Shown here in pieces: positions 1 through 64,000 of a stretch of 64,000 bases of DNA (its first letter is position 1; the number at the start of each line of letters is the position of its first letter). Origin of the DNA: Basidiobolus meristosporus CBS 931.73 (Eukaryota; Basidiobolomycota; Basidiobolomycetes; Basidiobolales; Basidiobolaceae); the NCBI GenBank assembly GCA_002104905.1, contig MCFE01000002.1, forward strand, positions 1 through 64,000, read 5' to 3'. The notes beneath the pieces are model-generated. The model saw only the letters and a list, made by a program, of their open reading frames with translations. It had not been told where the DNA came from and did no database searches. A program made the translations under genes and the position numbers.

Positions 1-142
1 AACCCTAACCCTAACCCTAACCCTAACCCTAACCCTAACCCTAACCCTAACCCTAACCCTAACCCTAACCCTAACCCTAACCCTAACCCTAACCCTAACC
101 CTAACCCTAACCCTAACCCTAACCCTAACCCTAACCCTAACC
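1..142. repeat. Telomere repeat tract, (AACCCT)n
   Basis: About 23.5 perfect copies of the hexamer AACCCT run from the first base to the edge of the first retroelement. On the minus strand this reads TTAGGG toward position 1, so the left edge is the physical chromosome end and the G-rich strand 3' terminus points left. No degenerate units are seen, which suggests telomerase-made terminal repeats rather than old interstitial ones. Short telomere-like scraps (CCCTAACCC) also separate the retroelements further in. Confidence 0.99.
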
Positions 143-665
143 AAGAACACTTAGCCTTGTGGTTATCCCTAACCCTTCCATACCCATGGTTGTGGGTTCA
201 AATCCTGGATCCAGCAAAATTTGATTAATAAATTGATGTGTGCTCATTGGGAGATGGCTTGATCAACCATCGGGCAAAGTAAAGGCTCTGATTGGCTGAA
301 ATCCTTGAAATGCTAATTGGCCAGATTTGCCTAGTAAATTTGGCCAGTGATCGCCCAGAAATTCATCTCAGTTCCCCCAGTCTACTGGCCATTCCGGCCA
401 CAATTCAGCTACCGCAAACCAGTATAACTTAGCTCAGATATATTCAGATTCTCACTTCTCAGGCCTGGCTTTCCAGGAAACCTCTCTCAGACCTAGCTAA
501 CTAGGAAATATAGTACCACTCAGCTTCTCAACTCTCAGACCTGGCTTACCAGGAAGATATCTCTCAGACCTAGCTTTCTAGGAATAACTTCAGATTAACT
601 TGGCTTCTTTAGATACTTGTCATAAGTAAATAAAGATTTCACCACTTGGTGACTTTCCTCCCCCC
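143..665 (+). mobile_element. Telomere-inserted tRNA-derived SINE, full-length copy 1
   Basis: This 523-bp non-coding element starts at AAGAACAC directly after CTAACC and ends in a C run that flows into TAACC. A tRNA-like head is visible: a Pol III A-box-like TAGCCTTGTGG at about 152-162 and a B box GGTTCAAATCC at 195-205, with the 43-nt spacing normal for tRNA genes. The body (464-582) holds four small hairpins. The tail carries AATAAAG, then a hairpin TCACC-ACTT-GGTGA at 639-652, then CTTTCC and the C run. It has no reading frame of its own. It is almost identical to the copy at 671-1196, differing at only a few bases, so the pair is young. The tail matches the LINE-like elements next door, which suggests mobilisation by their machinery. 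SINE identity is inferred from the A/B boxes and tail sharing. Confidence 0.88.
464..582 (+). repeat. Four alternating hairpins inside SINE copy 1
   Basis: Four units of the form CTCAG(A/G)-stem-loop-stem-AA lie in a row: CCTGG-CTTT-CCAGG (464-477), CCTAG-CTAA-CTAGG (492-505), CCTGG-CTTA-CCAGG (540-553) and CCTAG-CTTT-CTAGG (569-582). The stems alternate between GG/CC and AG/CT, so the changes on the two arms compensate each other. The same four units recur in copy 2 and in the truncated copy at 2463-2735. This points to selection on an RNA structure or to a duplicated structural unit. Confidence 0.8.
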
Positions 666-670
666 TAACC

Positions 671-1196
671 AAGAACACTTAGCCTTGTGGTTATCCCTAA
701 CCCTTCCATACCCATGGTTGTGGGTTCAAATCCTGGATCCAGCAAAATTTGATTAATAAATTGATGTGTGCTCATTGGGAGATGGCTTGATCAACCATCG
801 GGCAAAGTAAAGGCTCTGATTGGCTGAAATCCTTGAAATGCTAATTGGCCAGATTTGCCTAGTAAATTTGGCCAGTGATCGCCCAGAAATTCCTCTCAGT
901 TCCCCCAGTCTACTGGCCATTCCGGCCACAATTCAGCTACCGCAAACCAGTATAACTTAGCTCAGATATATTCAGATTCTCACTTCTCAGGCCTGGCTTT
1001 CCAGGAAACCTCTCTCAGACCTAGCTAACTAGGAATTATAGTACCACTCAGCTTCTCAACTCTCAGACCTGGCTTACCAGGAAGATATCTCTCAGACCTA
1101 GCTTTCTAGGAATAACTTCAGATTAACTTGGCTTCTTTAGATACTTGTCATAAGTAAATAAAGATTTCACCACTTGGTGACTTTCCTCCCCCCCCC
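671..1196 (+). mobile_element. Telomere-inserted tRNA-derived SINE, full-length copy 2
   Basis: Second full-length copy, 526 bp, same orientation, starting at the same AAGAACAC and again preceded by CTAACC. Only the five bases TAACC separate it from copy 1. It differs from copy 1 at a few sites, for example CATCTC versus CCTCTC in the middle and GGAAATATAG versus GGAATTATAG in the hairpin region, plus a longer terminal C run. The shared exact 5' start in two copies defines the full-length end. The longer C run before TAACCCTAAA suggests slippage at the priming junction. Confidence 0.88.
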
Positions 1197-1206
1197 TAAC
1201 CCTAAA

Positions 1207-1693
1207 TCTCAAGCAACAAGGTTACAACTTATCCAAGATTGTTAACATGAGATTTATCAACAATCACACTCTGGAGGTAGTACTTGACAAAAGTATTGCT
1301 AAAGAGTTCTCTCAAAATGTCTCTGACCAGTTCTACTGGGAACCTACTGACCATGCCTTTAAAGAGTTTCCTGATTCTCCAGTTTACAAGACCTTCTCAT
1401 TAGAGGAATCTCTGCTCTCAAGATTCACTTCACTTATCAAAAACTCCCCTTCACCTGCTGTTACCCACTTCCTCAAAGATTATTATATCTCTCAAGCTTA
1501 TTTACTTCACTCCCCCATGAACCTGAACTCCAGTGTACTCTGGGATACTGCCTTAACTTTAGCTTAGATTTATTCATATTCAACTTGGTGTTTACTTTGG
1601 GAATCTTCTATTCCCAGCTGGCTTCTTTATTTGTAGTTAGACTTGTCTGAAATCAAATAAAGATTTCACCTACTTTGGTGACTTTCCCTCCCC
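1207..1693 (+). mobile_element. 5'-truncated LINE-like element in telomere repeat
   Basis: The element begins right after CCCTAACCCTAAA and ends in a tail that matches the SINEs: TGGCTTCTTT, AAATAAAG, hairpin TCACC-loop-GGTGA and a C-rich run joined to TAACCCC. Between them is one open reading frame and a short 3' UTR. The frame is open from the first complete codon after the telomeric junction, as expected if the 5' end was lost during insertion rather than by later decay. No reverse transcriptase motifs are present in this fragment, so the LINE label rests on the 5' truncation, the tail and the telomeric junctions. Confidence 0.7.
1208..1567 (+). pseudogene. C-terminal fragment of a retroelement ORF (gag/ORF1-like)
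   Basis: About 119 codons are open from 1208 (CTC AAG ...) to the stop at 1565-1567; an internal ATG at 1247 would give 106 residues, but homology with the neighbour extends upstream of it. The protein aligns throughout with the frame at 1697-2365: shared blocks include LEV(V/I)LDK, RFTSL(I/L)KNSPS and LLHSP. Intact stop position and conserved protein with diverged DNA suggest that the parent ORF was under selection. It is loosely reminiscent of the C-terminal part of ORF1 proteins in zygomycete non-LTR elements, but I cannot confirm that. No catalytic motif is visible. Confidence 0.55.
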
Positions 1694-1696
1694 TAA

Positions 1697-2365
1697 CCCC
1701 TCTCCACTTCTCTTTCAGCTTCTTCCTTACCTTGCAACCCCTCAATTAGCTCTTCATCCAGTCAATCTGAAAATTCTCAGCAACCAGGAACTTCTACTAC
1801 TTGTACTCAGACCTACTCCCAAGCAATTCAAGCTCATCCAAAACCAGCTGCCCATCCATCAAGACAGTCTCCTAAGCCAGTGCACTCTAAAGCCAGAAGA
1901 AGATTCCCTGTCAGCCCTGATACTCCTCCTACTGCCAACTGGGCTGTTTGCTATTTCAGAAATGCAGGATATCTCCCAATATCAGAACAAAGAAACTACC
2001 TCAAGGACCTAGGTATTCATATGCCTAAAATTATTAACATTCAGTACATTGCCAGGGATCTCTTGGAAGTTATTCTTGACAAAGATATTGTTGAAGATTT
2101 TACAGAAGAAGTCAAAAATATGCTTGATTGGGAGCTCTCAGAGCATATATTCAGACATCATTTGGACATTCCACTCTTTGTGCCATTCTCTCTGGAAAAA
2201 GAACTCCTCAAAAGATTTACCAGCTTGTTGAAAAACTCTCCTTCCCTTCAAGTCACAAACTTCCTCAAGAAATACTACAGTGAACAAGCAGTCTTGCTAC
2301 ACTCTCCTCTAGACTTTGATATTGAGGATATTTGGGATTCAGCAAAGTCCAAGTTTATCTTGTAG
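1697..2365 (+). pseudogene. Fragment of a retroelement ORF (gag/ORF1-like)
   Basis: The frame is open from the first bases after the telomeric junction (the TAA at 1694 belongs to the telomere repeat) to TAG at 2363-2365, about 222 codons. The first 60 residues are low-complexity, rich in S, P, Q and T, followed by a basic patch (KARRRF near residue 65). A folded-looking domain of about 150 residues follows and matches the fragment at 1208-1567. A disordered, basic N-side followed by a compact C-terminal domain fits an RNA-binding ORF1/gag protein, but no zinc knuckle is seen. Function is inferred only from context. Confidence 0.55.
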
Positions 2366-2456
2366 GCTCCCTGCATCTCAGATATTCATATTCAAACTTG
2401 GCTTCTTTATTTATTATTTAAATAAGGATTTCACCCTTTGGTGATGATCATCCCCC
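1697..2456 (+). mobile_element. 5'-truncated LINE-like element, second subfamily
   Basis: It starts directly after CTAACC within CCCTAACCCC and ends with a tail of the same design: GGCTTCTTT, AAATAAGG, hairpin TCACC-CTTT-GGTGA, then TCCCCC joined to TAACCC. It is longer at the 5' side than its neighbour at 1207-1693 and related to it in protein, but clearly diverged at the DNA level, so it represents another lineage of the same family. The 3' UTR is under 100 bp. No RT or endonuclease is encoded in what remains. Confidence 0.7.
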
Positions 2457-2462
2457 TAACCC

Positions 2463-2735
2463 ATTCCAGCCACAAAGCAGCTACCGCAAACCAGTATAAC
2501 TTAGCTCAGATATATTCAGATTCTCACTTCTCAGGCCTGGCTTTCCAGGAAACCTCTCCCAGACCTAGCTAACTAGGAAATATAGTACCACTCAGCTTCT
2601 CAACTCTCAGACCTGGCTTACCAGGAAGATATCTCTCAGACCTAGCTTTCTAGGAATAGCTTCAGATTACCTTGGCTTCTTTAGATACTTGTCATAAGTA
2701 AATAAAGATTTCACCGCTTGGTGACTTTCCTCCCC
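2463..2735 (+). mobile_element. 5'-truncated SINE copy 3
   Basis: This fragment begins within the element at the equivalent of about position 390 of copy 1 (CATTCC...CCAC), immediately after TAACC. It contains all four hairpins and the AATAAAG tail with hairpin TCACC-GCTT-GGTGA. It ends TCCCC joined to TAACCC. It has more substitutions relative to copies 1 and 2 than those have to each other, so it is older. The missing 5' part again coincides with a telomere junction. Confidence 0.85.
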
Positions 2736-2740
2736 TAACC

Positions 2741-2927
2741 CTCTTGCTACCCCCCTTCCCACTGAACAGAGTCTTGGGCACTGAAGAACTATCATCACTT
2801 CTTGTTAACTTACATACAAATTCCCCTCAGCTACACACTCTTGTTTCAAAGCTACAACAGTAGCACTGGCTTCTTTGTTTAAACTGAAATAAAGATTTCA
2901 CCTGTTGGTGACTGTATCCCCCCCCCC
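2741..2927 (+). mobile_element. Short tail-only retroelement copy
   Basis: Between two CCCTAACCC scraps lies about 185 bp whose last 70 bp match the family tail: TGGCTTCTTT, AAATAAAG, hairpin TCACC-TGTT-GGTGA, then a long C run joined to TAACCC. The 5' part (CTCTTGCTAC onward) does not match the SINE body or the two ORF fragments, so it may be the 3' UTR of a third lineage. No frame is present. Confidence 0.7.
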
Positions 2928-2930
2928 TAA

Positions 2931-2996
2931 CCCACCCTTTGGTGTTTATCATCCCCCCTAAATTTTACTCTATGGTGATTATTATCATCCCCGCTA
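2931..2996 (+). repeat. Two decayed retroelement tails
   Basis: Two remnants of the terminal hairpin follow in a row: CACCCTTTGGTG with ATCATCCCCCCTAA (about 2933-2961), then a mutated version TTACTCTATGGTGA with ATCATCCCCGCTAA (about 2965-2996). Both keep the layout hairpin, spacer ATCATC, C run, TAA. They look most like the tail of the element ending at 2456. They mark the inner, oldest edge of the array. Confidence 0.55.
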
Positions 2997-3216
2997 AGCC
3001 TGAGTTCTCCAAGATATGTAGACAATGATCTTAGTGCCTTAGCTAGGTGAGTATTGAGGCGTAATTACATATTTACAACAACAACAGCTGTGGTAACTGA
3101 CAATATATATTTAATGTTTTTGCACATTTTAATAATTGAGGCAAAAGTATACTCGCATGATATGTTTGGGGCGCAATAGTACTTGGATACACTATTTTAC
3201 CCTACATTTGTATCAA

Positions 3217-6200
3217 TTATACATAATCTATCCTATTATCGTCATCATCTAGTACAAACTCTAATATTGGATTGAGGGTTAGTGGAGATACTGCCACTTC
3301 GCCACAAAGATTGGCAACCATAGCTTTGTTATTTTCAATGTTGGCAAGTGCACCGGACTCTTGTAAGAGGCTCATGGCCGCTGTACTCCCTCTTAATGCT
3401 GCATAATGCAATGCTGTGTCCCCACTATTATTGATAGCGTTAACATTAGCACCAGCTCTGATGAGCAGCCTCAGCACGCCAATATAGTTTGCGATGTTTT
3501 CCGATTCGGAATCACCCATAGCTGCATTGTGCAATGGAGTATTACCTCTGTTGTTGGTAGTGTTGATGTGTGCACCCGCTTTTAAGAGAAAGTCTACTCC
3601 TTCGGGATTGCAGCTGCTTGCAAAGTAATGTAGTGGTACATTTCCTAATGAGTCTTTTCCATTGATATCTATACTATCATTAATCAGAAGAGAGAGTAGG
3701 TCTCTATCATAACAAGCACTAGCACAATGCAATGGAATGCGTCCGATACCGTCCTTATTGGTTACTTCTGCTTCGCTCGCAAGCAAATCTTTCGCGATGA
3801 CCTGCCTATCTGTACTCAAGGCTATATGCAGTGCTGTGCTTCCATAGAGGTTTTTGGAATTAATATCAGAACCGGCGTCCATGAGGGCGTTCACAGCAGT
3901 GCATTTGTTCAACTTGACTGCGAAATGAAGTGGTGTTTCCTTTTCTGCATTTCCATCATTAATTTCTGCTCCAAATATGAGGAGTAGCTTCAATGGAGCT
4001 AAGATATCGTTTCCTGCGGCATAATGGAGAGCTGTGTTACCAGCCGCATCCTTATCATTAACCACTGCCCCGGATTTTAGTAGAATTTTCATTAGACTTT
4101 GATCACCCATGAGTGTAGCTTGCTGCAAAGGAGTAATGCCATCGTAATTCTTTGTGTTAACATCAGCTCCTGCGCGAAGTAGAAGTCCGACGATTTCAAT
4201 ATTGCTGTATGATATTGCAACGAACAAGGGAGTATCTCCTGCGTAGTCCTTGATATCTACTTGTGCTCCGGAACGAATCAGGTAGTTGATGATTTTTTTA
4301 TGGCTCATTTGCACGCTATTATGCAAAGCAGTCCATCCTTTATGGTCTTTAGCATCGATATCTGCGCCTTGATTGATAAGATTTATCACGCCTTTGTAAT
4401 GGCCCACTTTTGCAGCAATATGTAGGTCGAAATCCTCCTCGGCATGCCGTTTCGCTCCAAATTTCTTCAGGAAGTCTATCATTATTTGATCTCCTATCTC
4501 AATGGCAAAGTCAAGTGGGCATTTTTTTCTTATATCGTATATGTTGATCTCTGCGCCAGCGTTTAGAAGTAATCTCACTATCTCTGTGCTCCCCATTTTA
4601 ATTGCCTTGTGTAGTGGAGTACCTTCGTTGTCCATAATATTGACATGCGCCCCAGCTTCAAGCAGAATCTCCATTATTGCAACATTATTGGATCGGATAT
4701 TAAACGTTGCCAACAAGATTCCTTTTGACGTAGCCTCTATACTAGCCCCACGAGCAAGTAAAAGCTTCACCAATCTCGGGTTTTCAGAAAGTACGGCGCG
4801 GTAGAGGGGCGTACTCCCATTATTATTCACCACGCTCAGGCTGGGTCCAGCTTCTAGCAGTAATTCGGCTATTGATTCATCCACAACAACATGTAGCGGG
4901 GTGTTACCACGGTCAGTAATAATGTTGGCATTCGCACCCTCATGAAGCAGTAGTTTCACTATTTCTACATGGCCATTTTCAACTGCATGATATAAGGGGG
5001 TGCCATACGAGTCATCCTCCACGTTGATATTTGCTCCAGCTCCAATTAATAGCTTTAGAACTTCAAGGTGACCATGCTCTGCAGCATATGTGGCCGGAAT
5101 TTCGCTTGCTACTGTCTCAATATTTATATTAGCTCCTGCTGATATCAGAAGCTGCGCAATATCTTTATATCCTTTTGCGGATGCGATATGAAGAGGGGTT
5201 TCTTCATGATCATTTTCGATATTAGTGTCTGCCCCAGCATCAAGTAGGAGCTTCACAATTGCACGGTTTCCTGATCGAACGGCATGAAGCAAAGGCGTTT
5301 CGTCTTGCGAATTTCGGATGTTAACATTGACCCCGCTCACGGCGAGCAGGAGTGTGACTAGTTCTTCGGCGCTTATTTGGGAGGCCAGATGTAGTGCCGA
5401 CTCTCTTTGCTCATCTAGTAGATTGACATCAACCTTCTTTGCTATCAATGCCCTCACTAGACTACACGAGTTTTTTATACAGGCCCAATGTAGCAATGTT
5501 CTGCCCTCAATACATGGAATGTCTTCAATTGATTCTGAAAACCTATCCATCCATCCAACTGCGCTTACCATATTTCCTAGCATGGTTTCCAATAAGGACA
5601 TCACTCCGCTAGAGATCCCGATATTCTCTTTGGCCATAAGTTGCACCATTCTCTTGGCATGCTCGTATGGCGTATTTCCCGCTTCGGTTGTATGGCTAGC
5701 TAGATGGTATTTAACTGAATCCAGCTGCATTTTTGCCCAATCAAGGGACTGTAGTATAGATACCACTTCTTGTAAATTGATCCGATCCTCAGGATTGATC
5801 TGAGTACAAGACTCAATCAGCTGTCGAACTTCATGTGGCAAATCCAGTGTTAGTGTCTCTACCAACTCCAAGTATATCGATTGTTCCTCTAGTTCTTTGT
5901 GCTTTCGTTTGGTGTGCCGAGGTCTACTAATTCGTTTGAATACCTTGAAGCACAGCATACCGAAGCTGTAAACGTCGCAACATGACCATAAGTTAACACT
6001 ACGATCTGATGAGCTTCCGGGAGCGATCCACTCGGTGTCCATCATCTTGTAATTTCTGTACTTCACACCGCCAATGAAGTCGACGATTTTTGGCTCCATA
6101 TCGCGATCTATTGTAATACTGGAAAGATTCAGCCCGGCATGGATCATCCCTGCTCCCAGAGCTCTTTCCAGAATCTTGGCTATCTTTAACAAAATTATTC

Positions 6201-6567
6201 GCATACCTTCCCAGCCGACTGTGTCACCATGCTCGTTAACAAACTCATCCAAAGTTGGATCGGATACATTCTCTGTGACCAGCCAATATAGCGGGCCACC
6301 TCCATCTTCATCGCCCGCAATTAAGCCTAATGGTGTGGGCAACCCTTCTATGCCCAATCCTGTCAGCAACTTCATCTCAGCAACGGCTTCATCGTGGTCT
6401 ATTAAGGTCGAATTAACCTCTCTTATAGACACCAGTCGATCTTCCAAGATTCCTGTTAATATTCTCTCTTTTCCACCCGTAATGAGCTCCTGTACTGAAC
6501 TTATATCGGCTCGTTGAATTATTAAAGGAGACATAAGAGCTAAAAGGCGATCTGATTTACTTGGCAC
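3217..6567 (-). CDS. Pseudokinase with about 20 ankyrin repeats
   Basis: Single-exon gene, 1116 residues, and the first gene inside the retroelement array. Residues about 20-270 have a protein-kinase fold signature, but the key residues are degraded. The beta-3 VAIK motif reads VSIR (Arg49 for Lys), and the HRD loop reads HAG at 143-145 with Asn and Ser where Lys and Asn are expected. DFG is DFI (163-165), while the alpha-F segment DVYSFG (198-203) is kept. This indicates a catalytically dead kinase used as a binding or scaffold module. From about residue 354 to 1085 there are roughly 20 ankyrin repeats with the usual G.TPLH..A and LL..GA..N signatures. No signal peptide or membrane segment is seen. 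Partner and pathway cannot be read from the sequence. Confidence 0.88.
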   Translation of the reverse strand: MPSKSDRLLALMSPLIIQRADISSVQELITGGKERILTGILEDRLVSIREVNSTLIDHDEAVAEMKLLTGLGIEGLPTPLGLIAGDEDGGGPLYWLVTENVSDPTLDEFVNEHGDTVGWEGMRIILLKIAKILERALGAGMIHAGLNLSSITIDRDMEPKIVDFIGGVKYRNYKMMDTEWIAPGSSSDRSVNLWSCCDVYSFGMLCFKVFKRISRPRHTKRKHKELEEQSIYLELVETLTLDLPHEVRQLIESCTQINPEDRINLQEVVSILQSLDWAKMQLDSVKYHLASHTTEAGNTPYEHAKRMVQLMAKENIGISSGVMSLLETMLGNMVSAVGWMDRFSESIEDIPCIEGRTLLHWACIKNSCSLVRALIAKKVDVNLLDEQRESALHLASQISAEELVTLLLAVSGVNVNIRNSQDETPLLHAVRSGNRAIVKLLLDAGADTNIENDHEETPLHIASAKGYKDIAQLLISAGANINIETVASEIPATYAAEHGHLEVLKLLIGAGANINVEDDSYGTPLYHAVENGHVEIVKLLLHEGANANIITDRGNTPLHVVVDESIAELLLEAGPSLSVVNNNGSTPLYRAVLSENPRLVKLLLARGASIEATSKGILLATFNIRSNNVAIMEILLEAGAHVNIMDNEGTPLHKAIKMGSTEIVRLLLNAGAEINIYDIRKKCPLDFAIEIGDQIMIDFLKKFGAKRHAEEDFDLHIAAKVGHYKGVINLINQGADIDAKDHKGWTALHNSVQMSHKKIINYLIRSGAQVDIKDYAGDTPLFVAISYSNIEIVGLLLRAGADVNTKNYDGITPLQQATLMGDQSLMKILLKSGAVVNDKDAAGNTALHYAAGNDILAPLKLLLIFGAEINDGNAEKETPLHFAVKLNKCTAVNALMDAGSDINSKNLYGSTALHIALSTDRQVIAKDLLASEAEVTNKDGIGRIPLHCASACYDRDLLSLLINDSIDINGKDSLGNVPLHYFASSCNPEGVDFLLKAGAHINTTNNRGNTPLHNAAMGDSESENIANYIGVLRLLIRAGANVNAINNSGDTALHYAALRGSTAAMSLLQESGALANIENNKAMVANLCGEVAVSPLTLNPILEFVLDDDDNRIDYV

Positions 6568-8803
6568 TGGTATTTTCTTGAGTTGAAGGAGATGTATTGA
6601 TGATGCATAAGGTAGAACTTCAATCCTTTTATGTATTCTCGATTGCCAGCCCTACTCTGACGTGAATACATCTTATCTTTGATTAGCATAGTTAATAGCT
6701 TGGGTGCTGCGGACTATTAGCTCTTAATATAAAGCATCATTTTTGATTAATCTATCACCGAACTAGGTTGAGACTTCTTTCGATCAGCATGCCAGGATAC
6801 CCCCGTTCTTAGAGTAATGTGAGCAACTGCCGCAGCCTTTGACCAGGAAAGGGCTGGCTGTAGTGTTATCCAACTAGTTCGTATCCAGAAATGCCATCCA
6901 TTAGTATCATTCACAGGATTTCTCTCCTTAAACCTTATATAAACCCTATTGTATGCACCAGATCAATTATCTGGTTGTATTACTTGGGTGAGACTTCTAA
7001 AAGTTTAGTGAGAAATGCTGCAACATTATCGATTTCGGAACAACTGGTAGATAATAATTATATTTTTTGTTGCCTATTAGTCTAGTGTCATTGTGCCTGG
7101 CTGTACTAATATTGGGCATCATTGACTATCAAGTAGACTTGGTGCCCAACGCATATTTTTGGGGCTCTTATACATGTGTAAAAGCTTGGATGTCACTAGG
7201 CCCTAAGCCCGTGTCTCAATGATGTGAGATGGGTGAGTATTAGATGAAATGGAACGGATCCCATATGTCATAGGGCTGCATGAAGTAGATCTCTACAAGC
7301 GTAGTCGATAGCAAATTTGTTTTTGAATCAAAGTAGGTTGAATATTTTGTTGCCTTTAGGGAAAGTGAGGGCTACGCTCTACTACAAACTCAAGCTTTAG
7401 GCACCGGTGCCGAGTGCAAGAAGGACAGAGTGGCTTTGTGTCCAGCAAGTGGATTTACATAATTTTCACCAGCATAATACGAAAGTAACCGTATGTGGAC
7501 ATGAACACTTGAATCACCCACAAATGATGATGCGTAGTGCATTATGTTATACATATGCGTATATGTCTCCCGCTACGAGGCTCCGATCTGTATAGCATCC
7601 AGTCAAATCTTGTTTATAGAAGTCACACCCACTAAGGCAATCGCAGGATCATAAGTGATCAAATAGCGTAGTGGCTTGGGTAACCATGGAAGCACGTTCG
7701 CTTGATAATAAGAGAATATCTTAACTTCATAGCGAATGGCTCAACTTCGAATGTATCCTGGGCCCACTATTCATAACCAGCAATTTTTGTATGAGACTGG
7801 ATCATGAACGCAAAAAGATCATTCCATTGCTAGCAATGATAAGAATCAAGAACTCCCTCCACCAACAGTATTCAACTACATGCATGATGTCTAATTCAAT
7901 ACCGTCTGTGTTGAGAACATTGACCAATGTTAACTGGTAGTAAATTGGCATCTGTATCTGTTATTTAATTCTGGAGGAAAACCCACTCTTCACCTAATTT
8001 GTGACATATTCAAGAGTCGATGTTCGTTTGCAGCTCCACGATTTCTCAGAGCAGAAGATCAATGTTTGGCAAGCTCCAAAAACAAGGGATCCACTTTGCA
8101 TGAAATTAGCCACACATTCGCGATTGCCATACATTGTTGAATCAACCGCACCACCACTTTATAAATATGAATTAGATTGTACCTTCGTATACATAAGCCG
8201 GTTGGATCTGGATTCAAGTATCCTTTAATCATCTGTGCTGTATTAACCAGCTAATAAAACATGCATTCTGCTGAAGCAAGATTGATCCAGTTGTGCCGAG
8301 TAATACTGATCCCATTGCCTATCTTGAAGGTCACGTAGGATCAGGCAGGAGGACCGCCATTTTAGTTGCCGCTCGGCCACGTGTCTACCCCTACTGATAC
8401 CTTGATTTTCAAGCTAGTTGATGATGATAGAGGAGACTCTGGACTGGCTATGATCTATCTATTCAGCATTCAGCAGTATTTCTTAACCATACTACGTGAT
8501 AGCTTGCTAACGGTTGCTAAAGGTTTGTAGCAAGCATCGGTTCAATCAGTGCACGGCTCATTATCGAAACGTAATCGCAGCATAACCCTGAAGATGGCAC
8601 CACTAGTATCACTATTTTTGTTATTGCAATCATTACTATTATTGATGCAGCTGTGTCACCAGCATTGCACCCTTTCTCCTTATGATTGCGTTCAATGTAG
8701 TCATTTCATCTACATTGCTACTATTATAACTTTTTCATGGCTATTATTTCTCGTGCAATTTCCATACAATTTCTATCCTTCTTCCATATTTTCTGAAATC
8801 TAA
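6568..8803. other. Intergenic, no gene recognised
   Basis: About 2.2 kb upstream of the ankyrin gene. Frames are short on both strands, and I see no splice-supported exon chain, RNA gene or transposon end. The stretch nearest 6567 is the presumed promoter of the ankyrin gene; no clear TATA box was found. Confidence 0.5.
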
Positions 8804-9940
8804 CTACATCAACGGCTCCTGTGAGGTCTGGGCTGGGCCGATTGGCATTGTGGAGCTGTAGGGCAGATATCTCAATCCAGTGAGGATAAGTTTGAGAGAT
8901 AGCAGGTAACTGTGTGAGCTTATTCTTCGAGTATACTTAGTTGGCATCACAACAGCCTGTGGGATTTCTGAGGGTTTTTTACTTGCTGGCACTGCCTTCA
9001 GCTTATCCTTACCAGAATCAGGCAATTTCTTTGCAATTTTTCAAGGCTGTACTAACTAAATTGGGTGAATGACCATAAATCTGAATTTTTATACCTTCAA
9101 AGCTACATTATTTTCCTTTATCATAGCGTGTACAGTGGGTTTAGCAATAGGGATGGGTTCGTTACACATCAGATATTCATTTAAATATTCTAGTGGAAGA
9201 ATTGCCAACAATATCCCAATGCTGAAGGGATTGAATATATAGTGTTAGTTACAGGTTTTTGATCGTATATTGAAGTGCTTGCAACGTCCGTGTAGACATC
9301 CTCAACCCCTACTAGAGCAGCATGTACTCGCTTTGCTATGCAATACTACCCCAGATTAGTCATGACACCCATGAAGTAGATTGAATACAGTGTTGGTTGC
9401 GACAGTCAGGGATACACTGGACCTGTGAAAATCCTCGGCGTGTTTGTAGCCACATCTAATACAGTAAACTGCAGCTATACTTTCGGAAGAATGAAAATGG
9501 TCCTCTTTATTTCTACACACTTTGTGTTAAATTGCCCGATGATCAGTTAATCTTGAACATTTGTAGATCGGCTGCAATCTTATTGGTCAGTACTACCGTC
9601 CAAAACAAGCTGGCCTCTCGTTTATCATAGCAATGAATTCTGACATTAACTCGTCGTCGTGGTTTGACTCTCTCGGATTTTTTGTTGCTGCCAAGATGTT
9701 GCTTCCTGTATTCAGCAGGTGAAGTTTTTTTTGCCACCTTGAAATATTTCTTTCGGCATTTCCACAATTTTGAAGTATTGTCAAAAAATTGATACGATAT
9801 TCATTTCCCAACCAGAATGATTTTCTTGCCGATTGGCTGAAAGTAAACCTGACGGATGAAATCCAGGTGCAATGCCAATTAATGGCAACATATCTGTTAG
9901 CTTTAGCCCTTCGCATTATCCCGCTAATGGCTTCTAACAT
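8804..9940 (-). other. Possible unresolved multi-exon gene or gene remnant
   Basis: Several short coding-looking stretches lie on the minus strand with plausible splice sites, but I could not join them into one confident model. They include a basic stretch near 9600-9750 (KPRRRVNVRI), a stretch near 9360-9480 with a CxxC pair (CIRCGYKHAE) and stretches near 9260-9320 (VHAALVGVED). Near 9090-9215 a run containing CNEPIPIAKP ends at AAG/GTATAA and could join in phase to 8804-9040 (KDKLKAVPAS). Some required introns would be only 33-38 nt, shorter than those elsewhere in the window. It may be a real small gene, a decayed gene, or chance. Confidence 0.25.
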
Positions 9941-10099
9941 CGACTCTGCTTGCCTGCATACAGGTTTGATAAGTTGGTTTATTGTAACAATCGAAGACCT
10001 TCATAAATACAATACAAATTGTAAAGAATATGGCAAGATTCGCACAACATCGGCCATTACATTATTTTAGTAACATAGCTTGATACTACTATTTGATGA

Positions 10100-11618
10100 T
10101 TATTTCTTCTTTAGCCTTGCCACAAAAAAGCCGGAGGTGCTAGAAACCAGCGGCTCGAATCGGGCACATTTACTAAGATCAATATCATCAGAGTGTGATT
10201 TTGCTTTTGTGTAAGTAAGATGTTCTATGTGCGGAATGTCTTGGAGTTCACAATCCTGATGATTGCGAATAAACCATTCTATTACCTCTTCATTTTGCTT
10301 GCGGGATAGACTGCAAGTACTGTATACTAATACACCTCCACTCTTGAGTAGCTCCCAGCCTCTGGAGATCAAGTCTTTCTAGTATAAGGTTTAGACCTGT
10401 GCTTCCGATGAGTTTACAGTGATTGTTAGGAATACCTGTAACTTGGTGATGGTGTTGATACGATCCGGATTTAGGAAGTTCTTTTCAAAGTTGTCCCAAC
10501 CCCACTTGTCGTACTGAGAAAGCATTGTAAGTACCTCTGCTGCTCAACCACAGTAAATGATGCTTCTACCTTCAAAATATGAGATATCGATCCATCATGG
10601 GTACATTCAGCGTCAACCAAGATCTACGAAGATAAACTGCTATATCAGTAATCTTACGCCTATGATGGTTTGTAGTGTCGTTCATACCTTGTCATACAAT
10701 AGATCTGGGTGTATGTGCTGCGGGTCATCTCTTAGCAACCGTGGTGCATAGAACGGTTTCTGCGCTTTTTCTGGTACAATGGCATCTTCTGTTACTTGTG
10801 GCCCACTGCAGCCAACCTTCAGATGCGATTTCTCCCCTCCTTTACGGACACATCTGCCAGGATGGACGCAGACCGTTGGAGCATGGATATTAAATGTTGT
10901 TCCGTCATGTACAAACACCCTGGCGCGAAAGACTTTGTACTTCTTTAACAAGCTTCTGCATGTCGCAGCTCGATGCTCTGAAATATCTACTCCCGTTACT
11001 GTCCCTGATCCATCCTTACCGAGGGAATCGGCAATCATACAAAGCTTGGCACCTATAATGAAGCATGTTGGTAAATCAAGGCTGATTTGGTTGCCTCTAG
11101 CGTATCATTCTATACCAGGCGCACAGCACAAGTCCAAAATATGGTCGTCAGGCCTTACATCCAAGGCATATACCGCTAATCCCGAACTTAAATCTATTCC
11201 AAAAACCTTTAACAAGCATTAACAGCTGATCAACGGAAGAAAATTATAGCGACGGCTTACTTTTCCAGCCTTATATCTATAACACAGTAATAAGGCGGTT
11301 ACTACAACTGAGCAGGCGAAATTAGAGTTATAAAATGAACACTCACAAGGCCGAGCTAGCAATCTTTATCGTGCCATCCAAACCATAGAATCCAGGAACT
11401 CCAGGAACCTCCCATATGTCTGTGTTCAGCTCTTTCTTCAGCTCCCCGACTATTTCTTTTTCGTCCAATGTGGGGTTTATCCGAATGTATCTGGGTAAAT
11501 TAACTGACTGTCCGTATATTGTGGGATCGATCTCATTCTCTTCTAAAAATTTTAGGAACGCCGGCGGGAAATTCTGGTCTTTGGCTGACCACTGTTGGCC
11601 TTCACTCAGGGCAGTCAT
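10100..11618 (-). CDS. NSUN-family RNA cytosine-C5 methyltransferase
   Basis: Seven exons, by phase and splice sites: 11347-11618, 11261-11276, 11116-11206, 10688-11052, 10570-10623, 10436-10513, 10100-10378, giving 384 residues. It transfers methyl from S-adenosylmethionine to cytosine C5 in tRNA or rRNA. Visible motifs are an N-terminal LPRYIRINP segment, the SAM-binding DLCCAPGAK (about 121-129), VTGVDIS, motif IV DAECTHDGS with Cys255, and motif VI VYSTCSL with catalytic Cys314, ending near SGFFVARLKKK. Both cysteines expected of the NOL1/NOP2/Sun mechanism are present. Exon 2 is only 16 nt. An insertion of about 60 residues before motif IV contains several Cys and His. There is no PUA domain or long basic extension, so it is a minimal member. 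Which NSUN subfamily, and so which RNA, is unresolved. Confidence 0.88.
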
Positions 11619-12050
11619 GCTTCGACTGTTCGTTGTAAGTCTGTCGACTCTAAAAGCACTGCGTTTTCGCTAGCCAATTTTTTGCGAAATTTCGATGAGC
11701 CAAGTTAGCTAAAAAAAATCGTGTTCAATCGCTAGTGAAGGACAATCACGCAGTGTAAGATCTATATATAGGGCACTAATTTAATCTCGATATGGCCTTT
11801 TTCTTATACGAGGTTGTATTCTCCGAATATCTAAGATACACATTGTTGAGGGCGCCATGTTCTGAGGATCTTAATGTTGCTAAATCTATGCATAATAGAT
11901 TCATGAAGAGGGCATTTTGATTTTTGATCTTTCTTTGTGCGTTGATCTCATCCCATAACCCCTGTCGATTTTTTGTGCCTAAGTGAGGTTGTCGCTCATC
12001 GGAATACGTTCTTCCTTTTCCATTTCCTTGAGTGTTAATTGGAACCTACT
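11619..12050. promoter_or_regulatory. Shared divergent promoter region
   Basis: The 432-bp gap separates the NSUN gene (minus) from the ribosomal protein gene eL33 (plus), so both promoters must lie here. A pyrimidine-rich stretch (CTTCCTTTTCCATTTCC, about 12011-12027) sits just upstream of the eL33 start, as is common for ribosomal protein transcription starts. No defined operator was recognised. Confidence 0.4.
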
Positions 12051-12528
12051 ATGAGCCAACCAGTTCGGTAAGAAATTTAAGCTACATATTTCCGCGGCCT
12101 ACATGTAATTATAGGCGAATTCACATCCGTGCGTTTCATATATCCATCCATCTGTTTACTCGTGCTCTGCCCTACTTTTGTTTTAAGAAAGTTGACTAAT
12201 ATGCTTTTTACTGTAATCCAGTCTTTACTCTAAGGGCCGTGTTTTGGGCTTCAAGCGTGCCAAGCGTAACCAAAGAACCAACACCTCTTTGGTTCAGCTT
12301 GAAAATGTCTCTACCAAGGAAGATACCCAGTTCTACCTTGGCAAGCGTGTCGCTTATGTCTACCGTGCTAAGCGTGAAATCAATGGCTCCAAGGTCCGTG
12401 TTATCTGGGGACGTGTCACTCGCCCCCATGGAAACTCTGGTGTTGTCAAGGCCAAGTTCAGATCCAACTTGCCTCCCCACTCCTTCGGTGCTAGCGTTCG
12501 TGTCATGATGTATCCTTCCCGTGTTTGA
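12051..12528 (+). CDS. RPL33: 60S ribosomal protein eL33 (L35a/Rpl33)
   Basis: Two exons, 12051-12067 and 12222-12528, giving 107 residues; the yeast and human proteins are of the same size. The first exon encodes only MSQPVR, a pattern typical of ribosomal protein genes with a 5'-proximal intron. Family blocks are clear: [46 protein letters not shown]. The protein is a component of the large cytosolic ribosomal subunit. The 154-nt intron is longer than most in this window and could hold regulatory signals. A poly(A) signal AATAAA follows at 12587-12592. Confidence 0.97.
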
Positions 12529-12586
12529 ATCTAAGCCGTCCTTATGTTCAAATTGCTGTTGGGCAAGAGGTCTTCAATTTGTACTG

Positions 12587-12592
12587 AATAAA
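12587..12592 (+). terminator. Poly(A) signal AATAAA of the eL33 gene
   Basis: A canonical AATAAA lies 59 bp after the eL33 stop codon, on the same strand and at a normal distance. Confidence 0.6.
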
Positions 12593-14239
12593 TTTGAGAG
12601 CATCGGAAACAGCAGTAACTAGCAATATGGAGTCTGTCACTGACAACACTCAACAACATGGTTTTCTAGGACCGGCGTCACTTCTTGGTTTCCACATATA
12701 TTAGTCATGAGTACCGTAAGGAAACCCGTAGATTTATTGTGTTGTTAAGTGGAAACATGATCAATCTAGCAGCTACTCACGAGGGTCATGAATTTTGGTG
12801 ATGATTTTGCTCTCATTGTTTGTACTTCATTTATACTGGAGTGTGTATGCGTTGTCCAGAGTCTAAATATGTTGTTTCAACTGTAACTGCTACAATGACC
12901 ACGTGGATAACAGTTTTAGCTCGCGTTAGAGGTGGTTCGGAAAGGTATTACTGACTGGAATTTTCCAAGTTTACCCCGGAAAAATACATGTGAGAGCCTT
13001 TGTTTACTTGGTACAATCGAGTAGAAGGGTCGTAAAAGGGTCCTCGCGCTTTCCTCGCCCATAGAAGCAATTTGTTCCTAAGGTTGATGTAACAGGAACA
13101 AGAGAAGTGCAAGAAAGTAGGTGTTACATCGTAATGATAAATAAAACAAGATGTACACAGGTACTGCTAAGGTAGCTTACCATTCTAGGTGGTTGGTTCA
13201 AAATAATACCGAGCGAAAGTGGCCGCAAATGGAAATGCAAAGGTGTTGGTTTCCTTTAGGAAGAAAGAATAAAGCAATTTGAAAATACCTGAGGCAGATC
13301 TAATAGAAATATGCCGTCTGGTTGCTTGTTTATCATCTGCAGTTGGCATTGGAGCGTGGAAGGGTATGCTAATATTAAACGGATTCGTGCTTACAAGGCG
13401 TTTTGGGATATCAGCGAACTCGACACGCCGTCGTGGTGTATTGGATAGCTCCCAAAGATATCTCAATGACCAACTATTGAAATGAATATATAAATTAACG
13501 ACAAACCAATCAGACCATGGAGAATCATTTTATCATTCCCATTGTTGGATGTGCAAATAATGTACATCAATTGTCGTGTTCAACACCTCAATCACCGTGT
13601 GAGCCAAGTTCTAATGGATTTTGTAGAGCTATGTAGCATATTTTAGGGGTTGTTTTGGGGATGTCGGCTTGAGCCAAGGTCCATTCAGCATCAATGTTTC
13701 AACAGTTCACCTGGATTCTTGTAAGGCAATGACAGTATAGTTTTAACAGGTCTGTCTTCGCCACCATTGTAGCGAGTGCGCAGTTTATCTTGTGAGCAGA
13801 CCACAGAAACCAACGGTCCCATCTATTTCCAAAGCCCCATTAAAGCCGCTTGGTACTATAATTTGGCAGCGAGAGACAGTAAGATTCACATGCATGGAGA
13901 TTTTATTTATTTTAACTTCACCCAGCGAGGTAACTCGTGCTATTGGCATGTCTGATCATTGATGAATAGTTCTATCTGCTAGGTACTTTCCTAATATTTC
14001 AAGTCCAAAGAGAAGGTAAATTTAAGGGTCAGAATAAGAAATAATGGCGACACAAAAGGGTGGTCAATGGGTTTGATATTATATAAGCTTGAAATCAACT
14101 TCAAAAGCGAGAAAGGTTGAAGGAAATACGGGCGTGGATTACTTCAAAATAGCGGAAATAAACTTTGCCAAAAATTGCAACTAATAAAGAATAGATGTTT
14201 TAATTAGATTATTGGTGCTAACCTCGAGGTGCTCCGCGT
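12593..14239. other. Intergenic, no gene recognised
   Basis: About 1.6 kb between convergently ending genes. Open frames near 13185-13485 exist on both strands but overlap each other and show no family motif. Nothing else is supported. Confidence 0.45.
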
Positions 14240-16451
14240 TTACCGAGAAACATATTGAGATTTCTCTGTCAGAGGAGAACTGTGCAGGACCTCTTGCTTA
14301 TGCTCTAGGTTCGCTTGTTTTAAATGCCCACCGCCTATGTTGTGTTGATAGTGCTTTCCGATTCTTTGCTCCCAATGGCGATTGCGATCCCACTCCAAAA
14401 CTCGGACACTCCAGGATATCGAGTGCCAGGTGTCTTTAAGCTCTTGGATTTTTTGCTTCAATACCGTGACAACTCGATCCTTAGTCATGACCCCTGCTTG
14501 ACCATCATTGAGCTTGAGCTGCTGGATTGAAGTAAGGATACCCTTCTTCGCATCGTTCAGGTGGTTCAGATAAGTCAGCATGGAGCGGCGATAAGGCTCG
14601 TAGTTAAGATTGTACATGTGATGATGAAGGGCTTCGAAGTGTTTAAATGAGTACATAGTAAGTCTAGGATGGTGTGCGTAGCTTTCCAAAATGTTGTTGT
14701 TCTCCAATAAACGTAGCGGCTTGACAATGAAGATAATTCTAGCTGTTTCCGGAAAAAACGGAGCGCGCTTTGAAATAGTGGGTGAGTTGGGTATTTGTGG
14801 CTCTCTTGGTAATTTCAGTTCCACCGTTTCTACGTCGTACAAATCCGCCAAACTCAAGTCCAGCCTGGTTATTTGCTGAAGCTTGATGAAACCTCGAAGG
14901 AAATGCAACCGGAACTGTGCTGCATCCGATAGATTTTTGGAGTTTTTCAGAGAATATTGTATGTCTTCAATAGAATTTGTCTCGACATTCTCCTCGCGCG
15001 TGGCGAGCACTGTATTCCACTCACTCTTCGTCAGAGTGGGGTCGTCCCGAATCTTTATCATCGGCATGGTGTGTTTACGATCCTTGGGGATCAGGATATT
15101 CAATCCAGAGGGCGTGGCCTGCAGGTGGAGTAAACTGATATATAGCCCAGGGGAAGGGCGTGTATACCTTGCATTGAATAAACTCCAGGCTTGCGAAAAG
15201 ACTGTGCAGCATGACGCATATACTTCGGTATCCAGACACTCCACAGTACGCCACTTAAGGGTTCCATTCTTGATGGATTCAGCAGCAATCGAAGGAAGTG
15301 AATCGTCGGATACATACTGGAAAGATAGAAGCATCTTGGAGGCGAGCTGAAGCAGATCTAGCGGATGCTCATACAACAACCCGAGCTTAGGTAAGGGGGT
15401 GATTTTCATTAAATTGCAAGCAGCGTCGCAAAAAGCTAGTCTTAAGTCGACATTATAGCCTTGATGCCTAGCTTGGTTATGAACTAGCGGGTTGTAGGTG
15501 TATGAAGTATTGGTGTTTTCCCAATCCATTGCTGCTTTCAGAATCCACACGAAGTCGTCACTCTGTTCGTTGAAATCCTTATCTCCCTTCACCGAGGAGA
15601 ATGACTCGGTAACCAAAACAGTTGGTAACAGTCCGTTACTTGTTTGGAGAATTTTGTGGTCGCTCCGGAATACCATAACGCTCAAGAAGAGGCAATCACG
15701 CCGGAGTTTCGTCTTCAAGGAGGTATAGGATCTACCGAAAAAATTGGAAAATGAACTATGTTTCGGAGGCAACTTCGTTGCTTCGTCGGAATTTCTGGAC
15801 AGAATAGGCTTCATTGTTGCCAATTAGTTCGATGTGTAGTGGTACGAAAGACAATTTTGCTATTTTGTACTTACAAGCTTTGAGGCCATCAACTCAAAAT
15901 AGTCCGGCTTTTTACTCAACAACATAAGGGATTTCTGATATGTCGTTAGTACGGGCTTATTGACGGAGGTATAGATTCAAGCGGAATACATACTCTGGCT
16001 TCGGGAGGATAGGATTCGATGGAATATGCATCGTTGAGCCAGCTATTGAGGGTTTGAGAGTAACTGTAGGTGGATATTCAAATTAGTCTGGATGTCTTGG
16101 GTTGCAAGTTGAACGATCGGGCTTACATTGCGTAGTTCCACTCATCCCAGTACTCAAAATGGTCACAGCACTGCGATAGAACATCTGTTAGTAATTTGCA
16201 TTGACAGAGGCTTTCGGTATGTCCTATACCAACTCAACGGCCTTTCGGATCAGGGTTCCTTGCGGAATTTTTAGATGAATGACCTTTGCCCGAGTCAAGT
16301 CCCTGACACTGATGGTAACATTAGGAGAGCTATGGAATATCTTAGTTAATTGCACCCAAGACTTGATGGGATGTAAATGGTAAAGCTCATACTTGGTGTC
16401 CTCGTAGGCCGATCCATTATTGCTCTTGAAGAGACTTTCGTGGGAGTTCAT
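14240..16451 (-). CDS. Uncharacterised multi-exon protein
   Basis: Proposed exons, all in phase: 16230-16451, 16127-16170, 15994-16063, 15875-15934, 14240-15808. The first intron has a perfect TACTAAC branch site and the others have GTAAGC, GTATGT and GTAAGT donors. The product is about 655 residues. The first ATG in this exon (16449-16451) was used; the frame stays open upstream without an ATG, so a further 5' exon is possible. At the 3' end a donor (CG/GTAAAC) just before the stop could splice over 62 nt to a short last exon and replace the last residues. I do not recognise the family: there is no membrane segment, an aromatic-rich N-terminal region, and helical, basic C-terminal residues (about 560-620). 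An alternative is that the large exon starts a separate gene at its ATG (15814). Confidence 0.6.
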
Positions 16452-18817
16452 TTGAATGAAATATGGGATGTAGCGGTGGTATGGAAGAGTGGAGTCTTCG
16501 GAAAGCCTATCAAATGTATCAATATGCCTATAGCGTATGCAGTGAGAAGGGAAGAGAACTAATCGTAGGTAGAGGAAGAGATTGATATGAATCGTGAGGA
16601 AGTACTACGGTGGGTGCTTAAATAAGTGATCTTGTGGTATATCAAGCTCTCGATCGGCTTTGGAACCTGTCCGGTAGATTTTACTCCTTTTCCCTTTAGC
16701 CTAAATGAACGTGACTGCACGCATTGAGATCAAATTTGTATTTGGCGACTAATGTCAGGTTCAACAAGCAAACCATGAATGTGATAAAAACAAGATCTGA
16801 ATAGGATGAATATATTCATGAAGGCCTGCCAGTTTAAAATAATCTAAATCTTCCCACTCTGTTGAACTGAATAAAGAGTTCGATTGAGTTTCCAGCTAGT
16901 GGGTACTTACATACGAGTCATGCGGAGCTTGGAGCCCCTGATTAGTAACTAATATCAACACCAAATTGGTTAAAACTAATCATCAGAATGCGGCGATGCG
17001 ATGCAAGCATGCGTTTCGGAATCTCCAACCATATGCACTTCCTAACGAACAGGATGGCTCTCGTGTAGAAGCGAGTCCGTTCAACCTCACACTTCCCTCA
17101 CAATGTCTTAATAGATTCAGGAGCATGGCCATAACGACTCATGATCACGGTGCTCGCTCAACTTCATCACACGATCTCCATAGACCAAGCGCTCATATCC
17201 GGGATAGTGCCTAAGCTATGTCTCTACGGCCCATTGATTCTTCCTTCGCTTGGCTTTACATCTGGACTGCTATCCGTATGATTTACACTGCTGAACACTC
17301 CGAAGCGGTTAGATTTGAAACAAACACCGGCGGTAGGATGCTTAGATTTGCTTGACACCTTCCTTTCTGAACTTCGTGACACTGCTTATGTGGAACGAAG
17401 CATCTACGATGACCCCATGGTCCAATGTAGCTCCTCAGATACCGTAGGTGGAGGAATGCGAGTCCGATCTGATTGGCTGTATTTCACACTTATGTAGATA
17501 CAAGTACAAATTATAACAAATAAATATCCTCAAACCGAGGTTAATAACAACAACCAACAGAGAAACCAAGTAACGGCCTCTTTTCTGCTGCCTTCATCCG
17601 ATGCCGATGGGTTAAATTCGGCCCAAGAAGGGTAAATTTCTTGACGTGATAATTTAAACATCAACGCCTGATTTTCAGACAATTGAGGCCATTTGGTTTG
17701 ATGTTACAATTGATCGCAGGGTGGCGATATTACTGAAGAACGGATGTCAAGGCACCCAATACCCAGCCAAAACATCCATTTCACTTGCTGGAAACCTCAA
17801 GGTACCGAAACCCTGAACACAACAGAAACGCTGTTGTTTAACACATCATTTTAGGGTCCGCGCCTTGCTTACTGAGGCGGTGACGATTTGTGTTGTACCT
17901 GACTCCACAAAAGACTTAATAGGGTTTTAGAACGGACTCATGCGCTCCTTTTAATATCTTCTCCCTTTTCCAATGTGAGGCGTATCTCAGGAAATATCGA
18001 TATCTGGAGTGCATTTCATCTCCTTACCCCATGGTGAAGTATTGTCCAAATGCCATCCCACCCTAGTTCAGTCAGTGCTGGTGAGTTCAGCACGCGATTC
18101 ACCTGACAACATGGTTTAGACCGTCTAGGGAATAACAGGGTTTGAAGTGGTTTTTCTCCGTCCTCGACCTGCAATTATCCGTATTTTGTTGAGCGACCAT
18201 TTACTCCTTTTCTAGAAATCGGAAAATCCCCATGCTATTAATTACCGAGGAGAGCGTGAATGCCCTTCACCAGGGAAAACTACCCGGGAATTATCGAAGA
18301 TCCGCCTGGCCTATCGCGCTGGTGTGGCTTGAACTCCAGCTCCTTTCATTTAACTCCACCCCCTCTGCCCCCGTCAGCCTGCAGCAAACTTGTCATTGCA
18401 AATGCCGTGTTATAATAGCTCATGGTTGCGCATCAACCTCATGAAAGCAACCCAGGTTTAGATCAGGTGATGTTTTCCTTATTGAAGCTGATTGCAATTG
18501 TAATGATATCATCCATCATGGGTGTATCTGGTTATCCGGAATAGAGGAACATTCTGGATAAATGTGCATGCAAATCTACGGGATTCCTGATGGATTCGCT
18601 CGATATTGATAGTTTATTGGATCTCGCCATTTTCAAGTGTGCCCCAGCGGAACCAGGTTTGATATAAAATCTAAAAAAAACGGTTTAGATCTGCACACTT
18701 TGGGTGGATTGAAAATTTTTTGACTTGGGGGAGGAATGATTAAACCATGTTTTAGGTGTCGACTCACTTTGCCCTTGTTGGTTATCCTCCCACCGTTGAC
18801 GGACTCACTTGTATATT
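16452..18817. other. Intergenic, no gene recognised
   Basis: About 2.4 kb. A stretch at about 17215-17500 reads as short coding-like pieces broken by stops (for example SSFAWLYIWTAIRM) and may be a decayed gene, but no family is evident. The right end is the OLA1 promoter. Confidence 0.4.
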
Positions 18818-20143
18818 ATGCCTCCCAAGAAGCAAGTTAAAGAAGAAAAGGCTCTACTTGGCAGACCTTCCAACAATCTCAAGATCGGTGTTGTTGGCTT
18901 ACCTAACGTTGGGTAATATATTATTCCTTTCTGACCAACTTGCCCAGCGCAGTACTAATCTTTCCATACTTTAGTAAATCCACTTTCTTCAATGCCATTA
19001 CAAACTCGGCTGTAGCTGCTGAGAATTATCCTTTCTGTACCATTGGTATGCTTTACATGTGTATGGCATCTGTGCTACCCAGTTCTAATTTCCCTTGCAA
19101 TCATAGATCCCGAAGAATCCAGAGTCGCTGTTCCCGATGAAAGATTCGATTGGTTGTGCCAACACTTCAAGCCTGCCTCCAAGGTCCCTGCTTTCTTGAC
19201 TGTCATTGATATTGCTGGCTTGGTTAAGGGCGCTGCTGGTGGTGCCGGTCTTGGCAACGCTTTCTTGTCCCACGTTCGTTCAGTGGATGCTATCTTCCAT
19301 GTTGTTCGTGCTTTCGATGAGGAAGACGTTATCCATGTTGAGGGTGAGCTGGACCCTCTTCGTGATTTGGAGATCATCCATGAGGAACTTCGTTTGAAGG
19401 ATGAGGAATTCCTTGCCAAGAAGTATGACTCTTTGGTCAAGGAAACCGTTCGTATTGGTAACGGTGGCAATGCCCAGGATAAGGCCAAGAAGGAGGAGTG
19501 TGCTATTGTCAAAAAGGTTTTGGACTGGGTCGCCATCGAAAAGAAGGATGTTCGTAAGGGAGACTGGAGTAACAAAGAAATTGAAATCATCAACGGCTTG
19601 ATGCTCATTACCGCCAAACCAGTTATCTATCTTGCCAATTTAAGTGAACGTGACTTCATTCGTAAGAAGAACAAGTGGTTGCCCAAGATTAAGGGATGGA
19701 TTGATGAGCATAACCCCGGAGATCAACTCATTCCTTTCAGCGCAGCACTTGAATATCGTATCTCCCTTCTCTCCACTCCTGAAGAGAAGGCCGAGGCTCT
19801 TAAGGAAGCTGGTGTCGATTCCAACTTCCCCAAGATCATTGTTGCTGGATACAAGGCTCTTCAATTGATTTACTACTTCACTGGTGGACCTGATGAAGTA
19901 CGTGCTTGGACGATTCGTAAAAACACCAAAGCTCCACAAGCCGCCGGAGTTATCCACACCGATTTCGAGCGTGGATTCATCATGGCTGAAACCATGAAGT
20001 ACTCCGACCTCAAGGAGTTGGGCTCTGAGGCTGCTGTCAAGGCTGCTGGTAAATATAACCAAAAGGGTAAGGAATACGTTGTTGAAGATGGAGATATTAT
20101 TTTCTTCAAGTTCAACACCACCACTCAACCCAAGAAGAAATAA
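18818..20143 (+). CDS. OLA1: Obg-like ATPase OLA1 (YchF family)
   Basis: Three exons, 18818-18912, 18975-19045 and 19107-20143, giving 400 residues, close to the usual 394-396. The P-loop GLPNVGKS (27-34) is split by intron 1 inside the glycine codon. The switch II motif is DIAGLVKGA (90-98). The base-recognition motif is NLSE (233-236) rather than NKxD, which in this family goes with ATP rather than GTP preference. A coiled-coil insertion (about 130-210) and a C-terminal TGS domain (about 300-390) complete the layout. The enzyme is a cytosolic ATPase linked to ribosome function and stress responses. Codon use is strongly biased (GGT, AAG, GTC), consistent with high expression. Confidence 0.97.
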
Positions 20144-20639
20144 ACACCCACTAGATATATCGCTGTTTTAACGATATTGCTCACACACTCACATTCCATA
20201 AATTCGTTTTTAAGTGACCTAGATCCGCTCTCACTCTACGGATTCCATAATTTCGAAAGAACGATACTTTATTTACGCATGTTTTGTGGTGTTACTCGAA
20301 CTACAGAAAACCAACAAAAGTCTATCTATATATCTAAAAGCCAAGCGGGTGATCGAAAAAATCCATATTTGTTACTGAAAACGATAGATTTCTACGTATC
20401 AAACAGAACACGGACTTGTACATGAACAAGTTCGCTGGCTGCGGGTAAATGTGGTTCTCAACTAGAAAAAATACAGGTGATTTAGGGATAGATGATCATT
20501 ACAGGAAATCAGATGGAGGTGATAAGATTCTGTTCAGAGAAATCTTTAAGATAACCGAAGGAATTATGGGACTTGGCTCATACAGTGCAACACCTGTTTA
20601 CAAATTTACGTTTTATACATTTGTGATTTCCTTAACATA
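20144..20639. other. Gap between convergent genes
   Basis: About 500 bp between the 3' ends of OLA1 and the XMAP215-like gene. It should hold both terminators. No gene seen. Confidence 0.5.
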
Positions 20640-22213
20640 TTATCGGAGCATACTAGTGATGCTAGAGTCGGAGGAGCTCTGTCAAATATCCAGTTAGTAA
20701 CGGAGTCAGGACAAACGGTGTTATAAGATATGACTTACCCTTGAATGGAATATGCCCTTAATTTTGGCTACTCTATCATCGGCATTATCGGTGCTTGCTG
20801 CCAATGAACTGAGCATTTGTTCTAGCTCAACAACATCAATACTAGCATCGGATCTACAGTCCGAAGAGAGTGGGGTTGACGATCGGGATACCAGAGAGAA
20901 GGAATATTCTGATTCGAACGAAAAGGAGGAGTAAGACAGTCCCGACTGCAAATCCCAAGGATCATGACTAGTAAAGCGACGAATGTATTGCCTGAAGTAA
21001 AATCCCAGAGTAGACAGTCGAGTCTCGATCTCATCCTCAGCCTCTGGGTAACGCAATTTGAAATCACGAAGTCGGCTGATACCATCACGAATGGTCCCTG
21101 GATTACGAATAAGGTTGAAGATCAGATCCAAATCCGAAACCGAGTCAATTTGAATCCGAAGTCCATCACTTTGAGGATACTCGTAGATTGGTAACACGGC
21201 CTCTTGGCTAACGGAGAGTGATGATACGAAGTCTTCCGAAATCTCTTCACCCTCGGTTTGAGTCAATACGTTGACTTGATTCAAAAGGGAGATCATATTT
21301 TTATACACCGTGCTCTTCTCTGTACTTGTGAGCGGAATCAGCGGAGCGAACTCTTGGTCAGACATCACATTGTGAAGTACTCTGGGAATGGCCATTACCA
21401 CCCGCACAGGGTCGATACCTAATGCACTCTTCATACTTTTATCGGAAGCCAGACCAGAGAGGTATCGCTCAAAAAAGCACTGTACATCCATAAGCAGCTC
21501 GTTGATATTGACTTGACTGTATGCAATATCGGCTTGAAGGGACTTTTTGGCACGAATAATCAGTTTGCGAATTAAGCCACAGGAATGGTAAGGCTGAGCT
21601 ACTGCTTCACGAGTTAAGAAGTATCTTTCTGTGATACTCTTGCCATAAAGATGGATCAACACTCTAAAAACATAACGAGTTCAATACATGGCAGAGCAAG
21701 GAAGTGCGGGTTTACCTACTTGTAGATGACGTTCGGATTAGCATTTTTAGTGATCTTCTGGAACACAAAATCGAGCGAATCTCCCAATGTATATTTATCG
21801 CTGGTGGGGAGGTCCTTGGCGAGCATATCCAAATTGTAAGGTATCAACCGTTCAAAGAGAGATCTCAGTGTCTCGTACTGTAACTCCATAACCAAAGACT
21901 TGCACGAGCATATTTTCAACAAGCTTAGTAGCAAATGCTTTATCTGCGAAGGTGTAAAGGGATCCTGCTCAGCTTGCTCTAGCACTAGCGTTAGCTTCAG
22001 AGTAATAGAGCTTGCAAGGTTATTGACGAAGGGTATCAGATTGTTGGCATTTTTTTCGGCCAAGTTGAATATAAGTTTGGACGCCCGGATAGTCTCCTTG
22101 GTATCTCCTCTCAAAATTACCCCAGCAAGGAGTTCTTTCCTCAAGGGTAAAGGTCCAAGAACCTCTCGCTGATTGCCAAAAGACACCACTCTACTGTAGT
22201 GTGATACCAACAT
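20640..22213 (-). CDS. XMAP215/Dis1/Stu2-family C-terminal region, without TOG domains
   Basis: Three exons, 21720-22213, 20739-21663 and 20640-20678, giving 485 residues. The last exon is supported by a GTAAGT donor and by a TACTAAC branch with a CAG acceptor. The protein matches the C-terminal third of CKAP5/ch-TOG in order. A helical region includes VNINELLMDVQCFFERYL, then a basic stretch. The LIFNLIRNPGTIRDGISRLR...GFYFRQYIRR segment is characteristic of the family's C-terminal domain, and a final short helix contains ELEQMLSSLA. Family members are microtubule polymerases whose N-terminal TOG domains bind tubulin. None is present here: the frame starts at 22213, and no minus-strand exon follows for 600 bp upstream. 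Either a TOG-less paralogue, a truncated gene, or a start missed upstream. Confidence 0.75.
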
Positions 22214-22833
22214 AAATCGACTCCGTATCTACCCTTATGTTGAGTTAAGTCAGGTTTGTGAGGGACAGAAGCCTTGATTATATATGAAGGAACAGTGAAA
22301 AAATTCGAGACGCCAAATTTACAGTTACTATTCAGAGAGTTGGGGTAGAGAAGAGGGCAGTTCCAACAACAAGAGGACTTTAAGCGATTAAAAGGATTAG
22401 GCAGGGCTGTAGTTTTAAAGGATGTTAAGTTATGCCCGATGCAAACGCACCGAGATGTTGATTAAATGGAGCATTAAACAAGGACCCCACTGCTCAATAT
22501 ATACGGACTGCAAGCTGGTGTAGAGTGGTACTTTTGCATGTATGCAGCTTTTGTGTATCAACAAGAATTGGAGGCAACTCGTGATGCATCTAAAATTACC
22601 GATTATTTTCTACAATCGAACAACCAATCTGATGAACACAAAATACAGCCTGATCATAAATGACATATCTCATCGGTCAAGTCAAAAAGCTGAAACACCC
22701 TCGTACTCCCTAATTAGAGGCGCCGCACCTTACATCAAAACGAAAAGCAATAATGAAGCATCCATATTGAAAACATATATTGAATGCAGGTAAATACTGG
22801 TACTAGCCATTTCGCCAGCCATGGGATTCTTGT
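22214..22833. other. Intergenic, no gene recognised
   Basis: The 620 bp upstream of the XMAP215-like start. It was examined for TOG-encoding exons on the minus strand and none was found. It presumably holds the promoter. Confidence 0.5.
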
Positions 22834-23379
22834 TCATGCAGGATGACTCACACACAATAGGCATCGAAATGGTAGGGTGTTGGTTGAGCCAAATTGTGTC
22901 TCAGGCAAATCAAATACGTAGGTGTTTCTGAAATGCCAATGCACTATCTCTAGAAGAGATTTGGTCAAGAAATATGTCAATAATAGCCATGATGACAATG
23001 CAAGCGACAAGGACCAACCTACCTTGTTCAATATAATCAACCGAGGCACCCGTAAGGTAGCTTCCTCCGCTTTAATTCGGGATCTATTTAGGCTCAAAAA
23101 CGTGAACTCTGGATTAGGGATGCACCTTGCATCTATGTAATTTACACCATTTTCATCTGGACGGGGTCGAGCAGATTGATCACATCGCATGGATCCACTG
23201 TTAATGTAACTATCCGAGATGGCCTTGCAATCGGCAACCTCATCCGAAATATTGCCACCCAATGGCCCTTCTCCCCACGTTTTATAATATGGAAGCCAAG
23301 ATGGTATTCGACATACTAAGAATGGAAAGCCATGACGATGTATGCTTCGACATTTATCTGGTCGACCACATTCGTGCAT
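22834..23379 (-). CDS. Hypothetical ORF with one hydrophobic segment
   Basis: An ATG-started frame of 181 codons, long for chance in this base composition but not conclusive. The first 60 residues are Cys- and Gly-containing, and one hydrophobic stretch (about 120-142, WSLSLALSSWLLLTYFL) could be a membrane segment. There is no signal peptide at the start, no known domain and no splice-supported partner exon. It sits just downstream of the desaturase gene on the same strand. It may be a small membrane protein, a decayed gene, or noise. Confidence 0.22.
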   Translation of the reverse strand: MHECGRPDKCRSIHRHGFPFLVCRIPSWLPYYKTWGEGPLGGNISDEVADCKAISDSYINSGSMRCDQSARPRPDENGVNYIDARCIPNPEFTFLSLNRSRIKAEEATLRVPRLIILNKVGWSLSLALSSWLLLTYFLTKSLLEIVHWHFRNTYVFDLPETQFGSTNTLPFRCLLCVSHPA

Positions 23380-23695
23380 GCAGCACCCATAGATGGAAAC
23401 TGGACTGGTTGCCTCACCTCGTGAAGTGATTCCAGCCTATTAATCAATACAGTGGCCTCATTTCCAATCATGTCGACTTGGCCATATCTGGTTTGTGAAA
23501 ATATTGGACGTTTACAAACTACGGTTCTATACATTTATGAATGCGTTGCTTTCTGTTGCTAGTAATTCTGTACTTAGGAGGATAAATGTTGGAGGAGGGA
23601 GACATAGAATGACATAGTTGCAGTGATAGGATTGCTTGGAATCTCCCCAGATAGATGTGTCAAGGATATTGAAATCAGTTTCAGAAAGTACGATT

Positions 23696-24914
23696 CTAAT
23701 TCTTGAAGAAAAGGACGTCACCCTCGTCCTCAACGAATCGGCATTTGGTCCAGCTGTGCCACAATGCTTGCATCAAAGGTCTATTATCGAAGTAATAGTA
23801 GTCACCAAGAACTTTCTTGATCGCTTCGGTAGCCTCCTCAGCATGGTAATGGGGCATTTGGGAGAACAAATGGTGGGCGACGTGGGTGTCAGCAATATGG
23901 TGGAAAGCGGCGTTGAGAATAAATCCGTAATCACGATCAATGGTAGCCAGAGCACCACGTACGAAGTTCCACTCGTTATTGCGATAATGAGGGAGTAATG
24001 GGTCAGTGTGTTGCAAGAAGGTAATCAATACAAGCCAGAAGTTGACCCATAGGTATGGGATAATGTAAAACTTCACCACAGCCATGCTTCCATACACCTG
24101 CCCAGCGTAGAACAAAGCCCCGATTGTGGCGAAGATACCCAACACAGAAGCAATGATTTGTCCCTTGTCTTTCTCATCGAAGATGGGAGACCAGTGGTGG
24201 AAGTGGGAGGTCCATTGCTTGTAGTCTTGTCCAGAGGCATTCCACAAGAGATAGGCAGGCCATCCAAAGGTTAACATGATGAATATCCATGCCAGATCCA
24301 TCAAGGGAGCAGCCATGATGGCAGAATCATCATGATCCTCCTCATCTTTCTTGGAGTCCAGGCCTAGTTCGCTACGGGTAGAAGGAACAAAGACTTGATC
24401 TCTGGTCATGTGTCCAGTAGCCTTATGATGCTTAGAGTGACTGATTCTCCAGGAATGATAGGGGACAAGCAGGGCACTGTGAAGAATAAGGCCAACAGTG
24501 TTGTTGATGGTTCTAGAAGGAGAGAAGGCTTGGTGGCCACTAAATAAATTCGAAGTATCAGCATATGTTTAAAGGAAAATATCAAATGACAGCATCTTAC
24601 CACTCGTGGGCAAGAACCCACACACCAGTACCGACGATTCCCTGAAGGAACCAATACACTGGCCAAGCAATGTAGCGGAGGGTAGTGGGTAGAGAGTCGA
24701 TGTAAGTAGCAACATAGAACAACGCAGAGATCAGCGCTAAATCCACGGCGACGTACATGAAAGATCTAAAGGTATCCCTTTCAAAACAGTGATTTGGAAC
24801 GGCATCACGCAACTCCTTGATGGTGAAATTGGGTGGTTGGAAAGTCTTTTGTTGCTTTTCCTTTAGTTCCGCATCACCATTCACTCTCCTCTTGAGGCCC
24901 ACATCGTTAACCAT
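23696..24914 (-). CDS. FAD2: Oleate delta-12 fatty acid desaturase
   Basis: Two exons, 24601-24914 and 23696-24539, giving 385 residues. It is a membrane-bound di-iron desaturase of the ER that inserts the second double bond of linoleate using cytochrome b5 electrons. The three histidine boxes are visible: HECGH (103-107, completed across the intron), HSKHH (139-143) and HVAHH (324-328). Hydrophobic spans lie at about 53-100 and 182-280. The first box H-E-C-G-H and third box H-V-A-H-H are the delta-12 type; an omega-3 desaturase is the main alternative and cannot be fully excluded. The ATG at 24914 gives an N-terminus of normal length. Confidence 0.93.
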
Positions 24915-24958
24915 TTTGGTGTATTGGAAAAAAGAACCAAGGATGATTAACCCACTTG

Positions 24959-24972
24959 GTGTGTGTGTGTGT
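24959..24972. repeat. GT dinucleotide microsatellite
   Basis: About seven GT units lie 45 bp upstream of the desaturase start, in its presumed 5' UTR or promoter (CA repeats on the coding strand). Length polymorphism there could affect expression; this is only inference. Confidence 0.6.
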
Positions 24973-26389
24973 TGAATATAAGGAGATGCTGCTCGCTTTA
25001 AAACGCCTTGAAAGCCGTGAAAAAAAGTCTGGTGAGCCAGGGTATTTCCATATTGGGTAATCAAATTTAGGCTGATACGGAATAGTCAAGAGAGAGTATT
25101 GAATGAAATATATTGATAGAATGGCGGGGAGGGATTGGGGTTGTAGTGGCCAAGGTTCATTGATTCATCTTTGTAACTGAGAGTTCACTGGTGTTTAGAT
25201 CATTATCATAATCTATTTATTTGAATCAATTGAGATAAAGTGAAACTCCTTTCGTTCCGGCTAGATTTGGGGGGAAATTCTGATTGAATGGGAAGCAGGT
25301 AAAATAAACCGGGTATATTTTGGGAAATATTAGGGAGGAATCGCAACATGTTGGAGAAGATAGAAAACAGTCACGACGGGGCTCCCAAACGAGCAATCGG
25401 GTTTACAAAAAGACTCAATTGGAATAATCCTGATACGATCTTATTGTACACTTGGCCTGGACATATGCCGGCATAAGAGCATATGAGATGTGTGTTTCAG
25501 TACTAAGAACCACTACCAGGGATGTTGCATCCACTCTTTTTTAATTCCACTCAGGATTCGTCAGGGGCCGTGTATCGTCCACCAATGCTAAAAAGCCAAG
25601 TGGAAGGTAGCCTAAATTGGAACACTCATCAAATAATAAGCTTCACAATGGAGGGAGATGATTGAACGATGGCCGACATGTGAGTGCACAAAGATGAAAA
25701 TTTCACACACAATTGATAAGCTTTCTGAGCAGCATTTGGAATCAATTATTTGGTTTGGTGGAACTCGTGTTGGTATAACCTTACTCGATGATGTGGGTTA
25801 AAAATTTGAATGGGTGGCCTCGGGACCATCAAATTTTCTATCAACTTGGCAAGTTTCTATTGATCAAGGTTTCACAGATAAGAGCAGTAGTCGTTCTATT
25901 GTGCTAATCATGTACTGTAATGAGTTCCGCTGTGGAACTGAGTACATGAATTGAATGTACTTTAACCTCGTAGTGTGTGGCAAACCCCACTCAACGAGCT
26001 TTGGAGTTTTGTATGAGCTCCATAAAGATATCCGAAGTGTCACTACAGCGGATTAATTCTTCTTGAAGAGTTATCAAAAGCGGGGCCTACAATGATCCCC
26101 TACTAACCTTGCCTTTACTTCGACATTAGGAGTAAGTTGGGAATGTATTGAGAATGATAGGGCTTTATTGAAATAAATAAGAATCATTAATGGACAGGAG
26201 GCCTGGGTCGGTTGCGTTTAGTTCAGATAGGTAAACACTTTCATTGTAGAATATTTGTCAGATATATCAAGAGGATGTACAACAGAATCACTATGCTATT
26301 AACAATGCTGATCTCAATTAACCTAAAAATGGTCTGCACGCTGGGATGAGCGGCAGATATAGCTCATGGGACTGATAGACGGCGAGTGT
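24973..26389. other. Desaturase upstream region, no gene recognised
   Basis: About 1.4 kb of AT-rich sequence between the desaturase start and the 3' end of the FAS1 gene. No frame, RNA gene or repeat is supported; the desaturase promoter must lie in the left part. Confidence 0.5.
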
Positions 26390-27769
26390 CTAATATCTTT
26401 GTTCTCTGTCAAACTCATGCCACTGAAGTTGGGGAAGAATCAAATCTGGTGGAAGCAACACTCGATCAATCACATGAATCACCCCATTTTCAGCAATCCC
26501 GTCAGCAATAATAACACGTGCTTGACGGTTAATAGTGATATCTATACTGCTCTTGTAGTCCGTTAAGATCCGAAGAGAAAGTCTTTCTCCATGAACCCAT
26601 GATGGGTAGTCGACGGTATAAACATCGTAAGGCTCATCTACGTAGCCAGCATTTTTCACGGTCCGGTTGGACCGATCCAATCTTTCACCATCTACAGTGC
26701 CAATGGATTTTCCTGCTTGCGAAGAGGACTTGGACTCTTCCTTACCCCGGCGATCATGTCTATATGGACGGTCGGTTAGATCCGTGTCCCAGTCACGATT
26801 GCCATTATTTCCTCGGTGATTAGGCAGGCGATCGTTGAAACCATCATCTTGACGTGGTCTACTTTCACGGGCATCCCTGTCGTCTGCTGGTAGTTTCAAA
26901 TCACCAGCATAAATAAGCTCGGGGGAAATATGGTTGAGCAGTACGAAGCGAAGGTCTTTGCGGCCCTCAGGAGAGAGGAGATAATCCAAAGCTGCATGAC
27001 CCAGACTCTTGAATGCAAAGTTATTCGGGACGAAAACGGTCAATCCGGGCTCATTAAATTCCTTTTCGAGGCCTGAGGTTTCAATGGCTTTTAAGAAGAT
27101 TGAAAACTCGGAGTATCTGTTCAATTGGGTTAAAATGTTCTTGGGGAGGTTGATCACGTCTCTAATCACATGGACGATTCCATTCTTAGCCTCGATGTTG
27201 GCCTCGCTGACTTTGATCCCGTTGTTCAAGTAAAGTCGGCTCCCTTTACGTTCAATCAAGATTCGTTGTGGCTCATTGAGTAGCTTGGGTGTGACGTATG
27301 ATGTAGCGACTGCATCGCTTCCCTGAATGTCCTCCTCATCAATAATGTCCGGAATGATATGATAGTTCAGGACTTTCTGCAGCTCGTCAGGGGGTAGTTC
27401 GTACCGTTCAGTAAACTCAGCAAAAGCGTCGTCAGTTGGCGCAAAGATGGTAAGCTAAACAGACAAATCTTAGTAATCACGGCGAGAGAGGCCAATCATT
27501 CGTATACTAACCGGATTACGGGGGTTACTAAGATCATTCTGCAAGTTGCCGCTTGACGACGATAAGGTCTTCAGAAATCTAGAGAAACGTCCGTCAAGTT
27601 CCAAAACCTCGAAAACCGAGCTGGCCTTGTTATATCCCCTTGTTTGTTTTAATGTTTCTTCCTCGTTGACAATATTTCCATTATTGGTCGCTGAGGTAGA
27701 GGCAACAGGTTCTTCTTTATCTTGTTCACGGCCCACAGGGCCATCAAAGAGTGCACGGGATAGCGACAT
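26390..27769 (-). CDS. Fasciclin (FAS1)-domain protein, two domains
   Basis: Two exons, 27512-27769 and 26390-27454, giving 440 residues; the intron is supported by a TACTAA branch site and a TTTAG acceptor. Two FAS1 domains are seen. The first (about 50-180) contains LTIFAPTDDAF and a closing VIRDVI-type segment. The second (about 190-425) contains LTVFVPNNFAF, FVLLNHI and NGVIHVIDRVLLPP, and is split by a charged, Arg/Asp-rich insertion of about 90 residues (about 255-345). FAS1 domains mediate adhesion and are normally extracellular or vacuolar. The predicted start MSLSRALFDG lacks a clear signal peptide, and no upstream in-frame ATG exists. A TATA box at 27836-27842 supports this start. 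Topology is therefore uncertain. Confidence 0.83.
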
Positions 27770-27835
27770 GCTGGACCTTGGTGAGAGGAGGAGTATGAGA
27801 GTGTGGTGTGATGAATACTTGGTTAAATACTCTGG

Positions 27836-27842
27836 TTTTATA
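27836..27842 (-). promoter_or_regulatory. TATA box of the FAS1 gene
   Basis: TATAAAA on the minus strand, 67 bp upstream of the ATG at 27769, leaving room for a 5' UTR of about 35-40 nt. Confidence 0.5.
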
Positions 27843-28249
27843 TGGCTTCGTCATCCACTGGAAATCGATCACAAAGATTTGGCAAGAATTCATGGTCATG
27901 AGGAAGTGAATCTAAGCCACCATTTACAATATTAAGGAGAATATAGTATAGATGTGCGCAATGGCAAGAGTGCCGCTTGGGTGGCTTGTACTCTTGGAAA
28001 CAACAGGTCTTAAACGATGGTAACGAACCAGCAATTCACATGCTCAAATTGAATAGAATTCGTATAATTTTCCAGTTTAATTAATTGAAATTGAATCACT
28101 AGTGACAGTAGATTGGCCATGGCAAAATTCGTATGTACCAAGCTTTTGCACGGGAAATGATATTCTAAGGTGTAATGGAGATGCTTAAGGTCAAGCATAT
28201 GAATTTACAGTAAATGAAGGCTGCTGGATTTAGATACTACTTGACCCAT
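27843..28249. other. Intergenic, no gene recognised
   Basis: Short gap between the FAS1 promoter and the helicase 3' end. Nothing else is supported. Confidence 0.45.
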
Positions 28250-29984
28250 TTATATCTTTAGGTTACCCTTCTTAATCTTTTTGCGGAATGTACGGTTTCT
28301 GCTGAAGTGTTGAGATAGAGACCCTTTGGTGCTGGTGCTCTCATCAAGGTTACCATTGGCACTCTCGCTATCTATATCTAGCGCGGTATTGCCTTGGGAA
28401 GCAGCCTCGATTACTTTAGCCATGTCTGTATCGTCTTGTGTAATCAAGTTGATGACTTATTTAAAAAGTTAGTTCCGTTTCCATTCCAATAGACAAAATG
28501 AAATACTCAACTCACCTTTACCAGGCTTCCCAGCTCTCGCGGTACGACCTGAACGATGCAAATAATTCAATACGTTCGTGGCAAAGTCAGTTTGAATCAC
28601 AGTGTGCACATCAGGAATATCAAGGCCTCTAGCAAGTAAATCGGTGCAAAACAAAACGGAGATTCCCTTGTCAGTGGCGGGTTTGGTTAGCTCTTTCAAG
28701 ATTTCCTCACGCTCAACTCGATTCACATTTTTGTGAACTTTCATACAATTAATTTGTTTCGTGCTGATGTTGTTTTTGGCTAGAGCACCTGAAACATAGG
28801 AGTGATATTCATCAACATTGCTGATATTGTTCCCAAAGATGATGATTCTTCCACCCATAGATTGCTCTTTGTATTGCTCCATGATCAGTTCCAAGGTGCG
28901 TTGTGATTTGTTTTGTAATTCGTTTCCCAAGTTGCTATCGATCTTTAAAAATCTCTCTTCTAACTGCGGAACAGTTCTATGTAATCCGTGAGTGCTGATG
29001 GTAATGGCGTTAGGGAACTTCTTATTCAGGCTACCACGTAGCGACTTTCGATTAGTGACTGGTGGCAAGGTGGCACCCAAGAAAACAAACTGCCGGTTAG
29101 AAGGTTGGTAGTTTTCGACATCCTGACCAATAAGATCCTTGGGCAACCCAATTTCTGAATCCCAATTTGCCTCTGAGTGCCCTTCAGAAGCGGTATGAAT
29201 CTTGCGATTTCTCAAAAACGAAAGCAACTGCTGAGTAGATCCGCTAAAGCTTTCCGAAAACAGCATATCGACCTCGTCAAAAATAACATATCTAGTTCTT
29301 TCCAGTAGTTTCTCCAAATCATCCAATTTTGACACCTTTTTAGTCATGATTGAGCCTGGGGTAGTTACTAGGATCTGCGCCTCATTTTTGTCCACACCAA
29401 CTTGCGATTGTGGATTCAATACTGTACGGATATTCATATCAGGGTCGATGATTTGATTTAATACTGAGGCTACTTGCCATACCAATTCTTTTGATGGTAC
29501 TAATGCTAAGGCAACCGGTGCGACTACCTTTGGAGGAGCGTATAAATTATTTTCCAAAATATTGGAAACAATGGGTATCAAATAGCCTAAAAGATGTTCA
29601 GTTATTACATGCCGCGGATAGGGTTAAAGGAGAAAAACTCACTTAATGTCTTTCCAGAGCCAGTTTCTGCAGTGAATATGACATTAGCTCCGCTGTTAAG
29701 GGCAGGGATGGCCTTAAGAGCAGACATATTAGTATTATGAAAGTAATTTAGAAATACACAAAGCTGACCTTTTTCTGAATTTCTAACGGGGAATTGAACC
29801 CACTTTTCTTCAGATTATCTATCAGACGTGGATGAACCCCGAGCTTTCTCCACTCATCCGAGCTCATTGAGCGAATATGTGTTGTTTGAAATAGACTAGC
29901 GCTACGAAAGGGAGCCCTACGGGAGTAGCCAAACGCCTGTTGCGCATAGTGCGACTTGAATGTTTTTAGGAAAACGGAGTTCAT
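28250..29984 (-). CDS. Mitochondrial-type DEAD-box RNA helicase
   Basis: Four exons, 29769-29984, 29643-29712, 28516-29586 and 28250-28455, giving 520 residues. The N-terminus is Arg/Ser/Phe-rich without acidic residues for about 40 positions, as in a mitochondrial presequence. Motifs in order: Q motif region GFNSPLEIQ (62-70), Walker A AETGSGKT (87-94), motif Ia PSKELVWQV, TPGS, motif II DEVD (199-202), GAT, ARGLDIP and HRSGRTARAG. Length and presequence resemble yeast Mrh4 or human DDX28, which act in mitochondrial large-subunit assembly, but orthology is not proven. Motif II has Val for the third residue (DEVD instead of DEAD), an uncommon change. The C-terminal tail is basic (FRKKIKKGN), suiting RNA binding. 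Confidence 0.88.
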
Positions 29985-30254
29985 TGAGGAAAAGCGAAAA
30001 GGTCCATGTTACTTGAATTTTAATCAAAATTTTCTTTTTTGGCATTTATCAGAATTCTCGTTTATCGGAGTGCCATTGGTTTATGTCCCCTGCTAGCTAA
30101 ATCCATTTCGAACTCAGCAACTCTATTTGATATTGCCATTGAATGATTTTATTAATTTTGCACCCGATTTCAATAGCTTTCGGAACTGTACTCAAAGTTT
30201 CGACACCATGTGGAGAATATATGCAATAGTCGATAGTAGTCTCTGGATCAGTGA

Positions 30255-31223
30255 TTATACTAGGTCGATATCACTTGATTGTAAATGTGCGTTATATCCC
30301 TTGGGCAATAATATTCGACATGTAAGGCTATTATGCCATTCACCTAGAACACAATATATCGCACATGCGCGGGGTAAAAGACACAGAGAGAATGGAATGC
30401 ACAGCATGAATATTGTCAGTACTACTACGAACAGGACGATCGATAGGGCGAGCTTTAGGAATAGGAAGTACACTATACTCCCCCAAGTTAAATGGTCAGT
30501 GATCAACTCCTTCAGAAACGCCACTGAGATGCTTATGGATTGGTTGCGTCGTGGGGTGAGTACTGGAGGTAGATATCTTTGTGATTGTGCATCACATAAA
30601 AGATTCTGGGCCGCCAGCTCTACGAATGCTAGCACACTGTTTGCAATGAGCGGTTTGAGTAAAACGCACCAACCCAAGGGGTTTTTACAGCCTAATGTCT
30701 TATAACAGTAAATCACTTACCGATAGCTCCAAGCAGCCAAATAGAAATAAACGAATGCAACTGGGGGGAAGATCAAAGTAGCAAACGCGAACACAAAGGT
30801 AACGCTCACCCATATAAACGCGAATAAGGACAATGGAAAGCTAACAAGTAGCAAATAAATAAAGCATGACCAAGCGTGTCTGTTTAGACACCTCTTCCAA
30901 TAGTGGTTTTCTTGCCGCCTTGGCTCTATTGATGGTGAAATAACATGGGAGGCTACAGGGACTGAGAGTACAAGCTCAGCTGATTGCTCGTGATATGTGA
31001 CGGTTGAGCTAGAGGGTGCAACATCAGATGTTGGCTCTGGATGTAAGCTGTATTCAGGAGGAACGTCGCTGTGAACCTCCAAGTCGAGAGGTTTAACTTT
31101 GGGATCTGTACCAGAATCCATTTGTACAGTTTTTGTGGCGATTTCCTGAAGAACCATGCACTCTTTTATAGCAGTTGGCTGAGGATTGACCAATGAAGAG
31201 AAATCGTAAAACCAGTAGAGCAT
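30255..31223 (-). CDS. Multi-pass membrane protein resembling the bacterial 'Sensor' domain
   Basis: Two exons, 30721-31223 and 30255-30636, giving 294 residues; the 84-nt intron has a GTAAGT donor. The first 110 residues are polar and probably cytosolic. Two related membrane halves follow: a tryptophan-led pair of hydrophobic spans (about 118-165, starting WSCFIYLLLVSFPLSLF) and a second pair (about 225-275, starting WGSIVYFLFL). The repeated W-x4-YLLL-x5-L pattern in two halves resembles the putative sensor domain seen in bacterial membrane kinases and in some fungal proteins. No kinase or other output domain is attached. Function unknown; ATGs further in (about codons 23 and 35) are alternative starts. 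Confidence 0.65.
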
Positions 31224-32561
31224 CTTTTGGGATGCTGAATTCCCGCATTGCTATTTGTATAGCTAATTCGGGCCTGGACAGGTTTAGTGTACGGTGTGTA
31301 GTTTACAATTGGATTGTGAGATAAGAAAACAATTGATCACACGAGTCCAGGATCTCTAAGCTGCGGACTTGGTCATGGATTTCAAGAGAAAGTACCATGG
31401 TGCAAATTAACATTAGGCTAACCATATAGTTATATGTCAGAAGTTTCGGAGATGAGTCCCATCTAGGTTTGGCTTGACCAAATTCACTACCAATCCAAAT
31501 ACCGGCTGGCAAGTGACGTGCCTCGATTATTCAACCGTCACTTAAGTTGGTAAGAATACAACATACAGCGCATAGTACAATAGCCAAGACTCACCCAAAA
31601 CTTTTATTTTCGGCTAGGAAACAGGTTGGCTTTATCATTGGCGTCACCATCAAATGTCAATATGACCAATTTCTATGACCAGGAGTTCTCCATATTGCCG
31701 CCAAGACGATCGTAATGTATGCCGTCCTACTCGCTTCAAGATTTCACATCATGTTTAGTTTCGCCAAGCATTTGCAACTAACGATACAATCTCCGGTGAT
31801 CGTCCGTTTGGCTTCTTGGCTGCATTTTTGATGTATGCAATGTAGTGGGCATTGGCATTAACATTAAATCCAGATGCTACCCCAGACCTTGATTGGATCC
31901 AACTTGTGGATGTAACCGTAACTCAATGGCTAATATTGTTCAATGAGAATCGATGTGAGGGCAGCCCAAGCAATCTTATTATATATTGGGATTTTAAGAT
32001 GTATTACGGAATGAATGATCAGTATTTAAGTGCCAGGGACATACCCAATAGAGTCAATGTGCTACTGCTTGCATAGATTTTGATTGGCGAACAATGAATT
32101 TGGAGTCTGGTTGATTTACTTTTGTTGGATATTGATGGGCACAATCTAGCGGCAGTCGCCTCATACTTCGTAAAGAAGGCATTGGGTGTCTAATGGTGCC
32201 AGGATAGACCCATTCATAGACTAATAGTTATCGTAATGATCTTTGCGTACAAGATGATTGAGAGGCACTATAATTGAATATCCCTTCCACTTGTTTCTGT
32301 GTAAACGTACCCAGAGATACCTTATTGCACCCTTCTTTGGTCCTCACACCAGCAAAGCTTTTATCGCTTACGTATTGTATAGTCAATCATGCTAAACATT
32401 GTAACTTCTCATTTGACCCAAACAAACCTCCATACGAATATGGTTTAAGATAGACAACAAACTCATATCAGCTCAAAAGACTATGCCTATTTGGAACTTG
32501 AAGAATACCTAACATTATATGCCTACGCATAGGGTATAGATACAAGTATATGTAGTTCGAT
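31224..32561. other. Intergenic, no gene recognised
   Basis: About 1.3 kb. Short frames only, without motifs or splice support. The left end is the upstream region of the membrane protein gene. Confidence 0.45.
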
Positions 32562-34387
32562 TTATGCTGTTGATACAATATCTTCATCCCTGTCTCTATT
32601 CTCTTTCATATACAAAGATTCTAAAGCAGTAACCAGGGATAAAATAGCGAGGAAATTGAAGATGAGATGGAAATTAAATGGAAATGCATAATCATGACTC
32701 AGTGACCAACTCCATAATATGCCACCGAGAGAAGGCCCAATCGCTCTAACCAAAGAACAGCTAACTTGTGTGATTCCATTCAATGAGCCGAGAACCTTTC
32801 TTGATGGTGTGGAATTGGCAACCTATTCGATTTCAAGAAGTCAGAGATTGCATCTCAAGTTATACTCACAGTTACTCGTACTTACCAAGATATTACAATT
32901 TGTGAAGGAGAAGATATTGCAAGCGATACGTAGCCCAAGCAACGTTAGTAAAGCTATCCATACTAGGTGGTTGGCATCTTCGTTGTTTTCCGCGTCCCGC
33001 GCAAGGTAGGACACAAATGGAATTAAAAAGTACACCGGAGCTATACTCAACATGGACAGTCTAAAGAGTTTATGCGGGCCAAAGATCCTGTGTAACATAG
33101 GGTAGAGAAACCATTGAAGTGGTGGAGTAAGGAATCCGCAGAATGACAGAAATAGCCCAGTCTGTTTAGCCGTGAAGTGTAATCCACCCTTCATAATACT
33201 TGTAGCTGCCCAGATAGGAATAGCCTCGTCAGCAATGATACTCTGAAAGGACAGCAGCATATATCCAGCAATCACTGGTATTGTCCTCCTAGTCAAGGCC
33301 TTTGAGATACCTGCTTCCGAAGTGACAGTTTCTGACTTTTTTGTCAATTGTGAAACACCAGTCTCAGGTAGTAGCGGGGTTGTTTCAGTTGGATGATTCT
33401 TTTGAACCTTGATATCTAATGTCTCTTCCAGATAAAAGTATGCTACGACAAGCCCAAAAAGACTAATCGAGGAAGACACGAAGCAAGGTAGAAAGTAAGG
33501 ATATGTATGGAAGAATTCCCACTGGCCAAAAACGCTTGGGTATTGCTTGGCAGGCTGCGCTAATAAACCACCTAGGGTGGGACCAACTAATAGGAATCGG
33601 TGTTAGGATAACCTAATATCATCATAGCTTAACAACTACACCTACTTATGCTGCCGACACCCCACATCAAAGGTAACAAACTGAACGCGACACCTAGAGA
33701 AACGCTTAGTATTTGTATCCCACGTAGATCTTTAAGAAACCTACTTTGGTTGGTGGAATCTGTAATCTCAGCAACCATGCTTTTGATCACTCCAACGCTT
33801 CCATTCAATAGACCACATATACAGCGAGTAACTATCGCCCAAGCCAGGCTCTTGCTAAAACCAAAAAGGAGTGTTCCGAGGAATGTGCCAAAAAATCCCA
33901 TTAATAATACGGGCCGTCGTCCTATTCTATCTGACAGCATGCCCCACGGAATACCTACAGCACTGAGGGTTGAGAGAAGCGTAGTTGCCGTCTGGTGAAA
34001 TTGTGGCATACCTGTAAGGACCTGAGCTAACGCAAAGCTGGATGCGATGAATCCAGCATAATATCCTATTTCACTTTCATCCTTTACGAAGTTAAAATCC
34101 TTCACCTACTCAAATACGTATTTTAGCTCATGATATTTAAAACTTATGAATCGGCATACATACCATCTAGTGGAATAAATTACGGTGCGTGGCATTCACA
34201 CAGGAGACAATAAGTACAATGCCAATCACTGTATTTACAATACAAAGAGTCTTACGTAATAAATAAATGGGAACAGTATCGTCATAGATACTGGCTCTCC
34301 AATTCTAGCCACACAAATAATAAAGAGTTGTTGTTTTGGAAGTGGTGTGATAGTCGCAACGCCTGTCGAGGACATCTTGGGTGCCAT
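32562..34387 (-). CDS. Major facilitator superfamily transporter
   Basis: Four exons, 34256-34387, 33646-34105, 32886-33586 and 32562-32822, giving 517 residues with about 12 hydrophobic spans. The protein opens with ARIGEPVSMTILFPF (TM1). It carries the MFS motif between TM2 and TM3 (GMLSDRIGRRPVLL) and a conserved GPTLGGLLAQP-type segment after TM5. A long central loop (DETTPLLPETG-like, about residues 245-290) separates the halves, and the second half contains TPSRKVLGSLNGITQ. This architecture is the fungal family near yeast YCR023C and plant zinc-induced-facilitator-like proteins. Substrate unknown. The polytopic protein probably sits in the vacuolar or plasma membrane. The first intron is 150 nt, long for this genome. 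Confidence 0.9.
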
Positions 34388-36773
34388 ATCTACTATGAAC
34401 AATTGTGAAGTTGAGAGGGGACGTTTTCAGCGTCTTCATGGCGCACATATGGAGGTATTTAAGGATTGACGTCAACTAATGGAAATGGAAAAGGCGAAGT
34501 CATCAGCCATATTATTAGTCATACTTATGCATGTTCGACATTTGGCAACATGTTCAGGAGTTATAACATTATTTGAGATCTGCGCAAAATACATACCGCA
34601 ATCCTTCCCATTGATCTGAGAATGTGACTACCAATCTCTATATTAAGTAGGTCGGTCATACTTTGTACCATAGCTTGTGCCTATAGCGTGCTTCCGGGCA
34701 TTTGGTTGTTGAGCGGGATAATTGATTTTCCGAGCGTGGGAGTTGTCGTTGATTCATCTAGGCAAGGAGAAGAATTACTGGTAATGCAGCCGGCCTATAA
34801 TCATCCAAGAGTTCTCTAAACCAACATGCTTAATTTTAAGCATTATGAACGTGGTTGTATTGTATAAGATGTACTCTTCATTACTCTAAAATTTCTTTTA
34901 GAAACCTCATGAGAATAATGACATTTATTCATGCTTAGTATATGCATCAGATATCGATATTTCAGAGGTTGGTTGACATAAGTGGCACTGTTCTATATCA
35001 ATTTCTCTTTCCATTCCGATACAAATTTAATCACATCCTCCAAGAAAGTTAAAGCACGGTTGATTTGGTCAACATTTCATACAATGGAGTTCAATCGGGT
35101 CAAGCTTGATTCTTTCTCTCACCAATGTTCAGTTTGATGTACGCAAAGGACCCATTATTACAATGGCCTAACTATCAAATGGGAAGTAATCATAGTGAAT
35201 GTGCTCAACATATGACTGGATGAAGCGATCAATCACCATTTGGATTAAACATCAATTGACATCAATTCTTAAACCTATCTAACTTGGGCAAATGAATCGC
35301 ACTTCTAAAATCGCACTTCGTTGTTGATCTGATCGTCGAGTTGGGGTTGGGTGGCTAATTGACATAATATGCGTGGTGAAGAATCGTCTTGAGTTAATTG
35401 ACAATTTCTGCCTCATTGTGCATAGGGAAACCTGTTGAAGTTATGAAAACCAACAAGTACGTACTGAATAAGCTGGTACCTTGGAGATGGAATGTGGGCC
35501 TGTCTCGCAACGATTAACGAAATTCTTTGCAGGTTAGCATATTAAATGTAGATTAAAAACAAAGCCTGCTAAATTAAAAATGGAACAACGCCATTTCCGA
35601 TTGCATTATTGAACGGGGCTTAGTGGCAAAAATAATAATGCAATCAAATATGAGCTGGGAACATCACAAGAAAAGCTAGTAGGTGCCCTTTGTTAACCGA
35701 CAAACATTGACGACGATGCCACGGAACAAAAAGGGTCAATGGCGTTTGTTTAAGATTCTCATATTGGAGGCACATTTATAGCTTAAACTCCTTGTTGCAA
35801 ACAAAGGGTTTTCTAATTCCTATTATGGTGGAGCCGTCATTAGCATGCATGCTTTCGATGTAAGAGAGAAACAAGTATGAAATCATCAAAATCTACAAAT
35901 CACCATTAGCGTGGTTCCTGATTCCATCTATTTTATATTGCAGCCGTATCCACCATTAAGGCAATGGAATCTCAGAGGGTCCGTAATAGGCAGTGCATGC
36001 ATTCAAGGTCTATGCCCAACAAGCAAGCCTAATTGATCCAATTGATTGCGTATCCCATATAAGGCAGTCCACGAAATGGGCTCTGCATCCAATCTGCGAA
36101 GTAATTGGTGGTAGAGAAGTTTTGCCACATAAGTAGGTAATCTTGATTAATCTAATGCTCCACTTTATAATAATAACAACCCAATTATTGGGACGAGGGG
36201 ATATCTTGTTTAGCTCGGTATATTTGGGTAAGAATTAACGGCAAGCCAATTGCAGTGGTCTTGGGCCGTCTCATCACAAACAGGTCTGGTGTAAGCCTAC
36301 TTAGAGTACAATCCCCGGTAGTTTGAATGCAGATTAAAGATTGGTGCTTTGGGATTTAGAGCTCTCGATGTGACTATTTTGGTAGTGAGCATGTCTCAAA
36401 CTTGTAAACCAGGTGTGATTTTTGATTTGTGGTAGGGACTGGCCTATCTTTTATCAAGGCCGAGGACTGACACGATTCATTTATATTTTAATCTTGCCTC
36501 TGGTTCTTTCTTCTCCATTTTCCGTTATAGACTGTCTTCTGATCATCTTCCTTCTTTACTTTGACAACTTGACGTTGTTTGATTACCTTTTAATTATCCA
36601 TCCGGCTATACAGGCTAATTGGTTTTCTACCTGACATTATTCTCTGTAGTTTTTTCATTATTCGGCTCCTAATACTTGGCCTAATCAGAAGTTTGGGCTG
36701 GAATATCTGAGTTTTCTGTAGCTGGCCCTTTTATATGATTGTTCTGTTAAACGTAAACCAAAACTCTTTAAAT
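34388..36773. other. Divergent intergenic region, no gene recognised
   Basis: About 2.4 kb between the MFS gene (minus) and the LRR-RhoGEF gene (plus), holding both promoters. A T-rich, pyrimidine-biased stretch at 36480-36640 precedes the RhoGEF gene and can be read as a hydrophobic 70-codon frame, which I do not believe is a gene. TTATATGA at about 36731 could serve as a TATA-like element. Confidence 0.45.
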
Positions 36774-39700
36774 ATGCCCAGACCGTTGGACAAAAATAGG
36801 CTGCATCCAAGCTTCGAGTATATTTTGGAAACGCCGGAAGGAAGAGAAATAAGAGACCCGGCTGTCGATTTAGACGGCGTACTGGAGTCCAATAAAACCT
36901 CGCATAACAAGAATCTCTCTAGGTACCACGCTCTCCACGTTCCAAAATATCCTATCTACCGACTGTCCCAGTTCATCAAGCAGAAAGTTCAGTCAAGCCC
37001 GCGATTGTCACATAGGACTTCCGAGACGTCGCTGACATCCATTGCTTCTTTCTCTCTTTCCGACGACGAATCAGGTCAACTGGAAGATGGAGAGAGCATA
37101 TTTCTCGACTTGTCATTCAAGGGATTGGAGAAATTCCCTGAGACTCAGCATGGTGACGAGACTCTGATGGATCATGTTCGCGAGCTTCATTAATTTGTTT
37201 TACCAAACCTAGACATCACGCACCTGGTACTTGCCAATAACGATATCAATTGGTTCCCGCTGTGCACATTTTGGAATCTCCCGCACCTGGTGATGCTGGA
37301 TTTATCCTTCAACCAGGTTACCGAGCTGCCGCCAGATATTGGACAAGTCCTGACTTTGCGGGAGCTGTATCTCAAAAATAACCATATCGAGATTCTGCCC
37401 CACACCATCTACAACCTGGAGAATCTGGAGGTGTTGGATATCTCAGACAACAGAATCAGATGCATTGGTATGTTTTAATGATTTATGAATGAGTAAGAAA
37501 TTGTGATTGACTGAGAGCTATTCGTAGATCCGTCGATTTGTAGGTTAACATCCTTGACTCACCTGGATATTCGTAATAACCAGCTGGTCGATATCCCATT
37601 CTCACTCGGCTTGCTATCAGCCAATCTGGCCTCCTTTCTGGTTGACGGAAACCCTTTCATCTATCCGTTCAGCGACCTTGTAGTGCCGATCTTATCTGCG
37701 CCTTTCCGTGGCAGACGTAGCTTCATTAAAGTATCGAATACGTATCGGGACAAGAGCGCTCTTGCAAACAAGAAAGGCGACGATCTTGCGGGATATGGGT
37801 ACGGTGATGCTCCAATGTACAAGAAGTTTTCACTTGGCCGCCTCACTCTGAATCGAAAGCCAGCCGTGGTTACTTTGCTCGATAACGAGGGGACAATGCG
37901 AAAGGAGAGGAAGATCAGCCCGCCGCTGAATCATCTGAGGAGTAAAATTGCCCAACACTATCCCTCGTCCTCTGATACAACGTTAAACACCGAACTCGAT
38001 ATGAAGCGCTCATCAGCCCAAACCCGACTTTCCAAGACCACCATGGAGACCAACCCTAAACTCTACCCTTTCAACCCTCATCAGATCGATGGAGGCGCTG
38101 ATCTAAATCCCGGGCTGAAGGTTTCGGCCGAAAAGTTATTCATACAAGGCAGGGATACCACAAAATCATGCGAGAACCTCACCAAAGGACAACAGCTCAA
38201 GACGTTCTTTGACCGAACTCTACGACCGCGTTTCTCGTCTCCTAATCTTATTCAAAATAGAAAGAATGCACTGCTTGAGATGGACAATGGATACCCGGAC
38301 TCTCGACGCAACAGCATAGACCAAAATAGGCCTCTGTGGAACTTGAATAACTCAACTGGATTTGATTTATTGAGTAGTTCATACTCTTCTTACTCGGGAT
38401 CATTCTTTCACTTCCGTCCAGGTAGCTGGAGTTCTGGAGATTTAAGCTCAACGGTGTCACCAGGTGCATTAAGCACTTTCCTAAGCAAGCTCCGTGACTT
38501 ATACGATCTGGACCCGGAGACCAATGAGCACGATCTACTTAAAGTAGGGATTCAAAAATGCGGAGATGGTGTAACGTCTAATGCTGGTGACCCGGACACT
38601 GAGCAAATTTATCGAAAAGCAGGTACAACCTCAGTTTATTGGTTTCTGATGACAATATTGCGGTGTGCTAAATTATGAGCAGTTCATCTTTCTATGTATG
38701 GCATTGTGGATCAACGGCACAACATCATCAACGAAATCATTTCTACCGAGGAAACCTACGTTACCTCCCTCGAAAACCTGGTCCAAGTAAGTACGGATAA
38801 TCCTCATACTGGAATACAGTGCGTTGATACGTTATGACTCAGATATATCTGCTGCCTGCGGAGGCCAATAAGGTGATGAGCTTGAAGAAAAGTAAAGCAA
38901 TATTTTCCAATGTCGAGAGTATTCTTCTATTTCACCGTGATCACCTCTTGCCTGCTCTTAGAGCATGCATGAAAGAGGAGGGTCAATGTATAGGGCGGGT
39001 ATTTGCCAAACACGTAAGTGCTCTTTGAATCTGTAATAATGACTCTAGGCTTACATCGAGTACCTATATAGAACCCTTATATTAAGATGTATTCGGTATA
39101 TATCAATAATTTCGAATACGCATTATCGGAGTTACAATCTCTGCTCGCCAAACATCCAAAGCGAACCGGGGCTTATCTGAAGGTTATTTTCTATGTCTAT
39201 TCACCAATGTCTACTTGAATATTCATTGGATTCTTCTATAGTCTGCCCTGAAAAACCCGAACCACAATCAGCTGAATCTTCAGGGGTATCTGCTATTGCC
39301 AGTTCAAAGAATACCTCGATACAAGATGCTACTCCAGGTAAAGACACCCACTAGGGACGATCTCACTATTGCATATATGTAACATGTGACGCTTTGCTGC
39401 CTTAGGACCTTCTTGCCAATACTCTTCCGGACCACCCAGATAGGGAAGATTTGCAGCTGGCTTTGGAGCAGATGTCCACCAGAGCACAGGAAATCAACGA
39501 ACGGAAGCGGGAACATGAGCGTAAGCACCGTGTCATATCAATCCAGGCCCGGATTAAGGGTGCTTCGGATATTCCACTAGTTCAGCCACAGCGACGTTAT
39601 ATTCACGAGGGTGTATTGCATTTGTACAAAATTGTCAGAACCTTTAATGCTCAAGTGAAAGATCCCAAGACACAAAAGACCCGGGATTGTCCATACTTGC

Positions 39701-40137
39701 ATGAAATGGTTATTGACAGCGATTTTATGTTTTATTTGTTTAACGACATCATGATCAAGGTAATTCCTACTTCACCTTTCTGAAATCTTCTTCGAACAAA
39801 CCACTGATCAGAACGTAACGCTAACCATATAGTGTAAGCCGTCGAGTAAGGAACACCGCAAATTGAGAATTCTTCAACTCTCCTCACGATCCAAACCCGC
39901 CACAATGATCCAGCCCAACAGTAACTATAGCATCCTATCCCTGCAGTGTGGCTCGAATAATTAACCCTGTGGTTCATTAGTGATGCGTCTTGTGGACAAC
40001 CAAACAATTCTGTATTTCACTGGGTCCTCGGAACTGGTATGTATCCTGCAATGCGTCATGGTGGCATGTTACTCATATTCTTTGTATATCAGCTGAAACA
40101 GTGGACGGAGTTGATCAATCATCGAGCGGATGCCTGA
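36774..40137 (+). CDS. Leucine-rich-repeat Rho guanine nucleotide exchange factor (LRR-DH-PH)
   Basis: Eleven exons: 36774-37152, 37213-37467, 37528-38622, 38683-38786, 38843-39013, 39072-39182, 39242-39337, 39406-39759, 39833-39920, 39981-40036, 40093-40137, giving 917 residues. Several introns are exactly 60 nt. An N-terminal low-complexity region is followed by leucine-rich repeats (about 110-225: HLVLANNDI, LDLSFNQVTELP, LYLKNNHIEILP, LDISDNRI). A long Ser-rich linker (225-575) leads to a DH (RhoGEF) domain from about 588 (IINEIISTEETYVTSLENL) to 760 (YLLLPVQRIPRYKMLL), then a PH domain ending WTELINHR. It should load GTP onto a Rho/Rac/Cdc42 GTPase. An in-frame ATG at 36735 would add 13 residues but overlaps a TATA-like sequence, so 36774 was preferred. 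Confidence 0.9.
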
Positions 40138-41292
40138 CTTGATCCATTTTGCGCTTAATCATAATACATTAAATCTTCACCTCTTCGACTTCAAACAGAT
40201 CACTCGTCTTTTAGTAGAGCAGAGTATTGGTACATACACGAAACCCATGCGATATGGCCCTTCGATTTACTCATCAATATATATATGTTCCCCCTCCCTC
40301 CCTCCACCCATATATTCCTTTCTTGCCAAGCCACGACATTTGCCACTTCATTTATCACATGTAAAATCCTGTACACCTCTCACGAACCGAATGCTTATCC
40401 GAGTTGATTTATCCAATTCTAATGAACCTCTCTTACAAATGATTTGCTCGATAATTAGTGTTGTGAATATACATTTGAAACCATAAATCCAATTGCCCAT
40501 CTGATTCAATTCCCATGTTTAGGGGATCCACAACACAACGCCTAAACATACTCCGATTTATAGAGGTTCCAAACCAATAGCCACTGATGTTGTGAGTGCA
40601 TGCTTATCGAGTGTTAGATAGCTAAAACCACTAATCAATGCACTAGTCTGTAACCGATTGGATGTTACAGTCACTACCCTTAATGTCATGTACATGACAA
40701 ACCCTTAGCCACAATGATCAAGAGGTACCATATCGAATCGGTCATGATACCACACCTGTACTTGAAGAAACAGCTGCTGGCTTCGCTTCAACGACCGACC
40801 GAAGACCAATGACGAATATGGCCGATCGGTACAACTTCGAGCAGCCATCAGTCTTCGATCAAATTTAAAAAAATGCTCGTTTGAGACTTGCGCAACCTCT
40901 ATATCAGTATCATTCAAAATACTCGGCAAAAATGGAAGTGTCATTTCGACAGCTGCAATTAGAATTTCGGCAATGGCAAGCCTGATTCAGAGATGATTTG
41001 CTCTAGTGTAATAAGCCATATCATGCAAATTTTTCAATTTGGTAATTTCAATCTAACATTATTTCACCACTCGGTATCATGCCTCCATGAGGAATTACCA
41101 AACCCTACCAATTCCCAAACGGTATTTTACCAACGCCTCCATCTAATCACGTCAATTTGAAAGGTCAGATAAATAGATTTAATTCAAGTGCTGATGATTG
41201 GCCACAGTAAAAACGCGATCTCAATAACGGAATTTGTACATGAAACTATTCTTATGTACAAAACTAGCAAGGAGTTCAGGGTATAGTTCGTA
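40138..41292. other. Gap between convergent genes, nothing recognised
   Basis: About 1.15 kb between the 3' ends of the RhoGEF gene and the coiled-coil gene. No gene, RNA or repeat supported. Confidence 0.5.
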
Positions 41293-44200
41293 TTAGAAGT
41301 AAGTGTTCCCATAATAAACGTGTTGAAAATCAGAATCTAACCGCATAGTATTGCCGCACCAAATATGGCTGGTGTGCTTGTATCCATGCTGTCTATGAAT
41401 TCCGAACCGGTTATACCAGATTTTATGTTCAGTGACCGGGTCAGTTGGTGTTATCGGCGAGCTCTTCGACACTAAAGCAGAGAGTTGTGACACGCATAGG
41501 TTGAGGTCACCTGGAATATGCGATACTGGAGAAATCAGTGTACCAGATACTGGTGTACGTTGAGTAACTGATATGGGCTCTGGTATGGCTCTCGAGTTTT
41601 GCGAAGGCATGTGTCGGATCCTTGATGACAATTTAGGGGCTCGCTGGGAAGAAAATCCTGCATCTTTCACTGCCTCTTGATGCTTCTCGTTTAGTAAGCG
41701 ATAATAGGCAACCGTGTAATCATTGGATGTCATGCGCAATAAGGCCATGTCCTTGAGAAGATCCTGGATGAGCTTGATCAAGTGCTTAAACTGTATAGTT
41801 TTTACTTGACCACCATCACACTTGGGTTTCTCGAGATTTTCTTCATTAGTGATCACTTCTCTGAAACGGTGTTGCATATTGGTTATCTCTTTTACAATAT
41901 CGTCCAGCATGGAATTACTTGTTTTTGATAGCTCGTCCACGTCAAATGCTCTGCGCTTTGGCCTGTTTAAACTTGTCATTTCGGTGCAACGAATCTTATC
42001 AACCAGATTCATCGAATGCTCATATAGCATATTTAAATCGGTCGAAGTATATGGGAGATTCGCTGATCGACTGTCTCCTACTTGATATGTTTTCCTAAAG
42101 AATGCTAGGCAAAATTGTCTGAGCACATATTGGATTGGGCTATACATTTTAGTATATAAACTACCTTCTCTACTGGCAAACTTAGGTGTCTTAAGCTCTT
42201 CTTCTTGACCTAGAGTCTCGTGATATTCCCGGTTTGTAGGAAGATTGGCGAATTGCAATGAGAGTGGTGATAAAATCGGCTTCTTGTCAAGCGGGCTTTT
42301 TGGATTGGTCCATTCGAACTTTTTTTCAAATTCAGACTCGGCATTCGCACTCCTTTGTTGGCGAAATAGTCGTGCCCTGTATGTCGCAAAGCCTTCAGGT
42401 AGAACATCAATATCTACATCGGGTTGTAAGAGGTTTTTCGTGCTTTCCCCTTTCTCAAGATGAGGATTGAAAGGCCTCTGAGCACTAGCCTCCGAATAAA
42501 CTCGATGTCTAATATAATGCTTCCCCTTGAAATTCCCTGGTACGGGTTTTCCATTATTATTGACATCTCTTCGGTCGTTATTGAGTAAGGGACTATAATT
42601 ATCGCCCTTCCTGCGTCTCAATAAAACTTCCAGATTAGGCGGTCCCGGGTCCTTGTTTTTGTCTAGACGAGGTGATGCGCACTGCTCTGGGAGCAATTGG
42701 GCAGTCTTGGGTTGAGGAGTAAGGAAGCCCTTAATTATCCTGAGCGTGGGCTCTTTAATAGGTTTACTTCTCTTTGTACAATCCTCCTTCTGCGCTTGGG
42801 TGTTGGGATCTTCAGATTGCTGTTCGGTTAACACAGTCTCATTTGACGCTTTATTTTGCGTTTGTATGAGCTCGCTGATAAAATTCGAGTCAAAAGAGCC
42901 GTCACTGAGATGGTCATCATTCGAGGCAGGTATCGAGACTTCCTTATCCGCCTTGTGTGTATCCTCTATATGAATGGTCGGATTCTGGTGACCGCCATCA
43001 ATATTTGCCAAGGTGTTTTCGGATGAGGTGCTAACATCTATAGGTCTGATCTCAATCGTGGGAATGAGGGCATCATCAGCTATCTGTCTTGCTTCTCGAT
43101 TTGTATCAGTCATTGAAATCGTTGCACAAACTATGGTTAATGCTGAAATTAGTTAAACGTTCGATATCAGGCGTATCCATAGAACTACCATTGTTTGAAG
43201 GCTCCTCAATATCCAGAGCCTCGGTTTGCTCAGTCGGTGTTGTATCAACTTCGACTGATTCTTTGGCTTTCTTTTTCCTATTCTTCCGAGCTTTTCTTTT
43301 CTTCTTGGCCGATTTTTTCATTGGTGTGGCATCATCATTGTCGATTTCAACTGACACTTGGGGTAATGTTAGCTCTATATCAATAGATAGGTATGAGAAT
43401 TCCACCCAGTGTAATGAAAATATTTTGTTAGACCATTACCTAATTCTTGTACTGATTCTTCAGCACCCGCACTATTCACTTCCATTATTGGTGGCAGAGA
43501 GGCTTCCTGAGCTACCAAGGGCGACTTTTCCTTTAGGTCTTTCTCACATTCATCCTCAGGATCAGGAGGATTTGTCTGTGTGGAGGTATTGTCTGACGTG
43601 AGAGACTAAAGTGTTTTGAGTGAATTTGCAGTATAATGAATAGATAATACCAAATTTAGTACCTCATTCAAATTGGCATTAGGAGGAATGCTTTGAGTAT
43701 CTGAATTATCATTATTTGATTGACACTCAAAAGACAACGAATCATCCGAGTCCTTATCCCCTTCAGTATGCTCGGTTTTCTGTTTTCTTCGTTCTCGTCT
43801 CTTCTTTCGAACGTATTTCTCGAGCTCACCAAACATTGTATTTCCCATGATGACTGAGCCTTCTGGTGTAGTGGGCACGGTGAGCGGCCTTGGAGTATTC
43901 TCTTGCGCATGTCCCCAGTAAGATGCCATCAAAGGGGCGGAGCTACCATAGAGCTCTAGATTATTCAACTGAGAATGATCTGTATGACAGTGCTCCATAA
44001 TAGAATGGTCGAATTTCGTGCTCAGCTCATCGTGGTTCTGCAGGCTGGCGTACATACTGTCCAACGGGTCAAATGATATGTGGCCGTAGTGTATATCTTC
44101 CAGTTTAGCTCGCATCATGGCCGATTCATTGCGGGTTTCTGTCAGAAGTTCACAGTACTCCGCCACTTCAGATTTCAACCTGATGTTCTCCTCGGTAAGT

Positions 44201-45531
44201 TCTCTTAGGATAGAAACTAGCGCGTCATTTTCATCACTCTCATCGTAAGATTGATTCATCATTCTAGATTCCAACTGAATTATTTGGTGAGATTGAAAGA
44301 TGCATTTTGCAAGTTTTAGTTATGTTTGGCATTACGTATAAAATATGTTCCCGAAGTTTCTCATTTGAATCACGCAACCACGAAAGTGCTTCATATTTTT
44401 CACGCTCGTAGGTTAGATCTTGATGCTCTATCAATAGATGTTCATGAACCTCTTCCAGTTCATCTTTTAAGTGGTGTCAGTGGCTATTCAAATCTGTTTG
44501 ATCTGGAGAAACACCTACTGTAAGATTCTTTCAAAGTTCTGATTTTGGTAAGGCATGCTGCTTCCGATTCACGTGACCGGTCAAGTTCTTGCTGTAAATT
44601 GGTGGCCTGATATTCAAAGGTGAGAATGTAATAGCTGGAAAATTTAGTAGGCACGGTAGAGCACCTTTTCCTTCCATTCATCCACTTTGGCAGTTGAACG
44701 ACGCTCTCTAGCGAGCTCAGAGCAAATCTTCTCGTGCGCTTGGGTCTTCTCTTCCAAATCTCGAGATAATTCACGATTGCGTATATTTGCTTCGTCCAAA
44801 TCATTAGTGACTGCTAACAAGGTCTACGGTATTAAGGATAAAGTGAGGGTGAGTAGAAGCCCCTAAAAGGGATGTTCTTGGGTTTATATTACCTTCTCGA
44901 CTTTCAAGTTGGTTACATATAAGGTATCTCGCGATTCTTCTAGCACCTCAAGTTCACCTTTCTGTTGTTGTGTTAAGAGAAGTAATTCACGATTCTCCTT
45001 ATCTTTTTCCTCACACTACATTAAGCAGCAGGGCCTGTGTTAGCGTGAGTGAATACAATAGCATCTGAAATATAGGACCTCTTGATGTACTCCTTTCAAG
45101 GTAAAATTCAAGTTTTGTATTTGTGCTTCATTTTTCAGAAAAATCGCATTGCTTATATCTGAAAAAGAGAATATGAGTATCTTGGGTATTGCACTATATA
45201 GAGCTGCTGCTACCTGTTAAGAGCTTAAGTTGTGTCTCTTTAGCAAGGATAGTCTGACTCCAGTCGTTGTAATTTGTGCAGCTCAACGAACCACAGCAGC
45301 ATACTACTATTGGCACTGATTGTTCTTGAGGGAGTTCTGAAATATTCGCTATTGGAGACGTAAGTGCTCCTTGAGTAAGCGCGTTAGAATTATCCCAGGA
45401 ACAATAATTGCCTTAGATAAGTCAGGGCAATACATACGGAACTTATCAACCAGTTGCTGGTCGTCCAACTCCAGCAAGTTTGGAAGGGATTCCATCATTT
45501 GTGACAATAGACTCTTCTTGTATTTAACCAC
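41293..45531 (-). CDS. Large coiled-coil protein, uncharacterised
   Basis: Eleven exons with consistent phase: 45438-45531, 45214-45369, 45079-45158, 44893-45015, 44665-44823, 44519-44606, 44336-44463, 43663-44274, 43440-43605, 43159-43374, 41293-43094, giving 1207 residues. Residues about 95-370 form long heptad-rich coiled coils (ELEVLEESRDTL, NLQQELDRSRESEAA, LTEENIRLKSEVAEY). A charged, disordered middle follows with a Lys-rich patch (KKSAKKKRKARKNRKKKAK, about 565-583), then a long Ser/Pro/Asn-rich tail with a helical block around 960-1060. No motor, kinase or membrane segment is seen. The layout suits a cytoskeletal or spindle-pole scaffold, but I recognise no family. The junctions at 45079 (GTCCTA donor) and 43159 (GTTTAA donor) are weakest; the last exon could be a separate gene starting at 43113. 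Confidence 0.65.
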
Positions 45532-47160
45532 TACACTAAAGGATGGGGCTCGATTGGTTGATATATACAGATGGGGATATCTTAAGATGTAAGAACTACC
45601 TGGATGAGAGAGGGAGGAGGAATGCAGAATTGAAGGCTGGGGATTGAAATACTCTCGAGTTTCGCCTGGAAAGGGGTGAACATGTTTAGTAATGGAGCAT
45701 GGAAATTACAAGTTCAAAATATAAGAATGAGGTTCAATAGAAAAATCCAGTTGATGCATCTATCTGTTCATTGCTGAATTGCGTGAGTTTCGGGAATAAA
45801 CTCGCTTAAATTTAATAGAAAAGGGTTCAACCAGGGTTGAACGGTGTGAAGTAGAGTTGCAACTTTTGTCTCTTATAATGCGCATTGGGCATAGCCAAAC
45901 GAACACCTTTTGTTTTGATGGACGCTATATAGTAATCCCACCACTTTGGCAGCACACAAAGTTGAGCATTGTCATGATAGGCATTATATTGGCACGGGTA
46001 TTGCAGCATGGTCGTCTATTTTTGGCGATACAGCTGATTCAAGGTAGCAATAACATGAAAAACACAAACTCACACTGTGAAGCCTCTTGTTAAACCCATT
46101 TCGAGTGAAGTTGACCCATTATTGTTTTCATTTTCCACCTGGGCGAGTGAAACAGTCCCGTGCAGTTATTGATTAGAGTGCCAGGCTCGCATGGGCGAAG
46201 AGATGGATATTACTGGACTAGCCAAGTGGAGTGATTCATTCGTCAAAACTACATGTGTCAATCCACTCAGCCTACGGCTACCATGTGAATGGATGAAGTA
46301 CTGAATCCGAGACTACATGTCAATGAGGGAACGATTATGTGATGATGTTGATGTTTACTGGTGGACGATGCAATCGGTCCCGGGAGAAGGCACGTTCACC
46401 ACGCTCTTGCCTTTTTGGTTCATTCCGCTTGATGCCCCTGCCAACATCAGACAGGTGATGGCCTTAGCCGAATTCTTCTTGGCAAGATAAAGCCAATACA
46501 ACACTCAACACGGTTTCATCCAAGATTCACACATCGCTTTAATCCACTAACTCGCCAACATTGTTCAGTATCCAAATCCAATACCATATCATGGGTAGCA
46601 TTGTATTCGAAACAAATACGAGCTACAAATTGAAGAAATCTTCCGAGCAAGTCTATATGAAATGACAATCATAGGGCCTTCACATGATCAATTGTCCTCA
46701 TGAAAGAGTTGGATGAGGCCATTTTGCAAACTGCACTGAGGATTGTCGGCTGGACATGATTAATTAGCCATAATTCAGTATCTCTGGTTGAATAGACTAA
46801 TTATGTGACAGAAGATCTCCTGCAGCGGAGATAGGAGGCTTCTGACCTAACAGTGTTTCAATTGCTCATCAAAAGATCCTTAACCCATTAAGATTTAGAC
46901 TCTGAGCGCACGAGAATCACTTCCTATAATTGTGATCTAGACCTTAGGATGCATACACACCACAAGCATGCATGGGCTCAATCAAATATAAAGGAAAGCA
47001 CCCATCCTTCAAGTGTTTGATCAGACTCGTACAGTATCCTTTACCAATTAAGAATCGAATAGATATATCGTATATCATTGCCATAATAAGGAGAAAGAAT
47101 CTTCCCTTCTTTAGAGTACACTGATATTTCTCCTAGCAGTAGCTGGCTTACATCGACATT
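45532..47160. promoter_or_regulatory. Divergent upstream region of the coiled-coil and RasGEF genes
   Basis: About 1.6 kb between divergent starts. It must contain both promoters. No defined element, RNA gene or repeat was recognised, and frames within it are short and without motifs. Confidence 0.4.
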
Positions 47161-50100
47161 ATGGAGTTTACAAATCCTGACGTACTGGCTACCAGAAGGA
47201 ACTCCACACCATCTTTCATGAGCAACATTGACAAGACAAAGTATAAACGGCTGTTTCGATTATCGAGCCTCCACTTTGGGGAGAAGCGCAACAGTAACGT
47301 AGATGAATTGGAAAAGCTACCGACTACGATTAGCTTCGCAAAATCCGACATAGAGGCTGCGAAGTCTAATGAGATTGGTGGTAGAAATCGAAGGGACTTT
47401 TCCCTCAAGTCAAGCCCATTGTCGTCGCAGATCGATGAGAAACAGAAACATTTTGATGGGTTTCTACCCTACTATCAAGCGCTGGTACGATCCATATCTC
47501 CCAATTTCCTCTCGGTTCTAGAGCGTCGTCGCTCAAAGCATTCCAATTCGAAACATTATATTCGTGTGGCAACCATCTATGGCTGGATATCCTCCCCACC
47601 TGAGTCACCCGTAAGTCATGATGACTCTTTCAAACGCTCTCCGTGTAAAATCTCCACTCTCCAACAGACTGCTGCTCAAAAGAACAAATTAAGACGTCTA
47701 GGCTGGATTCTCAATCACTTTCGGTAAGGGGTTCACTGGTTTACAGCGTCGGTTTTGCTCTTCCTAAATTGTTGAGCGTGGAATTTTTACAGACCAAAGG
47801 AGGAAATAGAACTCTCTGCTGAGGTCGACTTTGGTCTATGGGTGGATAGTGTGTTGCCTGAGAAATTGGTGCCGTTGACTAATATAGACGATATCAGCAC
47901 TCCTATCAAGCTGAAGCCTCAGACTTCCTCAAAGAAACTCTTCCTCTCTGGGTTCAAAAAAGATTTGACTGGAAAGTGGGAATCTGGTTCGGAGGTATCG
48001 AGGTCCTCTACCAATGAATCGCTACCTACACCAACAGATGTGCCTCTGCCTGTGGACGAATTCAAGATTCAAATACCAGAATTGCAATCAGAAAATGAAC
48101 TGGACATTTCCCAGGAGTATGTGGAGACTAAAAGCGAAACAGTCGAAGTCGTTGAACTCCAAAAAGCACAAAGTGGGCAGCTTAGTGAAAACAGTGATTC
48201 AACTACAGTCTGGAAAGAAGATTCACCGCAGCACGTAATCTATTCGGTTAGTAAAGCTAAAAGCTTTCTGTCCAAAAACGAGAAAGTTCTAGTTGCGGGA
48301 ACGGTGGAGAAACTAATAGAGAAACTTACAAGCGAGATTGGTAACGAATTTCATTGACTGATCCGTATTGTATTATGCATTAATCGCTTTCAATTGAGAT
48401 AGATTACGAGTTTCTGTCCGATTTTTTTATGACATACCGCTCCTTCATGTCACCGGTGCAACTTTGCAAAACTCTGGGTGCACGCCTCAAATGGGCAATT
48501 GACGAAGGCAATGAGAATGGCAAATTCATTCAACTACGTACGTACTCGGCGATTAAACACTGGCTTGTTTTCTATTTCGATTACGATTACGTGCCCTCAA
48601 GAGCACTTCGATTCACCATGATCAATCTACTCAAGGACCTTCAGACTCGGCCAGAACTAGCAAGTTCTCCAGACATACTGAAGTGCGTGAGGGATCTTTA
48701 CGAGTGTTACAAGCGTGAAAAGAAATCGTCGATAAAAAGAAATCGCAACTCCACATATGATCCTCATGCAAATCAATCATTTAATTCCGATATGGAGAGG
48801 AAGGTCACATCCAACTTACAGGTTAAGTTACGTGCAACCACTAAGAATGCCACTTCTGTCAAGATGAAGAAGAACTCAAAGTCTTTCGAAAACCTCGAAC
48901 AATCATACAACAAAACCACGTCAAGCTCCTACGAGCGAGGGAGAGATGCTAGTTTGTGGACAATGAAAATGACCTGTGGATTAGCCAACCTCAAAGTGAG
49001 ACTGCCAGAGGTCTACAATTCAATCGCATTAGGTGTTGCTAGTGGTGATCTTCTAGAAGGGTATGATCGGTCCAAATCTGCGGAACGGTTGTTCACCGAA
49101 GATTCATCCCAACTTCCGGATAGCCCAACTAAGCAGACATTGGATACCGGTGGAGGTTCCCCACGTCAATCACAACAAAGCCTGAAGTCATTCCTTCTTT
49201 CTTACTCAACCGAAACTATAGCCCAACAATTCTGTATCATCGAACAACGTTGTTTGTGTGCTGTCGAGTGGCATGAGCTTATTGAGGTATACTGGAAAGA
49301 CCGAACTAATGAGAATGCTGTTAAGAAGTGTGGCGGAGTCTTGGCACAAATTGATCGTTTCAACATGGTAAGTACGGGTGATCAATTCAAGCAAAAGTCG
49401 TATTTACACAAACCCACACGAATATGTAGATGTCACAGTGGGTTGCTACCGAGATTGTAACGTTAAAATCAGTTGAAGAGAGAGCAAGAGTAATTGAGAA
49501 ACTGATACGTATAGCCATGGTAAACGAAAAATATTTATTCTCCTAATATTGCTTCAAGTTCTAAATAGTTGCATTCAAACAGAGATGCTATCAACATCGA
49601 AATTACTCCACTCTACTTCAGATGGTTTTAGGCCTGCAGTCGTCAAGCATTTCACGATTGACCAAGACTTGGTCAAAAGTAGGAAGCCACGAAAAACGAA
49701 TGCTGGAGGAGTTGAAGGAATTTACTAGCCCTTGCAAGAACTGGAAAAATATACGTGAAGCCATGCAGAAATCTAGTGAAGATTACAAGTATTTGGTCTG
49801 GAGTAAAGAGCCGGAGGAGCCTGTACCAACTAGACTTGACGCCCCGATGGAAAACGAGAAAAATGATTGTCAAATGGTCGGCGAGGCTTGTATTCCTTTT
49901 TTTGGTAAACTCCTTTTGGATACCTGCAGTTCTGGTACACGGAATTCTAATTAGCCTGATGCTTGTTAGGTCTTTTTCTCTCGGATTTAACGTATAATGC
50001 AGAGTTACCTTCACATGTTGAGCCTCACACAAAGCCCAATAATGATGCTGGTGCTGATTCAACAGCAGGGTCTGTTCATGATCAACCGCAACTTATTAAT

Positions 50101-50331
50101 TTTAACAAGCACAGAATAACAGGTATGGTTGATCTTGCACTAGTTATCATATCCTTTTCCTTATTGACTTCATATTCTGTAGCGGCAATAATTAAACGAC
50201 TACTCTCCTTTCAATCACTCAGTCAACGATATCCTTTTCGGCCAGATGTCTCTGTATTCCCCAAGTGTGTCTTCATACGATATTATGAGGACTCTGAAAT
50301 TCGCCAGCTGAGCCTGGAGTGCGAGAAATGA
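47161..50331 (+). CDS. Ras-family guanine nucleotide exchange factor (RasGEF_N plus CDC25 domain)
   Basis: Seven exons: 47161-47723, 47793-48340, 48403-49367, 49430-49519, 49583-49904, 49970-50122, 50183-50331, giving 929 residues. The first 320 residues are Ser-rich and probably disordered. A RasGEF N-terminal (REM-type) module starts near residue 340 (VAGTVEKLIEKLTSEI) and continues DYEFLSDFFMTYRSFMSP, PSRALRFTMINLL. The catalytic CDC25 domain spans about 635-925: LSYSTETIAQQFCIIEQ, ATEIVTLKSVEERARVIEKLI, LGLQSSSISRLTKTW, ending with a PFFGLFLSDLTY block. It catalyses GDP/GTP exchange on a Ras-like GTPase at membranes. There is no SH3 domain, so it is closer in layout to Lte1/Bud5-type factors than to yeast Cdc25. 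It lies within 11 kb of a RhoGEF gene. Confidence 0.9.
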
Positions 50332-51080
50332 TCACTGACGAAAGGTTCTCAGCGAAAGAGTATTTTCGGGGCTACACACATGTTGTGTTGTATAGATTTG
50401 GATTTTGTTTAATTTCCTAGAAGAGCATCAACTTTCAAATCTCGAACTGAGCAGAGAATGGCTTCAGCCAAGATCATTTTCTTTCACAACCATTAGAGTT
50501 CATCAAGCTAACCGCTTTAAACAGGACAGGGGCGTATTTATTTTTGCATTCCATGTTCATCATTTTGAAGATTACTCTATAGTTTTGTTTGGCACAGTCT
50601 GGGAGCAGTCTGTCTACCTTATTTCTCTCGATAGAATAGAAGCGCGCTAGTGCCATTGGATATGTAAAAAGCCCTCTTTATCTGCACGATGATGATACTG
50701 ATAGGCTCTGTAATTTTATTGTATCTAATTTTGAATTTGACACAATGCATTGCATCTTGAGGCGATATAGCCTTTTGAATAGACTAGACTAGATGAAAGG
50801 AAATAAATGAGTTATTCTATTGTTGAAACTGCGCCAGGCCAATATTATATGGTTCACAGCGACCACCTTTAGCTTATCTTCTAGATGAGGATTGAAATAT
50901 CGTACCAAGAGCAGATGCCTCGTGTTATTACTGAGCATTAATGTTTATTAGAGATTTTAAATTTCCGCGTTAGAACGTGCACCCTGCTAGAGTGGCACAT
51001 GCCTAATACGCTAGTAAATGATAGGATAATAGTACAGGTTTTGCCGAATATTACAAAATGGTATCAAGATCAAACATTAA
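50332..51080. other. Gap between convergent genes, nothing recognised
   Basis: About 750 bp between the RasGEF and ERO1 3' ends. An 81-codon frame on plus (50405-50650) overlaps one on minus and has no motif. Confidence 0.45.
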
Positions 51081-52849
51081 TTAAGCCTTCTCGAAATACA
51101 TTCTGCGAAAACGTTGAATAGAAGAAATGCTCTCGGAGAACCGATTGAATGTGTTGAATAGGGCCACAATTTCACTACGCTGCAAAAGGTTCGGATTTGC
51201 TCGAGCACCGAACTTGTAGTCATCATATGAGAAGAGGACCTTAAGTGCAGTACCCAACCCTGTGGTTTGAATTTTCCCCCACAACCTGCATTTCTCACAG
51301 CCTACGCAGTCCATTATTCTGGTTACATTTCGGAAATGGTTTTTGAACTCTTCTTTGAGCACCATAGATGCAGCATCATTGAAGAGTGCCTTTTCATCAA
51401 AGGTGGGTGGCGATGATTTGCTGTGCTGTAGTATTTGATGGATGGTTTCCTGGTGAACAACTTGTTAGCGGCCGTACTACTACGTAAATGGTAGAAACCT
51501 ATAGTCAGTTACCTTGATAGTGGTGTCCTCTTCGGGATTACCACCACAGTAATCATAGCCCTGGAGGTAGATCGACATTTTGTTGAGCGCACGTAGCAAG
51601 ATTGCATAGTTGAAGTAGATGTTCTCTATACGGTCAGCATGTTTTCCGACTCGTTCGTGGAAGCACTCGAAATTAGATTCCCACCGAGAAGTTGTCTGAT
51701 TGTAATATTCATCACATATATGAACAGATATGGAAGCATGCAGACCTGCCCGCGTGTTAGTACTGGAATTTCAAGCATCATATTCAGTTGGCATCGCCTG
51801 TACCTGACATTAGCCGGTAAAAAACTCTTTTTTCCAAACACGTCTCGTCCTCTTCCTTTGCCGTATCCACCAGGGCATTGGTCATTGGCGAGACATGATC
51901 GGCCCCATCAGAGATCAACCTGATAGGTGCGAAGCAGTTCTCCTCATATATCGCCTTCCATATCTTGTGGGCTGGCGGACCAGTGTATCCAGTGAACCGC
52001 TCGGGATTCCGGATCAGGTTAACATACACTCCATCTGGTCAGAAACAAGTTAATTATACCATCAAATCAGGTTAACTTCAAGATTTGCCGCACCTTGGGA
52101 ATTTTCATCGTCAAGTACGCAGAAGTCCTTATCCGTAAATTCACATTTTCTGAAAGGTCGTAATCCCTGATGTCACCTAATAAATATGAGTGTTCTCAAG
52201 AACCCCTCTCGAAATGGCCACTTACAAATCCAGCTGGCGAAAAGTCGATGGCGCTGAGCTTATTTTTAAGCTCTTCCGGCACTTCGGCCTACATTCCAGG
52301 GTCAGGGGAGTTTGTCTGCAGGTCAAGGTACAAAGAGAAAGCCTACCTCATCCATAACCTCGACGTTGCAATCCTTTCGGTTGCACAAATAGTTGTTGGG
52401 CCAGAAGGGACATTGCTTGTATAGATTGAGCTGAGGAGGGGAGTTAGAGTTGTTCAGTAAGGCAGCGACTTTGTGATTTACCTTGTAATAACGGAAAAAG
52501 GGTGTTTGCACCAACTTGTGCAGCTGGGTGGAAATGTGTTCGTTCACTGTGTTGATAGTTTCGAATTCACACGAGGAATCCGCAATCAAACCCACGGGCT
52601 AGCAATCCGTTTGGTAAGTACTGTGAATAAGTCAACACGAGTTGGAGAGCTTACTTTGCAATAGTTTGGATCGGTCAATATCCCAGACTCGTGAGTAGTA
52701 GTGTTCGAGAACAAATAGGACAATGGCTCTGAATAATAACCCCAAAGCCGGGCACACAATACCACCGCAAGTGTAGGGGCTAGATATTTGACCGCAAAGC
52801 TTTTGGAGTATCCGCCAGCTGGCTTAGCATCGTCTTTTATTTCCCCCAT
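51081..52849 (-). CDS. ERO1: ER oxidoreductin ERO1
   Basis: Eight exons: 52655-52849, 52482-52598, 52347-52430, 52226-52288, 52094-52166, 51804-52034, 51513-51745, 51081-51449, giving 454 residues. ERO1 is the FAD-dependent thiol oxidase of the ER lumen that re-oxidises protein disulfide isomerase with oxygen. Visible hallmarks are an N-terminal hydrophobic signal/anchor (about 17-38), TPFFRYYK then NLYKQCPFWPNN (shuttle-disulfide region), and NPERFTGYTGPPAHKIWKAIY. SGLHASISVHICDEYY and the active-site C380-x-x-C383-x-x-C386 (CVGCEKC) followed by RLWGK and TGLGTALKVLF complete the set. Length is shorter than yeast Ero1 (563), mainly from the missing C-terminal tail, so luminal membrane attachment may rely on the N-terminal segment. 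Confidence 0.95.
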
Positions 52850-55800
52850 TGGTAAAGGAAATTGGAAGAGCTATTGATAAGAGGTGAAGGTGATTTGGTA
52901 AGAGTAAAAGCGGAGCACTGTGACAGTGTTATAAAGCTGTGGTTTGAAAAATTTATAGCTTGGGCTGGACTGCTTTTCAGCATGGAGGATTGATTGACGG
53001 GGAATATATGTTCAAAAAAGCACTGCATATGTGATCAATCCTTGATTAATTATGAATCCTTAAAAACCATCCAATCGTCTGTGGACGAACAGTGAATTAC
53101 CAGAGTCAAAATGTATATCTGACTATATTTGTATAATGTGCAACTTGCATCTTAGGCTTGTTCCACGCAAATTATCAAAGCATATCCAATTGAGTGCAGA
53201 CACGCCCATCTTGGCAGGAAGCCTAACCTACTACGCCGACCATCTCACCATTACCAGTGGCCACTTGTTTAATCGATGACCAGCGTAACAGAGCCAGATA
53301 GTCAGCCATAACTCCCGCGTTCTTCGGCGACTTAATGAAATAGCGTTCCATGATCAATGTGTCTGACGTTGATTTGACCTCCCAATATGCTCGTGCTGCG
53401 AAACACTCTAAAACGCTTTTTCTAACTCTCAAGCTGTAGGCCGAATTCATCATATCTCTGCTGATTTTCGTCATCAATTTTACTTCTCGCCGTGTGAGCC
53501 AATAGCCTTACGGCAAAGTGAATGTTTCCGAGGCAGGTCATGAAACGACTGTGTATATTACTAATCTATTCAACCGAGAACCCTCGATATGCATGTCAGC
53601 GTTAATCTCTTTAACTAGGACTCGTAAGTATAGTTTGCCGCATGCATGGAAATGGCTTGACCTCTGTATGGCCTGTTCATCAGGATTCAAACCTTACCCC
53701 AGCGCACCTAGAGCAAAGAGTGTGGCCAATACATTAGGAGGCGTGATAAGCAGCTAATGAACATATTCCAACACCAGTATTGGCTAAATTCAACACATAT
53801 CTGCCGCTGTAACGGAGAATTGTTATGGTGGACTAACTATCAACTCCCTAATAAATCTGAAACTACTGGGCTGGTAATTAACCAGCCATATTTCCTTGGC
53901 AGATATTGTTGACTGTCTTGGCTGCTACCAATAGTCATTCGTATGATCTGCACCATTCAATCATTACAAGCACGTACAGATCTAGGCTATTCTCACAACT
54001 CGTTTATACTCGAACATCTCAAATCTCATCCCAAGACAAGTACTGAGGTTACTTGCATGCTTGAAATATAGATAAATCACGCTACAGCTACCACCCTGCG
54101 CCTGCTGATGGACCCAGCATAATTGTACGCCAATCATTATCCCTTCCTTTCATTTGAGAGTTCGCACTAAGTAATAACCAATATTACGTGTAGTTTGGTG
54201 TCTGCTGTGTGCCTTCCTCCCTTCCCTGATCCAAGAATATGCATTTCCTACATGGTAAGCTCTAATGCTACCCATAGAACTAACCTATAAAATGGCAAAA
54301 TAAAATGGCAGAACACTGATTTCTCTATAACTGGAATGGGGTAAAGATAGTAGAGGTAGAATATTTTTTAAATAGCAATGTTCTCATATTTCTAAGTCTA
54401 AATTCATAGAGCTCACTTCATAGCAACTTATTAAGAAACACTTTCTCATGATGATTGGATACAGGGTTTAGTTGATTTGTTAATCATTTGGACTCAGAAT
54501 AAACAAAACGTTACACGTAGCTAATTCAGAGTTTCTGCTGAAAGATGAAGCAGATGGAAAATGCTCGTTCTTCCATAGTATTTCAAATTTTGCGTGTATT
54601 TACTCAATAAATCAAAATGTGAATATATAGCTTTTAATGCTCTGAATTGCCAGAAATTCCTTCTGTTACTTGCGTGTTGTTAGCAAGGCTTATGATTTGA
54701 ACTTGTGAGCTATTTGATGAAACAGTTTTCAGTGTATGTATAGATTATGTGCATCGCGTGGCATATAAACATTGATTACTGAAAGTTAAATGAACTAGAT
54801 GCTATTTGTTACCACTAAGTTCAATTCAGGTATATATCCATTTTGACGAACCTCGTAAAACTAGTGATAATAATACTTTCAAAAAGGTCTTAGGAAGTGG
54901 TGTATGAAGTTTGGGGTAGATGGGATAAGCTATAAAATTCTGATAGCTTCTAGTTCTTCACGAACTCAGAGATTAGCTTGTATCTCACAACTAGATCTAG
55001 ACAGCAGTCCATTATTTAGCAGTTTTCTATATGCAAACATGTAAGAATAATTAGGTGCTTTGCCCTATAGTTATTTCAATGCTATTTAGTCAAAACTGAG
55101 CTTCAGAGCATTTGCAGGGCTTCACGAAAGTAACTCTGTGAATGTCTGCAGAAAGGTCTTAGAAAGTTCTGTGCAAAGCTAGAGGCTGTTTTGGAAAGTC
55201 TGAAGCTATAACCTACTTCCAGGGCTTCTATTTCAGTGGATTGGTGAATTCTGAGTTGACATTCGTTCCGCCAATAAGCCATGTTGTAAATCATGATGAA
55301 TAAATGATTTACATTTTTTATACCAAGTACTAATTCAAGTATTCATCATACCTAGAAGTACATAATGAATTTGCAAAGCAAGGTCTCAATCGATTGCCTT
55401 CCACAGTACACTTCTATGTTGAATTTTGCCTATCTATGCCAAAGCATAAACTCATCGCTGCTGAATTAACTAACCAGTGAGAAAATCAATCTAAATGCCC
55501 CCAAATCATTATCTAGTTCCCACATCCTCTTGCCTCAGTTTCACCATCAATGATTGATAAGGGAGATACTGTATGTGAATAAACAGGCCCAGCTATAAGC
55601 AGCTACATTTCAAATTAGTAACTTCATTATCAAGTGGAAGAGTGACCTAGTTGAGTTCAATCGAAATTCATCATACTTCGTCATCTCACCGTAGCAAATA
55701 TTTAGTCATCCAAATGGGTTCAAAATAGTTGAGTATTACAATGACTGAAAGAAAACAAATATATATAATGGATTTGATCAATCGTTTCAGGTAAGTCTTA

Positions 55801-58288
55801 AAATGCTAAAGCTAATAGAAATGACATTTTCTAGTAGAGATAAGCTTGGGAATTTCGAAGGTGTATCTGACAGGTTTTAGTGCCGGATCAAATTGCATGC
55901 CCAGGTCTAAACACTATCTGTTCGATTAGTCACGAGCCTTGGACAGAAGAAATAACAATACCGTTTACTGACTTTTGTTCTTGATACAGTATCGACGTAT
56001 CAGCATGATTATTGGTCTCCTAGATCAAGTGAATTGGCAGTTAAACACTAGTTACCTACACATATTTATACGCCCCTGTAGATTCCTATCGTAATGCTCG
56101 TCAAGTATGATCTGTGGGATACGCCATAGATTGACTATGAAGTATCCTGTATTCAAAATTCGGAAATATCACCAATTGCCCCCAATATGCTCTACTTAAA
56201 TTGACCATTTTCCAAATATTTGCAGCAGGTGCTATGCCACACTCAGAGTGGGATGAGGGTCGCACTAGAAAGCCATTATTTGACATGCCCAGGGCAAAAT
56301 AATTTGTAGCTTCGAGTAGATCCCTATTCTTGCGAAACAACACCACGAACTTCCGTCGAATCCAATATCTACTTGGCTGATTTCTGATGGTTATCAGAGA
56401 CTGTACGTCAAATTAGAAGTTCAAATGCATTCCAAGCACAATACTTACAAATAGATATATTCTTTGAGCATTTCTTGGCCACTCTTGTCCTAATTCTCAC
56501 TCAGATTGCCCTGATTTAGACACACCGAGTGTACAACATACACACTCATTGGTAGGGAGGCGCTGGACGTGATTCCACAATATCAACCCATCTGAGCTAA
56601 CTCTGGTTGGGATCACCTCAATGTGAAGCGTCTACATTTTTGTTTGTAACCTCATTTTCAGAGAAATCGCTTTTCCTCTTTAAAATGGGATCTGTGGGTA
56701 TGAGCGTCTGGGGTAAAAGAGCATAGCTTGAGCTACTGTCGAATAATGCCAATTGTACTAAAACCTCTATTGTCAATAATGCACAATAAATGGTCATGTT
56801 CAACTGTTTAGTCCAGATTAGGCTTTGTTGATTCGCCCGTCTTAAACTAGCAATACATTTTATAAACGGAATCAGCCAAGTTGCCCCACAAATTACTCAG
56901 CACCATGTTTCGAAATCTGCAGCTCAGTATGCAACGTAGTTGGCGCACTTTAACCATCACCAAAGTCAATATAATCTTACCTATATCTATTCCCATGGTC
57001 ATTATTTTGTGCACATTTATGGCATGTCATCTGTGGTCACATCGCCGGGCAAAATTGAACCTGACGCTGGACCAGAAATAATAAACAAAATGTTGCAGTG
57101 GATTCCACAACCAACCTTATATTTTGTCAACTGAGTCATCTCAAATAGGAAATTCTTGCGTCATTAAGGATATAGCTTGGCTCCACTTGAAGCTGTATAT
57201 CTCGATAGTAAGATCAAACCGACGCCACCGAATGAAACCTATGTACCCTTTAAGCATTGAACCTAAATTTACAGACGGCTCAGGTGGCAATCTGATTGGA
57301 ACTCTTATGGAGGGCTCGATCGTACAGTTGAAACATAGTTACCACTGTTCAAACGGAATACGTGAGTGAATTTCAGAGCCTGAGAAATGAAGTGGATCTT
57401 CAATCGGCTATCGTTTATCCTTCACTTGATCTGCACTGGCTTGAGATCGGAACCTGAGTCAGTATCTGATACCTCATCGGCATGGCGACATCCATCTCCA
57501 CTCTCAACTACTTTCTCCACCAGAGGAAGCTGAGGTAACAAACCCGTTATCAAGAAGAGCCCAAATTCACACTACTCTCAAAGTCTCTTGGCTCAGAAAG
57601 GTTGATTGTCATATAGTATGCTAACGGTTCCAGTACTCGATTGGGAGGAAGATGTACTCCATGTTCCATTGCCTGTAGTAGTAGTTAAGCCACATTACAC
57701 CAATGCTACGTTTTGAAACCAAATTCCAGCCAAATCAAATCATCAATCGGACTCATTACCTAGCTAATTCGATAGTGATATTTCTTGTTACCAACCGGTT
57801 TCGGCAAAGGAAAAGCGAATATGTCAGTAATAGACATGGGTTGCCATGTTTTTGTAACACCAAAGTTGACTTGTTCCATTTACTATATTGAATCTGGTGC
57901 GCGATCTCTCGTGGGGAATATACTGAAGAGGTGAGTTCGAATTGGTGGACATGTCCCAAGTCTTTAGTGACCATCGAAATATTATCCTGACTAAATAGAT
58001 TGACAAGATATTGTATTCTTGCTTTGACAGCGTATTCATGCGTTACTGTCGGTGTATTGCAATGGTGAGATATTGTCAGAAAACACCATTCTATTTGAAA
58101 TTACTCCCAGATTTTGTGTACTTTGAGGACAAAGCGACCAATCAAGTGCTGTGAGTGTGGCCAGAGATAGTCCATATTTAGATATATCAATAAAGTGTCA
58201 TGAGTGTACATTGCTTTTGGTAACTTGCTTGATCAAAAAGCATGAGACCTAATTAGCTTCTTTGGTGAATAAATCATGGCGAGTTTCA
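52850..58288. other. Long gene-poor AT-rich region
   Basis: About 5.4 kb without a supported gene. The left end is the ERO1 promoter. Weak signals inside: AAAGGTCTTAGGAAGT (near 54885) and AAAGGTCTTAGAAAGT (near 55153) form a short imperfect repeat. A 48-codon frame at 57387-57533 starts MKWIFNRLSFILHLICTG and looks like a signal peptide followed by a Ser/Thr-rich tail, which could be a small secreted peptide or chance. Short frames at 56880-57135 lack motifs. No tRNA or complete transposon was found. Confidence 0.4.
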
Positions 58289-58296
58289 TATAAAAA
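58289..58296 (+). promoter_or_regulatory. TATA box of the amino acid transporter gene
   Basis: TATAAAAA, 148 bp upstream of the ATG at 58444; a pyrimidine-rich CAACTCCCCTCTCCC follows at about 58324 and may mark the transcription start. Confidence 0.45.
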
Positions 58297-58443
58297 GATT
58301 TCATCTGGAGTAGTCAATTTCAATCAACTCCCCTCTCCCAGCTCACGTTCTCAAACAATCTCTTAGATATTGTCGAGGTCATCTTTCGTTCTGGTCATCT
58401 GTTAACGCGCACACGCTCTCCCTGGTTCTAAACCCCAGCCATT

Positions 58444-59721
58444 ATGCCGGAAAAAATAACTACTCGTGATTCTTCTAGCAAGGAGATTCATCAGCTCGAG
58501 TTTGAAGAGGAAGCAGACAAACACAGAACTGGGTCTAGTTTCGGCGCTTACTTCAACATAGTGTGTGTTATCGCAGGTACTGGTACTTTACAGCTGCCGC
58601 TAACATTGAAGCAAGGTGGATGGATTTCTATCATCATGATAATTCTATCTGCATGCATTGCCACATACACTGGAAATCTTCTTATCAAGTGCCTCTATTA
58701 CGATGGTGTCACTCGATTACCTGACTACCCTTCTGTTGGAGAGGCTGCCTACGGCAAGTACGGAAAGATCTTTGTTAGAGTGTTCTATTATTCGATACAG
58801 CTTGGCGCATCCTGCATTTACATTCTACTCGCTGGACAAAATGCCCATGCTCTCCTAACAGACTGGGGTGTTCAGGTGAACCCGAAAATTTGTACTATAG
58901 TTGCCGCTGTTGTCATATGTATTCCGTATATAACATTGAAAACCCTCAAAGAGGTTGCTTTTTTAGCAGTTTTTGGAGCCATCGCAACATTGGTGGTAGT
59001 TTTTGTGGTGGTAGTGGAAGGATTTCTTCATTTACCAAGCCTCAAGGACAAGGATTACGGACATGCCTTTGCTCACGGGTCGGGAATTCCGATTGCTCTT
59101 GCATCTATTAGTTTCTCGTATGGCGGCAATGTCATCTACCCACACGTCGAGGAAGGAATGCGTCACCCCAAGTCCTGGAACAAGGTCTTACTGATGGCCA
59201 TCGGCACTATCACCGCTATGTATATGTTGATCAGCGTCTGTGGGTACTATATTTACGGCAATCAAACAGATTCGCCAATTTACAACAATATTCCTGCAAA
59301 CGCCGGCTACTTCGTGGCGGTCGTCCTGATTACGATACACGTTATCCTTGCTGCGCCCATCTTGCTCACGAGCTTTGCCAATGAGATGGAGATGATTTTC
59401 AAGATCGATAGAAAGTACCACAGCGCATCCAAGGAGTTTCTTCTTCGCGCCTCCCTCCGAGCTGTAGTGATTGTCGTACTGACACTGATTGCGCTATTCC
59501 TTCCTCACGTTCCTGAACTAATGTCGCTGGTTGGTGCTTTGTCAAACTGCATCATTGTGTTTGTGGCACCGATTATCCTTTATCTTAAACTCTACGGATG
59601 GAGAAGCATCTCCAAGCTGGAGCTACTATGGTGCCTTATTGTAATCGCCATCGGCTTGCTCGGGTGTGTACTCGGAGCCAAAGATGCCATCATATCACTT
59701 ATCGAGAAGACCAAAGCATAA
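58444..59721 (+). CDS. Vacuolar-type amino acid transporter (AAAP/AVT family)
   Basis: Single-exon gene of 425 residues with about 11 membrane spans. The polar N-terminus (about 30 residues) is followed by the family's TM1 signature AGTGTLQLPLTLKQGGW, then GEAAYGKYGK after TM2-3. In the centre lies ISFSYGGNVIYPHVEEGMRHPKSW, the conserved AAAP motif. The family exchanges or symports neutral and aromatic amino acids with protons; fungal members mostly act at the vacuole, some at the plasma membrane. The absence of introns contrasts with most long genes here. Substrate not predictable from sequence. Confidence 0.92.
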   Translation: MPEKITTRDSSSKEIHQLEFEEEADKHRTGSSFGAYFNIVCVIAGTGTLQLPLTLKQGGWISIIMIILSACIATYTGNLLIKCLYYDGVTRLPDYPSVGEAAYGKYGKIFVRVFYYSIQLGASCIYILLAGQNAHALLTDWGVQVNPKICTIVAAVVICIPYITLKTLKEVAFLAVFGAIATLVVVFVVVVEGFLHLPSLKDKDYGHAFAHGSGIPIALASISFSYGGNVIYPHVEEGMRHPKSWNKVLLMAIGTITAMYMLISVCGYYIYGNQTDSPIYNNIPANAGYFVAVVLITIHVILAAPILLTSFANEMEMIFKIDRKYHSASKEFLLRASLRAVVIVVLTLIALFLPHVPELMSLVGALSNCIIVFVAPIILYLKLYGWRSISKLELLWCLIVIAIGLLGCVLGAKDAIISLIEKTKA

Positions 59722-62700
59722 CGACGGCAAGCAACCTTCGCTATTACCTGTTGGATTGACACCATCCCGATTTGTACCTACGAGAAATTTCCCTCCTGAA
59801 CAGGCAACATTACTCCTAGAATAATCGTTGCCAAACTCCACTCGAGAAATAAACCTGCTTAATCCTGTGGCGTTTCACCTCGCAAATCAAATTGACATAA
59901 GGATTGTTCATTCTGCATGGCTGTTAACGTATTAGGGAGATGCCCAATTGAGTCACCATCCAGTAGATGGTGATTAGTGAAGCATGCATAGGAATTGGGG
60001 ATCTGATGAAAAAGGCGATCATGTATTACTGAAACCCCCTATTGTTCCACTATGTTGGGGATTGAGATGCATCGTGCTGCCCATACCAACCCACACTCGT
60101 CGCATAGCGAACCTGAAACAGTCCCACGGTGCTGCATTATCCTACGGCTGTGAGAATAACCCCATGCTCGAGGAATATCGTGGCCAAATTCCACTCGAGC
60201 CCACTGCCTCAAATGATTTTCATGATCATCCAGAGCAGCCACATTTTAGGCAACGTTGAGCCTTGTGTTACGACTTTTGGTCGGATCAAAGGAGTATTGC
60301 GGATTAGTCACCAATGCGCTATGCATTTTTTTGGCCAAAAGGTATTCAGATTCCCAGTACCGTACTAACAACTTCTTTAGTCACAGAGATGATGCGGAAG
60401 TGCCACAATCATGACCGACACAAAGATTGGCATTGATTCACCTGGCTCATTGGGATGGGCTTTGTGACCAAGGCCAAAGAGCACAAGGGAGCACCGAAGG
60501 TCATTTTTGTCAGTTGAGAATCCACAGATACTGTGATGCCTGCCGCGCGTCTTCAAGTCAACTCCACGAGGAGTTCCTTTAAGGTACACGGGGTTTTCCA
60601 TAAAAGATGCCGAAATGTTTTCCCATAGCATGGATGGCAAGTGTGAGAGTAATGTGATAGGGCAGACAAGGATCATTCATCAAGTGTGAAAGTGTATACA
60701 TTACGTCGCATTCTGTGCATTTGGAGGTCCAATCTCATCTGATTTTGGAGTTGCGGAGTATTCCTATTATCAATTCCTGGATTACCTTGCCATGTTGAGT
60801 TAAGATTAGTCATTGACTTGATGAACAGTGAAGCTAAATTTGGAATTTGATATTCAATCAGGTATCCCTGACTATATCTGCTAGAAGCAATTTCGGGTGA
60901 AACTGTACTGGATTGTAGTTTACGGTGGGACAATCAGTAGTATAATAATGCCACTGGCTAATAGGGCCTTCTTTATAGATTATCTTATCTACACATCTTT
61001 CTCAAATGTTACGTTGCTTCAGTAAAATAGAAAATTACTGAGGTGCAAAAAGACTATTGTTGAAAAGTGCATTATAAACCGATCTATGCTACTTTTGTGT
61101 GTCTGCCTTTAAGATGCTAGACTTGTTTATGCTTTAAGAGCTTTGGTGCTATTGGAAGTGATTGAGAGAAATAGTAGACTTTATGGGCTTTACGTAGTGA
61201 TTTATTAAATATAAGTGTTGTATTTATTACTTTAGATATTCAGTTTCCACCTAAACCATTCATATACCTTAAGATTCTACATCGCTTATTGCATAACTAT
61301 GAATTGTTTGCTTGAGATTTGGTTTGCAAGATATCAGCTAATTCTTAGAGCTAGTGATGGCCTGGTAGTTATCAAGATTTTCAAGCTTAGTTGTTTAAAG
61401 CATTTCATCATCAACTTTGTGAAGTTTGTCTAAAGATATAAACACTGTAGCTGGAATAAACAAAACAACAAGTAAATAGCATGCAACTCCTCTAGTTGTC
61501 CAAGTCACTTCCAATACTCTCTAGAATATTGCAACACTGATACTCCCTATGAAAAATCTCAAACTTGAAATTCAGTTGATTTTCAGCTGGTATTCCGCTG
61601 GTGTTTTTTGTTCAAATTTTCATTTGCAATTTTTGATGGAAGTAGTGGGCAGCTAGTTACCAAGTTTGACACAAAAGTTTTGAGAAACTTGGAATTCAGC
61701 TGATATTATGATGGTATTCTGCTGGCCTTTTCTTAATTTTTTTTCATAGAGTATGCCAGGGTGTATTAATTGTAGAATCCTTTATGCCTTTGCTTACTAT
61801 CTACAGCTATTACTATAACTAATATCTTACCAACTAAGTCCTAGGCATATATTTCATAATTTAGCAATAAGCTAAATTGAAGCCTCAGACATATGAGTAA
61901 TCTTTGGTGAAAATATTCCAAGTAAATCTCGACACAGAATCTGTTCAGGAAATAATAGAGTTCATTGACTACGATCTACATGACCAAGCTAATGGAAATA
62001 TTGAGGAGTAAATTCGAAATTTACAACACTATCAACGACCCTTTAAGATGCAAATATAATATCTAAAATTTACATATTTCGTGAAGTAGGGTAGAATACT
62101 ATCCAAAAAAGCACAAAACCCAAGATCGGAATTTCTATCATCTGGATACCTTGATTGATGTATAAAGTATGCTGTGAAAGGTCAAAGGGATCTTGTGGCC
62201 AGCATCGAAAGCCCTACACCCGTTCAAAATTACCAGTAAAAATATCTACTATGAATAATTCCGCAGCAATATCTCATCAGAAACTAGGGCTATTTAAACA
62301 TAATACTACCACATAATGTGTAGGCCCATATGTGCATTATTCCTGTGCAAAGTACGAAATGTGATGTGATGAGCGTTCGAAAATTTCTGTTTGTACGCGA
62401 GATGGAATACCGCCGAAAAATCCATTTTGGAAGTAGTTTACTAAGCGGCCGATTCCAAGTCCATATTATGTTGATACATTTGAGAATACAGCGACAGCTT
62501 AACTTGAACAAAGCATACATTTCTTGATTTTGTTGCTAATTTCTACCGGAATTTCCAAGTTGAAATGCCTGCAGCTGTATGCACCGATGTTCATACAAAT
62601 GGGTCTATATAAAGGCTTGATTTATAGCAAAACATGTAAGTTCTCTTTTATTTGACCACTGGGGAAGGTGTGGGCATATCAACGGTATAAAAAATTGAAA

Positions 62701-62761
62701 AACATGTGGTCAAGTGGTAGAACAAATAAATGGAGAATGGTCATTAATTGTTAAAAACCCA
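59722..62761. other. Gene-poor AT-rich region
   Basis: About 3 kb between the 3' ends of the two transporter genes. Apart from the imperfect repeat at 61567-61740, no gene, RNA or transposon is supported. Confidence 0.45.
61567..61740 (+). repeat. Imperfect direct repeat of about 45 bp
   Basis: Two copies of a unit run GAAATTCAGTTGATTTTCAG (61567) and GGAATTCAGCTGATATTATG (61689), each continuing with a TGGTATTC(C/T)GCTGG core and a T-rich run. The units are about 120 bp apart. They could be remnants of transposon ends or a decayed local tandem duplication. No coding capacity lies between them. Confidence 0.5.
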
Positions 62762-64000
62762 CTAGGCCTGGGCTGAGGACTCTTTGTCGTTTACTGATTC
62801 GAACTTGCGTAAAATTCTATCAGCCTTCAAGGGCTCCTTTCTTCTGCCATAGCTTGGGAAAACTAAGGAAATGAGGAACCCAGAGACGGCAAGTCCAATA
62901 CCAGAGAATCCTAGAGCCAGCAAGAAAGGGGGGAAATCGTAACCTTCAAAGAAAGTGAAATGCATACCATCCTTAACATTCCCTTTAACAATAGCACCGT
63001 AAACCATTACCGAAAAGAAACCAGTGGCACACCCAATAAGAACCGATGCGGTATTAACCATATGGCGGCCAGGTCCCTCCCAGAGCCCCATAAAGATGGG
63101 AAGAATAAAGCAGGTAGTTACCAGGTTCGAAAGTAGGAAGAGATCTATCACTTGGTATCCCTTGAGAGAGATGATTACGAGCGGTACATTCACCACGACC
63201 ACTAAAATTCTGGATAACCAGACTGGACGATTTTTCAAGAATACTGAAGAAATGCTGTCCACTAATGCGTTTTGCATACTATCCACTGCAGAAGAGTTCA
63301 TAACAACTGCGAGGATGGTAACTATGATGATAATCCATGCTGGGGCTTCTCCACCATGGCCAAGTAGTGTGAACAGGATCACGTTTGGATTGGATGTATC
63401 TAGACCAGCCCAAATCGCAAGGAAGCCACAGAAACCAAGGAAGAAGACCACTAGGATTGTGATGACCATAGCTACAACTGCTCCCTGCTTGAGGGATCGC
63501 GGATCTTCAGACGCCCAAACACGTTGCCACATAGCTTCCGAAAAGCAAGTACCTGCAAACAAAGAGATCGGCATAGTTGCGATTGCTCCCCAACCATAAT
63601 AGTTGGGAGCCAGATTTGGAGGTAACTCGCTTGGCAAAGGTAAACGGAACGTAACAGCTACGTAGACGATCATGATGGCGACAAAGACTAAACTTAAAAC
63701 TGCCTGCCCTTGGTCTGTGACAATAGAAACGTAGAGTCCACCGGTTGCTGTATAAATCATAGTCGTTACTCCAATGATGATGACGATTGGAATTCGCGTA
63801 GTCCCAATCACTGTCTCAAATAGATCGCCAATTGAGGTGTATTCAGCTATCAACGCAATCGCCATATTGAAGATCATCACAAGCGCGACAAAGTATTTCA
63901 ACGTTTCTCCAAAGCGCCAACGAACAAAATCGGAGAGTGACAACACATGAGGATAGCGAGACTGAATCTTGTTACCGAAGAAAGCTACAAGGAATATCGG
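62762..64000 (-). CDS. Sodium:solute symporter (SSF family), 5' end beyond the window
   Basis: The frame is open from the right edge to the stop at 62762-62764, so at least 412 residues are present and the N-terminus is missing. About 10 membrane spans are visible. The N-side FFGNKIQSRYPHVLSLSDFV and ATGGLYVSIVTDQGQAVLSL are typical of the solute:sodium symporter family. MWQRVWASEDPRSLKQGA and MNSSAVDSMQNALVDSI match its core region. Fungal members carry urea, polyamines or other solutes (Dur3-like) using a cation gradient. Substrate cannot be assigned without the missing part. The C-terminal tail is short and charged. Confidence 0.88.
   Translation of the reverse strand, partial: PIFLVAFFGNKIQSRYPHVLSLSDFVRWRFGETLKYFVALVMIFNMAIALIAEYTSIGDLFETVIGTTRIPIVIIIGVTTMIYTATGGLYVSIVTDQGQAVLSLVFVAIMIVYVAVTFRLPLPSELPPNLAPNYYGWGAIATMPISLFAGTCFSEAMWQRVWASEDPRSLKQGAVVAMVITILVVFFLGFCGFLAIWAGLDTSNPNVILFTLLGHGGEAPAWIIIIVTILAVVMNSSAVDSMQNALVDSISSVFLKNRPVWLSRILVVVVNVPLVIISLKGYQVIDLFLLSNLVTTCFILPIFMGLWEGPGRHMVNTASVLIGCATGFFSVMVYGAIVKGNVKDGMHFTFFEGYDFPPFLLALGFSGIGLAVSGFLISLVFPSYGRRKEPLKADRILRKFESVNDKESSAQA

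Follow-up and report, generated by a model that had tools for sequence, protein, structure and literature searches.

The train of retroelements at the start of a 64-kb stretch of Basidiobolus meristosporus DNA (the window, by which we mean the whole stretch analysed) probably belongs to a community of telomere-resident non-LTR retroelements that add themselves to telomere ends, and its organisation suggests an element family living by this self-addition alongside telomerase. The window begins with a perfect (AACCCT)n repeat (23.7 copies, 100% match), and from 143 to about 2997 a train follows in which six clear elements (two full and one truncated SINE, two ORF1-only fragments and one LINE 3' end) and two tail remnants all lie on the same strand:

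1..142, + strand: terminal telomere repeat (AACCCT)n, from repeat analysis
143..665, + strand: SINE copy 1, full length, outermost element, with its tail and a C6 run at 660-665
152..162, + strand: A-box-like pol III element of SINE 1, TAGCCTTGTGG (same at 680-690 in SINE 2), one mismatch to the consensus
195..205, + strand: B box of SINE 1, GGTTCAAATCC (same at 723-733 in SINE 2), fits the consensus
666..670, + strand: telomeric junction TAACC between SINE 1 and SINE 2
671..1196, + strand: SINE copy 2, full length, with a C9 run at 1188-1196
992, 1020, 1068 and 1097: four mini-hairpins in SINE copy 2
1197..1205, + strand: telomeric junction TAACCCTAA
1206..1693, + strand: ORF1-only element of family C, 5'-truncated, tail loop TACTTT
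1181-1567: open frame of family C, 34% to LINE-A ORF1
1655..1693, + strand: example of the shared 3' tail, with stem I arm, stem II TCACC/GGTGA, pyrimidine and C run, then TAACCC
1700..2456, + strand: ORF1-only element of family D, 5'-truncated, tail loop CTTT
1697-2365: open frame of family D, 30% to LINE-A ORF1
2463..2735, + strand: SINE, 5'-truncated
2741..2927, + strand: LINE-A 3' end (end of ORF2 and tail), with a C10 run
2934..2992 (about 2934-2958 and 2962-2992), + strand: two short degenerate tail remnants, TTTGGTGTTTATCATCCCCCCTAA and ATGGTGATTATTATCATCCCC, from the sequence

The hairpin motifs of the six full tails (at 635, 1163, 1662, 2427, 2707 and 2894) are all on the + strand, with none on the - strand, and each tail leads into a C run, with TAACC(C) after it. 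The first-pass annotation had described at least eight elements or remnants in one orientation, which agrees with the six full tails and two remnants, all on the + strand, and C runs merging into TAACCC, as seen at all six full tails. It had also spoken of a mixed SINE and LINE system; both are there, but the description was incomplete, as the array comprises one SINE, one LINE and two ORF1-only (Gag-only) families. Of 518 positions compared between the two full SINE copies (143-660 with 671-1188), 516 are identical. Elsewhere in the window the strict tail motif GATTTCACC is absent, and TAACCCTAACCC has 21 matches against none in each of 100 shuffles; together with the reversed-pattern control of the tail, which gave 0/0 matches genome-wide, this indicates that the array is not due to chance. 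A simple satellite was ruled out because the units vary in family and truncation point, and derivation of all fragments from one LINE because their tail loops and bodies differ.

The SINE is about 525 nt long and tRNA-like, with its two pol III boxes, scored against the A- and B-box consensus sequences, 43 nt apart. ARAGORN predicted no tRNA gene in it and Rfam gave no tRNA match up to E = 10, which rules out a broken tRNA gene; nor was there a credible Rfam match to a known RNA family, two matches at E 4-5 being far below their cut-offs. Two LINE families carry ORF1, one in-frame UGA and then ORF2 (LINE-A, about 4.57 kb; LINE-B, at least about 4.67 kb), and intact two-ORF LINEs are present as near-identical copies, with an ORF2 dN/dS of 0.08-0.27. 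Their ORF2 is predicted to encode a reverse transcriptase (RT) of the non-LTR (LINE) type, with RVT_1 profile matches at E = 2.6e-25 and 1.5e-20 and LINE-1 ORF2 as best PDB matches; the NCBIfam search returned distant RT models only and the AlphaFold model of ORF2 had a mean pLDDT of 37. Of 2913 PF00078 candidates genome-wide, 150 RT places were scored, many of these away from tails. The genome also encodes a telomerase domain, and a fungal host is supported by 55 matches to PF04082, a transcription-factor domain of fungi.

SINE, LINEs and ORF1-only elements have in common a 3' tail of two hairpins, stem I and stem II. Among 25 distinct versions of stem I, pair 7 fails in 6 and pair 8 in 4, and pair 11 is formed in just 10. 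An AATAAA directly 5' of stem II suggests ordinary polyadenylation, and the C-run ends show none. At the 3' side, at least TAA follows the C run in 116 of 131 distinct junctions and is absent in 15, and 111 of the 131 have a telomeric tract of 3-13 nt; at the 5' side, CCTAACC directly precedes 164 of 210 exact SINE 5' ends. Of 95 placed junctions, 71 were scored as 5'-truncated, the 3' end being common, and a junction at most 12 nt from the reference start was counted as full. At least one SINE scored as full has a 29-nt insert before its start. The real truncation count is somewhat lower, since a few of these junctions are shared true 5' starts: among those of LINE-A, no fewer than two scored as truncated (L043 and L009) begin at a start shared with L041 and L044. 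Telomeric microhomology at truncation junctions was 1.79 nt against 0.755 (sd 0.134) under a simple random-breakpoint model, with none of 2000 null sets reaching the observed value, and 27 of 45 junctions had the bias TAA|G. Where the target is itself the telomere repeat, target-site duplications are not definable.

A whole-assembly search for the tail, proposed as a check by the first-pass annotation, gave 1575 strict matches, 129 on the + and 1446 on the - strand; for comparison, (TTAGGG)6 had 68 matches on the opposite strand and 6568 on the same strand. Positions were checked for 100 of the 1575 strict tails and 31 of 162 LINE-B tails, from among the matches listed. On contigs above 100 kb, all 38 listed tails and all 31 listed LINE-B tails (one tail, the LINE-B tail of C1, being common to both samples) lay within 22.2 kb of a contig end with the 5' side outward, so that 3' ends face the interior, as had been claimed; the LINE-B count covers listed places on contigs of known size, and leaves out contigs of unknown size and the short contigs C23, C27, C32, C45, C65, C96 and C318. 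In 20 fetched stretches, picked for carrying tails, together with the window start, the 100 tails were all on a single strand. Judged by the sampled tails on contigs above 100 kb, copies occur at chromosome ends only and share their orientation. On contigs of at most 20 kb, the 5' side is the one farther from the end in 8 of 62 tails, of which six lie on C32, and 5 of 20 contig ends examined carry no terminal telomere tract, which may be assembly breaks. One chromosome-end pair, C2 and C484, shares the inner train and differs in the outer elements, as outward growth predicts and in line with the successive addition put forward in the first-pass annotation. L032 carries one more SINE than L048 inside this shared part, so trains also change internally. 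Homologous ends are possibly non-independent, and L043 with L009, or L032 with L017, may be one event each.

We propose that LINE-A and LINE-B are autonomous and would supply the enzymes, which the ORF1-only elements and the SINE would borrow through the common 3' RNA tail. The RT would recognise the tail hairpins; in the RNA, the C run and UAACCC would pair with the G-rich telomere strand, the 3' end of which, presumably a free overhang rather than a nick, would prime outward cDNA synthesis. Synthesis would frequently stop early, giving 5' truncation, and telomerase would then recap the cDNA 3' end, preferably at 1-4 nt of telomeric homology; this capping had been suggested before, and fits with the encoded telomerase domain and the above-chance microhomology. 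The cap would finally shrink to about one repeat, and repetition of the cycle would give head-to-tail trains. Points on the other side are the AATAAA before stem II, the junctions that lack TAA, the 8 reversed tails on short contigs, the contig ends devoid of a telomere tract and the internal change of trains.

The choice of primer separates this end-priming process from one in the style of TRAS/SART or MoTeR, in which the element endonuclease nicks the telomeric repeat near the subtelomere boundary, RT starts at the nick and the outer telomere is never lost. Most residues of the motifs which we assign to an APE-type endonuclease are kept in the N-terminus of ORF2 in all six aligned copies, LINE-A has a PF14529 endonuclease match (E = 5e-4, below the curated cut-off), and the tracts in MoTeR trains are comparably short, starting at half a repeat (excerpt of PMC7367193). 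Against this, both families have Asp33 in place of the motif-II Glu, LINE-B ORF2 has no Pfam endonuclease match, and a PDB search with the endonuclease region gave no match at all. A search of the two ORF2s with regular expressions for REL-like and CCHC patterns found none, and there was no profile match. The N-terminus is weakly recognisable as APE-like, an endonuclease reading of ORF2 is weak, and priming from an end needs no such enzyme. Moreover, with terminal tracts of 74-243 bp, the 3-13 nt tracts would need a cut almost at the boundary every time, and we regard nicking as rather unlikely.

It is more doubtful still that the elements are inactive, with trains spread by recombination or break-induced replication and 5' truncations made by telomerase healing alone. 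Long stretches are common to different ends, and end loss with healing is shown by Gypsy- and copia-type pieces that lie in the trains without their outer part; such events are also reported to alter MoTeR trains, where MAGGY followed a course of insertion and then loss of its outer part (excerpt of PMC7367193). The copia piece ends in an apparently complete LTR, as read from the sequence, which makes the same course likelier here than template switching. Yet inactivity fits poorly with near-identical copies in which both ORF1 and ORF2 are intact, under the dN/dS given above, and leaves unexplained the complete 3' tail and telomeric junction on each of many differently truncated elements. That trains were made in assembly from collapsed or chimeric telomeric reads is very improbable: contig orientation is odd (6568 of 6636 (TTAGGG)6 matches on one strand) and a length of only about 18-20 kb is common among telomeric contigs, but many contigs show the same families and follow the same junction rules, including one of 312,558 bp with telomere and train at both ends.

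Taking self-addition at free ends further, we tentatively suggest a three-tier telomere economy, a reading that we hold less likely than not: RT-bearing LINEs, Gag-only elements with a still-constrained protein and a pol III-type SINE would use one telomere-complementary RNA tail and, with telomerase, lengthen and heal the telomeric ends, some hundreds of them in this genome. The RT might be made as an ORF1-ORF2 fusion by read-through of a conserved UGA-CUA, the TAA|G bias might mark the border of the telomerase RNA template, and the SINE might be the first telomere-resident one, our literature search having found none. The many junctions also document how telomeres were added in nature to ends that were not telomeric. 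Tail recognition (common hairpins) and end targeting (C run and repeat) are experimentally separable, so that what makes a LINE telomere-specific becomes testable.

The parallels with MoTeR, TRAS/SART and HeT-A drawn in the first-pass annotation stand for the manner of working and fail for the REL endonuclease of the fungal elements, of which the pattern search found no motif here. Telomeric LINEs, trains, short tracts, truncation, non-autonomous partners and LTR pieces are shared with MoTeR1/MoTeR2 of Pyricularia oryzae and with FoTeR. MoTeR forms head-to-tail fungal telomeric LINE trains with short TTAGGG tracts between and frequent truncation, MoTeR2 being a non-autonomous partner with common ends, LTR elements occurring in the trains and truncated termini being healed by telomere addition (excerpt of PMC7367193); FoTeR of Fusarium oxysporum is a comparable telomeric LINE system (excerpt of PMC12857005). 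These fungal telomeric LINEs found in print have restriction-enzyme-like endonucleases and ascomycete hosts, whereas the Basidiobolus LINEs, with two frames around a UGA and a putatively APE-like N-terminal region, seem to have come to occupy this niche with another design, taking along two non-autonomous passenger classes, the tRNA-like SINE and the ORF1-only elements.

TRAS and SART have an APE-type endonuclease. Like the Basidiobolus LINEs, TRAS and SART (silkworm) and Tx1-1_ACar (anole) sit in telomeric repeats, TRAS and SART being R1-type families in opposite orientations (excerpt of PMC10088271). By contrast, all sampled Basidiobolus copies have one orientation, the C-run tail merges into the repeat, and a SINE belongs to the system. 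The Penelope-like elements Athena/Coprina and GilM/GilT (Giardia) are likewise telomere-associated, and one study reportedly found that endonuclease-deficient elements use telomeric ends. Athena contains telomeric repeats (excerpt of PMC10088271). Unlike Athena/Coprina, the Basidiobolus RT appears LINE-type, judging by its PDB matches, and not Penelope-like.

The SINEs of stringent-type LINE/SINE pairs are dispersed. In such pairs, as in eel UnaL2/UnaSINE1 and Magnaporthe Mg-SINE/MgL, SINE and LINE have a structured 3' tail in common (excerpt of PMC3747384). The Basidiobolus SINE and LINEs share this feature, but their tail runs into telomere sequence and the sampled copies are terminal. LINE-1 is said to insert at dysfunctional telomeres independently of its endonuclease, with the telomeric end as primer; what is exceptional in mammals would be the habitual site in Basidiobolus. 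HeT-A, TART and TAHRE of Drosophila have one orientation, 3' ends inward, 5' truncation and a Gag-only partner, all of which recur in Basidiobolus, which in contrast keeps telomere repeats and a telomerase gene. HTT telomeres are also mentioned in PMC10088271. A partnership of Gag-only and RT-bearing elements beside a working telomerase gene bears on the origin of the telomerase-free Drosophila system.

The assembly comprises 89.0 Mb in 1311 contigs, and the window forms the left end of one of them, C424 (312,558 bp), whose right end (stretch L042) also carries a telomere and a train, that is, a head-to-tail array of retroelements at the telomere. The left end is organised as follows:

1-142, perfect telomere repeat
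143 to about 2997, one-way train
3217-6651, reverse strand, open frame of 1144 amino acids directly inside of the train, with ankyrin-like repeats as judged by eye

The train contains two full SINEs (tRNA-like elements of about 525 nt, identical at 516/518 positions), one fragment each of the ORF1-only families C and D, a truncated SINE, the 3' end of a LINE-A (one of two two-ORF LINE families) and two degenerate tail remnants. The first-pass annotation had described at least eight elements or remnants in a single orientation at 143..2996, and we recovered these as six clear units plus the two tail remnants, all pointing one way. It had also described a C run merging into TAACCC, and each clear unit does end in a hairpin TCACC-loop-GGTGA, after which come pyrimidines that include a C run and then TAACC(C).

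Using a strict pattern for this tail, we found 129 matches on the forward strand and 1446 on the reverse strand genome-wide (control pattern: 0 on both), and (TTAGGG)6 matched 6568 times on the forward and 68 times on the reverse strand of the whole assembly. Tails and telomeres have a common strand skew in the expected sense; the skew as such stems from the orientation given to contigs in the assembly. With 6568/6636 (TTAGGG)6 matches on the forward strand, most telomeres stand at right-hand contig ends, an assembly oddity. A whole-assembly search had been proposed in the expectation that nearly all tails would lie at chromosome ends in one orientation, and this held for the sampled tails on contigs longer than 100 kb. 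In a first sample of 100 tails among the matches listed, all 38 tails on 11 such contigs (2.15 Mb) were at most 22.2 kb from the end with the 5' side outward; the other 62 came from 17 shorter contigs, each about 18-20 kb long, where the 5' side was nearer the end in 54/62, six of the eight exceptions being on a single contig (C32). A second sample used the tail of LINE-B, the other two-ORF family (162 copies in the assembly, about 100 among the matches listed); on 26 contigs longer than 100 kb (4.6 Mb), 31/31 of the listed tails were at most 21.8 kb from the end, 5' outward. One tail, on contig C1, is common to both samples. Counted over 20 fetched stretches plus the start of the window, 100 tails lie on one strand and 0 on the other, and 15/20 contig ends covered by fetched stretches have a terminal telomere tract.

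The assembly has 55 matches to PF04082, which we take to be restricted to fungi. A telomerase RNA-binding domain is encoded on contig C880, where it is split into two parts (E = 1.6e-8 for the first, 9.7e-7 for the second); an intron would explain the single TAG inside the second part. At 22.3 windows per fetched end, the number of telomeric ends comes to an estimated 300 or so, the fetched ends being non-random and one of the 16 values coming from an interstitial tract; together with C424, telomeric at both ends, this estimate points to a large number of small chromosomes or of variant ends. Basidiobolus meristosporus CBS 931.73 was sequenced with PacBio (PMC7466969).

Alignment of seven tails (SINE, LINE-A twice, LINE-B, C twice, D) revealed TGGCTTCTTT and AAATAA(A/G)GATTTCACC..TTGGTGA in all of them. 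In folding, three of the tails each form a pair of hairpins at the 3' end (z -2.4, -3.4 and -3.5; 4, 1 and 1 of 200 shuffles folding equally well). Among 25 distinct versions of stem I, from 134 copies, pair 10 is AT in 9, GC in 9, CG in 5 and a wobble in 1, hence paired in 24/25; pair 7 fails in 6/25 and pair 8 in 4/25, and pair 11 holds in only 10/25. AATAAA precedes stem II, although copies end in a C run (3-10 in SINE, 5-10 in LINE-A, at least 4 in LINE-B) and telomere.

LINE-A has frames of 523 (ORF1) and 922 (ORF2) codons, both open in stretches L041 and L043, ORF2 also in L044, L047 and L049; LINE-B has frames of 556 and 949 codons (L048), ORF2 being open in L046 too. The families are 46.7% identical in ORF2 and 33.0% in ORF1. 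In 6/6 copies (LINE-A in L041, L043, L044 and L047; LINE-B in L046 and L048) the ORFs are in the same frame, parted by a single TGA then CTA, and ORF2 has no ATG before codon 142 (LINE-A) or 59 (LINE-B). Because UGA-CUA is a read-through context, ORF2 may be produced as a fusion with ORF1. Its reverse transcriptase is LINE-type and its dN/dS is 0.15-0.27 (six LINE-A pairs) and 0.08 (one LINE-B pair). Judged from sequence, its N-terminus reads as a putative APE endonuclease: the residues that we presume to be the motif positions (N8, Y93, D126/N128, D171 and S200-D201-H202) are kept in 6/6 aligned copies, and position 33 is Asp where Glu is expected. Against Pfam, LINE-A gave a sub-threshold endonuclease match and LINE-B gave none, and a comparison of the region with PDB gave no match. 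Separately, at about 1620-1820 of the L044 reverse complement, the LINE-A copy seems to have a second copy of roughly the first 100 nt of the 5' region, resembling the 5' UTR monomers of some LINEs.

Family C codes only for a 271-aa ORF1-like protein (30-36% identity to LINE-A ORF1) and ends in the common tail. This protein appears constrained because its dN/dS is 0.25-0.36 (six pairs from four copies), a signal that may come from the source lineage. At a spacing of 43 nt, the SINE carries a B box and a close approximation to an A box, by what we take to be the pol III consensus; neither ARAGORN nor Rfam detected a tRNA in it. Its body holds four mini-hairpins (window 992-1110 and other SINE copies) in which CCTGG..CCAGG alternates with CCTAG..CTAGG, a compensatory exchange.

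From 153 tails in 37 stretches we obtained 131 distinct junctions. At least TAA follows the C run in 116/131, and the junction tract measures 3-13 nt in 111/131 (longest 41); terminal telomere tracts are 74-243 bp (20 stretches, two from one contig). Of 210 exact SINE 5' ends, 164 come immediately after CCTAACC. Of 95 junctions placeable on a reference, 24 were scored full (22 SINE, 2 C) and 71 truncated (34 LINE-A, 20 SINE, 10 C, 7 LINE-B), a scoring that includes misassignments, the true truncation number being somewhat lower. A stricter pass resolved 53 exactly, while 9 had inserted or mismatched bases; mean microhomology was 1.79 nt versus a null of 0.755 (sd 0.134; largest of 2000 null means 1.26), and 38/53 exactly resolved tracts end in CCCT or TAA. 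G comes next after TAA in 27/45 distinct junctions (expected 0.228, p ~9e-8; e.g. L032, L038, L045, L049), a bias that would be explained if the telomerase RNA template had CUAAG at its border, as is predicted here.

Contigs C2 (L032) and C484 (L048) have in common 3.7 kb of inner train (98.8%), including a gypsy-type piece, up to one junction, outside which they differ, with truncated LINE-A copies in one and LINE-B in the other. Successive addition at chromosome ends is the explanation that we prefer, and recombination between ends can, in part, give the same pattern of common inner and different outer parts. One extra SINE within the common part of L032 indicates that trains change internally too. 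Gypsy-type integrase and copia-type RT pieces with the outer part missing (L032, L048, L038 reverse complement 415-2460) point to end loss, then healing. At 3946-4183 of the L032 reverse complement, two adjoining LINE-A 3' pieces of 118-120 nt with identical start follow a longer one, possibly by local duplication rather than separate insertions.

In the open-access literature, mostly titles and abstract openings, we found neither a telomere-resident SINE nor a telomeric retroelement of Basidiobolus or Zoopagomycota, and the passages of PMC10088271 that list telomere-associated retrotransposons include no SINE among them. MoTeR (PMC7367193) and FoTeR (PMC12857005) both carry REL endonucleases, whereas neither a REL nor a CCHC motif was found in ORF2 of the Basidiobolus LINEs; on that ground we do not class the system as a member of either. 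MoTeR, with FoTeR alongside, is its nearest working parallel.
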